A stretch of 64,000 nt of DNA from Thalassia testudinum (taxonomy: Eukaryota > Streptophyta > Magnoliopsida > Alismatales > Hydrocharitaceae): contig JAZHRO010000036.1 in assembly GCA_037157565.1 (NCBI GenBank), positions 140,980,501-141,044,500 of the forward strand, in the 5' to 3' direction. This document shows positions 1-64,000 of this stretch, piece by piece; the stretch's first letter is position 1, and every line of letters starts with the position of its first letter. Under the pieces are notes generated by a model. It was not told the DNA's origin, searched no databases, and worked only from the letters and a program-made list of their open reading frames with translations. The position numbers were made by a program, and so were the translations under genes.

Positions 1-1199
1 AAACAAACATCTATTTCTCAAGAATTGTTTGTTACAACTATGAAAGCGGGAAAAATATACAATATGAAAGCATAAAAAGATAAAATGAGGTGAGAGAAAT
101 CCCCCTCGACGGTTGCTCGGAGGAAGACTCGCTCTGACGTCGCCTGGAGGAAGGTGGTGAGGAGCGGGACGAAGGAGGACGGAGCTGGAGGACAGAGGAT
201 GGGGTAGGACGACGTCGCGGTGAGGATCTTCTTCCCGAAGGGCGGTGAGAGGACGGCCATTGGATGCTCCACGAAGGGGGGTGAGAGGATGGAAAACTAT
301 TTGGTTTTACTCTAGAGGAGCATCCTGGGCTTGGGACAAGCTCTCTCTAGAGCCTTGGAGGTGGTGAGAGGAAGAAAGGAAGAGATGCTTTGGAATGGTG
401 GTGGGTAGGTCCTTTTATAGTGGAGGAGGAAGAACAAATTCGCTTCTGGGTCATTACTGACGTCCATAAATGTCGCTGAAGATCCGCCCTTCAAATCCAC
501 TTGTTGGTGTGCGCTGAAATTTAGTGACAGCTGCAAGCGTCACTAAAGGTGCGTCGCTGGAGATCCGCACCTGCCTCGCTGGCACCTGCTCCGCGGGCGC
601 GCATCACGTGCCTTGTGCTCCCCGCACCTCACGCACGCTCGTGCGGCATGCGTTGCGCTGCTGCTGTGCGCAGCGGTAGCTGTGCGCGTGCGCTGTTGCT
701 GCGCACGGCTGCGACTGTGTGCGGGGCGCTGCGCGCGGCTGCAGCTGTGCGCGTGCGCTACTGCTGCTGGCCGACGTTGGGCGACCTAGATGGCGCCACG
801 TGGCGCCACCTAGGCCGTCCATTCTTCTTTCTTTTGTAAAGGGTGCCCCAGTGCTCCGATCGGGATGATTCTAATGTTTTCGGACTGCGATCGTTGCTCC
901 GGATCCATCCGTATGGTCTGATTTTCCATCTGAAACCTGTATGGATGTCGCATTGCCCCCTGACCATTGATCTTCCTCGGGCTTCATGTGATGCTACGGG
1001 ACTCCGATCTGGACGATTTCAGAGGCGTTAGACTCTGATCGTCGTATTAATCAGATCCGTATGGTCTGATCGTCCATCCAAGGCCCTGAAATAAATCATC
1101 TCCTCTCCTGACCATAAAAAGAACCTAATAGAAGTGCAAATCTAGGCCTAGGAACATGCATGAATAGGCATTTTAACCTAGATAGATGTGTCTATATCA
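1..1199 (-). repeat. 3' LTR of LARD-A, truncated by the window edge
   Basis: It aligns with the 5' LTR from about 5830 onward. On the minus strand it starts TGATATAGAC at 1199. It lacks about 66 bp present in the other LTR at about 6971-7037 and differs by scattered substitutions, so the insertion is not very recent. A minus-strand TATA-like CACTATAAAA lies at 413-422. A strongly GC- and CpG-rich tract lies at about 590-770. Open frames in this stretch are GC-rich by-products, not genes. Confidence 0.85.
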
Positions 1200-1222
1200 T
1201 ACCCCCATGCCTATCTTTTGCT
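1200..1222 (-). other. Polypurine tract of LARD-A
   Basis: On the minus strand the purine-rich stretch AGCAAAAGATAGGCATGGGG followed by GTA directly precedes the TGATATAG start of the 3' LTR. The same block precedes the LTR of LARD-B (54651-54673) and, in decayed form, of LARD-C (about 46733-46755). This is where plus-strand DNA synthesis would start. Confidence 0.8.
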
Positions 1223-1765
1223 AGTTCCTAGCAAAATTAAACTACATGCTATGTATAAAATCAAAATTAGGGCTAGATCGCTTAGGCCTAAGTTGTTTAC
1301 TAACAATAGAAAATTTCAACTAAGGTTCTAAACTACGAAGACTAAACAGTACCCAGGTGTCTGCCAGAATGCAGACCGCTCAAGTCCTCGCCTTATTTGA
1401 AAAGGGAAGATACATTTTTTTATTTTTTCTTTTTTTCTAATTTTTTTGTACTTTTGGAGTTTGAGAGTTACAGGATAACTTTTTACGGCTACCTGACCCA
1501 CCCAAGACTCGAAAAGGACTCTAAGCACTAAGCATCTTTGTGAAAAAGTGATAGACTCACAAAACGACCGTTAAAACGGACTTCGGGTTTCTACGACCCA
1601 AGGTGACCTTGCCTAAAGGTTTATCTTTACGATCAGTAGCTTTCTCCCTACTTTTATTTATGGGGTCAACACAAGGGCGAACCCAGTGTATATCTCCCCG
1701 GTTTATTCTACTTCCCCGCTTCTTCCCTAAGTGTTTTGGGAATTATTGTGCATTTATTTGTTTAT

Positions 1766-2035
1766 GAGCTAGGTTCTGGACAACCGGCCGATGAGCTATT
1801 ACCACCGACAACTTGCCAGCCATACTCGTGCGGTGAAGTGTGATTTTATTTGGTTTTATTTTTTTTTCTTTCTTTCTTTTTCTTTTTTTTTCTTCTTCTT
1901 TTTTTTTTTATAAGTAGGTGGCTTTCCTGATCTAAGATTTACCTAAAGGCAGTACAGCGAAAATGATTTTGTGGCTGGGCTCTGGACAACCTGCCGATGA
2001 GCTGTTACCACCGACAACTTGCCAGCCATACCACC
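1766..2035 (-). repeat. Duplicated ~55-bp motif in LARD-A 3' region
   Basis: Two related ~55-bp segments (about 1766-1829 and 1976-2035), offset by 206 bp. Each contains, on the plus strand, TCTGGACAAC followed by CGATGAGCT and ACCGACAACTTGCCAGCCAT. The same two-copy arrangement occurs in LARD-C (18505-18558, 18692-18750) and LARD-B (53853-53907, 54053-54108). The duplication therefore predates the divergence of the three elements. No function recognised. Confidence 0.6.
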
Positions 2036-2141
2036 CAAGTCGGTCCATTAGCTACCCAATTTTCGTAAAAACCGCCAGAGAGTGAGTTAATGCGAATAGT
2101 GTGTAGATGCTTAGCCTTAAAATCCCCCCAAATCAGAGGGC

Positions 2142-2170
2142 GGGTTGATAAGTCATATACTTATCATCCC
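2142..2170 (-). other. Conserved hairpin, LARD-A 3' region
   Basis: An inverted repeat with arms GATAAGT and ACTTATC around a 5-nt loop, with flanking GGG/CCC pairing. The same hairpin occurs at the same place in LARD-C (18366-18393) and LARD-B (53712-53739). Function unknown; an RNA signal for packaging, dimerisation or 3' processing is possible. Confidence 0.6.
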
Positions 2171-2589
2171 AATTTATTTACCAACTTAAAATGAATTTTA
2201 ATTAGCGAGGACTCGAGACTAAGTCCACATTCGAGTGGACACCCGGGCTAATTAAGCCTGAAGACCTGAAGAGTCTAAGTGTTTAGGTCCTCTTGTATCA
2301 TTTCCTAGAGTTAATAACTTCTAAATGCCTAAGTTCTCTTTTCCTAATTTCTTTCTTTCTTTTTTTTTTTTTTTTTATAAGAAACTAAAAGAAATTCTAC
2401 GGAGTAAACATAATGATTTTAGGAATTGATTATCCACCCCCCCATGCCTTAATGATGCAATGTCCTCATTGTAAAAATAAAGACATGAAAAGGGAAAAGT
2501 AAATAGAACATCACCTGAGTGTCGTGAAAATCTGGTCAGCTCCGTAGAGAGAAGGGTGTATACACACGTGCTAAGTTTAATTCCTTCAG

Positions 2590-3002
2590 CTAGGCATAGC
2601 ATACATACAAAGAAGAGATTGAGAATTCACAAGTGCGGTTCAAAATCAAAATCAAAATATTGATCCTGAAACCCGCCAGCAGAAGATGTCCACAGACGTG
2701 GACAAGATTATGGTGCAGACCCATGCCCCAGGGTCGAGTGGTTCTCAGGTTCTCGATGAAAATCACTCAGAACAGAAGGTTGTTAAGCTTGTGGGGCTGG
2801 GCCTGCGATTTTGGGGTGTGCAACCCAAGACCAAAGTGTCGGACAACGGGTAAAAATGGTTCAATAGGTGCGGTTGTCCACTTAACATCTAGCTCAGAAA
2901 AATAATCAGTTATTTCGAGCTTGGGTTGCATGTGAAAGATATCGTAAGGGTCCTAGTAGAAAGTAAGTGGTTTTAAGTCAATAGGTACCCTTAGATCCAA
3001 AA
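2590..3002 (-). pseudogene. Frameshifted C-terminal part of the LARD-A orphan ORF
   Basis: After the frame break near 3003, residues matching LARD-B can be read in another frame, including RVP-DLKP, DPYDI and then GLHHNLVH near 2700-2720, followed by a hydrophobic stretch. At least one stop interrupts it near 2955. Protein-level similarity to the end of the LARD-B ORF suggests the long form is ancestral. Confidence 0.55.
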
Positions 3003-4298
3003 TCAAACTTTCCTCAGAATTAGCCTCCAAATCTTTATTTCAACAATTCTATCCTCCAACATCAAGGGCTTAGGCTTCGGGACCTCTAGCATATTATTCA
3101 CCCCATATGATTCTCCCAAGTCCAAAAATCGTGGCTGAATCAAGATTGACTTGGGCACAAATATCTCAGAAGTCATCTCTTCAGGGTGCAGATGATGACT
3201 GGGGTCACTGATTGAATCATCAAGATTCGGATCCTCCAAGTTAACCCTAACTAAATCCAAATCTTCAATAATTGGGCTATCAACTGGTTTGTCAGATTCC
3301 TCAAGCCCATTTGTCTCACTAAAATCCTCTTTCTTAAGTTCAAGTGAGAATTCGCCAAAAGATTCTTCACCCTCAGAGTCAAAGAATTGATGATCCTCAT
3401 TTATATATGTCTCAAAATCATATGTCATTTCATGGTCCGTGAAGACATATTTTTCCTCGCTCCCTGGCTCGGGGATCTCGGGTGAATTAATCGGTTCATC
3501 CTCGAATGGTTGCTCTAGCTCATCCTGGTCATCCCCAGTCTCAGAAAATGTATCCCCCCCGACAGGTGCCTGAGCGGGTTCAAACATTGGCTCTCCTGAA
3601 GGGGGTTCATCTTGAGCATCATCCCAAGATTTGACTAGTGCAACCACAAATTTCATCCTCAACCTCGACAATTTCCCAAGAAGGAACTCACCCAAGTCCC
3701 TATCCCTAACACTTTGGAGCAAATCCAATAGAGAACTATTAAGTTCATTAATCATTTTGATCATAGGCTCCAGTGCTTCAGTGCATGGTGTTGGCTGAGC
3801 TTCTAAAGATTGTATAGTGTTCCTCAAATTAGCCAACACCCTATCCTGGATCTGGTTCACCTGAACCGACTGGTTCGGTTCAGGTTTGGGTGGGTTCAGA
3901 TTAAATCTAGGGGAGTCAAGATGTCGAGGTTCTCGGGTTCCTCCCTGGTAGTAGGTCGTCATGGATTGTTCAAAGAAGGGTGATGACCTATTTTCAATGG
4001 AATACTGGGGAGGGTAGGTGTTATAATCATTATATCCTTCCTGATTGTAGATCTGGTTGGTTTGGTCATCAAAGGATGGAGATCCATAATCATTATAGCT
4101 CTGGGAAGGATAATAATCATAGTCTTGTTGTCCAGGGTTAGGCCCTGGGCACTGAGATCCGGATTCATATCCCCAATCAAAGTCATCCCGGCTAGTGGAT
4201 GGATAATTATAAGTCAAGTCGGGATAGTAATCATCTTGGGGATAAGAGGTGGTAGGAGGATAGGGTGTGAAAGGTGTGTAGGATGTGGAAGTGTACAT
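3003..4298 (-). CDS. LARD orphan protein, copy A (431 aa as read from ATG)
   Basis: The open frame continues upstream to 4346, but the first conserved ATG is at 4298; LARD-B has an ATG at a similar place. From this ATG, residues 1-130 are low-complexity and rich in Tyr, Pro, Ser, Asp and Gln. Residues about 145-231 are a helix-like block (VQVNQIQDRVLANLRN through the FLLGKL stretch). A PAQAPVGGDT motif follows at about 241-250, then an acidic region. The frame stops at 3003, but homology to the 597-aa LARD-B protein resumes in another frame, so this copy carries a frameshift. I see no zinc knuckle, protease or polymerase motif and do not recognise the family. Its position between primer site and polypurine tract suggests a Gag-like or accessory protein, but that is inference. 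Confidence 0.6.
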   Translation of the reverse strand: MYTSTSYTPFTPYPPTTSYPQDDYYPDLTYNYPSTSRDDFDWGYESGSQCPGPNPGQQDYDYYPSQSYNDYGSPSFDDQTNQIYNQEGYNDYNTYPPQYSIENRSSPFFEQSMTTYYQGGTREPRHLDSPRFNLNPPKPEPNQSVQVNQIQDRVLANLRNTIQSLEAQPTPCTEALEPMIKMINELNSSLLDLLQSVRDRDLGEFLLGKLSRLRMKFVVALVKSWDDAQDEPPSGEPMFEPAQAPVGGDTFSETGDDQDELEQPFEDEPINSPEIPEPGSEEKYVFTDHEMTYDFETYINEDHQFFDSEGEESFGEFSLELKKEDFSETNGLEESDKPVDSPIIEDLDLVRVNLEDPNLDDSISDPSHHLHPEEMTSEIFVPKSILIQPRFLDLGESYGVNNMLEVPKPKPLMLEDRIVEIKIWRLILRKV

Positions 4299-4335
4299 GG
4301 TGAAGTAAGGAGGGAAATCAAAAGAGAAAGGAGCC

Positions 4336-4336
4336 C
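4336..4336 (-). promoter_or_regulatory. Possible 3' splice site before the LARD-A ORF
   Basis: On the minus strand a T-rich stretch ends TTTTTGTATTGCAG and is followed by GGC at the start of the conserved frame. LARD-B has TTGTTTGTATTGCAG before GGC (51589-51603 area) with a CTAAC branch-like motif about 35 nt upstream. The acceptor-like sequence is conserved, but no donor was proven, so splicing is a hypothesis. Confidence 0.35.
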
Positions 4337-4346
4337 TGCAATACAA

Positions 4347-5514
4347 AAATACAAGCCTGTCCTTAGTTTGGGTAGCCTAAAGGTCTACAGACTCTCAGAA
4401 TCCTTCCTAAGATTATAGATGATTTACTTTACTTATGTCCAGGCAATCTAACCAGTTAGAAGGAGGGACTGGGGAGAAGGTTCTTCCTTTGGCTTGCACC
4501 TCCGGTTCCTAGTGTACCCCCCAGCCGCGGTCGTTTGACACTACTCCCCTAGCTAGACATCAGATTGACTAGTATAATAGGTTAATCGTGAACAATCTCA
4601 ATCTGGATCCCGACGAGCGAACCAGTCCTTAGGGCCAACGTCTAATCAGTTTTAGTTAGGCTTGGGAAAATTGTGCTTCAGGAATGTGATGGGCCCTTTA
4701 GATGGGTTGTGCCCTTAATGATCAGTTAAAATGTGTGTGTGCACAACCAGGGTTTGCAAACAAGATTATTTAATGATGTGTCTTTTGGAGTTCAACCTTG
4801 TTTAGTAGCTTTTAGGGTTTAATCTTAGGTATATTCAATCAAGTTTAGGAAAACACTCCAAGTTTTGCAAGCACTGGTGATGATATATTCCTTTAGAAAT
4901 CAAAAAAAAAATGTGGAGTGCCTGGTTCAGCCCTAAGAATCAACCCTAAGTGGCAGGCTACTTGATGAATCGCTTTTATCTTAAGTGGTGCGGCCCAAAT
5001 AGTTCAATCAATTAGCCTATTGCACCACTTAGTTAAGGCACACAGAAATTTCGTTAACCTAATATGATTTCTACTCTTTTATGTGTTGAATTCGTGTATC
5101 GGGTCCACAGGTCGGAAACCCGGTTGAGTAGATGAAAAATCAAGTCCGATTATGTGCCTCAAATGTGGGTGTATAGAGTGTGTAAATTGATTTGTCCCAT
5201 AGAAATATCTTTTGTTTTTTTTCTATAAGATGTGGGTGAGATGGGTGAAGGTGGAAAACAAGATAAACAATTCTATCCTAGGGTTTATGCAAACACCTAA
5301 GTAGATTAGGTCTTGATTATGATTGTGGCGAAATGAACTAATGGGGGGGGGAGTGGGGGACACTTACAGAGTACTTTACCCGCACTTTACTCCAATCTAC
5401 CACACTTGGATCTCCATGCTAGGGTACCTGCAAGACAGTAGATCAAAGACAAGCAGGGTTAGTGCTATGTAAATGTAAAGAAACGCAATAAACAATAAAG
5501 TAAATTTCATTGCC
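4347..5514 (-). other. LARD-A leader between primer site and ORF
   Basis: About 1.17 kb with no credible gene. Part of it (about 4920-5170) matches the LARD-B leader at about 50810-51020, around 'GTGGTGCA' and 'GGGCCGCACCACTT', so the leader is conserved within the family. A G-homopolymer lies at 5343-5351. Confidence 0.6.
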
Positions 5515-5532
5515 TCCCCGGCAACGGCGCCA
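5515..5532 (-). other. Primer binding site of LARD-A (tRNA-Asp type)
   Basis: On the minus strand this reads TGGCGCCGTTGCCGGGGA, 3 nt after the 5' LTR end (CA at 5536). From general knowledge this sequence pairs with the 3' end of plant tRNA-Asp and is common in Athila/Tat-type Ty3 elements. It fixes the element's orientation and the inner border of the 5' LTR. Confidence 0.8.
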
Positions 5533-5535
5533 AAA

Positions 5536-7106
5536 TGGTCGTGCGTGCTTCGCGTGTTAGAAATCGAGGTTATAAGTAACATGTCGTTATAGTTGCAAAA
5601 CACGTCGATCAGATAAAATTTATACCGAAACTCTAAGGGAGTCCCAGGTCGAACATAGGGAGGCGACGTTTACTTTAACTGAAAACCGCGCTTCGATTTT
5701 ATTTGTTTTTGGTCGTTTTTATCTTTTCTAATTTTTTGGTTTTTAGCAGGCAAGAGATCAGGTTGATGAGTTCTAGCTAATCTACTTGCAAGAATATATA
5801 TATGAGAGAGAAAGAGATAGAGAGAGAGAAACAAACATCTATTTATCAAGAATTGTTTGTTACAACTATGAAAGTAGGAAAAATCTACACTATGAAAGCA
5901 TAAAAAGATAAAATGAGGTGAGAGAAATCCCCCTCGACGGTTGCTCGGAGGACGACTCGCTCTTATGTCGCCTGGAGGAAGGTGGTGAGGAGCGGGACGA
6001 AGGAGGATGGAGCCGGAGGACAGAGGATGGGGTAGGAAGACGTCGCGGTGAGGATCTTCTTCCCGAAGGGCGGTGAGAGGACGGCCACGGGATGCTCCAC
6101 GAAGGGGGGTGAGAGGATGGAAAACTATTTGGTTTTACTCTAGAGGAGCATCCCGGGCTTGGGACAAGCTCTCTCTAGAGCCTTGGAGGTGGTGAGAGGA
6201 AGAAAGGAAGAGATGCTTTGGAATGGTGGTGGGTAGGTCCTTTTATAGTGGAGGAGGAAGAACAAATTCGCTTCTGGGTCATTACTGACGTGCATAAATG
6301 TCGCTGTAGATCCGACCTTCAAATCCACTTGTTGGTGTGCGCTGACCATTAGCGACAGCTGCAAGCGTCACTAAAGGTGCGTCGCTGGAGATCCGCACTT
6401 GCCCCACTGGCACCTTCCCTGCTGGAGCGCATCACGTGCATTGTGCTCCCCGCACCTCGCGCACGCGCGTGCGGCATGCGTTGCGCTGCTACTGCGCGCA
6501 GCTGCAGCTGTGCGCGTGCGCTGTTGCTGCGCACAGTGCACTGCGTGCGGCTGCGGCTGTGCGTAGGGCGTTGTGCGGGGTTGCAGCTGTGCACGTGCGC
6601 TACTGCTGCTGGCTGATGTTGGGCGGCCTGGATGGCGCCACGTGGTGCCACCTAGGCCGTCCATTCTTCTTTCTTTTGTAAAGGGTGCCCTGGTGCTCCA
6701 ATCGGGATGATTCTAATGTTTTCGGACTGCGATCGTCGCTCCGGATCCATCCGTACGGTTGGATTTTCCATCCGAAACCTGTCTGGATGTCGCATTGCCC
6801 CCCTGACCGTTGATCTTCCTCGGGCTTCATGTGATGCTACGGGACTCCGATCTGGACGATTTCAGAGGCGTTAGACTCCGATCGTCGTATTAATCAGATC
6901 CGTATGGTCTGATCGTCCATCCAAGGCCCTGAAATAAATCATCTCCTCTCCTAACCATAAAAAGAACCTAATTAACACAAAATATACACAACTACTCTAA
7001 ATGCACAATGATGCATGTTATGCAATATTTATAACATGAAGTGCAAATCTAAGCCTAGGAACATGCATGAATAGGCATTTTAACCTAGATAGATGTGTCT
7101 ATATCA
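5536..7106 (-). repeat. 5' LTR of LARD-A (1571 bp)
   Basis: On the minus strand it runs from TGATATAGAC at 7106 to CA at 5536. It has a TATA-like CACTATAAAA at 6250-6241 and a CpG-rich stretch at about 6440-6610. Near its 3' end it has the TTCGAC-type block (about 5640-5670) also seen in the Ty3-type LTRs here. Short open frames at 6349-6681 and elsewhere are composition by-products. Confidence 0.85.
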
Positions 7107-8277
7107 GTGCACTAAGCTTACACATTGGAAGTCTAGCGTGCACCATGGACAACCACCACCTTGACACCCCCATCATCGATCACCACCGACCCTCCACCAA
7201 CCTTCTTCTTCCTCTTCATTTTCTTCACATTTTCTTCTACATCTGCTACTTCTCCACCCGCAGAGCAAATCCACCATAACCACCTTCTCCATCGAAAACC
7301 CAACACCTCTCCCTCACCACAGACTACCTTCAGCCGCAGACCATCACCCCTCACCACCACCTGCACCCCCCATCATCTTCCTCTTCTTCCACCCACCCCT
7401 TACAAATCCTCCACAAAGAACCCAAAACACAGCCACCCTCTATGCTTCATGCAGCCACTACGAGCGACCAATCTCACCACCAACATCACCATTCTTCTCA
7501 TCTCACACCCACGGCCTCAGCACGACCACCAATCGCCCTCGATGACCTCCTCGTGACCACCTGCCATTGCCATCGTCGCAATCTCCTTTTCCTCCGGTTG
7601 CCGTCACCGGCCACCTCCACTCGCACCCCCTACACCATCATGTAGCCCTTGTCCTGGCCGATCTCCTCCAAGCTCCATCCGGTCGGTGGCCCTTCATCTC
7701 GCATGCGAGGAAGAGAGAGGAAGAATCCTCTGTTTCGCATCTCAATACTATTTACGAGGTTTTCCATTGACAAATGACTATTCAGTTATTTAATGATTTA
7801 ATATATTAAAGTTAATTTGCATGGACATCCCTCTTCTTAATCTGAATTATGTGTGGTTGAGTTCTTTAGAGCATGACTTAATGGTTGTAATGAACAAGCT
7901 CTATTTTGGTGGAGGTTAATGTTTACGGTGATTGTCTTAGCTAAGATCACTATTCATCTGTTTACAGGATATTATATTATGGTGATTTTGCATCTAAACA
8001 CCTACATTCTTGATTAAGTGTTTAAAATAAGAATTTATGTTGGAAATAAGTTGCACTAATTAGTATGCGCACCCGTTAGGAATCCCAAATAAACGAGGAA
8101 CCATTCACTGGTTGAATAGGCTTATTCTCCATGTGGAGACGACCTAACTAATTTCATAGTTAGATTTTGAGTATTAAATATTTTGAAAAGCAAATTTCCA
8201 CCACGCAACGAACTATAATGACGTGACATTTTATGTTATGAATTTCATCAAAAATGAGAATTAATCTTTTACTAGGT
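7107..8277. other. Unassigned sequence between LARD-A and the LARD-C remnant
   Basis: The first ~550 bp are C-rich with CCACC/TCTTC-like runs, which keep frames open (7161-7556, 7567-7770) without a recognisable protein. From about 7780 to 8277 the sequence is A+T-rich and featureless. It may be an old LTR interior or host intergenic DNA. No gene is supported. Confidence 0.4.
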
Positions 8278-8515
8278 GCGATAGATGAGAGCATTGTGCA
8301 CACGCGTGCGATCACGCGTGATCGCATGCGGCGACGTTAGCACGCTGAAGGCAAGATGGCGCGTGATCCAAGTCATTGATCCGTGATCCAATGACTAAGG
8401 TGCGACAACTCTTCAACGTAGGTAATGCACGTGCAAACCAACATCGCCTCCACATCGTGCGATGAAGATCCAACGTGCCTCACCTCTCTGCGCATCTTCA
8501 CCGATGTTTAACTGC
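8278..8515 (+). repeat. Remnant of LARD-type 5' LTR
   Basis: It aligns with 50403-50650 in the LARD-C 3' LTR: GAGAGCATTG, the CACACGCGTG region, GCTGAAGGC and GCGCATCTTCAC occur in order. Only about 240 bp remain and no terminus is visible. It is taken as the 5' LTR of LARD-C because of its position; it could be an independent fragment. Confidence 0.55.
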
Positions 8516-8660
8516 AAAAAAAATGATTAGCAAAATAGGTAAACATATTTTAGGAAGCTAATCACTGTTACTGAGGTCGGTTAGGTAGATTAGGAGTGAG
8601 GTTCAAGGTGAAAAGACCGCAATCTCGAAAAGTGAAACTGCCTAGTTTTGGTCGTCCAAA
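8516..8660. other. Short unassigned junction
   Basis: Between the LARD LTR remnant and the GATC-rich copia LTR remnant. I see no feature in it. One or both deletion joins probably lie here. Confidence 0.3.
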
Positions 8661-8670
8661 ATGCAAAATA

Positions 8671-8900
8671 ATCGATCAATTACATTAATGTCGATCCGAG
8701 TTTGATTGATTTGAGGAAAAATTCTAGCCCCAACCGGATTGGTTGATCAAACAACAATGTTGATCGATCAAAACTCAGATTTTTGGAGGGAAAATTCCCG
8801 CCAACGAATTTGGTTGATCAAATAAGGACTTTGATCGATCAAAACATTTTGGTCGATTAATTTAAAAAATTAATCGATCAATAGTGTAAAATAGATCAAT
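8671..8900 (-). repeat. 3' LTR remnant with paired GATC palindromes
   Basis: It carries repeated TTGATC/GATCAA boxes like the 5' LTR at 13385-13610. GATCAA-type cores at 8745/8766, 8816/8837 and 8855/8876 are each offset by 21 bp. It lies directly behind the pol stop, so about 190 bp of U3 plus the polypurine tract appear deleted. Confidence 0.55.
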
Positions 8901-8908
8901 CAAGCATA

Positions 8909-11854
8909 TCAATTAAGTTCTTTTGGTCTTGATAAACCTAGTAAATGACAAATTAGGTTGAATCTTTCTTTTGGCAATGGTTTTCTGAAGATATCAGCTA
9001 ATTGATTTTCTATTGTAACAAATTCTATGTTAATCTCTCCTTTTAAGATAGTCTCATTAAAAGTGATGCCTAACATCAATATGTTTAGTCCTAGAATGTT
9101 GTACTGGATTCTTAGATAAGTTAATGGCACTAGTGTTGTCACATAGTATTTTGTTGTTTTTGTAAGATAGGCTAAAATCTTGTAAGGTTTGTTTCATCCA
9201 CAATAGTTGTGAATAAGCTAAAGATGTAGCTACATATTCTACTTTGGTTGTTGAAAGTGAAACGGTGTTTTGTTTCCTAGAGAACCAAGAGACTAGGGAA
9301 TTTCCGAGAAATTACCACAGTCCACTAGTACTCTTTCTATCTGTAAAGCTACTCGCATAATCAGCATCACAAAAGGAATATAATTCCATTGTGTCTGACT
9401 TCGGATAGAAAAGTCCTAGGTCTTGTGTGTTGTTTAAATATCTAAGTATTCTTTTAATGGCATTTAAATGTATTTCTTCAGGGTTTACTTGAAAGCGAGC
9501 ACACAAACAAGTGCAAAAGAGAATATCAGGTCCACAAGCAGTCAAGTATAAGAATGATCCTATCATACTTCTATATAATTTCTGATCTACAAATTTACTT
9601 GTTTCATCATATTTTAATTGTGTAGAGGCTGCCATTAGTCTGTCTTTACTCTTCAATTTGTCCATAGAGAATTTCTTCAAGATCTCCATGGTGTATTTTG
9701 TTTGAGATATAAAGATTTTAGAGGACAACTGGTCAATTTGAAGTCCGAGAAAGAATCGAAGTTCTCTTATCATGCTTATTTCAAACTGATCCTGCATTAC
9801 CTTTACAAATTCTTGGCATAACAAATCATTAGTAGCACCGAAAATGATATCATCAACATATATTTGTATTATTAAGAGATTATGTTCTTTTCTTTTTGTA
9901 AATAATGTTGGATCTATTTTACCAATTTTAAACTCATTTTCAATTAGATAGGATTTTAATCTGTCGCACCAAGCTCGTGGAGTTTGTTTAGGTCATATAA
10001 TGCTTTGTTCAGTTTATATACATAGTCTGGATGTTTAACATCTTCAAAACCTGGAGGTTGTTTAACATACACTTCCTCCTTGATGAATCCATTTAGGAAG
10101 GTACTTTTGATGTCCATATGAAAAAGTTTGAATTTCATATAGGCAGCAAATGCTAGCAGCATTCTAATGGACTCTAAGCGAGCTACGGGCGCATATGTTT
10201 CATCAAAATCAATTCCTTCTTCTTGATTATATCCTTGGGCCACAATTCTAGCTTTATTTCTAACTACTTCTCTTGATTCATTAAGTTTATTCCTAAAGAC
10301 CCACTTGGTTCCTATAATGGTCTAAGAGTCAGGCTTTGGAACAAGTTCCCACACATGATTTCTTTTGAATTGATTCAACTCAACTTCCATTGTAATAATC
10401 CAATAAATGTTTAACATTTTTGGGTTCTAATTGAGAAACAAATGTAGTGAAAGCTAAATTATTAAAAGAAGATCTGGTTTGAACTCCTTTAGACAATTCT
10501 CCTCTCACTAATTCTTTTGGATGATCTTTCACATAGGAAATATCTCTAGGTAGTTCATCAGAAACATTTTCTTCTGGAATGTTTGATAGGTCATCTATTA
10601 GTTCATCATCATTATTGTTTATAGAAGATTTAGGTTGAGCTAATGTTTCATCAAATGATACATGCATAGTTTCCTCAACAACTAAATTCTTCTTGTTAAA
10701 ACTTTATAGGCTTTACTTCTGGTTGAGTAACTTAAGAAAATTCCTTCTGAACTTTTAGCATCAAACTTATCAAGATTGTCCTTAGTATTAAGTATAAAAC
10801 ATTGAAAACCAAATATCTTGAAGTAGGAAATTCTAAGTGTTCTTCCATGATAGAGTTCAAAAGGTGTTTTGTTTATGATTGGTCTAATCAGTGATCTATT
10901 TTGGATATAGCAAGGAGTGTTTACAACCTCTACCCAAAAATATCGAGGCAGCTTTAACTCGCACAGCATTGTGTGGGCACACTCTTGAAAGGTTCTATTT
11001 TTCCTTTCAACTAAGCCATTCTGAGGTGCGGCTCTAGGGAAAGCAAATTCATGTTTTATTCCATATTGATCACAAAATTTGGAAAAAGATTCATTCTCAA
11101 ATTCTCTGCTGTGATCACTTCTAATTCTAATCACTTTAGATCCTTTTTCATTTTGTAGTCTTCTAAGTAGTTTGCTAAAAGCATCAATGGTTAAGTCCTT
11201 ACTTTTTAAGAAAGATACCTAAGTAAATCTAGAGAAGTCATCAATTATGAGTAGACAATATCTGCACCCGCTTAGGCTTTTGGATTTGGTTGGTCCAAAC
11301 AAGTCTAAGTGAAGTAGCTCCAGAGGTTGTGAAGGGCTAACCATCCATTTTGGTTTAAAAGGATTTTTAGTTTGTTTACCAACCTGACAAGAATCGTAGA
11401 CTTTGCTTTTCTTGAAGTTGATATTTGGTAGACCTTTGACAAGCTCATGTTTCACAAATTTACTAATGTTTCTCATGTGAACGTGACCTAGTCGTCTGTG
11501 CCAAAGTGTTGCCTCTTCGTCAGATACGACAAGACATTCAAGTCTGTTGCATTTGTCGAAGTTGACAGTGTAGATATCTTTATGCCTGTTTCCTTTGAGA
11601 AGAGTTTGCTTTGTTTCTTTATCCTGTATTTTAAATCCATTTGATGTGAAAGTGATTTTGTATCCTTTATCACATATTTGTCTTACACTTAGAAGGTTAT
11701 ATTTTAATCCACCAACTAAGTGTACATTATCAAAAGATGTGAAAGAATTACCAATTTGGCCAGTACCAATAATATGACCTTTGTTGTTGTTCCTAATTGT
11801 GACTGTACCACCGTCCTGGCAGTGAAGTTGCAGGAATAGGTCTTCCTTCCCAGT
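8909..11854 (-). pseudogene. Copia pol: integrase, reverse transcriptase, RNase H
   Basis: Pol of the copia element, broken into several frames. Integrase: the HHCC zinc domain has the WHRRLGH start but its first Cys is Tyr (VYDSC). The catalytic core shows DLFGP, RSDH and VERKNR (11863-11219 and 11134-10682). Reverse transcriptase: an N-terminal part at 10243-9956 ends in a one-base frameshift. Downstream, YVDD can be read at 9860-9849, so the catalytic motif survives. RNase H starts with CDADYA (about 9370) and runs to 8909 with one stop near 9312. The retropepsin DSG-type active site is missing: the readable frame starts just after it. The product is dead as a polyprotein. Confidence 0.85.
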
Positions 11855-11876
11855 CAGTACCAATAATATGACCTTT

Positions 11877-12790
11877 TTCTTTCCTTCTCTTCTGGGAAAC
11901 TTCTTTTTTGACTCCTTCTTGAGAAATGGGCAATCCTTCTTGATGCGTCATTTTCTCTTGCAGTTGTAGCAGATAATGGCGTTTGCTTTGGCCTCATCTT
12001 TCTTCTTTCTCTAGCTTCTTTTATTCTTGAGGAACTTTCTAAACTTTCTTGAGAGGAGGGCTATGTCTTCCTCTTCATCTTCACTTGAGGAATCTTCTGA
12101 TTGTTGATTGACTTCAACAGCTAGTCTTCTTCTTGACTCCATCTTCATGATCCTTCATGTGTTGGAGTTGAACCTCGTAGGTCATAAGGCTTCCGATAAG
12201 ATCATCTAGTTTCAAGGTAGACAGATCTTTTGACTCTTGTATGGCTGTAGTCTTGGTCTCCCAATCACTGATGAGCAATCGTAGAATCTTCCTCACCAAG
12301 GCTTTGTTTTTGATCTCCTGATCTAGATTCCTTAGAAAGTTTATGATGTCCATGAATCTCGTGAACATCTCTTTAATTGATTCTCCCTTCTTCATCCTGA
12401 AAAACTCATAATTTTGCATTAGTAAATTTTCTCTAATTTCTTTTACCTTAGATGTCCCCTCGTGGGTGACTTCAAGGATGCTCCAGATCTTGTAAGCTAT
12501 CTTGCAAGCAGAAACGCGGTTGAATTCTGTCTAGAAAGCCTGCAAAAGATTGCATTCATGGCTTTTGCATTATTCATTGCCATCTTCTTTTGATCTAGTG
12601 TCATTGCCACTCCCTCCTTGATTTCAGGATAGGTGTACTTGGAGGCAATGACATCACACACCTCGAAATCCATTAACTCTAAGAAGATCTGCATCCTGGT
12701 CTTCCAGTATCTGTAGTTTGTTCCATCAAAAAGAGGAGGTCAAACTACTGATCGCCCCTTAGCATATGTGTCAACAGATGACTTTGACAT
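11877..12790 (-). pseudogene. Copia gag (UBN2-type), broken
   Basis: An ATG at 12790 starts a frame that reaches the copia Gag start motif (LFDGTNYRYW) after one in-frame TGA. It continues through DFEVCDVI and 12419-12114 (GESIKEMFTRF, SLMTYE), typical of copia Gag. The CCHC zinc knuckle near 11980-11940 reads CYNC then a stop and RIKKDC, so both Gly and His are lost. The coiled-coil spacer and protease start that should follow are deleted at 11855-11876. Gag would form the particle and bind RNA; this copy cannot. Confidence 0.8.
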
Positions 12791-12805
12791 CTTCTTGACA
12801 AACAA

Positions 12806-12817
12806 GCTCTGATACCA
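12806..12817 (-). other. Primer binding site (initiator Met tRNA)
   Basis: On the minus strand TGGTATCAGAGC, 2 nt inside the 5' LTR end (12820). This is the usual Ty1/copia primer site. It sets the inner LTR border. Confidence 0.9.
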
Positions 12818-12819
12818 AG

Positions 12820-13811
12820 TGAGGGTTTACCTGTGGATCGAATGTATACTAGAGGGGAGGGGTGAATAGTATCACCTTTTTCAAATAGTAAAAGGTAAAA
12901 ATGAATTCACAACAAAGTCAAGAACAAGTTACACCTGGGTTTAGAGTGAAAACCCAAACCGAGTAAAAACCACTACCTGAGCCTCTTAGCTTAGGATTTT
13001 CTCGACTAGTTAAGGCTAGTCAATCCACTATCGTACCACTTGAACAAGGGTAGCACAACCTCTTACAAATCACTTCTCTTTTTACCCTAAAGAGAAGAAT
13101 AATAACAACACAGATCTTCCCAACACCTTAGGATCCGTTAATTAAAACAACAATGTTGAAGAACAACAAATATATCTATGGAACCTCAATAAAAAATCAA
13201 ACTAGAATTTTAGTTGAGATTCAAAATGACATACTTTGAATGACGTGAATAGAGAAGCGTAGAAACACTTGAAAGAACGACAAGCTCTGATCTTTTTTTG
13301 AGGGAATTTCTATTGAAAGTTGATTATTCAAAAGAGCTGCGTATAACCTCGATTTATACTAAAAAGTTAGCTTGAAAAGGAAGATAAATTGGTCGATCAA
13401 TTAAGGTATATTAGTCGATCAAAAAGCTATTTGATCGATCAATTAAGTTATTTGATCAATCACTAATTGATCGATTAATTAGTTTGGTTGGTCAATTAAA
13501 AGGGTTTTAATCAACTTCCTAAAATGGGTTGGTTTGATCGATTAACTAAGTTGGTTGGTCGATCAATCAATTTTGGTCAATCAAGAGAAAGAATTGGTCA
13601 ATCAATAACCCTAAAAATTAAATTTCAAAGAAGCACGAAGATCCGTTTGAGTTTTATTTTTGAGGTTCCTTAGAACAATATCCTAGACTCTAACAAAAGT
13701 AAAAGACATAAATCAGCAACTATCTAAACTTAATCCAAGACAGAAGCTTTGATCCGAGATGGTCCTGAAATATTTGTGTAGCAGTAAACATAATTTTGGT
13801 GCATCAAAACA
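12820..13811 (-). repeat. 5' LTR of the decayed copia element (992 bp)
   Basis: Minus strand: TGTTTTGATG at 13811 to CTCA at 12820. A TATA-like AGTATAAATC lies near 13368-13357. Upstream of it (13385-13610) is a cluster of TTGATCGATCAA-type palindromes, mostly 20-22 bp apart. The right flank is GAGGT. The matching left target-site copy was not found because that end is deleted. Confidence 0.8.
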
Positions 13812-15186
13812 GAGGTGCTTACATATAACCCATACCCTCCCCAAGATTACACTTCATATGGGTCACTACCCCTTTATGAATAATCAGAAATAACCTATTA
13901 CCAGGAAGGGCCCTAGGAACCTTAATTTCTTGACTCCCCTTAACTGAACCCAAACTCACCCAACCCTTAATCAAATCATTTGGTTTAGGTGAACCAGGTG
14001 CAAGATAGGGTGTTGGCTAACTTAAGGAACACCATTCAATTTTAGAAGCTTAGCCAACACCCTACATTGAAGAATTGGGGCCTTTGATTCAAATGATTAA
14101 TGATCTTAACAAGTATTTATTGGATTGGCTCTAAGATGTTGAGGATAAAGGCTCAGGTGAGTGTTTACTTGGGAAATTGTCAAAGTTGAGGCTAAGATTT
14201 GTGATTGCTCTAGCCCAATCTTGGGATGAGTCTCAAGATGATCCCCTTTCAGGAGAGCCAATGTCAGAATCCGCGTAGGCACCTGTAGGAGGGACACATT
14301 TTACGAGATTAGGGATGACTAGGTTAGCTTAGAGCAACCAATTGAGAATGAAATGATTTCTTCACCCAAGATCCCTAAACCAGGGTATAAGGAAAAATGT
14401 CTCTGTGTACCAAGGAATAACATATGATCTTGAGACATATTAATGCGAATACAGAATTGTTTGATTCTAACGGTGAAGAATCCTTATGTGAAGTCTCATC
14501 TGAGTTTGAGGAAGATAATTTTAGTAAGACAAATGGGCCTATAGAGTACGATGAATCACTTGATAGCTCGATAATTGAGGATTGTGATCCTATCGGGGCT
14601 AGCATAGAGGATTTAGATCCTGACTTCATGGATGATTCAATCGGTAGCCTCATTCCTCAACCACACCCTAAAGTGCTGAATGATGATATTTTTGAAATCA
14701 TTGTACCCAAGTCAGTCCTGATTCAGTCACAATTATTGGACTTGCATAATTAAGATGGGGTGAATAATATGCAGGAAGTCCTGGAATCTAAAATTATGAT
14801 TGTGGTGGATAGGAGCTGAGAAATGAAAATTTGGGAAGTCAATCCCGGGGGGAGCAGAATTCTAGGTCTGGGTTCCTAAAGACCTGAAACCATCAACCTT
14901 CTGCCAGGACCCTTATAACATTTTCAACTTTGAGGATGTCCAACCCAAGCACAAATTAACTGATTATCTTTTTTATACAAATTTTCTTATTGTTCGACCT
15001 TTTGGACGTGGGTTGCAATCTCACAAACCGCAGGCCTGACCCCACAAGTACAATGATTTTCGGTTCTGGGTAATTTTCATCTAGATCCTTAGAACCACTC
15101 AACCTTGAGGCATGGGTCTGCACCACAACCTACTCCACATCTGTGAACATTCTCTACTGATGGGTCGCATAATTAAACATGGTCTT
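13812..15186 (+). pseudogene. Orphan ORF of LARD-C, decayed
   Basis: It lines up with LARD-B residues ~100 to ~530. Recognisable parts are the GTGTTGGCTAACTTAAGGAA region (14010-14030), the Asn/Lys-to-Trp helical block (14080-14240), the ACCTGTAGGAGGGACAC motif (14280-14297) and an open acidic stretch at 14424-14753 with PKSVLIQ. Stops and frameshifts are spread throughout. The copia element is joined at its 5' side, and the N-terminal Tyr-rich part is missing. It breaks at 15186 where a solo LTR is inserted. Confidence 0.75.
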
Positions 15187-17902
15187 TGTTTAGCGAGTCG
15201 AGATCAATGTTAAAATCAATGCGTCATAGTACAGTTGAAATCGCTCGAAAACAAATGAATTTTATTACTCAAAATTGTAAATCCAAGGTCGAACACAGGA
15301 AGTAAATTGAGGTTTAAAAATCAAGAACAGAACTTTGAGAAATTGAGTATAATGAAAATCAGAGTTAATGTAAAATGTAAATATAGCCACAAAATATCAA
15401 TGTATATGAAGAGCACAAAAAATGGATGTCTGATTTTGTGAATCAGACGTCTTAAACTAGTGTTTGCTACAGTGCTATGCTATTTCTCTTCTTCTTCTCT
15501 GATTTCTTCTTCTTCTTTTCTTTTCTTTCTTCTGTTCTCGTGCCTTTGCCTTTCTATCTTTAGCTTCTCCTTCTCTGTTGCCTTTGGCTTCTTCGTTTCC
15601 TTCTGTCTCTGCGGTGTCTCCTTCTTGGCTTCTTCTTCTTCTTTCTTTTGCTTCAGTCCTTCAGCCTTCAGCTCTTCTCCTTCAGCCTTGCCTCCTCCTT
15701 CCTTAGCTTCTCTGGCTACCGCTCTCTCCTTCCTTGGCTTCTTCTTCTCCTGCCTGCGAGAGCAAAACCTACCCCTACCCGCCCTCGCAATCTCTCTTCT
15801 TCTTTCTCCCTTAGGCTCACTCTCCCAGAGACTTCTCAGGTATCAGATTGGATACGCTTGCCCGGGACCAGGCCCACCAGCGTGTGTGGTGGGCGAGGAA
15901 TGCAGGTTGATCGGGTATACGGGTCAGGGCCAGGTCCGCAGGCAGTGGGTCACGGATGAGGCAGTGAGGGCGAGTGTGACCTCATCTCGTGGTCAGGAGG
16001 CGAAAAGCCTTTGTGTCTTTTTCCTCTTATGTCGCTGCGTCCGCTCTAGACTTTCTGAGGTGGGACTATGTTGTCCCACCTTCTTCGCGAGCGCCCGCAA
16101 TGGAAGTCCCTTGATTGCAGCAGCTGCATGGGGCGTCAGTGCCTATTGCTTGGCTAAGGCTGTGCACGAAGAGATTCCGTGCAACCTAGGTCTTGTTGCC
16201 TAGAGCGAGGAGTCCTGGAGGGGGCTCCCAAGCAAGCTCCTTGCTTGCGCTAATGGTGGCGAGCCTCTAACCCTGTTAGCAAGAAAATGGCCTTGCAACC
16301 TCATTACAAAGTTCAGGGAGCTGCGCCAAACACAGCGAAGGTAGTGCGAGGGTCGACGTGGCGTAGGGTGGCCGGAGCGTACGTACCTAGGTCACCCTGT
16401 GTGTGCGGAAGTGGGTGTGTTCGGGGGGAGTTATGGGGGCTTAGTGCGGTGAGTAGAGTGAGCATTTAGGGTTAGTGAGGTGTGGCGGTGCTTGTGGGGT
16501 GGTTGGCAAGGTGGATGGAGGCGTGGAGCGATAGGAACACCTCACTGGAGGTCTGGTCGAAGGTGGAGAAGGTGGTGGTGGTGTGTGGCGTCGAGGCGTG
16601 TTTGCAAGAATAGAAGATAGAAAAATATTTAGAAGGGAGAGAGGACTTAGCTGAGTGTGAATAGAAGAAGGGGGATGCAGAGGAGGAGGCCAGCTTGTAT
16701 TGCCGTCGTCGGAGATGAATTACTCAGTGGGAAGAGGACGGCGACGATGAGGGGTCGCAGGGACGTCGGCTGGTGCGGCGCGACGCGAACGAAGAGGATA
16801 GAGAGAACCCTGCCACTGGTATTATGGCAGAGCGATCAAAGAGAGAGAGGGGGGTCGTCGGAGCTTGCTGATTTATTGATAGGAGGGGGAAGAGACGAAT
16901 AGAGGGATTCTCAGGCCAATTTCAAGTTTAGAGGTTGCGGGTTGATTTGGGCGTGCTTTTATAGTCCCTGGTAGAAGGTCTTGTGCTTGGAAGCCAAGCT
17001 TCCAAGCATGGCAACCTCGCCAGAGATGGAAGGTCGAAGGTGACCCAAATCTCTCATGCATTCGCATGAGAGATTGGGTGCCAAATCAAGCCTCTGACTG
17101 TGTTCAAATTGGAGGTGATTTCTCAGAGAATCTCCCTTTCAAATTTGAAGGGGATTCTCTGAGGAATTAGGGAGATCTTTTCCTCGATACCTCGCCGGAG
17201 TAGGATTCTCTCTACTATAATGGTAGAGGAACCTAATTGCAAAGAACGACGAGGAAGTTAGGGGGGCTTCTGCAGAGGTTTTCAAAAGATAGGGGTAGAA
17301 ATGTAATTGGGCTGGACCTGTTTGCAAAGTAGGTCAAGATGAATTTCCCTTAGGTTCAAATTTTGGTACAAATATAATTTAGACCTACAGAATCCAATGG
17401 TGAAGTTGTATTTTAGGTTTGACCATGTTTGACTAGGAAATTTACATAAAAACCCAATTTAGGGCAAACATTTGACTGAGACCCCAATTTAGGTCAAAAT
17501 AGATTCTAAGGGCCAAATTGAATGTTCTAAACCCTAGAGAATATTTTTCCATGATTTTTAAAAGATTTAGGTGAATTTTATTCTAACTATAACCCTGTTA
17601 AATTAAGTGGATCTGTTTTAGGGCTATAAGAAGTCATTTAATTCCCAGCATTCACATGGACCCTTTTCTGTTTGAACCAACCCACTTTTTATCTTGTTAA
17701 GATCATTTGACCTGTGTTTAGCCCATGAGAAATCCCGTTGTTGCACTGCAATGGTAAAATTACAGTTTTATCCCTTATTTCTTGCTTTTCTCTCAGAAGG
17801 GTTATTCATTGAGTTAGGACTTCTAGTTGGTTATGTAGGAGCTTTTGTTCTCTTTTCTGGGTCAAAATGAGCTAGTTAGGGCTCATAATGGTGTTCCCAT
17901 CA
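15187..17902 (-). mobile_element. Solo LTR of Athila-like type (2716 bp)
   Basis: Flanked by GTCTT at 15182-15186 and 17903-17907. Plus-strand ends are TG and CA. On the minus strand it starts TGATGGGAACACCA. A minus-strand TATA (CTATAAAAG) lies near 16964-16956. The transcribed part contains a GAA-rich purine tract (seen as TTC at 15483-15760) and ends with the TTCGACC-type block (about 15290). It interrupts the LARD-C ORF. Frames in it (15460-16203, 16657-16902) are not genes. Confidence 0.85.
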
Positions 17903-18829
17903 GTCTTCATATAATCACTCGCCATTTTGATTCTTGCATTTCTTCCCCTTGTTTGTATAGTGTGCTTAGCTGAAGGCACTAAACTTAACACTTATACAGT
18001 CCACTTTCATCTCAGAGTTGACCTTTAATGAGGAAATTTAGGTGTTTTCTTCTCTACTCCTCTCCCTTTCATGTCTTTTTAATACAATGAGGACATTACA
18101 TTAGATAGGCATGAGGGGGTGGATATATCCTTATCTGAATTATTTTGTTAGCTCCATAGATTCTTCTATTTTCTCTTTACTTATTTTTTAAAATTGAATT
18201 AACAAAAGAGAACTTGGGCATTATAGTTTTTCAACCTTAGGAAATAATACAATAGGATCTAAACACTTAGACTCTTCAGGTCTTCGGGCTTAATCAGCTA
18301 GGGTGTGACTTGTTTCTCAAGTCCTTGCCATTCGTAAATTCATTTCTAATTGGTTAAATAAGTTGAGGTGATAAGTACACGACTTATCAACCCGCCCTTT
18401 GATTTGAGGGAAGTTTAAGTTTAAAGCATCTACACACTATTTGCACTGACTCACTTTTCGACGATTTTAACGAAAATTGGGTAGCTAATGAACCTAATAA
18501 GGTGTATGGCTAGCAAGTTGTCATGGGTTTGATGCCCCATTGACCGATTGTCTAGATCCCAACTACACTACCATTCACTTTCTGCTGCCTTTAGGTAAAT
18601 CATATATCTGGGAAGCCATTTACTCAAAAAAAAATGATAAGAAATAGAAAAGAAGAAAATAATAAATAAGCCATACTACACCGCATGAGTATAGCTGGCA
18701 AGTTGCCGTCGGTTTGATGCTCCATTGGTCGGTTGTGCAGAACCCAGCTCACGAAATGCACGTTAAATTCCAAACACTTAGGAAGAAGCGAGAGAGTAGA
18801 ATAAGCCGGGAAGATATACACTAGGTTCG
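17903..18829 (+). other. LARD-C 3' region
   Basis: Continuation of LARD-C after the solo LTR. It includes GCTTAGCTGAAGGCACTAAA (about 17970), the CAATGAGGACATTACA plus GGCATGAGGGGG block (18084-18120), the hairpin (18366-18393) and the two ~55-bp motif copies (18505-18558, 18692-18750). It stops at GTTCG (18825-18829), which repeats at 46271-46275. Confidence 0.75.
18366..18393 (+). other. Conserved hairpin, LARD-C
   Basis: GATAAGT-ACACG-ACTTATC, the same loop as in LARD-B and at the same place relative to the 3' blocks. Confidence 0.6.
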
Positions 18830-19439
18830 TGATCGCAGACATTCGAGTTGTAATAAAAATGGTGTTTTATGTGTTGTTGTTGTAGTAAAGGTGTCATAAT
18901 GTAAGCAGATGTCACGTCATTTTTATTTAATTACAAGTTTTACTGGTTAGTTTACAGGTCATTCACTGGGAGGCAGTTATTGATATACATCACACTTTAA
19001 GTCCAAAAATGTTCTTTTATTCAAAAAATGTTAAATTTATTTATAAAATGAATGAATGAATTGGTCAATTATATACAAAAAAAGTCAATTGATATGCATT
19101 ACAATGCCTTAAACATATGTATACAAACAATCACTAAAAACTAGCTAATAGTACACTATATTAATTACATACAACTAATATACGTAATACCTAAGTATAG
19201 GTACAAAAATAGCTACTAATCTATATTATACTAAGTTAAACTAATATACTAATATCTATAGTAACATAATGTACATATACAGTGACATTTACATACGTTA
19301 CTATAGCCTTGGTAATATATGTACATAACCTAAAGCAAAAATAGTTATCTATACTAACATATAAATAGATATACAGTGACAGATATATTCGTCAATATAG
19401 CTCTAAGGTTATTTATATATAGCAAAGCTCAAATATATC

Positions 19440-19565
19440 TATACTATTCTTATACGTATACATATTTATTTTATTTACTTGCATACGTATACTTATACTA
19501 TACGTATATATATATGTATACATATATACATACGCATAAACACACACAAGCACTTACACACACCA
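19440..19565. repeat. TA/CA-rich simple repeat
   Basis: Imperfect TATACGTATA and ACACAC runs; these explain the short Tyr/Thr/His-rich frames here. Confidence 0.6.
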
Positions 19566-20040
19566 ACACTTAGCCATTTTCACAGGTCATTCTCTTCTTT
19601 CTCCTCTCTTCATGACACTTGGTCACTTTTAGAATTCTCTCCTCTCTGGTTCAGTTATAGTTCTTCAACTCGAAAATTAGGTTTTAAAGAAGGCGAGCTA
19701 GCCCATGTTCAGAGGATATGCAATACCCATATGGGTGAGACCAGATTCCTACTAGTGGGCAACCCTGGTTTAGATTAGGTACGTTCCATCTGATTCCAGG
19801 TCCATAGTAGGCCCACACGCGCTCACACGCCTGCAGCCGTGAACGTGCACCGAGGATCAATGCTCATGAGAGGGGAGATGAGTAATTGGCACCCAGTGCC
19901 AGACGACTGAACAACCGACGTCACAATAACCATTTATACCGCATGAGGCAGTCTTCATTCCACGATGTGGTGCCTTTCGTAGGCGCCAAATTGGCACTTA
20001 AACCAGCGCGTGCGATTGCATGATTTAAGGATTTTGGCCC

Positions 20041-20880
20041 GAGATTCGAGGGCCATATTTTAATATTATTTTAAATTAAATTATACCATTAGAGAGCCCT
20101 TATATAGATCTACATAATTATGTAATTTATTTACAAAAATAAATTATTTAGGTATATAATTAAATTAATTAAAGTTGGTTGTTTATACATGTTAAATTAG
20201 AGTTTAATTTATTAATTAAAGTATAAATTAGTTAATTAATTATACAATTGACTTAATATAGAGTTAATTTACATAATAAATTATTTATTACACATTTTTA
20301 ATGTATTTTTGAAACTTTATTTTAATTTATATGCATTTAAATACATATTTTAGTTAGTTATAAAGATAAATAATTTATAAATACTATAATACATTATAAA
20401 TACAATATAAATAGGTTGAAAATACTTAATATAATACTATACAAGTATACATTACAAATTATCTCAGTATTCACTTAAATTACTAATTTATTTTATTTTA
20501 AGTTAATAAATTACTTAGCTAACTTAATAACTTAATTACCTATTATAAATACATAATTAAATTAAATTACAGATACTATAAAATTTATATTATGTAGCTA
20601 AATATGTATGTATAGTATCAGATATAATTATGTACATATAGATAGGTTTGTCTAATTACTTAGATTAATATACATTTAGTTTATATAAATTAATATATAA
20701 TAATACAATAAAGTTATCTATTTAATAAATCATTCTAAATATTTTATTTAATACATGGAATACATATATAAGTTAATTATACACATTATTTACATATTAT
20801 ACACTACATACATATAGCTTAGGTTTAAGTCATATTATACAAGTATATACATACTATACAAGGTATTTTTAGGTAATTTT
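20041..20880. repeat. Very A+T-rich tract
   Basis: About 840 bp almost only of A and T, with many TTAATTA/ATATAT-like runs and no open frame of note. It lies inside the large solo LTR. It may be an AT-rich expansion or a separate old insertion; no termini or target duplication were found. Confidence 0.55.
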
Positions 20881-22415
20881 GGGATTTTTCTGATTTTATA
20901 GTTTTTATAGATATAGGAGAGGTAGGGGATGAGAGACAAAGAATGAGATGAGAGGTAGATATTTCTTTTTGTGGTTTTTCAACTTTGATCTTTTATTACA
21001 TTCCAAGGTATAGTGAACCGTCGGCTGGTATGTTCTACTAAGCTAGGGATTCAGATTACCTTGAAATAAGGCACACAACTAAAGAAATACTTGATCTTAC
21101 TCAAGACAGGTTTATTTTATTTTTTTATAAATTTTTTAATGTATTTTATTTATATACAAATCAACCTAAGTTATGGCCTTAATGAATGTTTGAAAGTGGA
21201 ACCTAAGGCTCTAAAATTGATCTTAAGGGGCTGGACAACTAGTTAAGCATTCAAAAACCTTCAGCATAGCACATAGAGGATATTCAAACATTTAAACAAG
21301 AATTTTATCATGATTGGCATTAAATTCACATACGGACAGTTATACATCATGAAAACTAGCTGACAATGATGAGAACATAGTTTACATGACATTCAAAATG
21401 AATTTAAATCAGATACAAGTACATGAATGCTTGCACATATGTTCTAACAATATACACAACATGTTAGCTCAACGAATTCCTCAAAAACCAGCTTAGAACT
21501 CTCTCATTCAGTCTAATCAATCCAGATGCTGCCTATTCAAATAGTGATGCAGCTACTGCTGCTACTTTCATTTCAGCAACCAAGGACTACTAATTCAACA
21601 GCTAAATCAGTTGTTCGTGCTACCAAACCCAACAACTAAGGTTGTTGTTTTTGCTGTTCAGTGAAAGGTCAGTCGACATCAGTGACTGAATTTAATATTC
21701 AGTTCACAGATTTATAGCTCAAATTTAGCAACTATTAGCTGCAATTGCTGTTACTGAAGAAGCTTCAAATTAGAAGTAATAAGATCTAATCCAAAGAAAA
21801 AGATTCTTATCCACAATCAATTATGAAGATTCTGAATTTTAAAACAAATATCAAGTTTTACAATTCTCAAAAGTATTTAATACGATTTCCTCTCTACATT
21901 ATAGACAATGTAAAGAGGAAAATCAAACTAGATGTAGAAATCATCTCAAATCATATTCAGATCTTCATTAAAACCTTGAAATGTCATGCAATTCTTAAAA
22001 AAAATCAGAATTAAATGTTAATCGCTCTGAAACGGGTTTTAAAATCGTCTCATTGCAGCATAGATTGAATCAGCATGAAAAACAAATAATATTTATACTC
22101 AAAAGAAATCTGAGGTCGTTTGCAGGGAGCAGGTGGCAATTTAAAACTCAAGATCACAATTTGAGTCAAAGATATAAGAAATTGCAATCAAGACTTAATA
22201 GAAATGAAGTGCAAAAAGAAGGGGTTAAAATGGTGATTTGAATCACCAAATTAACCCTACAATTTAATCACAATTATTTCAAATGTTTGCACAGTATCAA
22301 CCATAATTAATTCACACAAGATGAGTAAGCAATAGATCCTTAGTGGCTTGGATATGTGAAATCAGATGGCAGATGCGTAGATCAGATGTCTTAAATGGCG
22401 AGTTGCTACAGTGCC

Positions 22416-24038
22416 TCCACGGCCTGAGATTCATGCATACGGACTTGCAGCCTCGTCAGAGCACATGGGAAGCTTCGTCGTGTCACGACGAAGCTGCCTA
22501 GCTGGGTGGTTGGCTGTGGGGTGGCCTAAGCATGCATGCTTAGGTCACTCTGTGGCCATGTTAGTGGGTGTGTTCGAGGGGCGTGTTGGGGGTGTGTGGC
22601 GGTGAATGAAGAGGGGGGAAATGGTCAGTGGATGGTGACGGAGGTTTTGAGGGGTCTGGCGAGGTGGATGGAGGCGTGGAGCAGTGGGAACACCTCACCG
22701 ATGGTCAGCCGGAGGTGGAGACGGTGATGGTGCTCTGTGGTTGTCGAGGGGTGAAAAAAGAAATTGGTTGAGGGAAAATGAAGAGTAGTGGGAGAGGAAC
22801 TTAACTGAGGAACTTGGAGGAAGGGGCGAGGCAAAGAGCGAGCGGCGCGTGTGTGCCATCGCCAGAGACGAAGGCCCTGAGATGGAGAGGCGGCGACAAC
22901 GAGGGGGGTCAGAGGGGCTCGCGTGGGTATGGTGCGATGCGGATGAGTGAGGCGGAGATGGCTCTGCCACTGGTACAGAGGCAGAGAGGCGAGAAGAGGG
23001 AGGGAGAGCCTCCGGAGCCTGTAGGAGAATGGCCGAAGGAGGAGGAGACGAAATTGGGGGGATTTCTTCAGCCAAATCAGGCTTGCCAAAAGCAGAGGGC
23101 TCTGGGTAAGCTTAAATAGGCGTAGATAGAGGGGGTATCGCAAGGAAGTGGCGGGAACAGAATGCCGGAGGTATGGCCGGAGTGAGACCCATACCCCTTG
23201 AGCGTTCGTACGAGAGGTATGGGGCGATTCAGGGTATGGGGAGTTGCTCATGCGGTTGGGGGCTTCGCAGAGAGCTCCCCTTTCAAATCTGGGAGCAGCT
23301 CCCCATGGAAATGAGGAGAAAATCGGCTCGCAAAGTCACCAGTGGTATGGGTCCCTACTACGATGGTAGAGGGACCAAAATGAATAAAGTGACGAGAAAG
23401 CTGAGGGGGTAATTGCAAGGATTTTCAAAAGTTAAGGGCCAAAATGTAATTTGATGGACCAACTTGCAAAGTAGGTCAACATGACCTTCCCTTAGGTCCA
23501 AATTTTGGTACAAACCTAATTTGGACCTAAGGAATCCAATGGTGAAGTTAGATTTTAGGTTTGACTTTGTTTGAATGGATATTTTGCACAAAAACCCAAA
23601 TTAAGTCAAATATTGGGCTTGGTTCCCAATCTAGGTCAAAATAGGTTCCAAAGGCCAAATTGAAGGTTCTAAATCCTAGGGGATATTTTTCCATGAATTT
23701 TATAGGATTTGGTTGATTTTTATATTGCGTGGAACCTTGTGAATTTAAGTGAGTTTTTTTTAGGGTTACAGAATGTCATTTAATTCTTAAATTTCACAAT
23801 AATACTTATCTGACTGAACCATTCCACTTTTTCTCTTATTAAGTCCAATTAACCTATGGCTAGACCCTTATAAATTCCGTTGATGCACTGCAATGGTAAA
23901 ATTGCAGTTTTACCCCTTGTTTCATGTTCTCTTTTCTGATTAGTGTTTCCTTGAATTAAGCCTTTCTCTTGGTTATGTAGGAGATTTTGCTCACTTTATT
24001 AGGTTAAAATATTCTAGTTAGGGCTCAAGATGAGGTTC
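22416..24038 (-). repeat. Extra LTR U3 fragment inside the left LTR
   Basis: It matches the U3 half of the Athila-like LTRs (compare 16390-17902 and 57720-58576) and ends GTTCTCATTA at 24038, like an LTR end with CA/TG changed. Its other end lacks an LTR terminus. Either a truncated LTR was inserted, or two LTRs recombined. Left border uncertain. Confidence 0.5.
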
Positions 24039-25485
24039 TCATTAGATCTCTTCTTCCTTTCTTCTCTGGTGTTCTCTTCTTCCTTTCCTTGGCTCTTTTC
24101 CTCTTTTTGCGACTAAGTGTCGCACAACTTCCTACAAGAGCAAAACCCCCCACCCCTCTCTTTCTTTTCTTCTCCTTAACTCCCCTTCAAATATATGCTA
24201 ATCGAATCCAGGTACATGGGTAAACGGTTCAGAGCTCAGACTTGCGTGGCGTGGCCGCGGCCGAGAGCGTGCATGGATTCGTGTGAGGGGACCTCACCCC
24301 ATGCTATTGAGGCAACGAGGCAGAAGCAGAAATTCAATTTAAACTGCACGTGGGCTTCGATGCTTTCCTATGTGTGACTAAGTCCCCTATAATTCTTCGC
24401 GACGACCTTCGTGAGCTACAACGAGTTTCTTCGTCAAATTGGAGCAACTGCTAAGGTTCACACTCCCAATCAGGGACCTGGGAGTCTGGAGCTATTGGTT
24501 CCGCACCACCCGGAGGTGATTCCTGAGGTGTTTGAAGCAAGAACACCTTCTTCAAGGTGTGCATGAAGCTTTGTCAATGGCGGTGGTGACTTAATACCTG
24601 AAAAAGACAAACACGGGCTAAGTGCCCCAGTCAGTGCTTTCAGGAGCTTCGCCTTGATGAGGCGAAGTCAACGGTGGTGGTTGCATGGTGTGCGTGTGTG
24701 TGTGGAGGTCATACAACCTTGGTGAAATAGTACAGAAGTGTGGGTGTCTGGTGAAGTGTTAGAGAGGCTAATCGAGTGAATTAGGTTAGGGCTTTGGTCG
24801 ACGAAAGCGTGGCAATGTTGATGGGGGTGATAGCATTGTGATTCGAGTAGTGGAGTGGCTAATTGGCATCGCCAGAGCTTCGTCGAGGTGGAGGAAGGTG
24901 AAGGCAGTCGGGGTGATACGGCAGTCATGCGTGTGTTGTAAGTGTGGGAGAGAGAAGTAGAGTAAGAGAGAGAGCAATAGAAGGACTTAGCTAGGTGGGA
25001 GAGAGGTGGAGGCAGCCGATTGTGATCGACCGACGATGGAGAAGATGGAGAGAGTGGTGGAGCGACAACAGTGATGTAGGTAGAGGCACGTCCTCCCATT
25101 GGTTGGGGAGGATCGCGACAAGGAGGAGAGTTGAGAGGGTCGACCAATTTGGTCGTTGGACGGTCGGAGGAAGGGGATCAAAGGAGGTCACCGAAGAAGT
25201 GGTCGTTGGTGGCCAGATGAGGTGATTTAGGGGTTGTTGAAGATGTGCGATATGCAATAGGGCTTCTTTTATAGGCCATAGGAGGCCTTTCCAAGCTTGG
25301 AAAGAAGCTTCCAAGCTTGGAAGGTCCTCGCGAAATAGAGTTGGAGCCCAAGATCGGTCTCATGTGGAAGGGAATTCCATAAAGAATCTCTGATTCATTT
25401 TTGGGAAGGTTTAATTGAAAATCGAGTGAGAAATCTCCGCTCAAATCTCGCCAGAGCAAGGTGCATTCACACCAATGGCGGTAGG

Positions 25486-28199
25486 TGATGAGAACCTCAT
25501 CATGAACCCTAACTAGCACAATCTAACCCAGAGCTGTAAGAAAAAGCTCCTACATAACCCAAAGAAAGGCTTAACTCAGAGAATTCTGAGTTTAAGAAGA
25601 AAACAAATCATAAGGGGTAAAACTGCAATTTCACCAACGCAGTTTGCAAACAGGGTAATTAAGGATCCAAACACATGTCAAACAAGCCTAATAAGAAGTA
25701 AAGTGGGATGGTCGGATCTAAAAAGGGTTATAGCAACTTTAGGAAATTAAATGACATTCTGTAACCCTAAAACAAACCCACTTCAATGCACGAGATTCGA
25801 GGCAGGATAAAAATCAACTAAACCTCTAAAATTCATAGAAGAATAATCTCTGGGGTTTAGAACCTTCAATTTGGCCTTAGAAACCCATTTTGACCTACAA
25901 AGAGAACCACTCCCAATTAATGCTTAATCTGGGTTTTTACGTAAATTGGCTAGTCAAACATGGTTCAACCTAGAAATAAAATTCACCATTAAAACTTGAG
26001 CCTTATTTTTTAAAACCCTTGCATTTTGGCACCCAGCTTTCTCGTCGTTCTTTGCAGAACGGTCCCTCCTGCAAAACTCTGCGCAGCACCATGCTCTGGC
26101 GACTTTGCGCGGAGCATGGCGCTGCGCAGAGAGAGGTGACCGCCCCGCAAAACAGGCGCGGAGTTCCCTGCGACGTCCTCTGTCGCAGGGACCTGGCCAT
26201 GCTACCTGCCGACCACCATACCTTCCGTGCGAACGCATGGAAGGTATGGGTCTCGTCTCCGACCACGCTCCGGCGAGGCTGGCACGTCGCCAGCCCGCGC
26301 CTCCCTCTCCGCCATCCCCTTTATAAGAACCAGCACCCCCTGCCGGTTCTGGCAAGCTCTCTCTGACTGAGAATAACCCCCCACTTCATCCCCTCCTCCT
26401 CCGTCAGACGGCCCGCAGCTTCCGACGACTCCCTCCTCTTCCTCCTCATCGCTCTGCTGCCTTACCTGCAGTAGGGTTCTCCTAGCCCTCTCGTCTGTGT
26501 CGTGCTGCACCCGCCGGCACCCTCCGCCTGCCTCCTCATCGCCGATCTCCCCCTCCAGGGCCTTTTCTTCCCCAGCTCCAACAGGTACGAGCCGGTGGCT
26601 CCGCTCTCCCCCTTCGTCCATAACCTAGGTAAATAGCTTCTCCTCCTCCTCCCTTACATTTTCCCTCACTCAATTTATCTTTTTGCCCCTCCACACACAA
26701 CTTCCATCTCCGCTTACTCTGTCTCCGACCACCCTCTCTGGTGAGCTCATCCCACCTCCACAGACCTTCTCACCCCTCGCCGACTACCTTACAAGCTTCC
26801 CCTCACTCCACTCAACAGATCCCCCCTTTCCATTCCCTGCCACACGCCACCCAACGACCCCCCGAACAAACCCATCTCTCCGACCACAGTCCGACCTAAG
26901 GCTACCACCATACGTCTCCTCACGCCTCGCCACCACCCGTACTGTCTTCGTCGCACTTCGGCGAAGCTCCCTGCATCCTCTGATTGGGCCGAGAGGCCGT
27001 ATTCTTGATTTCAGGTCACTCCCCCTTCACCTCCATTACTGAGCAGGTGAGCTCCTTCACCTGCAGCTGCAGGTTCGCTCTCGCCCAGGCACTAGTCCCA
27101 GGTTGTGCGGGCCAACGTCGCGAAGGCATCCAAGCCTGCCGCTGGGTCGAATGCCTCACAGGCTGCCCCAATTGGTCGCGGACACCTCGCCTCCGGACGC
27201 GAAATCGAGAGGTGGGACTTTAGTCCCACCTCGTAAGTGTGCGGCCGTGCGCCCACACTTATATTGAAAAAGTGTTTAGAGCTTACTGCCTTTGAACACA
27301 GGGGTTAGGTCCCTCACGCACGCCGCGCGCCACGCGCTCGCCCTCACCCACACTCACACCCCGCAGGTCTGGGTCGGATCCGATTACTCGCACCCGCGCA
27401 CTCCTCGCCCACCACCGCACGTCAGTGGACCTGGTCCCGAGCGCGATACCCGTACCCGAATACCCAGCTCTGGGAGAGCGATCCTATGAGAGGAATCTGA
27501 GAGAGAGAGAGACGCGGGGAAGGGTAGAGGTAGGTTTTGCTTTCTCTAATCCTTGTGTGAGCATGCAGGAACAGAGAGAAGAAGAAGGAAGGAAGGAAAG
27601 AAGAGGAAGGAAGGCGGCCGAAGCCTTAGCCGCTCAGGGCAGAGAGGAAGAAGAAGAAGAAACAGAAGAAGAGAAGTACTGTAGCAAACCTACAGTTAAG
27701 TCGTCTGACCGCTGCATCAGACGATGGTTGAGCAGCGGCCAGAGGAGATAAAGCAAGAGAAGAAAGAAGAAGAAGGCGGAAGAAAGAGAAGTCAGAAGAA
27801 GAAGAAGATTGTCACAGCCGCAAAAGAAGAGAAGAAAAAGAAAGAAAGAGAAGAACAAAGAAAGAACAGAAGAAGAAGAACTCTGCAGAAGAAGAGACAT
27901 AGCCGTGAGCAGAGAAGAAGAAGAAGAGAAGAGCAGCTGAAAGAAGGAGAAGGAAAAGGAGAAGAGAAGAAGCCAGACAAGCTCCCTCTCTCTCTTTCTC
28001 TCTCTCTCTCCCTTATTTTTGTAATCTAATAGAGAACCTTTGTACTTCTAGAATTCCAGTAGCTCCCTGAGTTCGACCTCGGGAAAACTATTTCCGAGTA
28101 AAAAAATCTTTTGTAATGATAACCGTAGCTGCTTTGTCTTATTATAACAACTGCACTATAATAAACATAAAGACACAAAAATGGCCAAAGCGGTTACCA
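25486..28199 (+). mobile_element. Solo LTR of Athila-like type, plus orientation (2714 bp)
   Basis: Perfect termini TGATGAGAAC and GGTTACCA, flanked by GTAGG (25481-25485, 28200-28204). TATA (TTTATAAG) at 26320-26327. A GAA-rich purine tract at 27555-27960 is followed by the block GTTCGACCTCGGG (28070-28083). A paired AGNCGTCT-type box lies at 27699/27719. Lys/Glu- and Leu/Phe-rich frames at 27634-28029 come from the purine tract. Confidence 0.9.
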
Positions 28200-28868
28200 G
28201 TAGGGACTAGCTTGTAAAGAAGATGACAAAAGTTAGGGACCCAAATGCATATTTTTCAAAAGTTAGGAGCACGAGTGTGAGAAAAAATAGCTAAACCGGA
28301 CCAAAATGCAAACTTGGTCAAAATGACCTCAGATTGGGTCCAAATTTTGGTACATACCTAATTTGGACCCAAGAAATCCAATGGTGAAGTTAGATTTTGG
28401 TTTTAACCACATTTTATTGGAGAAATTGCATTATTACCTAAATTAGGGCAAAAGTTTGTCTATAACTCTATTTTTGGTCAAGACGGGTTCTAATGGTCAA
28501 ATTGAAGGTACTAAAGACTAGAAAATATTTTTATATGAATTTTATCCTGACTGAAACCTCATTTAATTAAGCGGATCTATTTTTAGGATTTCAGATGTCC
28601 ATTAATTCTTGTAATGTATGAAAACCTATTTCGTTCTATATGAACCCTCTTAATAGACTCTGAAGCACATTTGACCTTTGTTCAACCCCTGAGAAAACCA
28701 ACTGTTATTCTATTTTTGTGATAGAATGGTAAATTTGCAGAAATAACCATGTTTTCTTCTCAAATCAGTGTTTTATGCCCTTAAGAACTTCTGATGGATA
28801 TGTAGGAGATTTTATTCACTTAATCAGATCAAATTGAGCTAGTTATGACTCAAGATGTTGTTCCCATC

Positions 28869-30451
28869 ATGCGCCCGTGCGTAGCTTTTGCTAGTCCCTT
28901 AGCAAAACCATCTGAATCGAACCAGTTATCTAAGTTGATTTTAACCGTCATGATGCCTTACTAAGCCGCATCTCTAGGAATTAGATCTTAATACTCAAGT
29001 ACCAGCCCAGATCCAAACTTGACTAGCTTTCGCCTCAGTCCACCACGAAGGTTTCCAAGGTCCACAGGAACTAACCTAAGGTTTGTTGAACCCAGTGGTT
29101 AAAGCACCCATGCTTGAAATAAGGTTAGTCCGGTTTAGTTTGCCAGTGCATTTTGTACGAGAGAGATTAGAAGGAGGCTTTCATTTGTGGAGAACTTTCT
29201 CACTCTTTTCTTTTCATTATATTTTTCCTTAGATTCATCCTTGGATTGGCCCTAAACATGATCTGTATTGGATTCCTTGTCCCCACCATCAATCCTCGCA
29301 GGGTCCTTGGCATTCGATGCATCAAGATAGCATTGCCCATGGCAACCCCCAGAACCCTGGCTTTCGACACTTCAAGATAGTGCCACCCATGCGTTCTGTA
29401 GCTAAATCCAGACCCTGGCAATTGAGATTTTGAGATAATCCAGCCCACGGCATCTGAACCAGCATAAGGTGCTTACATGCCCCCGGTAGGATATTTAGAT
29501 ATCCTAGGAGACAAACACTGAGGAGATGATAAGTTATTCCCATCTTCAAGGGGAATTTCCCACCTCTCCGTGCTGGGAACTTGTCCAAATCAACTTGTAT
29601 TTTCGAGTCGCTCCTAGTCTAGATCTTAAGACCATTTTCTGAACAAATTAATTGCCCTTTAGCAAGATTTCATGATTAAAGCTCACTGAACCAGACTATG
29701 TGTGATTTAGAGTACTTAAGTTACCGAGTCTCACAAACCAGATGTCGGTTAACGGGGCCGAATACTCTCTAAGCCTTAGACATTATACACAAGTATTGCA
29801 TTTTCCTCAACCTCTTGAGGATTAATCCAGATCTTGATAAGTACGTGAGTGTTTAAATCGAAATCGATCTAAGAGGACTAAGGTTGGTATTCGCCACTAA
29901 TCACTTAAGTTTTAGCCTTTTAGGTCTTAATTCATCATTCGATCCAACCTAAAAGGTGGGTAGGTTCCAAATTATTTCTAAGGGACTCAATTTTCTTTTC
30001 TCTTTCTTTGTGCTCCTTTCAATTTTCTCTCAAAATGGCTCTTCTTTTTTTTTTTTTGAAATTTTTTCATCTTTCTGGTTTTCTTGAATATGTAATTTTT
30101 TTGATGAAACTTTTTCTTGTGAAGTGATCCTCACAGCATTTTGTACTTTAATACCCCCCCATGCCTACGATTTGCAATGCCCTCATTGTAAATTAGGTGG
30201 GTTCGAATTCAGCTTAGATCGTACATTAGAACAGATTTAGGTGGGTGGACGGGTCAGGATGATTGTTGCGGACGATTTCAAGCTTTGGTACAGGTACCAA
30301 AGGTGGAGTCGGCTATTTTAATGGACGAACCCTAAAGTGCAATATGAGTTTAGTATAGGATGTGTTAAGAAGGGTTTCGGGTTTTTCAAAAAGATGATGG
30401 GTTGCCTACCATTAAGCGCTGAGTTTAACGCCATCAGTCGGGCACAATAAG
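28869..30451 (-). other. 3' untranslated region of the Athila-like element
   Basis: About 1.58 kb without a gene. A conserved block at 30152-30190 reads, on the minus strand, CAATGAGGGCATTGCAAAT then GGCATGGGGGGG; it is shared with LARDs and with the second Ty3 element (61281-61317). Part 29507-30451 repeats at 60602-61580. Short frames at 29200-29588 have no recognisable product. Confidence 0.7.
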
Positions 30452-31780
30452 CTAAGGGGAATAGAGTTCAAAAGAGATGGCAGCCAAGTCTGGGTCAGTG
30501 AGTTTGATAAACGGTTTGAGTCTTTGACCGTTCACTACAAAAGGTTCAGAATCAACGATGAGTTCACTAATTTCAACGGCTCCATTTCCAAAGATTCGTC
30601 TCACCAAGAATGGTCCAATCCATTTTGATCTGAGTTTTCCTGGGAAGAGTTTAAGCTTGGCATCAAAGAGTAGAACTTTTTGACTAGGATGGAATGATTT
30701 TCGTACAATGTGCCTATCATGGAAGGCTTTGACTTGCTCTTTGTAGAAACACAAGTTCTTATATGCGTCATTGCGTAGTTCCTCGATCTCGCTCAATTGC
30801 AACTGACGGTGTATTCCAGCCTTCATTAGATCCAGATTGCACTTCCATACTACCCAATAAGCCTTGTGCTCCATCTTGACGAGAAGGTGACATGCCTTTC
30901 CATACACTAATCTGAAGGGAGACATGCCTAATTAGGTCTTGTGGGCAGTCCTATAGGCCCACAAGGCTTCTAAAGGGCAAGTAGACCAATCCTTCCTATC
31001 AGGCCGAACAGTGACCTGAAGGATCTTCTTGATCCCTCGATTTGACAATTCTACCAGTCCATTAGTCTAGGGGTGGTAAGGAGTCGAGATATGATGCGAC
31101 ACCCCGTACTTTTTATCAAAGACTGGAAGTGCACATGGTTAAAATGAGACCCACTATCGCTGATGATGGCCTTAGGAACCCCAAATCTAGTAAAGATGTT
31201 CACCTGGATAGATCGGAGGACAACTTTATGATCACTAGTTCTCGTGGGGACGGCTTCGATCCATTTAGAGATATAATCAACAGCGAGTAGAATGTATTTG
31301 AAGTTGTTGAATCCGAGAAAGGGTCCCACGAAATCAATTCCCCAAATGTCAAAGATTTTGCACACAATAATCAGGTTTAAAGGCATCATATCCCACGGTC
31401 CGATGTTGTCGAGGGTCTGACAACGAGCGCATGCCCTACAATACGTTTGTGCGTCTTTGAATAGCGTGGGCCAGAAGAACCCACATTGGAGAATTTTTGC
31501 TACAGTTTTACACCCAAAGAAATGGCCACCGCAGGCCTGGTCGTGACAAAATGAGATCACGTCATTGTCTTCGTCGTCAGGAATGCATCTCCAGATCACT
31601 TGATCATTGCCAATGTGGAAGAGGTATGGTTCCTCCCAAATATAGTACTTGGCCTCGGAAATCAATTTGTCCCACCTGGAAGTCTCCCAATCTGGTGGGT
31701 CTTTCCCCATAACCAAGTAGTTTGCAATATCAGCAAACCATGGGAGACTGTGAATGGCTAGCAGGTGCTCGTCTAGAAAA
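30452..31780 (-). pseudogene. Ty3 integrase, decayed
   Basis: The zinc-binding HHCC region can be read (CHDQACGGHF ... CRACARCQ) near 31560-31430. It is followed by the core start (GIDFVGPF) with its Asp and then ISDSGSHF with the second Asp. The third acidic residue lies after a frameshift and stop near 31060. The C-terminal part (30925-30452) has the Athila-type stretch with IEELRNDAYKN and WIGPFLVRR. Integrase would join the cDNA to the chromosome; this copy is interrupted. Confidence 0.85.
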
Positions 31781-33140
31781 TGCTCGGTGATCAGACCAGA
31801 CGGGTTAATGACTGAAGAAGGAAGACGGGACAAATGGTCAGCTACCACATATTGCTTTCCTACCTTATCACGAATCTCGAGATCGAATTCTTGCAATAGC
31901 AAGATCCAGTGGATTAGTCGAGGTTTCGCATCCTTCTTCACAAGGAGGTGCCTCACTGCGATGTGATTCAAGTATATAATTACATGGGAACCCAGAAGAT
32001 AAGATCTAAATTTTTCTAGGCCAACTACTACAGCCAGCAGCTCTTTCTCAGTAACTATGTAGTTACGCTGAGCCTCGTCCAATGTCTTGCTGGCATAGTT
32101 GATGACCATGGGTTTCCCACCAACTTTCTACCCATGTACCGCACCCATTGCATAATCAGATGCATCGCACATGATCTCAAAGGGTAGAGACCAGTCAGGG
32201 GATTGCAGGATTGGTGCTTGAGTAACTTGATCATGTAAGCTCTCAAATGATTGAGTGCACTCCTCAGTGGTCTCGAAGGGGACATCCTTGACCCCAGAAG
32301 TTGGGAATGAAACGGCGTTAAAAACAACGTGCCCCAAAAAGGATCGGATGTCCTTGACCAAGCTAGGCATAGGCAGCTTGGAAATCAGATTCACCTTGGC
32401 TCGATCAACCTAGATGCCATTTTTAGAGACGAGATGTCCCAGGACAATTCCCTCAGGTACCATGAAGTGGCTCTTTTCCCAGGAAAGAACCAAATTCCCG
32501 TCAATGCATCGCCTGAGGATTTGGACCAAGAGCAGGAGGTAATCATCAAATGATTCCCCAAATATCGAGAAGTTGTCCATGAAGACTTCAAGGTATTCAC
32601 CTACCACATCTGAGAATATGGCAAGCATGAACCGCTAAAAAGTAGCGGGTGCATTGCAGAGATAGAAAGGCATCCTCTGGAATGCGTACGCCCCTAGGGG
32701 TAGGTGAAGGTGGTATTCTCTTAATCCTCAGGATTGATTGCCACTTGATTGTAACCGGAGTACCCGTCCAAGAAGTAGAAGAATCGATTTCCTGCTAGTT
32801 TATCAAGTATCTGATCAATGAACGGTAATGGGAAATGATCCTTCTTCATGGAGGTATTGAGTCTTCTATAATCAATGCAGACTCTCCACGAGTTTGCTAT
32901 ATGGGTCGTATGGTTTCTCCGATTTCAGTCGTAATCACGGTGAATCCTGCCTTCTTAGGCACACCTGGATTGGACTCACCCATCGACTGTTGGAGATTGG
33001 GTAGATGATCCCTGCATCTAACCACTTAATGATCTCCTTTTTCACGACCTCCTACAAATTTGGATTTAGGCATCTCTGCATTTCACGGGATGGTCCTACG
33101 CCATCTTCGGTATAAATGTGATGTGTGCAGTATGAGGGGT
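31781..33140 (-). pseudogene. Ty3 reverse transcriptase and RNase H, decayed
   Basis: The palm region is readable in several frames: NPNL, DAGIIYPIS, WVSPIQV, CIDYRRLN, LDGYSGYNQVA and MPF-LCNAPATF. The catalytic F/YxDD motif reads FMDN (32583-32572), so the second Asp is Asn. RNase H (32109-31800) keeps EKELLAVV and ends HLSRL, but the usual second catalytic Asp region reads YLNHIAV. About five stops or frameshifts interrupt it. Both enzymes are inactive as read. Confidence 0.85.
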
Positions 33141-33231
33141 TGATGCCAGTCAGATCATCGAGAGTCCAACCAATGGTTCTCCGATGATGCTAGAGGATAA
33201 TAATCAAGTGTGTTCCCTGATCAGATATGAG

Positions 33232-34151
33232 TTAGGAGTTGACAATCACAGAAAACGTCTGATTGGAACCTAAAAAAACGTATTTGAGATGGCCAGGGAG
33301 GGGTTTCAATTCCATAACTGGATTATCAGCAGCAGCAGGTGGTTCAGAATGAGTCTTAGAAGGAAAAGTGGGAGTTGTGGGTGGGTTTGTATTGGTGCTC
33401 AGCTCCTCTATCTGTGTGGTATGATCAGCTTGATGTTGAGGATCAGGGATAATTGGGTCTTCCTCAAAAAACTTGTCCTCAACTACTGTACTGATGTTAC
33501 ATATTTGTTCACCACCCCACAATTAATTCCTTACTGGGCCTTAAATATATCAATTTTCCGCATCTTATTCCCAAACTTTAATTCAATCTAGCCCTCTTCG
33601 CAATTCATATTTGCCCTAGCGGTTGCTAAGAACGGTCTACCAAGTATAATCGGTGTATTTTAGAGATTCTCAGGAGTTTCCATATCCAATACGATGAAGT
33701 CCATAGGAAAATAGAAATCGTGAATTCTAGCCAGAACATCCTTGAGAACTCCTTTAAGTGACTTGATTGATTGATCTGCTAACTATAAAGTCACCTCGAT
33801 CTGTTTGAGCACAGTTTCCTCGAAATGCTCCAGCAGGGATGTGGGGATTAAATTAATGGAAGCTCCTAAGTCCAAAAGGGCTCTATTAAACTCCAAATCA
33901 CCGATCTTTCATGAAATCAGAGGGGTACCACGGTCGTTTGCCTTAGGCGGGAGCTTGCTCAAGATGATGGAGCTGGCTTGCTCTGACAGTACAATCAGGT
34001 TCTCACCTTTAGCTCACGGCTTACGCTTGGGTGTACACACGTCTTTTAGGAATCGTGCGTAAGTCGGTACGTGGCGTATTGCATCCATCAAGGGGATGTT
34101 TATTTGAACCTACTCAAAGAGCTTGACCAGGTCCTCCTCAAGTGCCACAGG
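33232..34151 (-). pseudogene. Ty3 protease region, decayed
   Basis: The retropepsin active site reads DLGAS (33872-33858), the usual form in Athila/Tat elements. It is followed by INLIP, LADQSIKSLKGV, DFIVLDME and ILGRPFLATA. Stops interrupt it. The stretch 33522-33232 is a linker rich in Pro, Thr and Glu toward reverse transcriptase. The protease would cut the Gag-Pol precursor. Confidence 0.8.
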
Positions 34152-36167
34152 TTAGGGTTTCCTTTTTCCTTTAGTCAAGGCCTCTGGAAATAGAACCTCT
34201 GCAGATTCCTCTAGAATGGGTCTAGGTTCTTGATATGGGATAGGGGTACCCTGGATGACTATCCTAGGGTTTGGGTTTGCATTACCAGGCTGAGAGTGGC
34301 TTGGATAAGGTGGGTCCTGTGTTGCTTTTCCACTACAGGTAGTAATCGAATTTAGTCCTGCCTGGTTCTGGGTTGGTGTAGGCAAAAGAGGTGGTTGCTG
34401 CTGATAACTCGCGTATGATGTCGAAGCCACCATCCCGTCGGGTGATGGAGCAGAAGGGGCCTGATAGACATAGTGAGCTTGGCCCTGAGTCGAGTTCATA
34501 ATGCACCTCTGGTTCGGCACGTTATTCGGGTTAGGCAAAGGTTGTGAAGGAAGTCCACCAGGTTGGCAGGGATTTGCCATCTGGGTGAGTTGATTGCGAA
34601 CCTCTGTGATCTCGTCTTTATGTTGTTTTTGCATAGCCACATTCATTTTCTGAATGTCAGCCAGAGTCTGAAGGATAAGAGTCATCTGATCTTCGTGAGT
34701 TGGCCCGGATTGATAAGTTGGGTTGGGTCAAGGCTGAGGCAGCTGATATGGATGAGAAGCTTGTGGTTGGGGATGATATTGAGGTCTCTGATTTTGATTG
34801 TTCCCTGACCATGTGAAATTAGGATGACTACGCCATCCAGGGTTGTAGGTGTTTGAGAATGGATCAATCTGGATGGCGTTGAGGTCCTCGCAAGTCTAAG
34901 GAGCCTCAGAAAAGTCAGAATACGAGGGTTTAGAGTTCCCCCAACTAGAATAGGCAGGTCCATAGTTTCCTCCAAACACAGTATCAGACGGGGGTGGATA
35001 CGGGTCCATCCCCTGAGAAGATTGGTGGTAGATGTTATGCACAGCCTCCCTGCCAAAGGGTGGTTGCGTGAATGGGTTTTGCGCAAAGGTAGCTCGCTAC
35101 AAATGTCGAGACAGCTCATCCACCTTCTTCTCAATAATAGAGACCTTGTCCAGGCGATTGGCCATCAGCTCCACGTCGATGGAAGAGGACAAGCCCTACA
35201 TCTCATGTGCTCCCCTTGGATTCGTCAATGCACGGGCATTCGTCCGGTCGAACATGCCCATGGATTCATTACTGATGGAGTTCTCGCGCATGTTCTCGAG
35301 AATCTCCCACACGGTGTCTTCGTGTTGACCCATGATGTTTCCTTCACAGGTTGCATTGACAAATAATTGAATATCCTCATGGAGTCCCTGGTAAAAAGAC
35401 TAGACTTGTTCCCATTTAGTAACTCCGTGGTGGGGGCACTTTCGCATGAGATCCAGAAAATGATCCCATGCCTCATGAAGTGGTTCTCCTGCTTGCTGCG
35501 TAAAATGTGTGATCTGGTGCCGTAGAGCATTTGTCTGACCAACAGGGAAGAACCTTTTCAAAAACTTGAATTGTAGTTCCGCCCATGTGTTGATTGGACG
35601 CGTTAGGGTTTGGTACCAGTGAGCAGCCTTGTCCATGAGAGAGAAGGAGAACATTTTCATGAGCAAGATATCCCAATTTTGAGCTTATGACCTGAAGGTT
35701 TGGGCCAAATGCTTGAGTTGCTTGATATGCTGGAAAGGATCCTCAGAATTATGCCCATGAAATTTGGGAATAGCATGAATCATGTTGGGCTTGAGTTCAA
35801 TATCAGGACCTCCAGTTGGGATATGGACTCGAGGTTCGATCACCAGCACAGCGGGATTGTAATGATCTCGCATCATAGGATGCTGCGGTGGGTTCATAAA
35901 ATCTTGGAATAGATCGTTGAGGCACTAAAGCTGATTCTCGAGATTGTTTTCTTCTGCTACTTGCTCCATGATGATGGATGAAGGAGAGCTAGGCTCATAT
36001 GAATTAGAAGAGATATTGATCTGGTTGGGTTGTTGCACAAACAGGGAGGTCGAGGCGTGGCCTCGACGGGAGTGAATAGCTAATGGAGGCCTCAAGGGTG
36101 GTCTTAGAGACCTCCTCCCGAACATGCACCGATGGATAAGATGAGGGATAGAATGTGATGGACCCAA
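34152..36167 (-). pseudogene. Ty3 gag, decayed
   Basis: Gag of the Athila/Tat type: ELKPNMIHAIPKFHG, then AAHWYQTL, TWAELQFKFLKRFFP, EPLHEAWDHF, LMRKCPHHG and FYQGL, the retrotransposon Gag core. A Gln/Pro-rich tail follows (34685-34152). In-frame stops lie near 35925, 35685, 35400 and 35200. The capsid core is recognisable but not translatable as one protein. Confidence 0.85.
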
Positions 36168-36845
36168 TCAAGACACCCAAAAATTTTGGATGACTATAAA
36201 GGTTCGGAGCTGATGATACCCGAAAGTCAGAAAGCCGTCCACCTGAGAATTACCTGGGCAGCCAAGAAGGGAGAGTCCCGCAATGACCCCTATAGGTAGA
36301 GTGTCCCCACAGGTTACAAGGTTTCCCCCACCTGACTTTCCTTGTCACTGAGGGTCCAGGTAGGCCAGAATGGGAACTTGACCTTTTAAGTCTACCGATT
36401 TTAAATTAAGAGCACGGGTGCTTATGATTTCACTTGGACTTAGGATGTTTTAGTGCAAGGTGACCTAATTTGAAGATTGGTTCACCCAACAAGGTGGGTC
36501 AACTTCACCTGATTATCCTTTTGAGAAATTTAGGTCCCTCTTTTAGTGTTCAAATGAAATTAAGGGCTTGATTTAGGGTTTTCTTGAATAGATCAATTCA
36601 ACCAAGGCTTAAGCACACACTGTTTGGGAAGGTTAATTCTTGATTAAGCAAGTGTGTCTCTAAAATCCTAAACAGGAAACCCTAATTGGCTTTGATTGGT
36701 CCAATTCAGTTCATCCAAATATGGTACTTAGGGCTGAAGTAACAAGGTGATTGCCCTAGATACCTTAAAACCCTAAGTAGGTGCAAGAAATCAGGATTGG
36801 AATGTTTCTATAGACAGAATGTACCAAATCAAGCCTTAGAATGCA
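36168..36845 (-). other. Leader of the Athila-like element
   Basis: Between gag and the 5' LTR. No coding region and no clear tRNA-type primer site next to the LTR end at 36846; the site may be mutated. Confidence 0.55.
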
Positions 36846-38142
36846 TGTTGAATCGCTTTGAAACGGATTTTAAAATCGTCGCGTTGTAGTATAGATTGAA
36901 TCAGCGTGAAGAACAAATAATATTTATACTCGAGAGAAATCTGAGGTCGTTCGCTGGGAGCAGGCGGTAATTTAAAACTCAAGATCACAATTTGAGTCAA
37001 AGATATAAGAAATTACAATCAAGACTTAATAGAAATGAAATGCAAAAAGAAGGGGTTAAAATGGCGATTTGAATCACCAAATTAACCTTAAAATCTAACT
37101 ACAATTATTTCAAATGCTTGCACAGTATCAACCACAATTAATTCACGCAAGATGAGTAAGTAATAGATCCTGAGAGGCTTTGATATGTGAAATAGATGAT
37201 GGATGCATAGATCAGATGTCTGAAACAACTAGTTGCTACAATGTCTCCAAGAGACTCAAGGGTGTCTTCTTCCTTTCTTCTTTGGTGTTCTCTTCTTTCT
37301 TCCTTTCCTTGGCTCTTTTCCTCTTTTTGCGACTAAGTGTCGCACAACTTCCTGCAAGAGCAAAACCCCCCTCCCCTCTCTCTCTTTTCTTCTCCTTAAC
37401 CCCCTCTCAGATATATGCTAATTGGATCCAGGTATACGGGAAATGGTTCAAAGCTCAAACCCGCGTGGCATGGCCGCTGGCGAGAGCATGTGTGGATTCG
37501 TGTGAGGGGACCTTACCACGTGCAACTGAGGCAACGAGGTAAAAGCAGAAATTCAATTTAAACTGCACGTGGGCTTCGGTGCTTTCCAATGTGGGACTAA
37601 GTCCCCTACAATTCTTCGCGACAACCTTCGTGAGCTGCAGTGAGTTTCTTCACCAAATTGGAGCAGCTACTGAGGTTCACACTCCCAATTAGGGACCTGG
37701 GAGTCTGGAGCTATTAGTTCCGCACCACCTGGTGTTGGTGCTAGAGCACCACGATCATTTGTTTTGATGATAACAAAACACGTGTTATTTAACATTTGCA
37801 ATTTGAGTCCTAGATTTCAGGTCAATTGCAAATGTGGACGTGTTTAGACGGAACTCGAGCTCGCATCCAGGACGGATTGAAGGAGCTTGACGGAAAACAG
37901 AGGAGGTTCGCATGGAGCTACAGATTGAAGATGGAAGGAAATGAAGAATAGGATAGATTTCCTTCTTTTGTACTCGTTGTATTTTTCGTTTCTTTTGTTG
38001 CTCTTTATTTCCTTAGATATTTTATGTTAAAGAGCCTCAAAGAACCCTAACAGTAGTCCTAGGAACACCGGCACAACCCTAGGATACTTAGGTTTTCTGT
38101 AGAATACTTAGAAAACCAATATAGGGTTCAAACAGCACTTCC

Positions 38143-38682
38143 AGACGTCTAATTCCCAAATCAGACGTCTGATAAAGAATTTTAAGACGTCTGACTGTTG
38201 TTTCAGACGTCTGATAACTGTTAGGCTGGACATAGTTAGTTCTGTCTGATGAAATCAGACGTCCAGACCTTATACCAGACGTCTTAGGAGACGTCTGATG
38301 ACTTTGCCAGACGTCCAATTAGTGGACCGTTGGCTGGCTTAGAAAACACTCAAGATTATGACCGTTAGAGCCTTATCAGACGTCCATAGGACTTTACAGA
38401 CGTCTGATAAATGACCGTTTTGCCTCGGCTGACCCAAAATCTCTTCTCAGAGATTTTCTAGCCGTTGCAACGTTTGGAAATCAATTCCCACAGTAAAAGT
38501 AGGTTTCCAGACGTCCAGACATAGTGCCAGACGTCCTGTATGTCGTCTGATGGACTTGCGCAAAAACCCTGTTTAGATCTGATTCAAGTCAGGGAGAAAC
38601 CCGCATAGAATCAGACGTCTGACCTTGTAATCAGACGTCTTAAAGTGGCCTTCCAGACGTCTGATGCCAGAGTTAGACGTCT
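38143..38682 (+). promoter_or_regulatory. Array of eight paired AGACGTCY palindromes
   Basis: Box starts are 38143/38163, 38185/38205, 38257/38277, 38289/38309, 38378/38398, 38509/38529, 38613/38633 and 38655/38675. Every pair has exactly 12 nt between boxes; distances between pairs vary. Most pairs form inverted repeats of the type AGACGTCTGA-N8-TCAGACGTCT. The array lies 110-650 bp upstream of the TATA box. GACGTC is a known plant bZIP (C-box) core, so tandem activator sites are a reasonable guess. Confidence 0.8.
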
Positions 38683-38793
38683 GATGACCCTTTCAAATGT
38701 AATCATTGTCCTGATTTCGGCCTGATTCTCTTGGGCTTTGCACCCAACGGCTATAGAACCTTTCTTAAGCCTTCCAAAGCCTTCCTAAGGCCT

Positions 38794-38803
38794 CTATAAA
38801 TAG
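38794..38803 (+). promoter_or_regulatory. TATA box of the small Sirevirus
   Basis: CTATAAATAG, repeated in the 3' LTR at 42058-42067 and, inverted, near 59204-59215 in the solo LTR. Confidence 0.75.
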
Positions 38804-39486
38804 AGGGAGCCTTTGCAACTCAAAAACACACAAGAGATACACTTAGAAAAACACATATACACACTAAGACACACACCTTGCAATACACTTTCAAACCTTT
38901 TGTGTCCAAAGAAAAGACTCTCTTGCTCTCCAAGCTCAAGCTCCATTTTCTTGAGAGCATTCAACCGTTGCGCACCCGCTCTCCCGGCGTTGTTAACGAG
39001 AGCGACGTAGCGCCATCGCGTGGCACACGCACCGCGTCATCGTCGACGCACTCCTTGCAAAGGGGAGTTTCCTATTTCCTATAGAAGCTAGGTTTAATTA
39101 TTTTGTTGGCTCTATAGGACTATTGTTTATTTTATCTTTGTCTTTTGGTTGGGTATTCGCTTTGCGAATTCCCGTCTCCTTCGTGGGACAAAATCCTTCT
39201 CGTGGAGAGAAGGGGTTGAGGAACGCTACCCTCGTACTTGTAGCGTGGTTGTACTGAGGTTGAATCACCCTCGTTTAAAGTGATTCGTTTAGTGGATTTT
39301 GATCAACTTGGTTGATCGGAAAATCCTAACTCGAGAGGGTTAGGTGGTGGTTTTCACCCGGTTTGGGTTTCCACCTAAAAATACCTGTGTACTTTTTTGT
39401 GATTGCTAATTTCTTGTGATATTGCTTTATATATTTATTTCCGCATTTTATTACGTCACCCCTCCTGGTAGTAGGGAACCTTCAAT

Positions 39487-39498
39487 TGGTATCAGAGC
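39487..39498 (+). other. Primer binding site (initiator Met tRNA)
   Basis: TGGTATCAGAGC, two bases after the 5' LTR. Confidence 0.95.
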
Positions 39499-39541
39499 AG
39501 GTCTCGCGTTATCGGCGTAACAAACCGGCGAGGATCTAGAC

Positions 39542-40672
39542 ATGGAGGGAAAAGCATTCGTGTGCACTGAAGGACACGATACCTCGCGACCACCATACTT
39601 TGCAGGTATAGATTTCATTTATTGGAAAAATCGTATGACTATGTGGTTGCAGGCCTACGACTTCCGGGTGTGGGAAAAATGCGAATCCGCATTTTTGATT
39701 CCCAAGAAACCCGCAAAAGGTTACTCAGAAGATCAGGTTCAGAATCTCAACCTCAACGCAAAGGCAATGAATGCCTTGTATTGCGCGTTGAGTCTGAAGG
39801 AGTTCGAGAAAATCCAAGAGTGCACCACCGCCCACGAGATATGGAGGAGGTTGGAAGGCACTCATGAGGAGACGAGTTCGGAAGAAGATCTCGGAGAGAA
39901 GGAAACCACGTGCCTTGGTTTCATGGCAATCGGAGAAAGCGACATCGACAGCGAAAGCGACTCCGACAATGAGGTAAACCTGGATTTACAAGATGCTTTT
40001 AATGAGCTTTTTGAAGTTAGTAAATCACTTAGAATCGAAAACAAAAGCATTAAAAAGAATCTTAGTTTTCTTAGAAATGAAAATGATAGGTTAGAAATAA
40101 AACTTAAGGATCTAGAAGCTAGTCCTAAAAATGATAACCTATTATTAGAAAATCAAAACCTCATCAATGAAAATAATAAATTGATTGAGGAAAATAATAG
40201 TCTAAAGTTAGAAATTTTTGATTTAAAGACTAAGATGCAAATTATAGAAAGAGAAATTGCATGTCTTAGGGAAAACTCTAACAAATTAATCAATAAAGTA
40301 GATAATTTTTATAGCCCTAAGATTGAGAAAGGATCTCCATCAAGGAGACCTTCTAACAAATCCGGATCCAAGCCCACTTGGATACCGAAAAAAGAATTAG
40401 AATCTTGTTTTGTAGGGTTCAGGGATAATTACAACATAAGGGACTGGACCTACAAGCTCAAGGCTGGTCAACTCAAGTTAGGAGAACCAAGGAGTAGACC
40501 AAGGAGGAGAACAAGAAGACCGACGAGACGGCGAACAAACGACGGACCCGCCGCACGTCGACCACCAGATTGGAGACCGGTGCCAATGCCCGGGCCTCCA
40601 AGCTACGGATGGGAGCCCCATCCGATGTGGCATCCACCACCACCATTCGGGCCATTTTATTGGCCATGGTAG
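39542..40672 (+). CDS. gag: Gag-like protein of the small Sirevirus (376 aa)
   Basis: ATG 44 bp after the primer site. Residues 1-115 match the N-terminal part of copia Gag (RPPYFAGIDFIYW, AKAMNALYCALS, IWRRLEGTHE). The second half of the usual Gag capsid region and the CCHC zinc knuckle are absent. After an acidic Ser/Asp/Glu stretch (about 119-145) comes a long coiled coil rich in Glu, Asn and Leu (about 150-270), as in Sirevirus Gag. Residues about 317-334 are strongly Arg-rich. The end (345-376) is Pro/Trp-rich. The Arg-rich part could replace the zinc knuckle in RNA binding; that is inference. The frame is fully open, which fits recent activity. It is likely a particle component that co-assembles with helper Gag. 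Confidence 0.88.
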   Translation: MEGKAFVCTEGHDTSRPPYFAGIDFIYWKNRMTMWLQAYDFRVWEKCESAFLIPKKPAKGYSEDQVQNLNLNAKAMNALYCALSLKEFEKIQECTTAHEIWRRLEGTHEETSSEEDLGEKETTCLGFMAIGESDIDSESDSDNEVNLDLQDAFNELFEVSKSLRIENKSIKKNLSFLRNENDRLEIKLKDLEASPKNDNLLLENQNLINENNKLIEENNSLKLEIFDLKTKMQIIEREIACLRENSNKLINKVDNFYSPKIEKGSPSRRPSNKSGSKPTWIPKKELESCFVGFRDNYNIRDWTYKLKAGQLKLGEPRSRPRRRTRRPTRRRTNDGPAARRPPDWRPVPMPGPPSYGWEPHPMWHPPPPFGPFYWPW

Positions 40673-40716
40673 GTGAGGTAAAATTCTTAACCCTATCTTT
40701 TTATAAGCATTTAGAT

Positions 40717-40995
40717 AGGGGGAGTTAAAAATTAATGAGCTAATTGTCAATTTTTAAGGGGGAGATATAAGGTAGCTAAATTTCCTTTAGAAAGGGGGAG
40801 AAAAATAATAGCTATCGCATTGTTACAAAAAGGGGGAGGACATTACCTTTGTCAAAAGAAACTCATAGAAGAGCATGTTTTAAGGGGGAGTTATAGGAAA
40901 TATAAAATCAATTAAACCTTTTTGATAATGTCAAAAAGGGGGAGGATTTTTATGCATTATTATTTACGATTTTGTCATCATCAAAAAGGGGGAGA
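40717..40995 (+). repeat. Seven polypurine copies before the 3' LTR
   Basis: AGGGGGAG at 40717, 40757, 40793, 40831, 40883, 40937 and 40987; the last is directly before the 3' LTR. Multiplied polypurine tracts are a known Sirevirus trait, which supports the family call. Confidence 0.85.
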
Positions 40996-40996
40996 T

Positions 40997-42747
40997 TGTT
41001 GGTGCTAGAGCACCACGATCATTTGTTTTGATGATAACAAAACACGTGTTATTTAACATTTGCAATTTGAGTCCTAGATTTCAGGTCAATTGCAAATGTG
41101 GACGTGTTTAGACGGAACTCGAGCTCGCATCCAGGACGGATTGGAGGAGCTTGACGGAAAACAGAGGAGGTTCGCGTGGAGCTACAGATTGAAGATGGAA
41201 GGAAATGAAGAATAGGATAGATTTCCTTCTTTTGTACTCGTTGTATTTTTCGTTTCTTTTGTTGCTCTTTATTTCCTTAGATATTTTATGTTAAAGAGCC
41301 TCAAAGAACCCTAACAGTAGTCCTAGGAACACCGGCACAACCCTAGGATACTTAGGTTTTCTGTAGAATACTTAGAAAACCAATATAGGGTTCAAACAGC
41401 ACTTCCAGACGTCTAATTCCCAAATCAGACGTCTGATAAAGAATTTTAAGACGTCTGACTGTTGTTTCAGACGTCTGATAACTGTTAGGCTGGACATAGT
41501 TAGTTTTGTCTGATGAAATCAGACGTCCAGACCTTATACCAGACGTCTTAGGAGACGTCTGATGACTTTGCCAGACGTCCAATTAGTGGACCGTTGGCTG
41601 GCTTAGAAAACACTCAAGATTATGACCGTTAGAGCCTTATCAGACGTCCATAGGACTTTACAGACGTCTGATAAATGACCGTTTTGCCTCGGCTGACCCA
41701 AAATCTCTTCTCAGAGATTTTCTAGCCGTTGCAACGTTTGGAAATCAATTCCCACAGTAAAAGTAGGTTTCCAGACGTCCAGACATAGTGCCAGACGTCC
41801 TGTATGTCGTCTGATGGACTTGCGCAAAAACCCTGTTTAGATCTGATTCAAGTCAGGGAGAAACCCGCATAGAATCAGACGTCTGACCTTGTAATCAGAC
41901 GTCTTAAAGTGGCCTTCCAGACGTCTGATGCCAGAGTTAGACGTCTGATGACCCTTTCAAATGTAATCATTGTCCTGATTTCGGCCTGATTCTCTTGGGC
42001 TTTGCACCCAACGGCTATAGAACCTTTCTTAAGCCTTCCAAAGCCTTCCTAAGGCCTCTATAAATAGAGGGAGCCTTTGCAACTCAAAAACACACAAGAG
42101 ATACACTTAGAAAAACACATATACACACTAAGACACACACCTTGCAATACACTTTCAAACCTTTTGTGTCCAAAGAAAAGACTCTCTTGCTCTCCAAGCT
42201 CAAGCTCCATTTTCTTGAGAGCATTCAACCGTTGCGCACCCGCTCTCCCGGCGTTGTTAACGAGAGCGACGTAGCGCCATCGCGTGGCACACGCACCGCG
42301 TCATCGTCGACGCACTCCTTGCAAAGGGGAGTTTCCTATTTCCTATAGAAGCTAGGTTTAATTATTTTGTTGGCTCTATAGGACTATTGTTTATTTTATC
42401 TTTGTCTTTTGGTTGGGTATTCGCTTTGCGAATTCCCGTCTCCTTCGTGGGACAAAATCCTTCTCGTGGAGAGAAGGGGTTGAGGAACGCTACCCTCGTA
42501 CTTGTAGCGTGGTTGTACTGAGGTTGAATCACCCTCGTTTAAAGTGATTCGTTTAGTGGATTTTGATCAACTTGGTTGATCGGAAAATCCTAACTCGAGA
42601 GGGTTAGGTGGTGGTTTTCACCTGGTTTGGGTTTCCACCTAAAAATACCTGTGTACTTTTTGTGATTGCTAATTTCTTGTGATATTGCTTTATATATTTA
42701 TTTCCGCATTTTATTACGTCACCCCTCCTGGTAGTAGGAAACCTTCA
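40997..42747 (+). repeat. 3' LTR of the small Sirevirus (1751 bp)
   Basis: Near-identical to the 5' LTR. The paired-box array is at 41407-41946 with the same spacings. Confidence 0.95.
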
Positions 42748-44432
42748 CCTGGAGGTGATGCCTGGGGCATCTGAAGCAAGAACACGTTCTTCAAGGTGTA
42801 CGTGAAGCTTCTTCAATGGTGGTGGTGACTTGATACCTGAAAAAGATGAACATGGGCTAAATGCCCCAGTCAGTACCTTAAGGAGCTTCGCCTTGATGAG
42901 GCGAAGTCAACGGCAGTGGTTGCGTGGTATGCATGTGTGTGTGGAGGTCGTACGACCTCGGTGAAATAGTACGGAAGTGTGTTTGTCGAGTGAGGTGTTA
43001 GAGAGGCTAATCGAGTGAATTAGGTTAGGTCTTTGGCCGATGGAAGTGTGGAAATGCTGATGGGGGTGATAGCGGTGTGATTCGAGCAGTGGAGTGGCTA
43101 ATTGGCATCACCGGAGCTTCGTCGGGGCGAAGGAAGGTGAAGGTGATCGGGGTGATACAGCGATCGTGCGTGTTGTGAGTGTGGGAGAGAGAAGTAGAGT
43201 GAGAGAGAGAGCAACAGAAGGACTTAGCTAGGTGGGAGAGAGGTAGAGGCAGCCGGTTGTGATCAACCGACATTGGAGAAGATGGAGAGAGCGGTGGAGC
43301 GGCGAAGGTGATGTAGGCAGAGGCACACCCTTCCTTTGGTCGGGGAGGATCGCGACGAGGAGGAGAGTCGAGAGGGCCAACCAATTTGGTCATTGGACGG
43401 CCAGAGGAAGGGGATCAAAGGAGGTCACCGGAGCACCGATCGTTGCTAGCCAGATGAGGTGATTTAGGGGTTGTTGACTCGCCAAGACTTGCTAAAGATG
43501 TGCGGTATGCAATAAGGCTTCTTTTATAGGCTATAGGAGGTCTTTCAAAGCTTGGAAAGAAGCTTCCAAGCTCGGAATATCCTCGCGAAATAGAGTTGGA
43601 GCCCAAGATCAGTCTCATGTGGAAGGGAATTCCACAAAGAATTTCTGGTTAAATTTTGGAAAGGTTTGATTGAGAATCGAGCGAGAAATCTCCGCTCGAA
43701 TCTCGTTAGAGCAAGGTGTGTTCACACCAATGGCATCAAGGACTAGCTTGTAAAGACGATGACAAATGTTAGGGACCCAAATTCAGATTTTTTGAAAGTT
43801 AGGGGCACGGGTGTGAGAAAAAATAGCCAGACAAGACCAAAATGCAAACTTGGTCAATATGACCTCAGATTGGGTCGAAGTTTGGTACGAACCTAATTTG
43901 AATCCAAGGAATCAAATGGTGATGTTAGATTTAGGTTTTGACCATATTTGACTAGAGAAATTGCACTATTACCCAAATTAGGGCAAAAGTCTGTCTGTGG
44001 CTCTATTTTAGGTCAAGACGGGCTATGATGGTCAAATTGAATGCACTAAACCCTAGAGTATATTTTTATATGAATTTTAGAGGGTTTAGGTGAATTTTAT
44101 CTTGACTGAAACCTCAGTTAATTAAGCAGGTCCGTTTTTAGGGTTTCAGATGTCCATTAATTCCTGTAACGCGTGAAAACCCGTTTCATTCAGTATGAAC
44201 CCTCTTAATAGACTCTAAAGCACATTTGACCTTTGTTCAACCCCTGAGAAAACCCACGGTTATTTTGTTTTTGTGATAGAATGGTAAATTTGCAGAAATA
44301 AACATGTTTTCTTATTTTCTTCTCAGATCTGTGTTTTGTGCCCTTAAGACCTTCTAATGGATATGTAGGAGCTTTTATTCACTTAATCAGATCAAATTGA
44401 GCTAGTTATGGCTCATGATGGTGTTTCCATCA

Positions 44433-46270
44433 TTAAATCAGACTGATGAAGGAATCAATGTAGCCTTCTTTTAGCTATTTAATATATGATCACCATATGA
44501 TCTGATCATCTTAAGAGACCTGCACACTATCATTTAGTGCTCAGGAAGCCTAGGAAATCATTATGTAAACCATTAGATCATTGCAATGGCTTCAAACCAG
44601 CAGGATCTTATTCTCATTCACCATTGCTCTCTATTCAAGCACAACATCAGGAACTGAGCTTCAAATCAGCTATAAGAGAATTAATCAATGTAATTCCAAT
44701 CAAAGTAACCAAATTCCATAATATCAAATCCAAAAATATCCATGCAAATTGAATTTGGTCGATTAAAACGGAATGAAATCACATGATTCAAATAATCTTT
44801 CTATTGGGCTCTCAAATCAAATTAGAATTAAATGACCAAATCAGTTCAAATTCAACATGAGTGGAGGGCCTTTGTGAACAAATGAAATGAATGGGAGGTC
44901 CTCCCTTGTGAAATTCAAGTCATTCTAGATCTGGAAGCTAGGAAGCTTCAGATCTAGAATGACTCAAGTGAATGGGGAGACTTGCGATTAAAATATCGAG
45001 GGAATGAATGAAATGATCATGGAATGAGGGGGAAGCTGTATGATCATGTAAGTGTCAGCGGATTCATCTCCTCTGATCAAAATTTATTAGAGGAGCTGTA
45101 TGTGCACTACACTAATCTATCACTAATCAACTACTGAATCCATGAACTAACGCACTAATTCTACTCTACCAAATCTAAATTACACTATCAACTACTCTAG
45201 AAAGCATGTAAAATCCTAATCAAATCAGATGAATGGGACTTTTGGATCCAAAGCTGACAGCTAAGGAGGAAGAAGGGAGGGAGGTTGTCTCTAGCAGTCG
45301 GAAAGCTCTCTAGTGGAGCTTAGAGTCATCCTCAGGTGCTACGGAGTCCTTAGCAGCGAGGATTAATCATAGGAAGGTGGATTCCACTGCGATGGCAGCG
45401 GAATAGGGGTGTATGGGGAGAGGGAGTTGGAGAGGACGAAGGGATCGCCTTAAGAAATGTAGAGGGGAGGTTGATACCGCGCGCGTGAGCTCAAGGGAGT
45501 GTTTAAGTAGCCATTTCAGTGATTACGGTCACTGTGAGGCTAGGATTAGGCAATTAGGGCATCGATGGTAGTGATGAGCTACGAGGAGGGTGGGAATGTT
45601 GAAAATGAATTTCCACAGCTAGATTGGATCTAGCATGGGTGGTGATTCCACACGCGAAGGCGCTCAGAGGCTCGATGAGAGATCGGCCATCAATCAAGGA
45701 TGCACGCATGCGACGGCTCTGATGAAATGTGTTCTTGAGTGAACAGTGGACCCCCATTGCAGCAAGTATAAAGGGAAAATTACACAAATGCCCTTATAGG
45801 CGAAACGATAGAACATTTTCAAGGAAGCCCATGTGTGGCTGAAAAGTCTTGCAGTGCAGCCCTTGACGATTTATAAATAGGTCCATGCAGCTATCAGAAT
45901 AGTCCCTTGCATGTTTTTATATGAATGAAATGTTAAAGCTTAAAGGACCGAAACGTAATGTCAATAATGATGTCCAAATACAACCAAGTTTTTATTGAAG
46001 CACAATTGAACATTTAGGAAGTTGATTTCACTTTCAATTTGATCTTTGAACCTAAATATGCATTCAATTTGCAATTTGATCATCAAATTACACTTTTGAA
46101 TAGAATATCTCATTTTGTGACCTAATTAAGCATTTTTAACACTGATTTGTTGTTTTAGGCTATTTCTATTAATTCTTACACTTAACCATTTTCATGTGTT
46201 AATTATGTAGTATTTAACCTAGTTTCTAGCTTAACTTGAGCATTTTAGCTATGATGAGCCAACCTCATAA
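44433..46270 (-). other. Right part of the large solo LTR
   Basis: No gene. A segment at 45230-45560 has GGAGG/GAAGG-like content, as around the promoter of related LTRs. The stretch 45860-46270 is A+T-rich and ends CCAACCTCATAA next to GTTCG. Confidence 0.55.
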
Positions 46271-46755
46271 GTTCGCCCTTGTGTTGATCCCATAAAAATA
46301 AAAAGTAGGGAGAAAGCTACCAGTAGAAAAGATAAACCTTTAGGCAGAAATTCTCTTTAAGGTCAGCTAAGTTCGTACAAACTTGAAGTCTGTTCTAATT
46401 ACCAATCAGTGGATCTATCACAGTTTCAGAAAAAGATGGTTACAACTTAGAGTTCTTTTTGAGTCTTAAGTGGGTTGGGTAGCCGTAAAAAGCTTCCCAA
46501 AAACTTTAAACTTAACAATAAAAAAAAAAAGAAAAGAAGAAAAAGAGAAAAAATATTTTCGTTTGAATAAGGTGAGGGCTTGGGCGATCTACATTTTGGC
46601 AAACACCCGGGCACTGTTGAGTCTCTATAGTCCGAGTCTTTAGTAGAAATTTCTTAGTGTTGAGAAATAACTATTGCCCAAGTAATGTGATCCTAATTCT
46701 TTTATAAATAGCATGTAGTTTTGCTAGGGACTAGCAAAAGATAGGTATCAGGGTG
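46271..46755 (+). other. LARD-C 3' region, last part, with decayed polypurine tract
   Basis: It matches LARD-B 54190-54673: GTTGATCCC, AAAGTAGGGAGAAAGCTACC and CACCCGGGCACTGTT. The polypurine region AGCAAAAGATAGGTATCAGG precedes an LTR start that reads TAATG in place of TGATG. Confidence 0.75.
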
Positions 46756-49700
46756 TAATGTGTATACATCTAATTGGCCTAAAATGTCTATTTATTCATG
46801 TTCCTAGCATCATAGAAGTATCATGTATTATAAATATTGCATAAAATGCATCATCATGCATTTAGATTAGTTTGTATAAATTGTATATCAACTCACCTCT
46901 TTTTGCAGTCATAGGATAGGGAGAAATTTATCTAGGCCTCGGATTGAAGATCCAACCGTACGGATCTAATCAGGGTGACGATCGGAATCTAACGCCTCCA
47001 AGATCGTCCCAATTGGACCTCCGTAGCATCATATGTAGTTTGAGGAAGTGAGGAGAGCCTCATCATAAACCCTAACTAGCACAATTTGATCTAAATAAGT
47101 GTGAAAAAGCTCCTACAAAACCTAAAGAAAAGCCTAACTCAGAGAATTCTGAATTGAAGAATAAAACAAGTCATGAGGGGTAAAACTGTAATTTTACCAA
47201 TGTAGTACACAAATAGGGTATCTAAGGGTCTAAACACAGGTTAAATAAGCTTAATAAAGAAGGAAGTGGGATGTTCTGATTTGAAAAGGGTTATAGCAAC
47301 TTCTAAGAATTAAATGACATTCTATAACCCTAAAAATAAACCTGCTTTAATTCATGAGGCTTTAGGTAGGATAAAAATCAACTGAACCCTCTAAAATTCA
47401 TGAAAAAATATTCCCTAGGGTTTAGAACCTTCAATTTGACCTTTGAAACCCACCTTGACCTAAATTCAGAACCATGCCCAAATTTTAACCTAATTTTGGT
47501 TTTAGCGTAAATTGACCAGACAAACGTAGTCAAACCTAAAATTAAATTACACCATTGAATTCCTTAGGTTCAAATTATGCTGGTAAAAAAATTTGGGCCT
47601 AAGAGAAGACCATCTTGACCTACTTTACAAATTGGTCCTCTTGAATTACTTTTTGACCCTTATCTTTTCAAAATCTTGCATTTAGCCCCCTATCTTCCCC
47701 TTCATTCTTTGCAGAACGGCCCTCCCTGCCACCCTGTGCAAGCACCATACCTCCGGCGACCTTGCGTGGAGGATGGCGTTGCTCAGGGTATGGCAACCGC
47801 TCTCCGGAACGAACGGGGGGTTCCCTGCGTCGTCCTCTGTCACAGGGACCCTCCCCTGTGACCTGCGGCTGCCCATGCCTCTCGTGCGAATGCACAAAAG
47901 GCATGGGTCTCCATCTCCAGCCATCTCCGACGAGCTCCCCACGTCGCTGCCTCGAGACCCTCTCCTAGCCAGTGCCTTTATAAGGAGCGGCAGGGGCAGC
48001 CGTCTCCTTCATGGTAGCTTTGGACGAAGAAAACCCCCCTACTTCATCTCCTCTCACTCCAGTCAGACAGCCCAAGCTTCCGACGATCTTTCCTCCTCCT
48101 CCTCATCGCTCTGCTGCCATACCTGCAGCAGAGCTCACTCTGCCTCGTCTTCCCACGCCAGGCCGCACTAGCTGGCGTCTACAGATCCTCGTCGTTACTC
48201 CTCTTCTGGGCACCTTCGTCCCCAGCTCCAGCAGGCACGCGTCGGGCATCTTCCTTTCCCTCTTCGTCGATTAAGTAGGTAAAAACCTTCCTCTTATTCT
48301 CCCCTTAATTTTCCTCTATTAAATTGGCACTTTAGAACCCTCGACTGCCACGACCACCTCCATCTGCTCCACCTCCGGCCACCATTTCCGACGAGATCGC
48401 TCCACCTCCACAGGCCATCCCACCCCTCACTGACAAGCCCAGAAACTCCCCCTCACTCCACTCAAGCGTTTCCCCTATTCCATTCACCGCACCTTCAGAC
48501 CACCCCTCGAACACACCCACCTGCACCTCTACAGTGTGCCCTAGGCACACGGCCACAGCCACTTTCCCGCCACAACGATACCCGCACTGCCTTCGCCGTC
48601 CTCTGGCGAAGCTCCCTGAGTTGTCTGATGTGGCCGTGAGGCCGTCTTCGTGCTTTCATGTCTCGGCCTCCTCTCCGCCATTGACGAACAGCAGGAGCTG
48701 CTTGGCAAGCAGCTCCAGGCCTCTTCAGCACCTGGTGAAGGCTCCAGGCAACGCGGGGTACTTCCGCGAGTGTGCCCAGGCCTTCAATTGGAGGCGTGAA
48801 GCCTTCGCTGCTGCCTAGTTTCCAGCAGCTTCTCGCCTGCGGGCGCGCGAAATAGAGGTAGGACTTTAGTCCCACCTCGGAAGTGTGTGGGCGCACGCCC
48901 ACACATAAATTGAAAAAGTGACATTAGCTGGTCGCCTCCGAATACACATGGGGTGAAGTCCCTCACCTATCCACCGCCCTCGTCCGTGAGCTCATCACAC
49001 GGATCAGGCGTGACCCGACCCGACTCCCTCCTGTGCACTCCTCGCGCACCACCCACGCCGGTGCACCTGGACCTGGGCACGCGATCCGACCCGATAACCC
49101 AGCTCTGGGAGAGCGTACCCAAGAGAGATTTAGAGAGAGAGAGATGCGGGGAGAGGGTAGGGTAGGTTTTGCACTGATCTTGTGTGTGTGTGTGTGCAGA
49201 GAACAGGTGAGGGAGGAAGAAGCAAGGCGTTGCTGAAGAGAAGGAAGGAAGAAAGAAAGAGGAAGAGGAAGAGCAGCGGCTGGGACTTAGCCGCAGAGAG
49301 AAAGAAAGGAGAAGGAAGGAAGGAAAGAAGCTGAAGAAAAGAAAAGAGCAGGGGCACTGTAGCAAGGAGTGAAGTAGAAAGATAGGAGCAGAGGACAGGC
49401 CAGAGAAAAAGAAAGAGAAAAGAGGAGGGAACCTCTGCACAAAAGAAGAAGAAGATGCAGAAGAAAATCAGAGAAGAGAAGAAGAAGGAAGAAGAAGAAG
49501 GACTTAGCAACTGAAGAAAGGAACGAAAGAAAAGGAAGCCTTCACAGCAAAGAAAAGAAGAAGAAGAAAGAAGAAGACAAGCTAAAGAAGAGAGTTGGCT
49601 GAAGAGAAGAAGAGAGAAGAAGAAAAAGCCAAGAAGAGAATTTTTACTCTCTCTTTCTCTCTCTCCTTTGTCTTAATATTTGTAAAACACTATATATTGT

Positions 49701-50766
49701 GAATTCATATGCTTCTGGAATCATAGTTTGCTCCCTAAGTTCGACCTCGGGAAACTTTTAATTCCGAGTAATAAATTGTAAACTGGTAGCAGCTTTTTTT
49801 TTTTAACTACAACGTCTCGAATTTAAAATCAAAGCGACGAGCCTGTAACTAGGAAGATTAGAGGTCAAGGGGCAAGTTGGTGAAAATCCGAACATCAGAC
49901 AATAAATCCAACCACACGGATGAATTTAGATCGATGATCGCAGTCCAATGGCATGAAAATCGGCCCAATCTGACATCCGTAGCACATCTACAAGCATTGG
50001 AGAATGGACGGCCCAAATGGCGTCACATGGTGCCATCCAAGCCTCCCATAGCCACCGATCTCCTTCATCCACACCATAAGAGCTCAACCGTGGATCCAAC
50101 GGTCAAGATGCAGCCACATCACCCCTCAACGCACCACTCACCTCTGAAGGCACGATCAACGATCAATTTGAGACATTGGATGGAAATCCAACAGCCATGA
50201 GCAATGGCACCTTAATTCAAAAACTCAACAATCGGCGACTACAATGCTTTGGGCGAGAGAGGTGTTCACATCCTATAGGAGAGTGCTCGAAACTCAATGC
50301 ACCTCAACTTCTCCGCTGAAGTAAGGTGCAGTGAAATTCAACCACATGATCAAGATCGAGAAGCTGCGGCGACAGTTATGTGGCAGCTCTAGGCATGCTA
50401 GATGAGAGCGTTGAACACACGCGTGAGATCACGTACGATTGCACGTGTGATCGCACGTGGAGGCGTTAATGCGCTGAAGGCGAGATGGTGCGCGATTCGA
50501 GTTGTTGGATCGCGACCGTTGATCCGCGATCCAAAGGCTGAGGAGCAGTGCCTCTTCATTGTAGGTAATGCACGCGCAAACCGACGCCTTCACGTTGTGA
50601 GAAGAAGATCCAATGCTCCTCGACTCTCCACGCATCTTCACTGACCTTTTACTACAGCGATGTATGCGTGTGTCACTAAAGACTTGTATTTAATTTGAAA
50701 GATGTGAAATGCCTCTTTTGCCCCCATATCCTCAATTGTAAACCTGAATCACCCTAAAATGACTCG
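46756..50766 (+). repeat. 3' LTR of LARD-C, split by a solo LTR and cut by a Ty3 insertion
   Basis: LTR parts are 46756-47048 and 49852-50766. They match the LARD-B LTR, including CCAACCGTACGGAT (46953-46966), CCACACGGATGAATT (49911-49925) and GCCCCCATATCC near its end. The sequence stops where Ty3-type LTR sequence starts (TGTTTGTAG at 50767), so its R/U5 part is missing. The frame 50402-50644 is not a gene. Confidence 0.7.
47049..49851 (+). mobile_element. Solo LTR of Athila-like type (2803 bp)
   Basis: Flanked by GGAAG (47044-47048, 49852-49856). Starts TGAGGAGAGCC; the end reads ACTA, so the terminal CA has mutated. TATA (TTTATAAG) at 47977-47984. GAA-rich purine tract 49205-49640, a GT run at 49181-49196, and GTTCGACCTCGGG at 49739-49752. 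It splits the LARD-C 3' LTR. Frames at 47668-49510 are by-products. Confidence 0.85.
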
Positions 50767-50809
50767 TGTTTGTAGTGCTAAGTCGGTGTTTAAAAAGTGT
50801 TGCGTTGTA
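50719..50809 (+). repeat. 91-bp direct repeat, left copy
   Basis: Identical over 91 bp to 56443-56533. It spans the join of the LARD-C LTR with the second Ty3 LTR (at 50767) and ends exactly where LARD-B internal sequence starts. Confidence 0.9.
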
Positions 50810-51628
50810 ACTCAACCGGTAAACCAATCTTAGGAGCCGGTACACACATCCAAACACATAATTGAGTAGAAATCAGATTGGGTAATCATTTGTGTGCCTA
50901 ATTAGGTGGTGCATCAGGCCAGTTGTTTGAGTTGTTTGGGCCGCACCACTTCAAATAAAATCAACTCATCAAGTAGCTGCCAATTAGGTTCAACTCTTAG
51001 GGATCTACCAGGCACTCCACATTCTTTTTAAACTTTAAAGGAAAATATCTTCACCTGTGCTTGCAAAATCTGGTGTGCCAATGAAACTTGATTGAAAACA
51101 CCTAAAGTTGAATCCTAAAAGCTACTAAGCAAGATTTGAACCTTAAAATTCACCACATCAAAAATAATCTTGCTTGAAAACCACTGGTTGTGCACGCACA
51201 CACAAAGCAATCAATCATTAAGGGCACAACCCATTTAAAGGGCCCATCACATTCCAAAGCACATTCAAACCTAGCCCTAAATAAAACAGAGTAGACGTTG
51301 GCCTTAAGGATTGGACTCGCTCTTCAGAACTCAGAACGAGATTATTTTCGATTAGTCTGTTTCTACTGTTCAATCTGATGTCTAGCTAGGGGAGCAGAGT
51401 CAAACGATCGCGGCTGGGGGGTACACTAGGAACCGGAGGTGCAAGACGAAGGAAGAACCTTCTCCCCAGTCCCTCCTTCTAACTGGTTGGATTGAACAGA
51501 CAGAAGTAGATCAAATCGTTCCTTTATCTCAAGACGGGTTTTGAGAGTCTGTAGGTCTGTAGGCTAACCCATTTAAGGAAAGGTTTGATTGTTTGTATTG
51601 CAGGGCACCTTTCTTCCTCCCGTGTCTC

Positions 51629-53422
51629 ATGAATCCTTCCACATATTTCACGCATTCCCACTCTTTCCCTCCTGTTGTAAATTATCCTCAACATGACGAT
51701 TATCCCAACTCGTATTGTAATCGACCATCAGTTAGTTGGGATAATTCGGATTGGGGATGCAATTCCGGACCCCCGTGTTTAGGGTCTAACCCTGAACACT
51801 TTGATTCTCAATTCTATCCTTCTCAGAGTTGCATCGATTATAGATCGTCCTCCTTTCATGAACAACCTAATGCGATCTACAATCAAGAAGGATACACTGA
51901 TCCTTACCCATCCTCTGATTTCACTGCCTTTAGGTCATCTCCATCTTATGAACAATCTGAAATGATCTATTATCAGGATGGGTATAACGAATCTCAATTC
52001 GTTAATTCCTCTACATTGATGTCAAACCCGCCCAACCCTGAACCAACTCATTTGGTTCAGGTTAATCAGGTTCAAGATAGGGTTCTGGCTAACTTGAGGA
52101 ATATCATTCAATCTTTAGAAGTTCAGCCAATACCTTGCATTGAGAGATTGGAGCCCCTGATTGAAATGATTGATGATTTAAACAAGTCTTTGTTGGATTG
52201 GCTCCAGGATGTTAAGGATAAGAACCCGGGTGAGTTTCTACTTGGGAAATTAGCGAAATTGAGGATGAGATTCGTGGTTGCTTTGATTCAATCTTGGAAT
52301 AATTCCCAGGATGAACTCTCTTCAGGAAAGCCAATGACAGAACCCGCTCAGGCACCTGTTGGGGGGGACACGTGTTACGAAGCTGACCAGATTGAATTAA
52401 AACAACCAATTAAGGATGATTTGATTTCTTCACCTGAAATCCCTGAGCCAGGTTACGAGGAAACGTATGTCTCCTTGGAACGCAAAGTGACAAATGATTT
52501 TGGGACATACATTGATACGGATCCTGATGGTGAAGATTCAAGTTGCGAAGTCTCACATGAGTTTTCAGATCACGATTTTTGTGAGACGATTGGGCCTGAG
52601 GAATCTGATAGATCATTTGATAGCCCAATAACTGAGGAAACTGATCTTATTAGGGCACACGATACAGATCCAGAATCGCATTTTCTGGAGGAATTAATTC
52701 AATGCCCTGATTATCAGTTACACCCTGTTGAGCTTATTGATGATTCTAATTCTGAGATAATTAGACCCAAGTCAATTTTGATTTTACCACATCATCTAGA
52801 CTTGGAGATTTCAGACGGGGTGATGAATATACAAGAGGTCATGGAATTTGATATGCCGAATGAGGAGGATAGGAGCTGGGAAATTCTGATTTGGGAAGTC
52901 AATTTTGGAGGAAATGGAAGATTGAGTCGAAGGGTTCCTTTTAAACTGAAACCATCAAATCAGAACCCTTACGACATTTGTTTCGAGGATGTCAAACTCA
53001 AGCACACATTTAACGATTATCCTTTTGAGCTTCAATTCTCTGTAACCCGACATTTTGGCCTTGGGTTGCATCCTCACAAATCGCAGGCCCGACCCCGCTT
53101 GCATTCTGATTTTAGGTTTTGGGTAATTTTTATCCAGAACCTAAGATATTCTCGATTATGGGGTGTGGGTCTGCACCACAATCTGGTCCACATCTGTGGA
53201 CCTCTGCTGACAGGTCAGAGGATTCTTCTGTTTATTCTAATTCTGACCTGCACATGTGAATTCTTCATTTCTTTTCTTTGTATAGTGTGCCTAGCTGAAG
53301 GCACTAAACTCAGCACATATACAGTTCTTTTTCATTTTCATCTCGGAGCGGACCCGATATCCACGCAATTCAGGTGCTTTCTACGCTTTTCCACTCTATT
53401 TTATGTCTTTTTAATACAATGA
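51629..53422 (+). CDS. LARD orphan protein, copy B (597 aa)
   Basis: The frame is open from 51593, but the first ATG is at 51629, in line with LARD-A. From this ATG: residues 1-130 are rich in Tyr, Ser, Pro, Asn and Asp with repeated YPSQS/YNQEGY-like words. Residues 143-229 form a predicted helical block (VQVNQVQDRVLANLRN through GEFLLGKLAKLRMRFVVAL). A PAQAPVGGDT motif follows, then an acidic stretch, then PKSILILP. Next is a block with NPYDICFEDV and GLHHNLVHICG. A hydrophobic segment at about 532-554 could be membrane-spanning. The last residues run into the CAATGAGGACATTGCA block. Unbroken over 597 codons, with conserved blocks shared with copies A and C. Family not recognised; no enzyme or zinc-finger motif seen. 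Confidence 0.65.
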   Translation: MNPSTYFTHSHSFPPVVNYPQHDDYPNSYCNRPSVSWDNSDWGCNSGPPCLGSNPEHFDSQFYPSQSCIDYRSSSFHEQPNAIYNQEGYTDPYPSSDFTAFRSSPSYEQSEMIYYQDGYNESQFVNSSTLMSNPPNPEPTHLVQVNQVQDRVLANLRNIIQSLEVQPIPCIERLEPLIEMIDDLNKSLLDWLQDVKDKNPGEFLLGKLAKLRMRFVVALIQSWNNSQDELSSGKPMTEPAQAPVGGDTCYEADQIELKQPIKDDLISSPEIPEPGYEETYVSLERKVTNDFGTYIDTDPDGEDSSCEVSHEFSDHDFCETIGPEESDRSFDSPITEETDLIRAHDTDPESHFLEELIQCPDYQLHPVELIDDSNSEIIRPKSILILPHHLDLEISDGVMNIQEVMEFDMPNEEDRSWEILIWEVNFGGNGRLSRRVPFKLKPSNQNPYDICFEDVKLKHTFNDYPFELQFSVTRHFGLGLHPHKSQARPRLHSDFRFWVIFIQNLRYSRLWGVGLHHNLVHICGPLLTGQRILLFILILTCTCEFFISFLCIVCLAEGTKLSTYTVLFHFHLGADPISTQFRCFLRFSTLFYVFLIQ

Positions 53423-53968
53423 GGACATTGCATTAGATAGGCATGGGGGGGTGGATATTTATCTTTGAATTCATTCGTCAGCTCCGTAGATTTGTTTTAT
53501 TATTAAAAAAAAAAAAAAAAAAAATCGAAATTAGGAAAGAGAATTTGGGTTTAAGAAAATTTTCGATCTTAAGAAATACTATATTATGGTTTGAACACAA
53601 AGACCCTTCAGGTCTTTGGACTTAATCAGCCTATGTATCCACTAAAATGTGGATTTGTTTTTCGAGTTCTCGCCAACCTGAATTTTATTATAATTGGAGT
53701 AAATAAGTTTGGGTGATAAGTACACGACTTATCAACCCGCCCTCTGATGTGAGGGAATTTTGAGTCTTAAGCATCTACACACTTTCTTTGCACTGACTCG
53801 TTGTTTGGCGATTTTAACGGAAATTGGGTAGCTAATGAACCTTCTAGGGTGATATGGCTGGCAAGTTATCGTGGGTAACAGCCCATAGGTAGGTTGTCCA
53901 GAGCCCAGTCACTGGACCTTTCTCTTTTTGCTGCCTTTAGGTAAATCTTAGACCAGGGAAGCCACCTA

Positions 53969-54003
<35 letters not shown>

Positions 54004-54650
54004 AAAAGGAGAAAAGAACAAAAAGAAATAAGCCACACTTCGCCGCACGAGTATGGCTGGCAAGTTGTCGGTGGTAACAGCTCATCGACCGGTTGTCCAG
54101 AACCCAGCTCAGAAAATGCACTAAAAATTCCCAAAACACTTAGGAAGAAGCGGAGAAGTAGAATAAACCGGGGAGATATACACTGGATTCACCCTTGTGT
54201 TGACCCCGTTAAAAAATAAAAGTAGGGAGAAAGCTACCGGTTGTAAAGATACACCTTTAGGCAGAATTCTTTTTGAGGTCACCTAGAGGCGTAGAAATCC
54301 GAAGTCCGTTTTAATTGCCGGTCAACGAGTCTATCACATCACAATAAGATGCTTAAAACTTAGGGTTCTCATCAAATCTTGGGTGAGTTGAATGGCCGTA
54401 GAAAGCCACTCTTAAACCCTAAAATTTGAAAATCTAAAAAAAAAAAAAAAGAGTAAAAACAGAAAAAGAAAATTTTCTTTGAATAAGGCGAGGCTTGAGG
54501 CGGTCTGCATTTTGGCTGATACCCGGGCACTGTTGTGTCTTTGAAAGTTCAGTTCTTAAGTAGACAATTTCTTAATGATTGAAAATAACTCAGGTCCAAA
54601 TAATCTAACCTAATTCTTTTATAAATAGCATATAGTTTTTGCTAGGGACT
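53423..54650 (+). other. LARD-B 3' region
   Basis: Contains CAATGAGGACATTGCA and GGCATGGGGGGG (53416-53452), an A-run (53503-53523), the hairpin (53712-53739), two ~55-bp motif copies (53853-53907, 54053-54108), a long A-run (53971-54000) and the AAAGTAGGGAGAAAGCTACC block (54220-54239). No gene. Confidence 0.7.
53712..53739 (+). other. Conserved hairpin, LARD-B
   Basis: GATAAGT-ACACG-ACTTATC with flanking GGGT/ACCC. Same as in LARD-C; LARD-A has a different loop. Confidence 0.6.
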
Positions 54651-54673
54651 AGCAAAAGATAGGCATGGGGGTA
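54651..54673 (+). other. Polypurine tract of LARD-B
   Basis: AGCAAAAGATAGGCATGGGG then GTA, directly before the LTR start TGATG at 54674. Confidence 0.8.
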
Positions 54674-56442
54674 TGATGTAAACACATTTACACTACTTAA
54701 AATGTCTATTTATGCATGTTCTTAAGCATAAGATTGCATTTCATGATATAAATATTGCATTACATGCATCATCTTGCATTTAGAGTAGTTTGAATAAAAT
54801 GGAGGTTAATTGTCTCCTTTTATGTGCTTGGACAGGGCAAATATTTTATCGGGGCCTCGGATCAAAGATCCAACCGTATGGATATGATCAGGGCGACGAT
54901 TGGAGTTCAACGACTCCAAGATCGCCCTAATCAGGCATCCGTAGCATCAGATAGAGACCGGGGAACCCTAGAAGATCAAGGGCCAGGATGGTGTAAATCC
55001 GCACTTCAGATGGAAAATCCGACCACACGGATGAATTCGGATCGACGATCGCAGTCGAACGACACAAAAATCGAGTCAATCCGACATCCGTGGCACCATC
55101 TACAACTTCCAGAAGATGGACGGCCAAGATGGCGCCACGTGGCGCCATCCCAGCCGCCCAATCGGCCGCAGGAGTCCTGTGAAGTCCGCGCAACGTCTCC
55201 TCTCCGCCGTTGGATCTCGATCCAACGGCTGCGGTCGCGCGCGTTTAAAAACGTCCGCGCGACCATTTCGCCCGCGTAGCGCAGCGGCGACGCAGCTGCG
55301 GGCGAAGCGGAGGTCGCGGGTTCGAGCCGCGGAGAGGGGGTCGAAGGCGCGGGCGAGCGGGCGCGCACGAGCGTCGGATGAAGATCCAACGGCCGCGCGC
55401 GCCCGATAGCGCCGACGCGCAATTGGACGCCCTGGTGGGCGCGCGATCGCACGCGGGCGGCGCGCTACGCAGCGGGCGCGGGCGCGATCTAAGCCGTCCG
55501 ATCTCGCGATCGGACGGCTGAGACGACGCGGACGTGCGTCTGCGTTACGCGCGCAGGTAGCCGAGCGGGCGCGCGTGGCGCGGCGGCGACGGCGACGGCG
55601 GGGCTTTAGCGACGGTTTTATCCGTCACTAAAGACCCCTTATTTATTATTTTGAAGATGTAATGTCCATTTTGCCCCCACTCCTTGCAACTATAAAAGGA
55701 GACCCCCTCCATACGAAATTTTCATCCCTTCCTTCTCCTCTCTACCTCTCCAAAGCTCAAGAGAAGCTTGTCCCACACCCGGGATGCTTCTCGCGAGATA
55801 AAGTCCAAATTTTCGTCCCCCTTCGGAAGTGGATCCCGCGACGACGACGGCGTGCTGCTTCGTTCCCGTTCTTCTGCTTCGTCCTCCTTCGTCCCGCTTC
55901 GTTCTCCTTCGTCCAGGCGTCGTCCCGTCCGGCTCGTCCTCCAAGCGACCGTCGAGGAGGATTTCTCTCTCCCTATTCTTTTTACTGCTTTCTAGTATAG
56001 ATTTACTGCTTTCTAGAGTAGTCTATTCGTCCTCCGAGCGATCGTCGAGGAGGACATTTCTCCCTCCATTCTTTTAATGCTTTCTAGAGTAATTGTTTTA
56101 TGTTTTCTAGTTGTAATGAAAGAACTCTTTTATGATAAATTCCTTGTCTATTCTACATCTCATTTTGATTTCCATGTATAGTATTCCTTCTCTCTCTCTT
56201 ACTCCCTCTCTCTCTTTTATTTGTTGTAGATACTTAGATAGTTTAAATTGAATTTCTTGGTGACAAAAAAAAAAAAAACGAAACGCGAAGTTTTTTAAAT
56301 CAAACGTTCACCTCCCTGTGTTCGACCCGGAATTCTTATTTCGGTATAAATTTTATTTGTTGAACACGAATCCTTCGCTTTCGAACTACAACGACGGGTT
56401 TTTCCAAAAACCAAACACGTTAGCGTAGATTCTCGCTCAACA
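54674..56442 (+). repeat. 3' LTR of LARD-B (1769 bp)
   Basis: TG at 54674 and CA at 56442. A very GC- and CpG-rich stretch lies at about 55180-55610, followed by TATAAAAG at 55691-55698. The end has GTTCGACCCGG (56319-56329). Frames at 54824-56077 are LTR by-products. Confidence 0.85.
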
Positions 56443-56533
56443 TGCCCCCATATCCTCAATTGTAAACCTGAATCACCCTAAAATGACTCGTGTTTGTAGT
56501 GCTAAGTCGGTGTTTAAAAAGTGTTGCGTTGTA
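56443..56533 (+). repeat. 91-bp direct repeat, right copy
   Basis: Identical to 50719-50809. It directly follows the LARD-B LTR end and continues into the Ty3-type LTR. Confidence 0.9.
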
Positions 56534-58576
56534 GTATAGCCGAAATAGCATTCAAAACAAATAGAATTTTTTATTACTCGAAAAGATTTTCCGAGGTCGA
56601 ACACAAGAAGCAAATTGGTATTTAGAAATCAAGATCACAATTCAAAATTAAAAGAATTTGCAATAATAGCAGTAACAATGTGCAAAAATATGGGAGTAAA
56701 ATGGTGATTTAGATCACCAAATACTCCTACAACATCACCAAGGAACTCAATGTACGAATATGCAATGGGAGCTTAAGATTTGTCATCTGATGAAGGAATC
56801 AGACGACTTAAAGTATCTGATTCTTCCTTGCCTTCTTTTCTTCTTCTCTATCTCTGCCTTTGCTTTTCTCTGTCTTTGCTTCTTCTTCTTCCATTGCTTC
56901 TCTGTAGCTATGTACTTCTCTTCCTCTCTTCTTCTTCAGCTTCTGTCTTTGGCCTCTTCTTCCTTCTTCTTCCTTTGCCTTTGCGAGCCTTCCTTCTCTT
57001 CAGCTTCTGTCCTTGGCCTCTTCTTCCTTCTTCTTCCTTTTGACTTCAACCTTAGCCTCCTCTTCTTCTTCAGAATCTGCGAAGTGTCGGCCAGAGATCC
57101 CCATAGCAAAATCCAACCCCTACCCGTGTGACTCTCCTCTCTTTCTCTCTTAGGATCTGCTCTCCCAGAGCCACACAGCTATTCATGTTATCGGGTTGGG
57201 TGCGTACTTGGGACCAGGCCCACCAGCGTGCGATGGTAGGTGAGGAGTGTAGGTCGGGTCGGGTCAAGCCAGGTCTGCGGAGGCAATGTCATCAACAAGG
57301 CTGGTGAAGGTGAGAGGGACCTCACCCCGTGGTAACTGAGGCGATGAGCTAACACCACTTTTTCAATTTATGCAGGTGCGCACGCCTCTTCGTATCCGAG
57401 GTGGGACTAGCTGCGCCCCCTTCTTCTCGCGCACCTGCATCAGGGATGATGCTTCCAATTGCAGCAACTGCTAAGGCTTTCGACTGGAATTGAACGCCTA
57501 GAACCATGTGCGAGGGACTTCCGTGCAGCCTGGGACAGCAACCTGGGACCTGGCAGCACCTAGGGCAGCTTCAAGCAAGCTTCAAGCTTTCTCACCAATG
57601 GCGGATGGGGCCTGAACCTAAAGTCAACAGCACAGCCTTTCGGCCACGTCAAAATGCTCAGCGAGGATCGCCGGAGCACGGCGGATGTGCTGGGGGTGGT
57701 GGCATGGCGTGTAGGTGTCTGTGAGTACGTACCTAGGTCACACTATGTGCATGTGAGTGGGTGTGTTCAGGGGGTGATTTGGGTGAGTGGCGTGGTGAGT
57801 GAATAGAGGGGAAGTGATCAGTGAAGTGTGGCGGAGGTTGTGGGCTTTGTCGGCGAGAGTTTTGGTGGCCTGTGGAGGTGGGATGGCCTCGCCGGAGGTG
57901 GTGGTCGGAGATGGAAGAGATGAAGGTGCGAGGGGCGGCAGTGGTCGATTTTGGAAAATAAAGGGTAGAGAAGAAAGTAGTGGGAATAGGGAACTTAGAT
58001 GGGAGGTCAAGGGACGAAGGGGAACGGTGAGGGCATCGGGTCTGGTGTGGCCGATGCTGGAGGCGAGGGCGGCTCCGATGAGGTGAGAACGGTGAGGATG
58101 ATGAGGGAGTGGCGTCTGCTGGTATGACGAGATGTGGACGAAGGCAGGGCAGAGGAATCCGCTACAGGTATGGCGGTTGGACGACAAGGAAGAGTAGGAA
58201 AGGTCGCCAGATGTCGAGGAGCCTTCGGTCGTGAGGGGAAGAGAAGAACTGAGGGTATTCGCTGCCGAATTCGAGCATGAAGAAGTTGAGGTGATCTAGG
58301 CTTCTTTAAATAGGGCTCTGAAGGTCACCGGAGTTGGGAATTGTTGAGATACTCAAATCTCTCATGTGTTCGCATGAGAGATTAGGAAGGAATCAAAGCT
58401 CATTAATGGGTTCAGATAGGAGAGAATTTCTCAGAGGATCTTCCTTCCAATTTCGGAGGAGATTCTCTAAGGAATCAAAGAGATCTTCTCTGTCAAAGGT
58501 CGTCGGAGTAGGTTTCCTCCACGATAATGGCGGAGGGACCTACTTGTGAAGATGACGAGAAAGTTAAGGGGCTGTT

Positions 58577-60269
58577 GTAGTTTCCCAACCAGAAGGGGGT
58601 GACGTAATAAATTGCGGAATTGAAAATAAACAATTTCACAAAAATCAATCACACATGGTACACAATTATTTTTAGGTGGAAACCCAAACCGGGTGAAAAC
58701 CACCACCTAACCCTCTCGAGTTAGGATTTTCCGATCAACCAAGTTGACCAAATCCACTAAACAAATCACTTAAACGAGGGTGATTCAGCCTCAATTACAA
58801 CTACGCTACTTTATACGAGGGTAGCGTACCTCAAACCCCTTCTCTTCACGAGAAGGATTTTGTCCCACGAAGGAGATGGGATTTGCAAAGCGAATACCCA
58901 ACCAAATAACAAAGATAAAATAACAAGTATAGTCCTATAGAGCCAACAAAGATTTAAACCTAGCTTCTATAGGAATTAGGAAACTCCCCTTTGCAAGGAG
59001 TGTGTCGAATCGATGACGCAGGTGCGTGAGCCACGCGATGGCGCAACGTCGCTCTCGTGAACTACGGTGGGAGAACGGGTGCGCAAAGGTTTGATGCTCT
59101 CAAAATGTAGAACTTGAGCTTGGAGAGCAAGGGCTTCTCTTGGACACAAAAGAGTGTGAAAAGTGTCTCTAGGTGTATCTTGATGTGCAAGAGGTTCCTC
59201 TCTATTTATAGAGGCCTTAGGAAAGCTTTAGAAGGCTTAGGAAAGCTTCCATAGCCGTTGGGTGCAAAGCCCAAGAGAATCAGGCCGAAGTCAGGAACAA
59301 TGATTGCACTGACAAGGTTATCAGATGTCTGATCATGGCATCAGACGTCTGGAAGATCTCTTTAAGGTGTCTGAAAATAAGATCAGACGTCTAATTTTAT
59401 GCGGGTTTCTCCCTGACTTTAATCAGATCTAAACAGGGTTCTAGTGCAAGTCCATCAGACGACATATAGGACGTCTGGCACTATGTCTGGACGTCTGGAA
59501 ACCTACTTTTTCGTGGGAATGGATTTCCAAGAGAGTGCAACGGCTAGAAATCTCTGAGAAGAGATTTTGGGTCAGCCGAGGCAAAACAGTCATTTATCAG
59601 ACGTCTGGAAAGGCCTAAGGACGTCTGATAAGGCTCTAATGGTCATATCCTTGAGTGTTCGTTAAGCCAGCCAATGGTCCACTAATTGGACGTCTGGCAA
59701 AGTCATCAGACATCTTCTAAGACATCTGGTCTAAGGTCTGGACGTCTGATTTCATCAAACAGAACTAACGAGTCCAGCTTAAATGTTATCAGACGTCTGA
59801 ATCAACAGTCAGACGTCTTAAAACACATTATCAGACGTCTGATTTTGGAATTAGACGTCTTAAAAGGCTGTTTGAACCCTATATTGGTTTTCTAAGCTTT
59901 TTACAGAAAACCTAAGTATCCTAGGGTTGTGCCGGTGTTCCTAGGACTACTGTTAGGGTACTTTGAGGCTCTTTAACAAGATTTTCTAAGGAACAAAAAG
60001 AGCAACAAAAGAAATGAAAAATGCAAAGAGTACAAGAGAAGGAAATCTATCATATGCTTCATCTCCTTCTTTCTTCAATCTATCGCTCCTCGCGAATCTC
60101 CTTTGTTTTCCATCAAGCTCCTCCAATCCATCATGATGCAAGCTCGAACTCCGTCTAATCACGTCTCCATTTGCAATTGACCTGAAATCTAAGACTCCAA
60201 GTGCAAATGTTAAATGACACGTGTTTTGTTATCATCAAAACAAATGATCGTGGTGCTCTGGCACCAACA
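58577..60269 (-). mobile_element. Solo LTR of the small Sirevirus family (1693 bp)
   Basis: Flanked by GCTGT (58572-58576, 60270-60274). It is the inverted form of the LTR at 37733-39484, diverged by many substitutions. It has TTATAGAGG-type TATA sequence near 59204-59215 and all 16 box positions at 59323-59860. Four boxes carry substitutions (AGATGTCT, AGGTGTCT, AGACATCT twice). Confidence 0.92.
59323..59860 (-). promoter_or_regulatory. Paired-palindrome array, diverged copy
   Basis: Box starts 59323/59343, 59365/59385, 59469/59489, 59599/59619, 59688/59708, 59720/59740, 59791/59811 and 59833/59853. All eight pairs keep the 20-bp offset. Compared with the young LTR the only spacing changes are single bases between pairs (110 versus 111, 51 versus 52). 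Confidence 0.8.
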
Positions 60270-60602
60270 GCTGTTAGCAATGATTTTTGAAAGTTAGGGG
60301 TAAAAATATAATCAAACAGGACCTTTTTGCAAACTAGGTCAAGGCAAACTTATTTTGGATCCAAATTTTGGTACAAACCTAATTTTGACCTAAGGAATCT
60401 AATGGTAAAGTTGGATTTTGGTTTTGACCACGTTTAACTAGGTAATTTATGTGAAAACCCAAATTATGGTAAATATTTGTCTGAGACTCCATTTTAGGTC
60501 AAGATAGATTCTAATGGCCAAATTGAAGGTACTAAACCCTAGAAAATATTTTTCTACTATTTTTAGAGGGTTTAAGTGAATTTTATCCTAACTAGAACCT
60601 TG

Positions 60603-61606
60603 GAGACAAGCACCGAGGAGACGATATGTTATTGCACATCTTCGAGGGGAATTTCTCACCTCTCCCCGTCGGGAACTCGTCCAAATCAACTTGTGTTGAT
60701 TAGCCGCTCCTAATCTAGGTGACTTTTTCAAAACAATTTAAACACATTTGCGTGATTTTGATACTTATGCGCACTGAACTAGACTATGTGTGGGTTGGGG
60801 TGTTTAGGTTATTGAGTCCCGTAAACTATAGGTCAGTTAACGAGGCCGAATACTCCCTAAGCCTTAGTCCTAATACTTAAGCTTCGCATTTTCCTCAACC
60901 CCTTGAGTATCCAAATCTTAGCGGGTACTTGAATTTTTAAGCCTAAAATCAGCGTTCCTACTAATCTCTTCTCTGTTTCATTAGCACTTTATTGCCTTTC
61001 ATTTTCTTTTTCTTGAGATGGTTCAGAACTAAGTCAATTCCTTAATTTCTTACTAATGACCATCACTTTTTTTCTTTTCCTTTCAAATTGTGCTCCTTTT
61101 TGATATTTTTAACTCCCCTTTTTCTCCTCAAAATTTGATTTGCCCTCAAAATTTTCCTTCCTCTCATTTTTTGGTCCTTTTCAAGAATTTTTTCATTTTT
61201 TTGGTATTTTTGGAATATGTGAATTTTTTTGATGAAACCCTTTCTTGTGAGATGATTTTCATGACATTTTGTACTTTAGTACCCTCCCATGCCTACAATT
61301 TGCAATGTCCTCATTGCAAATTAGGTGAGTTCGAGTTCAGCTTAGATCATTCATTAGAACAGATTTTGGGTGGGTGAATGAGTCGGGATGACTGTTGCGA
61401 ACGATTTCAAGCTCGGGTACGGGTACCAGAGGTGGAGTCGGCTGTTCTAATGGATGAACCCTAAAGTGCAATATGAATTCAGCATAGGATGTGTCAAGAA
61501 AGGTTTCAAGTTTTTCAAAATGACAGGTTGCCTCCCGTTAAGCACTGAGTTTAACGCCATCGGCCGGGCGCAATGAGCTCATGGAGAATGGAGGGTAAAA
61601 GATGTT
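60603..61606 (-). other. 3' untranslated region of the second Ty3 element
   Basis: Matches 29507-30470 of the first element, including the conserved CATGCCTACAATTTGCAATG block (61281-61317). No gene; the frame 61090-61377 is not credible. Confidence 0.75.
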
Positions 61607-63927
61607 TGATTACACAACAATCATAGGTCTTAATTGACCTAAATTAGGCTAGGACTTAGCATAAGATAGGGTAATTCATGCATGCATGAGCATTATATGC
61701 ATCTTCACTGCTTTACTTTAGCTATGCATAAAATAATGTTATAATGTGCTGATTAAGTGCATTATGTTGATTGCAGGTAATAAGCTGATCAGAAGCCGGA
61801 TCTGGAGTAGGATCTAAAGCTGGATCAGGAATAATGGGTGTTGCAGCAGAGCCGGAGCAGAAGGCTTAGATTAGATGTAGGAATAATGATGTAAGGGAGT
61901 CAAGGTTTGCTATTCTACTAAGTAGGAATAAAGCAATAAAATGTGAAGAGCTTAGGTCCATCCTAGCCCTAGGATAGCCTAGAGACTTCCCCCAAGCCTT
62001 AGCTACCCTTAGATTAGGTCACAGCACCCTAGGAAGGCCCAAAACCCTAGTTCCAACCCTTCTTATTTGGACGTCCAAGTAAGTTATAGGATGTCCAGAA
62101 CCCTTAACCAACTCCCGCACACCTCAAACCCACTTCTGCAGAGTTATTGGACGTCCAGACACTTTATCAGACGTTCAATTTCTGCAGAATACCTAAAATA
62201 GAACCTAGATTTCCCCCTGACTCAGATTGGACATCCAAAACTGAAGTATGGACTTCTAATTTTTTAGTATAAGTCATCTGATCATGTTTTTGGACGTCTG
62301 GAACTGGTCTCCAACCCCTGTTTTGAGATTCAAGCCTTGATCTTGGATCTCTAGCTCCCTAAACCTAATCCCAACCCCATAGGAACCTAAATTAAGGTGT
62401 CCTAACCCTAGTACATCACCTCTAGACCTACCTAACGACCTAATTAGGTCCTCACTAAACCTAATTGACTTAGATCAAAGTCAATTGGACTCATTGAGTC
62501 CAATTGAGCTCAAATCTCAGCCCACACAAGTTCAATTGGACTTAGTGAGAGTCCAATTGACCTAAGCCCAAACTAATTGAGTTATTTCACTCTCAATTAG
62601 GTTCACACTCATTCAATTTAACTTGGGTTAAGCTTAATTGCAAATTCCCCTTAGCAATTAGGGTTTGCAACCCTAATTCAAGGCATACACCTACCTAAAC
62701 CCCTTAGGACCTAACCTATATCACTTAGACACCAACGGCACGACCACACACACACACACACACCCATTCACGCACTCCCACACATCTAGAGTTCTCTAGA
62801 ACTCTCTCCAAGTGGTGCCACTCTTGGTTGACAAAATTAGCAACCAAGAGGCATTTAAATTGAGATCCACTTTTTGTGGATCTCAAAACCACTTGGCCAG
62901 CCACTCATTGGAGCTCTCTCTAGAGAGTTCCACACTTCTCTAGAGAGACTCCCTTAGGTCTATAAAAAGACCTAAGCGGTGGCCATTTTCACCCATCCAC
63001 TTTTGGCCATACATGCTTGGCTCCATCTCCATCCACCTCCACTTAGGCTAGCCATTACCATGTCCACTCCATCTCCACGAGCTAAGCACCACCATGAAGG
63101 ACACCACACCAGGATGCTGGATCACTCCTCCAACCTCTCTCTAAGGGCTAGCCTAAGCTCCATTGGCTGCCCCTCATTCTCCTCTCAACCACTCCAAGGC
63201 CATCGGAGCCCACCTCCGAATGCCCTCACTTCTGATAGATTAGTAGCTAGTTCTTTACATTTACTGTTTATATTAACTGCTTGGTAGTGTAGTCCTTATT
63301 CTGCCCCAATGATGCATGCAAAATCACCCCATAGATTCTTGTATGCGATCATTTTCTGGTAGCTAGACTTACATTTTTAAGCATTCCTATACAAGCTTTC
63401 CTCTATGTTTCATGTTGCAAACACTGCTCCAAATGAATGAATAAAAGATACATTTTTATCTATATCTCTATGTTTTGAAATCACCATGAGCTTATTGGTT
63501 GGCATCCTTTCTGCGTGATTCAAGTTGCCTATTTTTTTCACTTATATTTCACAACAAGCATGTCGTTTCTGGAAAATATAGAAAATCAAACTATAGATGC
63601 ATTTTCTGTAAACAGCCATCACCTCACTAGAATTGTGCTCACAGAAACTCACACTTTCACCTTTGTGATCTATTTAACACATGCGCACGTAATCAGGGTT
63701 CATAATAGAAGTGGTGAAATATTAATCTGAAGACTGGAAATCGGTGTGCAATTTTAAACAAAGTAGAGCGGTAAACGATCAAATTCAAAAGTAAAACAAA
63801 CGCCTCCCAAAGACGAATGACAGGGACTCAAAGTCTTATTATCTTTAGAAAATAATTTTTTGTTTAATCATATTGCGCACTATACTACGACGCTTTTAAT
63901 ATCAAAATGCGCTCTACGATTCCGACA
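61607..63927 (+). mobile_element. Solo LTR of Athila-like type, diverged (2321 bp)
   Basis: Starts TGATTACAC and ends CCGACA. Flanks are ATGTT (61602-61606) and ATGTC (63928-63932), a 4-of-5 match. Position was confirmed because the sequence on both sides rejoins when compared with 30440-30490. TATA (TATAAAAA) at 62961-62968. The end has the inverted GTCGTAGTATAG block. Four paired ACGTC-type boxes lie at 62069-62299. A CA run lies at 62744-62763. Confidence 0.75.
62069..62299 (+). promoter_or_regulatory. Four paired GGACGTCC-type boxes
   Basis: Pairs at 62069/62089, 62149/62169, 62229/62250 and 62272/62292: offsets 20, 20, 21 and 20 bp. They lie 660-890 bp upstream of the TATA box, in a different LTR family from the Sirevirus. 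Confidence 0.6.
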
Positions 63928-63934
63928 ATGTCTC

Positions 63935-64000
63935 AGCCAAATTTGTATCGGTAAGTTCAATGAACGATTTGAGTCTCTGACCATTCACGACAAAAGGTTC
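63935..64000 (-). pseudogene. C-terminal end of Ty3 pol, partial
   Basis: The minus strand reads EPFVVNGQRLKSFIELTD without a stop, matching the first element at 30545-30480. The rest is outside the window, so intactness is unknown. Confidence 0.8.

Follow-up and report, generated by a model that had tools for sequence, protein, structure and literature searches.

What would read a promoter in which short palindromes are set out two by two at an unvarying distance? The question is raised by a stretch of 64,000 nucleotides from Thalassia testudinum (contig JAZHRO010000036.1, positions 140,980,501 to 141,044,500; hereafter the window, to which all unprefixed coordinates refer), in which both LTRs of a retrotransposon carry a set of sixteen AGACGTCY boxes. 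The features of this element and its surroundings are as follows; entries for boxes are unstranded.

37733 to 39484, plus strand: 5' LTR of a Sirevirus-type element, with TG...CA ends, a CCTGG target duplication and an adjoining PBS
38143 to 38682: sixteen AGACGTCY boxes of the 5' LTR
38143 to 38170: box pair 1, N12 spacer
38185 to 38212: box pair 2, N12 spacer, 10-8-10 inverted repeat
38257 to 38284: box pair 3, N12 spacer
38289 to 38316: box pair 4, N12 spacer, 4 letters past pair 3
38378 to 38405: box pair 5, N12 spacer
38509 to 38536: box pair 6, N12 spacer
38613 to 38640: box pair 7, N12 spacer, 10-8-10 inverted repeat
38655 to 38682: box pair 8, N12 spacer
38795 to 38800, plus strand: TATA box, 112 nt past the last box of the 5' LTR array
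39485 to 40996, plus strand: internal part, with the PBS at its start and a gag-like ORF, lacking a pol ORF of at least 100 aa
39542 to 40672, plus strand: gag-like ORF of 376 aa (Pfam Retrotran_gag_2, 34.8 bits, cut-off 27)
40717 to 40994, plus strand: seven AGGGGGAG polypurine tracts, the 3' LTR beginning 10 bp past the start of the last
40997 to 42747, plus strand: 3' LTR of the Sirevirus-type element
41407 to 41946: identical set of sixteen boxes in the 3' LTR, 3264 bp downstream of the set in the 5' LTR
58658 to 60269, minus strand: older member of this LTR family (86.6% identity), with partly decayed boxes at 59343-59860

The element is a young, pol-less copia element of the Sirevirus type, and both its type and its youth had been recognized in the preliminary description of the locus. 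CCTGG target duplications lie on both sides of the LTR pair, and the two LTRs differ by four substitutions across their first 1665 bp, with one further substitution and one single-base indel seen by eye near the LTR end. A distance of 10 bp from polypurine tract to LTR, together with an AT/TG junction, is a hallmark of Sireviruses (Bousios et al., 2010; PMC2829016); here, the last AGGGGGAG tract is at 40987 and the 3' LTR at 40997, with AT/TG between them. All seven of the identical tracts stand within 280 bp ahead of the 3' LTR, and an inverted repeat with 17-nt arms and one mismatch, found by eye, spans the PPT/LTR junction. Besides the gag-like ORF, no ORF of at least 100 aa was found in the 1512-nt internal part, so that the window copy is non-autonomous. 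Further same-strand LTR pairs of this family (family A) occur approximately 3.2 kb apart at L025 and L015/L016 (C1:134.6-139.3 kb), as in the window, and the pol-less form thus seems to have multiplied. A protein search with the gag-like ORF gave four matches among 3,760 candidates: two from JGI, one from ENA and one from Arachis stenosperma. The JGI matches have 92% and 81% identity to the ORF and are annotated as 'regulator of replication initiation timing', a label that is probably mistaken and owed to the coiled-coil part of the gag-like protein.

The boxes of the 5' LTR start at 38143, 38163, 38185, 38205, 38257, 38277, 38289, 38309, 38378, 38398, 38509, 38529, 38613, 38633, 38655 and 38675, giving successive start-to-start distances of 20, 22, 20, 52, 20, 12, 20, 69, 20, 111, 20, 84, 20, 22 and 20 bp. 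The eight pairs with a 12-nt spacer first described at this locus are thus present in both LTRs, all eight at 20 bp, and the array does lie upstream of the TATA box, its last box 112 nt before it. As had also been claimed, spacing is fixed inside the pairs (20 bp in 8 of 8) and freer between them (22, 52, 12, 69, 111, 84 and 22 bp). The range of 12 to 111 bp previously given for the gaps between pairs holds for start-to-start distances; as gaps proper, 4 to 103 letters separate neighbouring pairs. Inverted repeats of the 10-8-10 form, attributed to several pairs, were found in two of the eight (38185 and 38613), and in the other six the outside-in pairing extends over eight letters in two, over seven in two and over none in two. 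The spacers of the eight pairs are no more alike than shuffles (mean likeness 4.75 of 12 vs 4.72), in agreement with the earlier view that the pairs are not simple tandem duplicates. Tandem duplication as the origin of the pairs was rejected for family A on this comparison; in a second family, B, introduced below, the spacers have a slight likeness (p = 0.0075). The first four boxes (38143-38212) and the last four (38613-38682) have the same 20-22-20 spacing, and these two ends of the array are alike when inverted (74-76% over 74-76 nt).

The spacing was then followed through the 4.26-Gb assembly by exact counts, with each motif read backwards as its control. AGACGTCT alone occurs 988,779 times (reversed control 93,763), and pairs of it with any spacer of 0-30 nt number 358,049 (control 955). 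The pair AGACGTCT-N12-AGACGTCT accounts for 212,299 occurrences (control 6), compared with 825 for N11 and 896 for N13 (control 3 in each case); one base more or less than the 20-bp spacing thus lowers the count approximately 250-fold, and many of the listed N11 and N13 pairs resemble, by eye, one-base indels of N12 pairs. N4 pairs number 54,917 (control 1), and hence two spacings are favoured genome-wide, 20 bp and 12 bp centre to centre. For AGACGTCY, N12 pairs number 282,095 on one strand and 281,917 on the other (controls 764 and 693), counts that overlap between strands and are not additive. The preliminary description had staked its claim on a genome-wide peak at 20 bp, and such a peak was found in the T. 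testudinum genome. Box-to-box distances were also tabulated in a sample of 234 kb comprising 17 loci in addition to the window; 12 of these loci were chosen because box matches were there. The 415 boxes with at most one mismatch gave 448 distances of 8-64 bp; exactly 20 bp was found in 151, followed by 32 (61), 52 (46), 42 (44), 12 (32), 22 (24), 62 (21) and 40 bp (17), with a few others. Of the 57 possible distances, 37 were absent from the sample, and the control motif TCTGCAGA gave no distance peak in the same 234 kb. Since the genome-wide counts are inflated by the copying of families, the independent cases are few: eight pairs in family A, nine 20-bp intervals in the reference LTR of family B (three of which rest on boxes with two mismatches) and three of four intervals in a third family (C). 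Among IMG/VR viral contigs, one stretch has an N12 pair (L026:6926-6953), with no other box in the 301 bases around it.

The other families raise the question of how far the pairing extends beyond Sireviruses. The sample contained 287 RGACGTCY boxes, 175 in family A LTRs, 85 in family B LTRs and 27 elsewhere; of its 107 pairs at 20 bp, the corresponding numbers are 72, 30 and 5. A 20-bp box pair outside the LTRs of both families lies at L023:5948-5975. Family B is, by the domain content of its ORFs, a Ty3/gypsy chromovirus: these match models for gag, aspartyl protease, RT, RNase H, the integrase zinc-binding domain and the chromodomain, with an integrase core match below the model cut-off. 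Its LTR is approximately 2.7 kb long, and blastn of the family A LTR against that of family B returned short matches only, almost every one of them at boxes and the best with E 2.5e-5. Boxes occur on both sides of one TATA-like candidate in family B, so that their upstream position is uncertain in this family. A further set was found in the window itself:

62069 to 62299, unstranded: four pairs of GGACGTCC-like boxes (no more than two mismatches), spaced 20, 20, 21 and 20 bp, likely of a third, gypsy-type family

These boxes lie approximately 660 nt ahead of a TATA-like stretch (by eye), and GGACGTCC-N12-GGACGTCC occurs 1,437 times genome-wide (control 50). Of 9,426 candidate copies of the 62069-62299 stretch, 40 were scored; among them are three same-strand pairs with 10.4-11.8 kb between their members, and between one such pair are matches to gag, RT and RNase H, along with an integrase match below cut-off, in gypsy order. 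The stretch likely lies in the LTR of a third, gypsy-type family, which, to judge by its gag and RT, may have an affinity with Athila. A supposed fourth group at C1:144793-145034 was rejected, being a diverged LTR of type B that is interrupted by a solo family A LTR. A solo family A LTR nested within a diverged chromovirus-type LTR lies at C1:145153-146886. The original designation of the array as a Sirevirus LTR motif stands in the window, and has to be widened in two respects: the pair is also present in Ty3/gypsy LTRs, and N4 spacing is favoured as well.

Which parts of the pair are kept was assessed in an alignment of 13 family A LTR copies, and again in 11 copies without the LTR pair of the window, left out because the boxes had been defined from it. 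At non-CpG sites of the 11 copies, the mean pairwise difference was 0.025 in box letters (96 sites), 0.156 in the spacers inside pairs (93 sites), 0.095 in the gaps between pairs (288 sites) and 0.097 in the rest of the LTR (999 sites). The contrast between boxes and spacers plus gaps was reached by none of 10,000 permutations, and the spacers were more variable than the remaining LTR (p = 0.003). Spacer length, in contrast to spacer letters, was 12 in 81 of the 83 comparisons with both boxes present; both exceptions have a 52-bp insertion, and in the one copy inspected this insertion has boxes within it in a 20/32/20 register. Gap lengths between pairs, with comparisons involving a lost box likewise dropped, were kept in 63 of 73 and changed in 10. 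With box letters and spacer length kept while spacer letters drift, what counts in family A is how long the spacer is, not which letters fill it. Copies of family A share inherited box positions, and in one of them (L019:5966-6567) a 12-bp deletion fuses boxes 6 and 7 into one complete box. With family B (6 copies), the differences were 0.053 in boxes, 0.112 in spacers, 0.145 in gaps and 0.059 in the rest of the LTR; its boxes are therefore not clearly better conserved than the LTR remainder (0.053 vs 0.059). The central CG of family A boxes varies (0.136), as other CpG sites do, and CpG decay after insertion affected 9 of 71 sites in boxes and 44 of 328 outside in five LTR pairs, of which that on the minus strand of C1:470-500k may not be the two ends of one element and that of L025 is truncated. 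Old sites are thus not specially guarded, and lasting methylation protection of the boxes was rejected.

Repeated cis-elements that recruit host factors in plant copia LTRs are familiar from Tnt1 and Tto1, and the array resembles them as a set of repeated elements in a copia LTR; their repeats are arranged in tandem, are confined to one family and are not known to form strict palindrome pairs. With a GC content of 44.8% and a CpG observed/expected ratio of 0.92, the sequence here does not reach the GC threshold of 50% usual for a CpG island. The Sirevirus motifs mentioned in the preliminary description are indeed on record: the repeated motif (RM) of Sireviruses consists of clustered palindromic boxes ahead of the TATA box, with at least eight copies in the upstream half of the LTR, beginning 200-400 bp in and spanning 300-500 bp (Bousios et al., 2010; PMC2829016). 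The array in the window agrees with this in its palindromic boxes, its sixteen copies per LTR and its position in the upstream half before the TATA box, and it begins 410 bp into the LTR and spans 540 bp, just outside both ranges; moreover, the RM of Usier contains GGACGTCC (PMC2829016). It differs in its AGACGTCT core (GAC-GTC), which is without the CGG-CCG core that the RM of Tnd-1 likewise lacks, in its strict 12-nt spacer, in forming no CpG island by GC content, and in the presence of its box in Ty3/gypsy LTRs, the RM having been called Sirevirus-specific against other Ty1/copia elements (PMC2829016). The passages of that paper used here state no spacing rule, while its figures and supplements show box positions in which such a rule could be visible. 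As far as searches of the open-licence literature show, three features are apparently new: the exactness of the pairing, a AGACGTCT core that lacks CGG-CCG, and the occurrence of the pairing rule in Ty3/gypsy LTRs.

Taken as a binding site, each box pair is rather probably a composite one, where one host factor would sit as two dimers side by side and turn LTR transcription on. As the box is a palindrome, the candidate protein recognizing it would be expected to bind each 8 bp as a dimer, presumably a homodimer, and the unvarying spacing of close to two helical turns points to contact or cooperation between two such dimers across the pair, their centres 20 bp apart (exactly two turns would be 21). 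The conservation of box letters beside free spacer letters suggests that the boxes alone are recognized, and such a factor should tolerate A or G, and refuse T, next to the GAC-GTC core. The position of the array upstream of the TATA box points to control of transcription, which the bound dimers may activate from there, given that the bearers of the boxes have multiplied. The binder would be a host transcription factor, as the pair is shared by unrelated families and superfamilies.

Could this factor be a plant bZIP of the C-box type, placed as two dimers as on as-1? This special case of the two-dimer explanation was the one named at the outset, and we consider it rather unlikely. GACGTC is the C-box, and TGA dimers do bind tandem palindromes as two dimers in a manner for which spacing matters (PMC9360754). 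In as-1, the palindromes are 4 bp apart and their centres 12 bp apart (PMC4677692, PMC3354754); the boxes described here are likewise paired ACGT-core palindromes, and the N4 class (54,917) has this geometry. The larger N12 class (212,299) does not, its centre distance being 20 bp, and insertions between the as-1 palindromes reduce binding (PMC3354754). Furthermore, TGA-type bZIPs require TGACG (PMC9360754), which neither the family A LTR boxes nor the first 1100 bp of the family B LTR contain. A TGA/CREB site was rejected, as TGACGTCA-N12-TGACGTCA occurs once genome-wide vs 212,299 for AGACGTCT-N12-AGACGTCT, and the expected acceptance of A or G, and not T, beside the core also argues against TGA/CREB-type bZIPs. 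Judged from these motifs, a TGA-type bZIP is an unlikely binder, and the initial proposal would have to turn to other bZIPs. RWP-RK factors were considered as well, and the literature gave no support for them.

An element-encoded anti-silencing protein, like VANC of VANDAL elements, would instead bind the boxes and remove methylation from them. VANDAL elements do carry many copies of dense, short motifs in their non-coding parts (PMC5735166), as do the LTRs described here; however, the VANC21 motif is seldom found in other TEs and stands in same-orientation tandem repeats (PMC5735166), whereas the boxes are palindromic and fixed in spacing, have spacers unlike each other, and occur in copia and gypsy LTRs alike rather than being nearly private to one family. 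As the box CpGs also decay like others, an anti-silencing role is distinctly unlikely. A host repressor or silencing factor whose grip had spread over the elements would leave an identical anatomy, and sharing across families suits a host factor; elements gain by losing repressor sites, yet the box letters are kept while their neighbours drift, and we give this explanation little credence.

That the array is a functionless leftover from duplication within an ancestral LTR, passed from copy to copy, is very unlikely. Box positions are inherited among copies, one copy grew by a 52-bp duplication, and the ends of the array are alike when inverted, all of which would suit a relic; against this, family A spacers are no more alike than shuffles (with the slight likeness noted in family B), boxes are kept while spacers drift in family A, less clearly so in family B, and an unrelated LTR follows the same rule. 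Finally, a role of the boxes as RNA hairpins at the 3' end of the genomic RNA is highly improbable: the array, as any set of palindromes would, gives a fold far superior to those of shuffled sequences (z = -11.5, 0 of 100), and its spacer flanks pair slightly above expectation (31 vs 23.0, p = 0.018, 11 spacer clusters), an excess that is gone within spacer classes (p = 0.20 and 0.59), whereas both-sided change was found in 1 of 156 predicted pairs, the covariation term was unfavourable (+2.76; 11 of 13 copies), and a hairpin does not demand exactly 12 loop letters. RNA hairpins were rejected as supported neither by covariation nor by within-class flank pairing, the overall flank value having been obtained before splitting. 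In the RNA fold, the inverted likeness of the array ends supplies a long stem.

The two-dimer site is thus the preferred reading. Few families of plant retrotransposons have a known host factor as their driver, and a site so strict, so abundant and common to two superfamilies would offer, as a paired CAGACGTCTG oligo, a concrete probe with which to fish out the factor. The spacing rule also extends the Sirevirus box clusters described in 2010, and it is testable in every sequenced Sirevirus. More tentatively, it is conceivable that a promoter code is common to a copia Sirevirus, a gypsy chromovirus and a third family, also of gypsy type, which came to it by convergence or exchange: a two-dimer site at a fixed 20 bp and a further one at 12 bp, both read by a single host DNA-binding protein. 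Such a shared site would help to explain the multiplication of unrelated elements in one genome. If this were true, the approximately one million boxes would rank with the most numerous sites that a single factor has in any genome, and the dose of that factor would be tied to the activity of much of the retrotransposon complement of T. testudinum.
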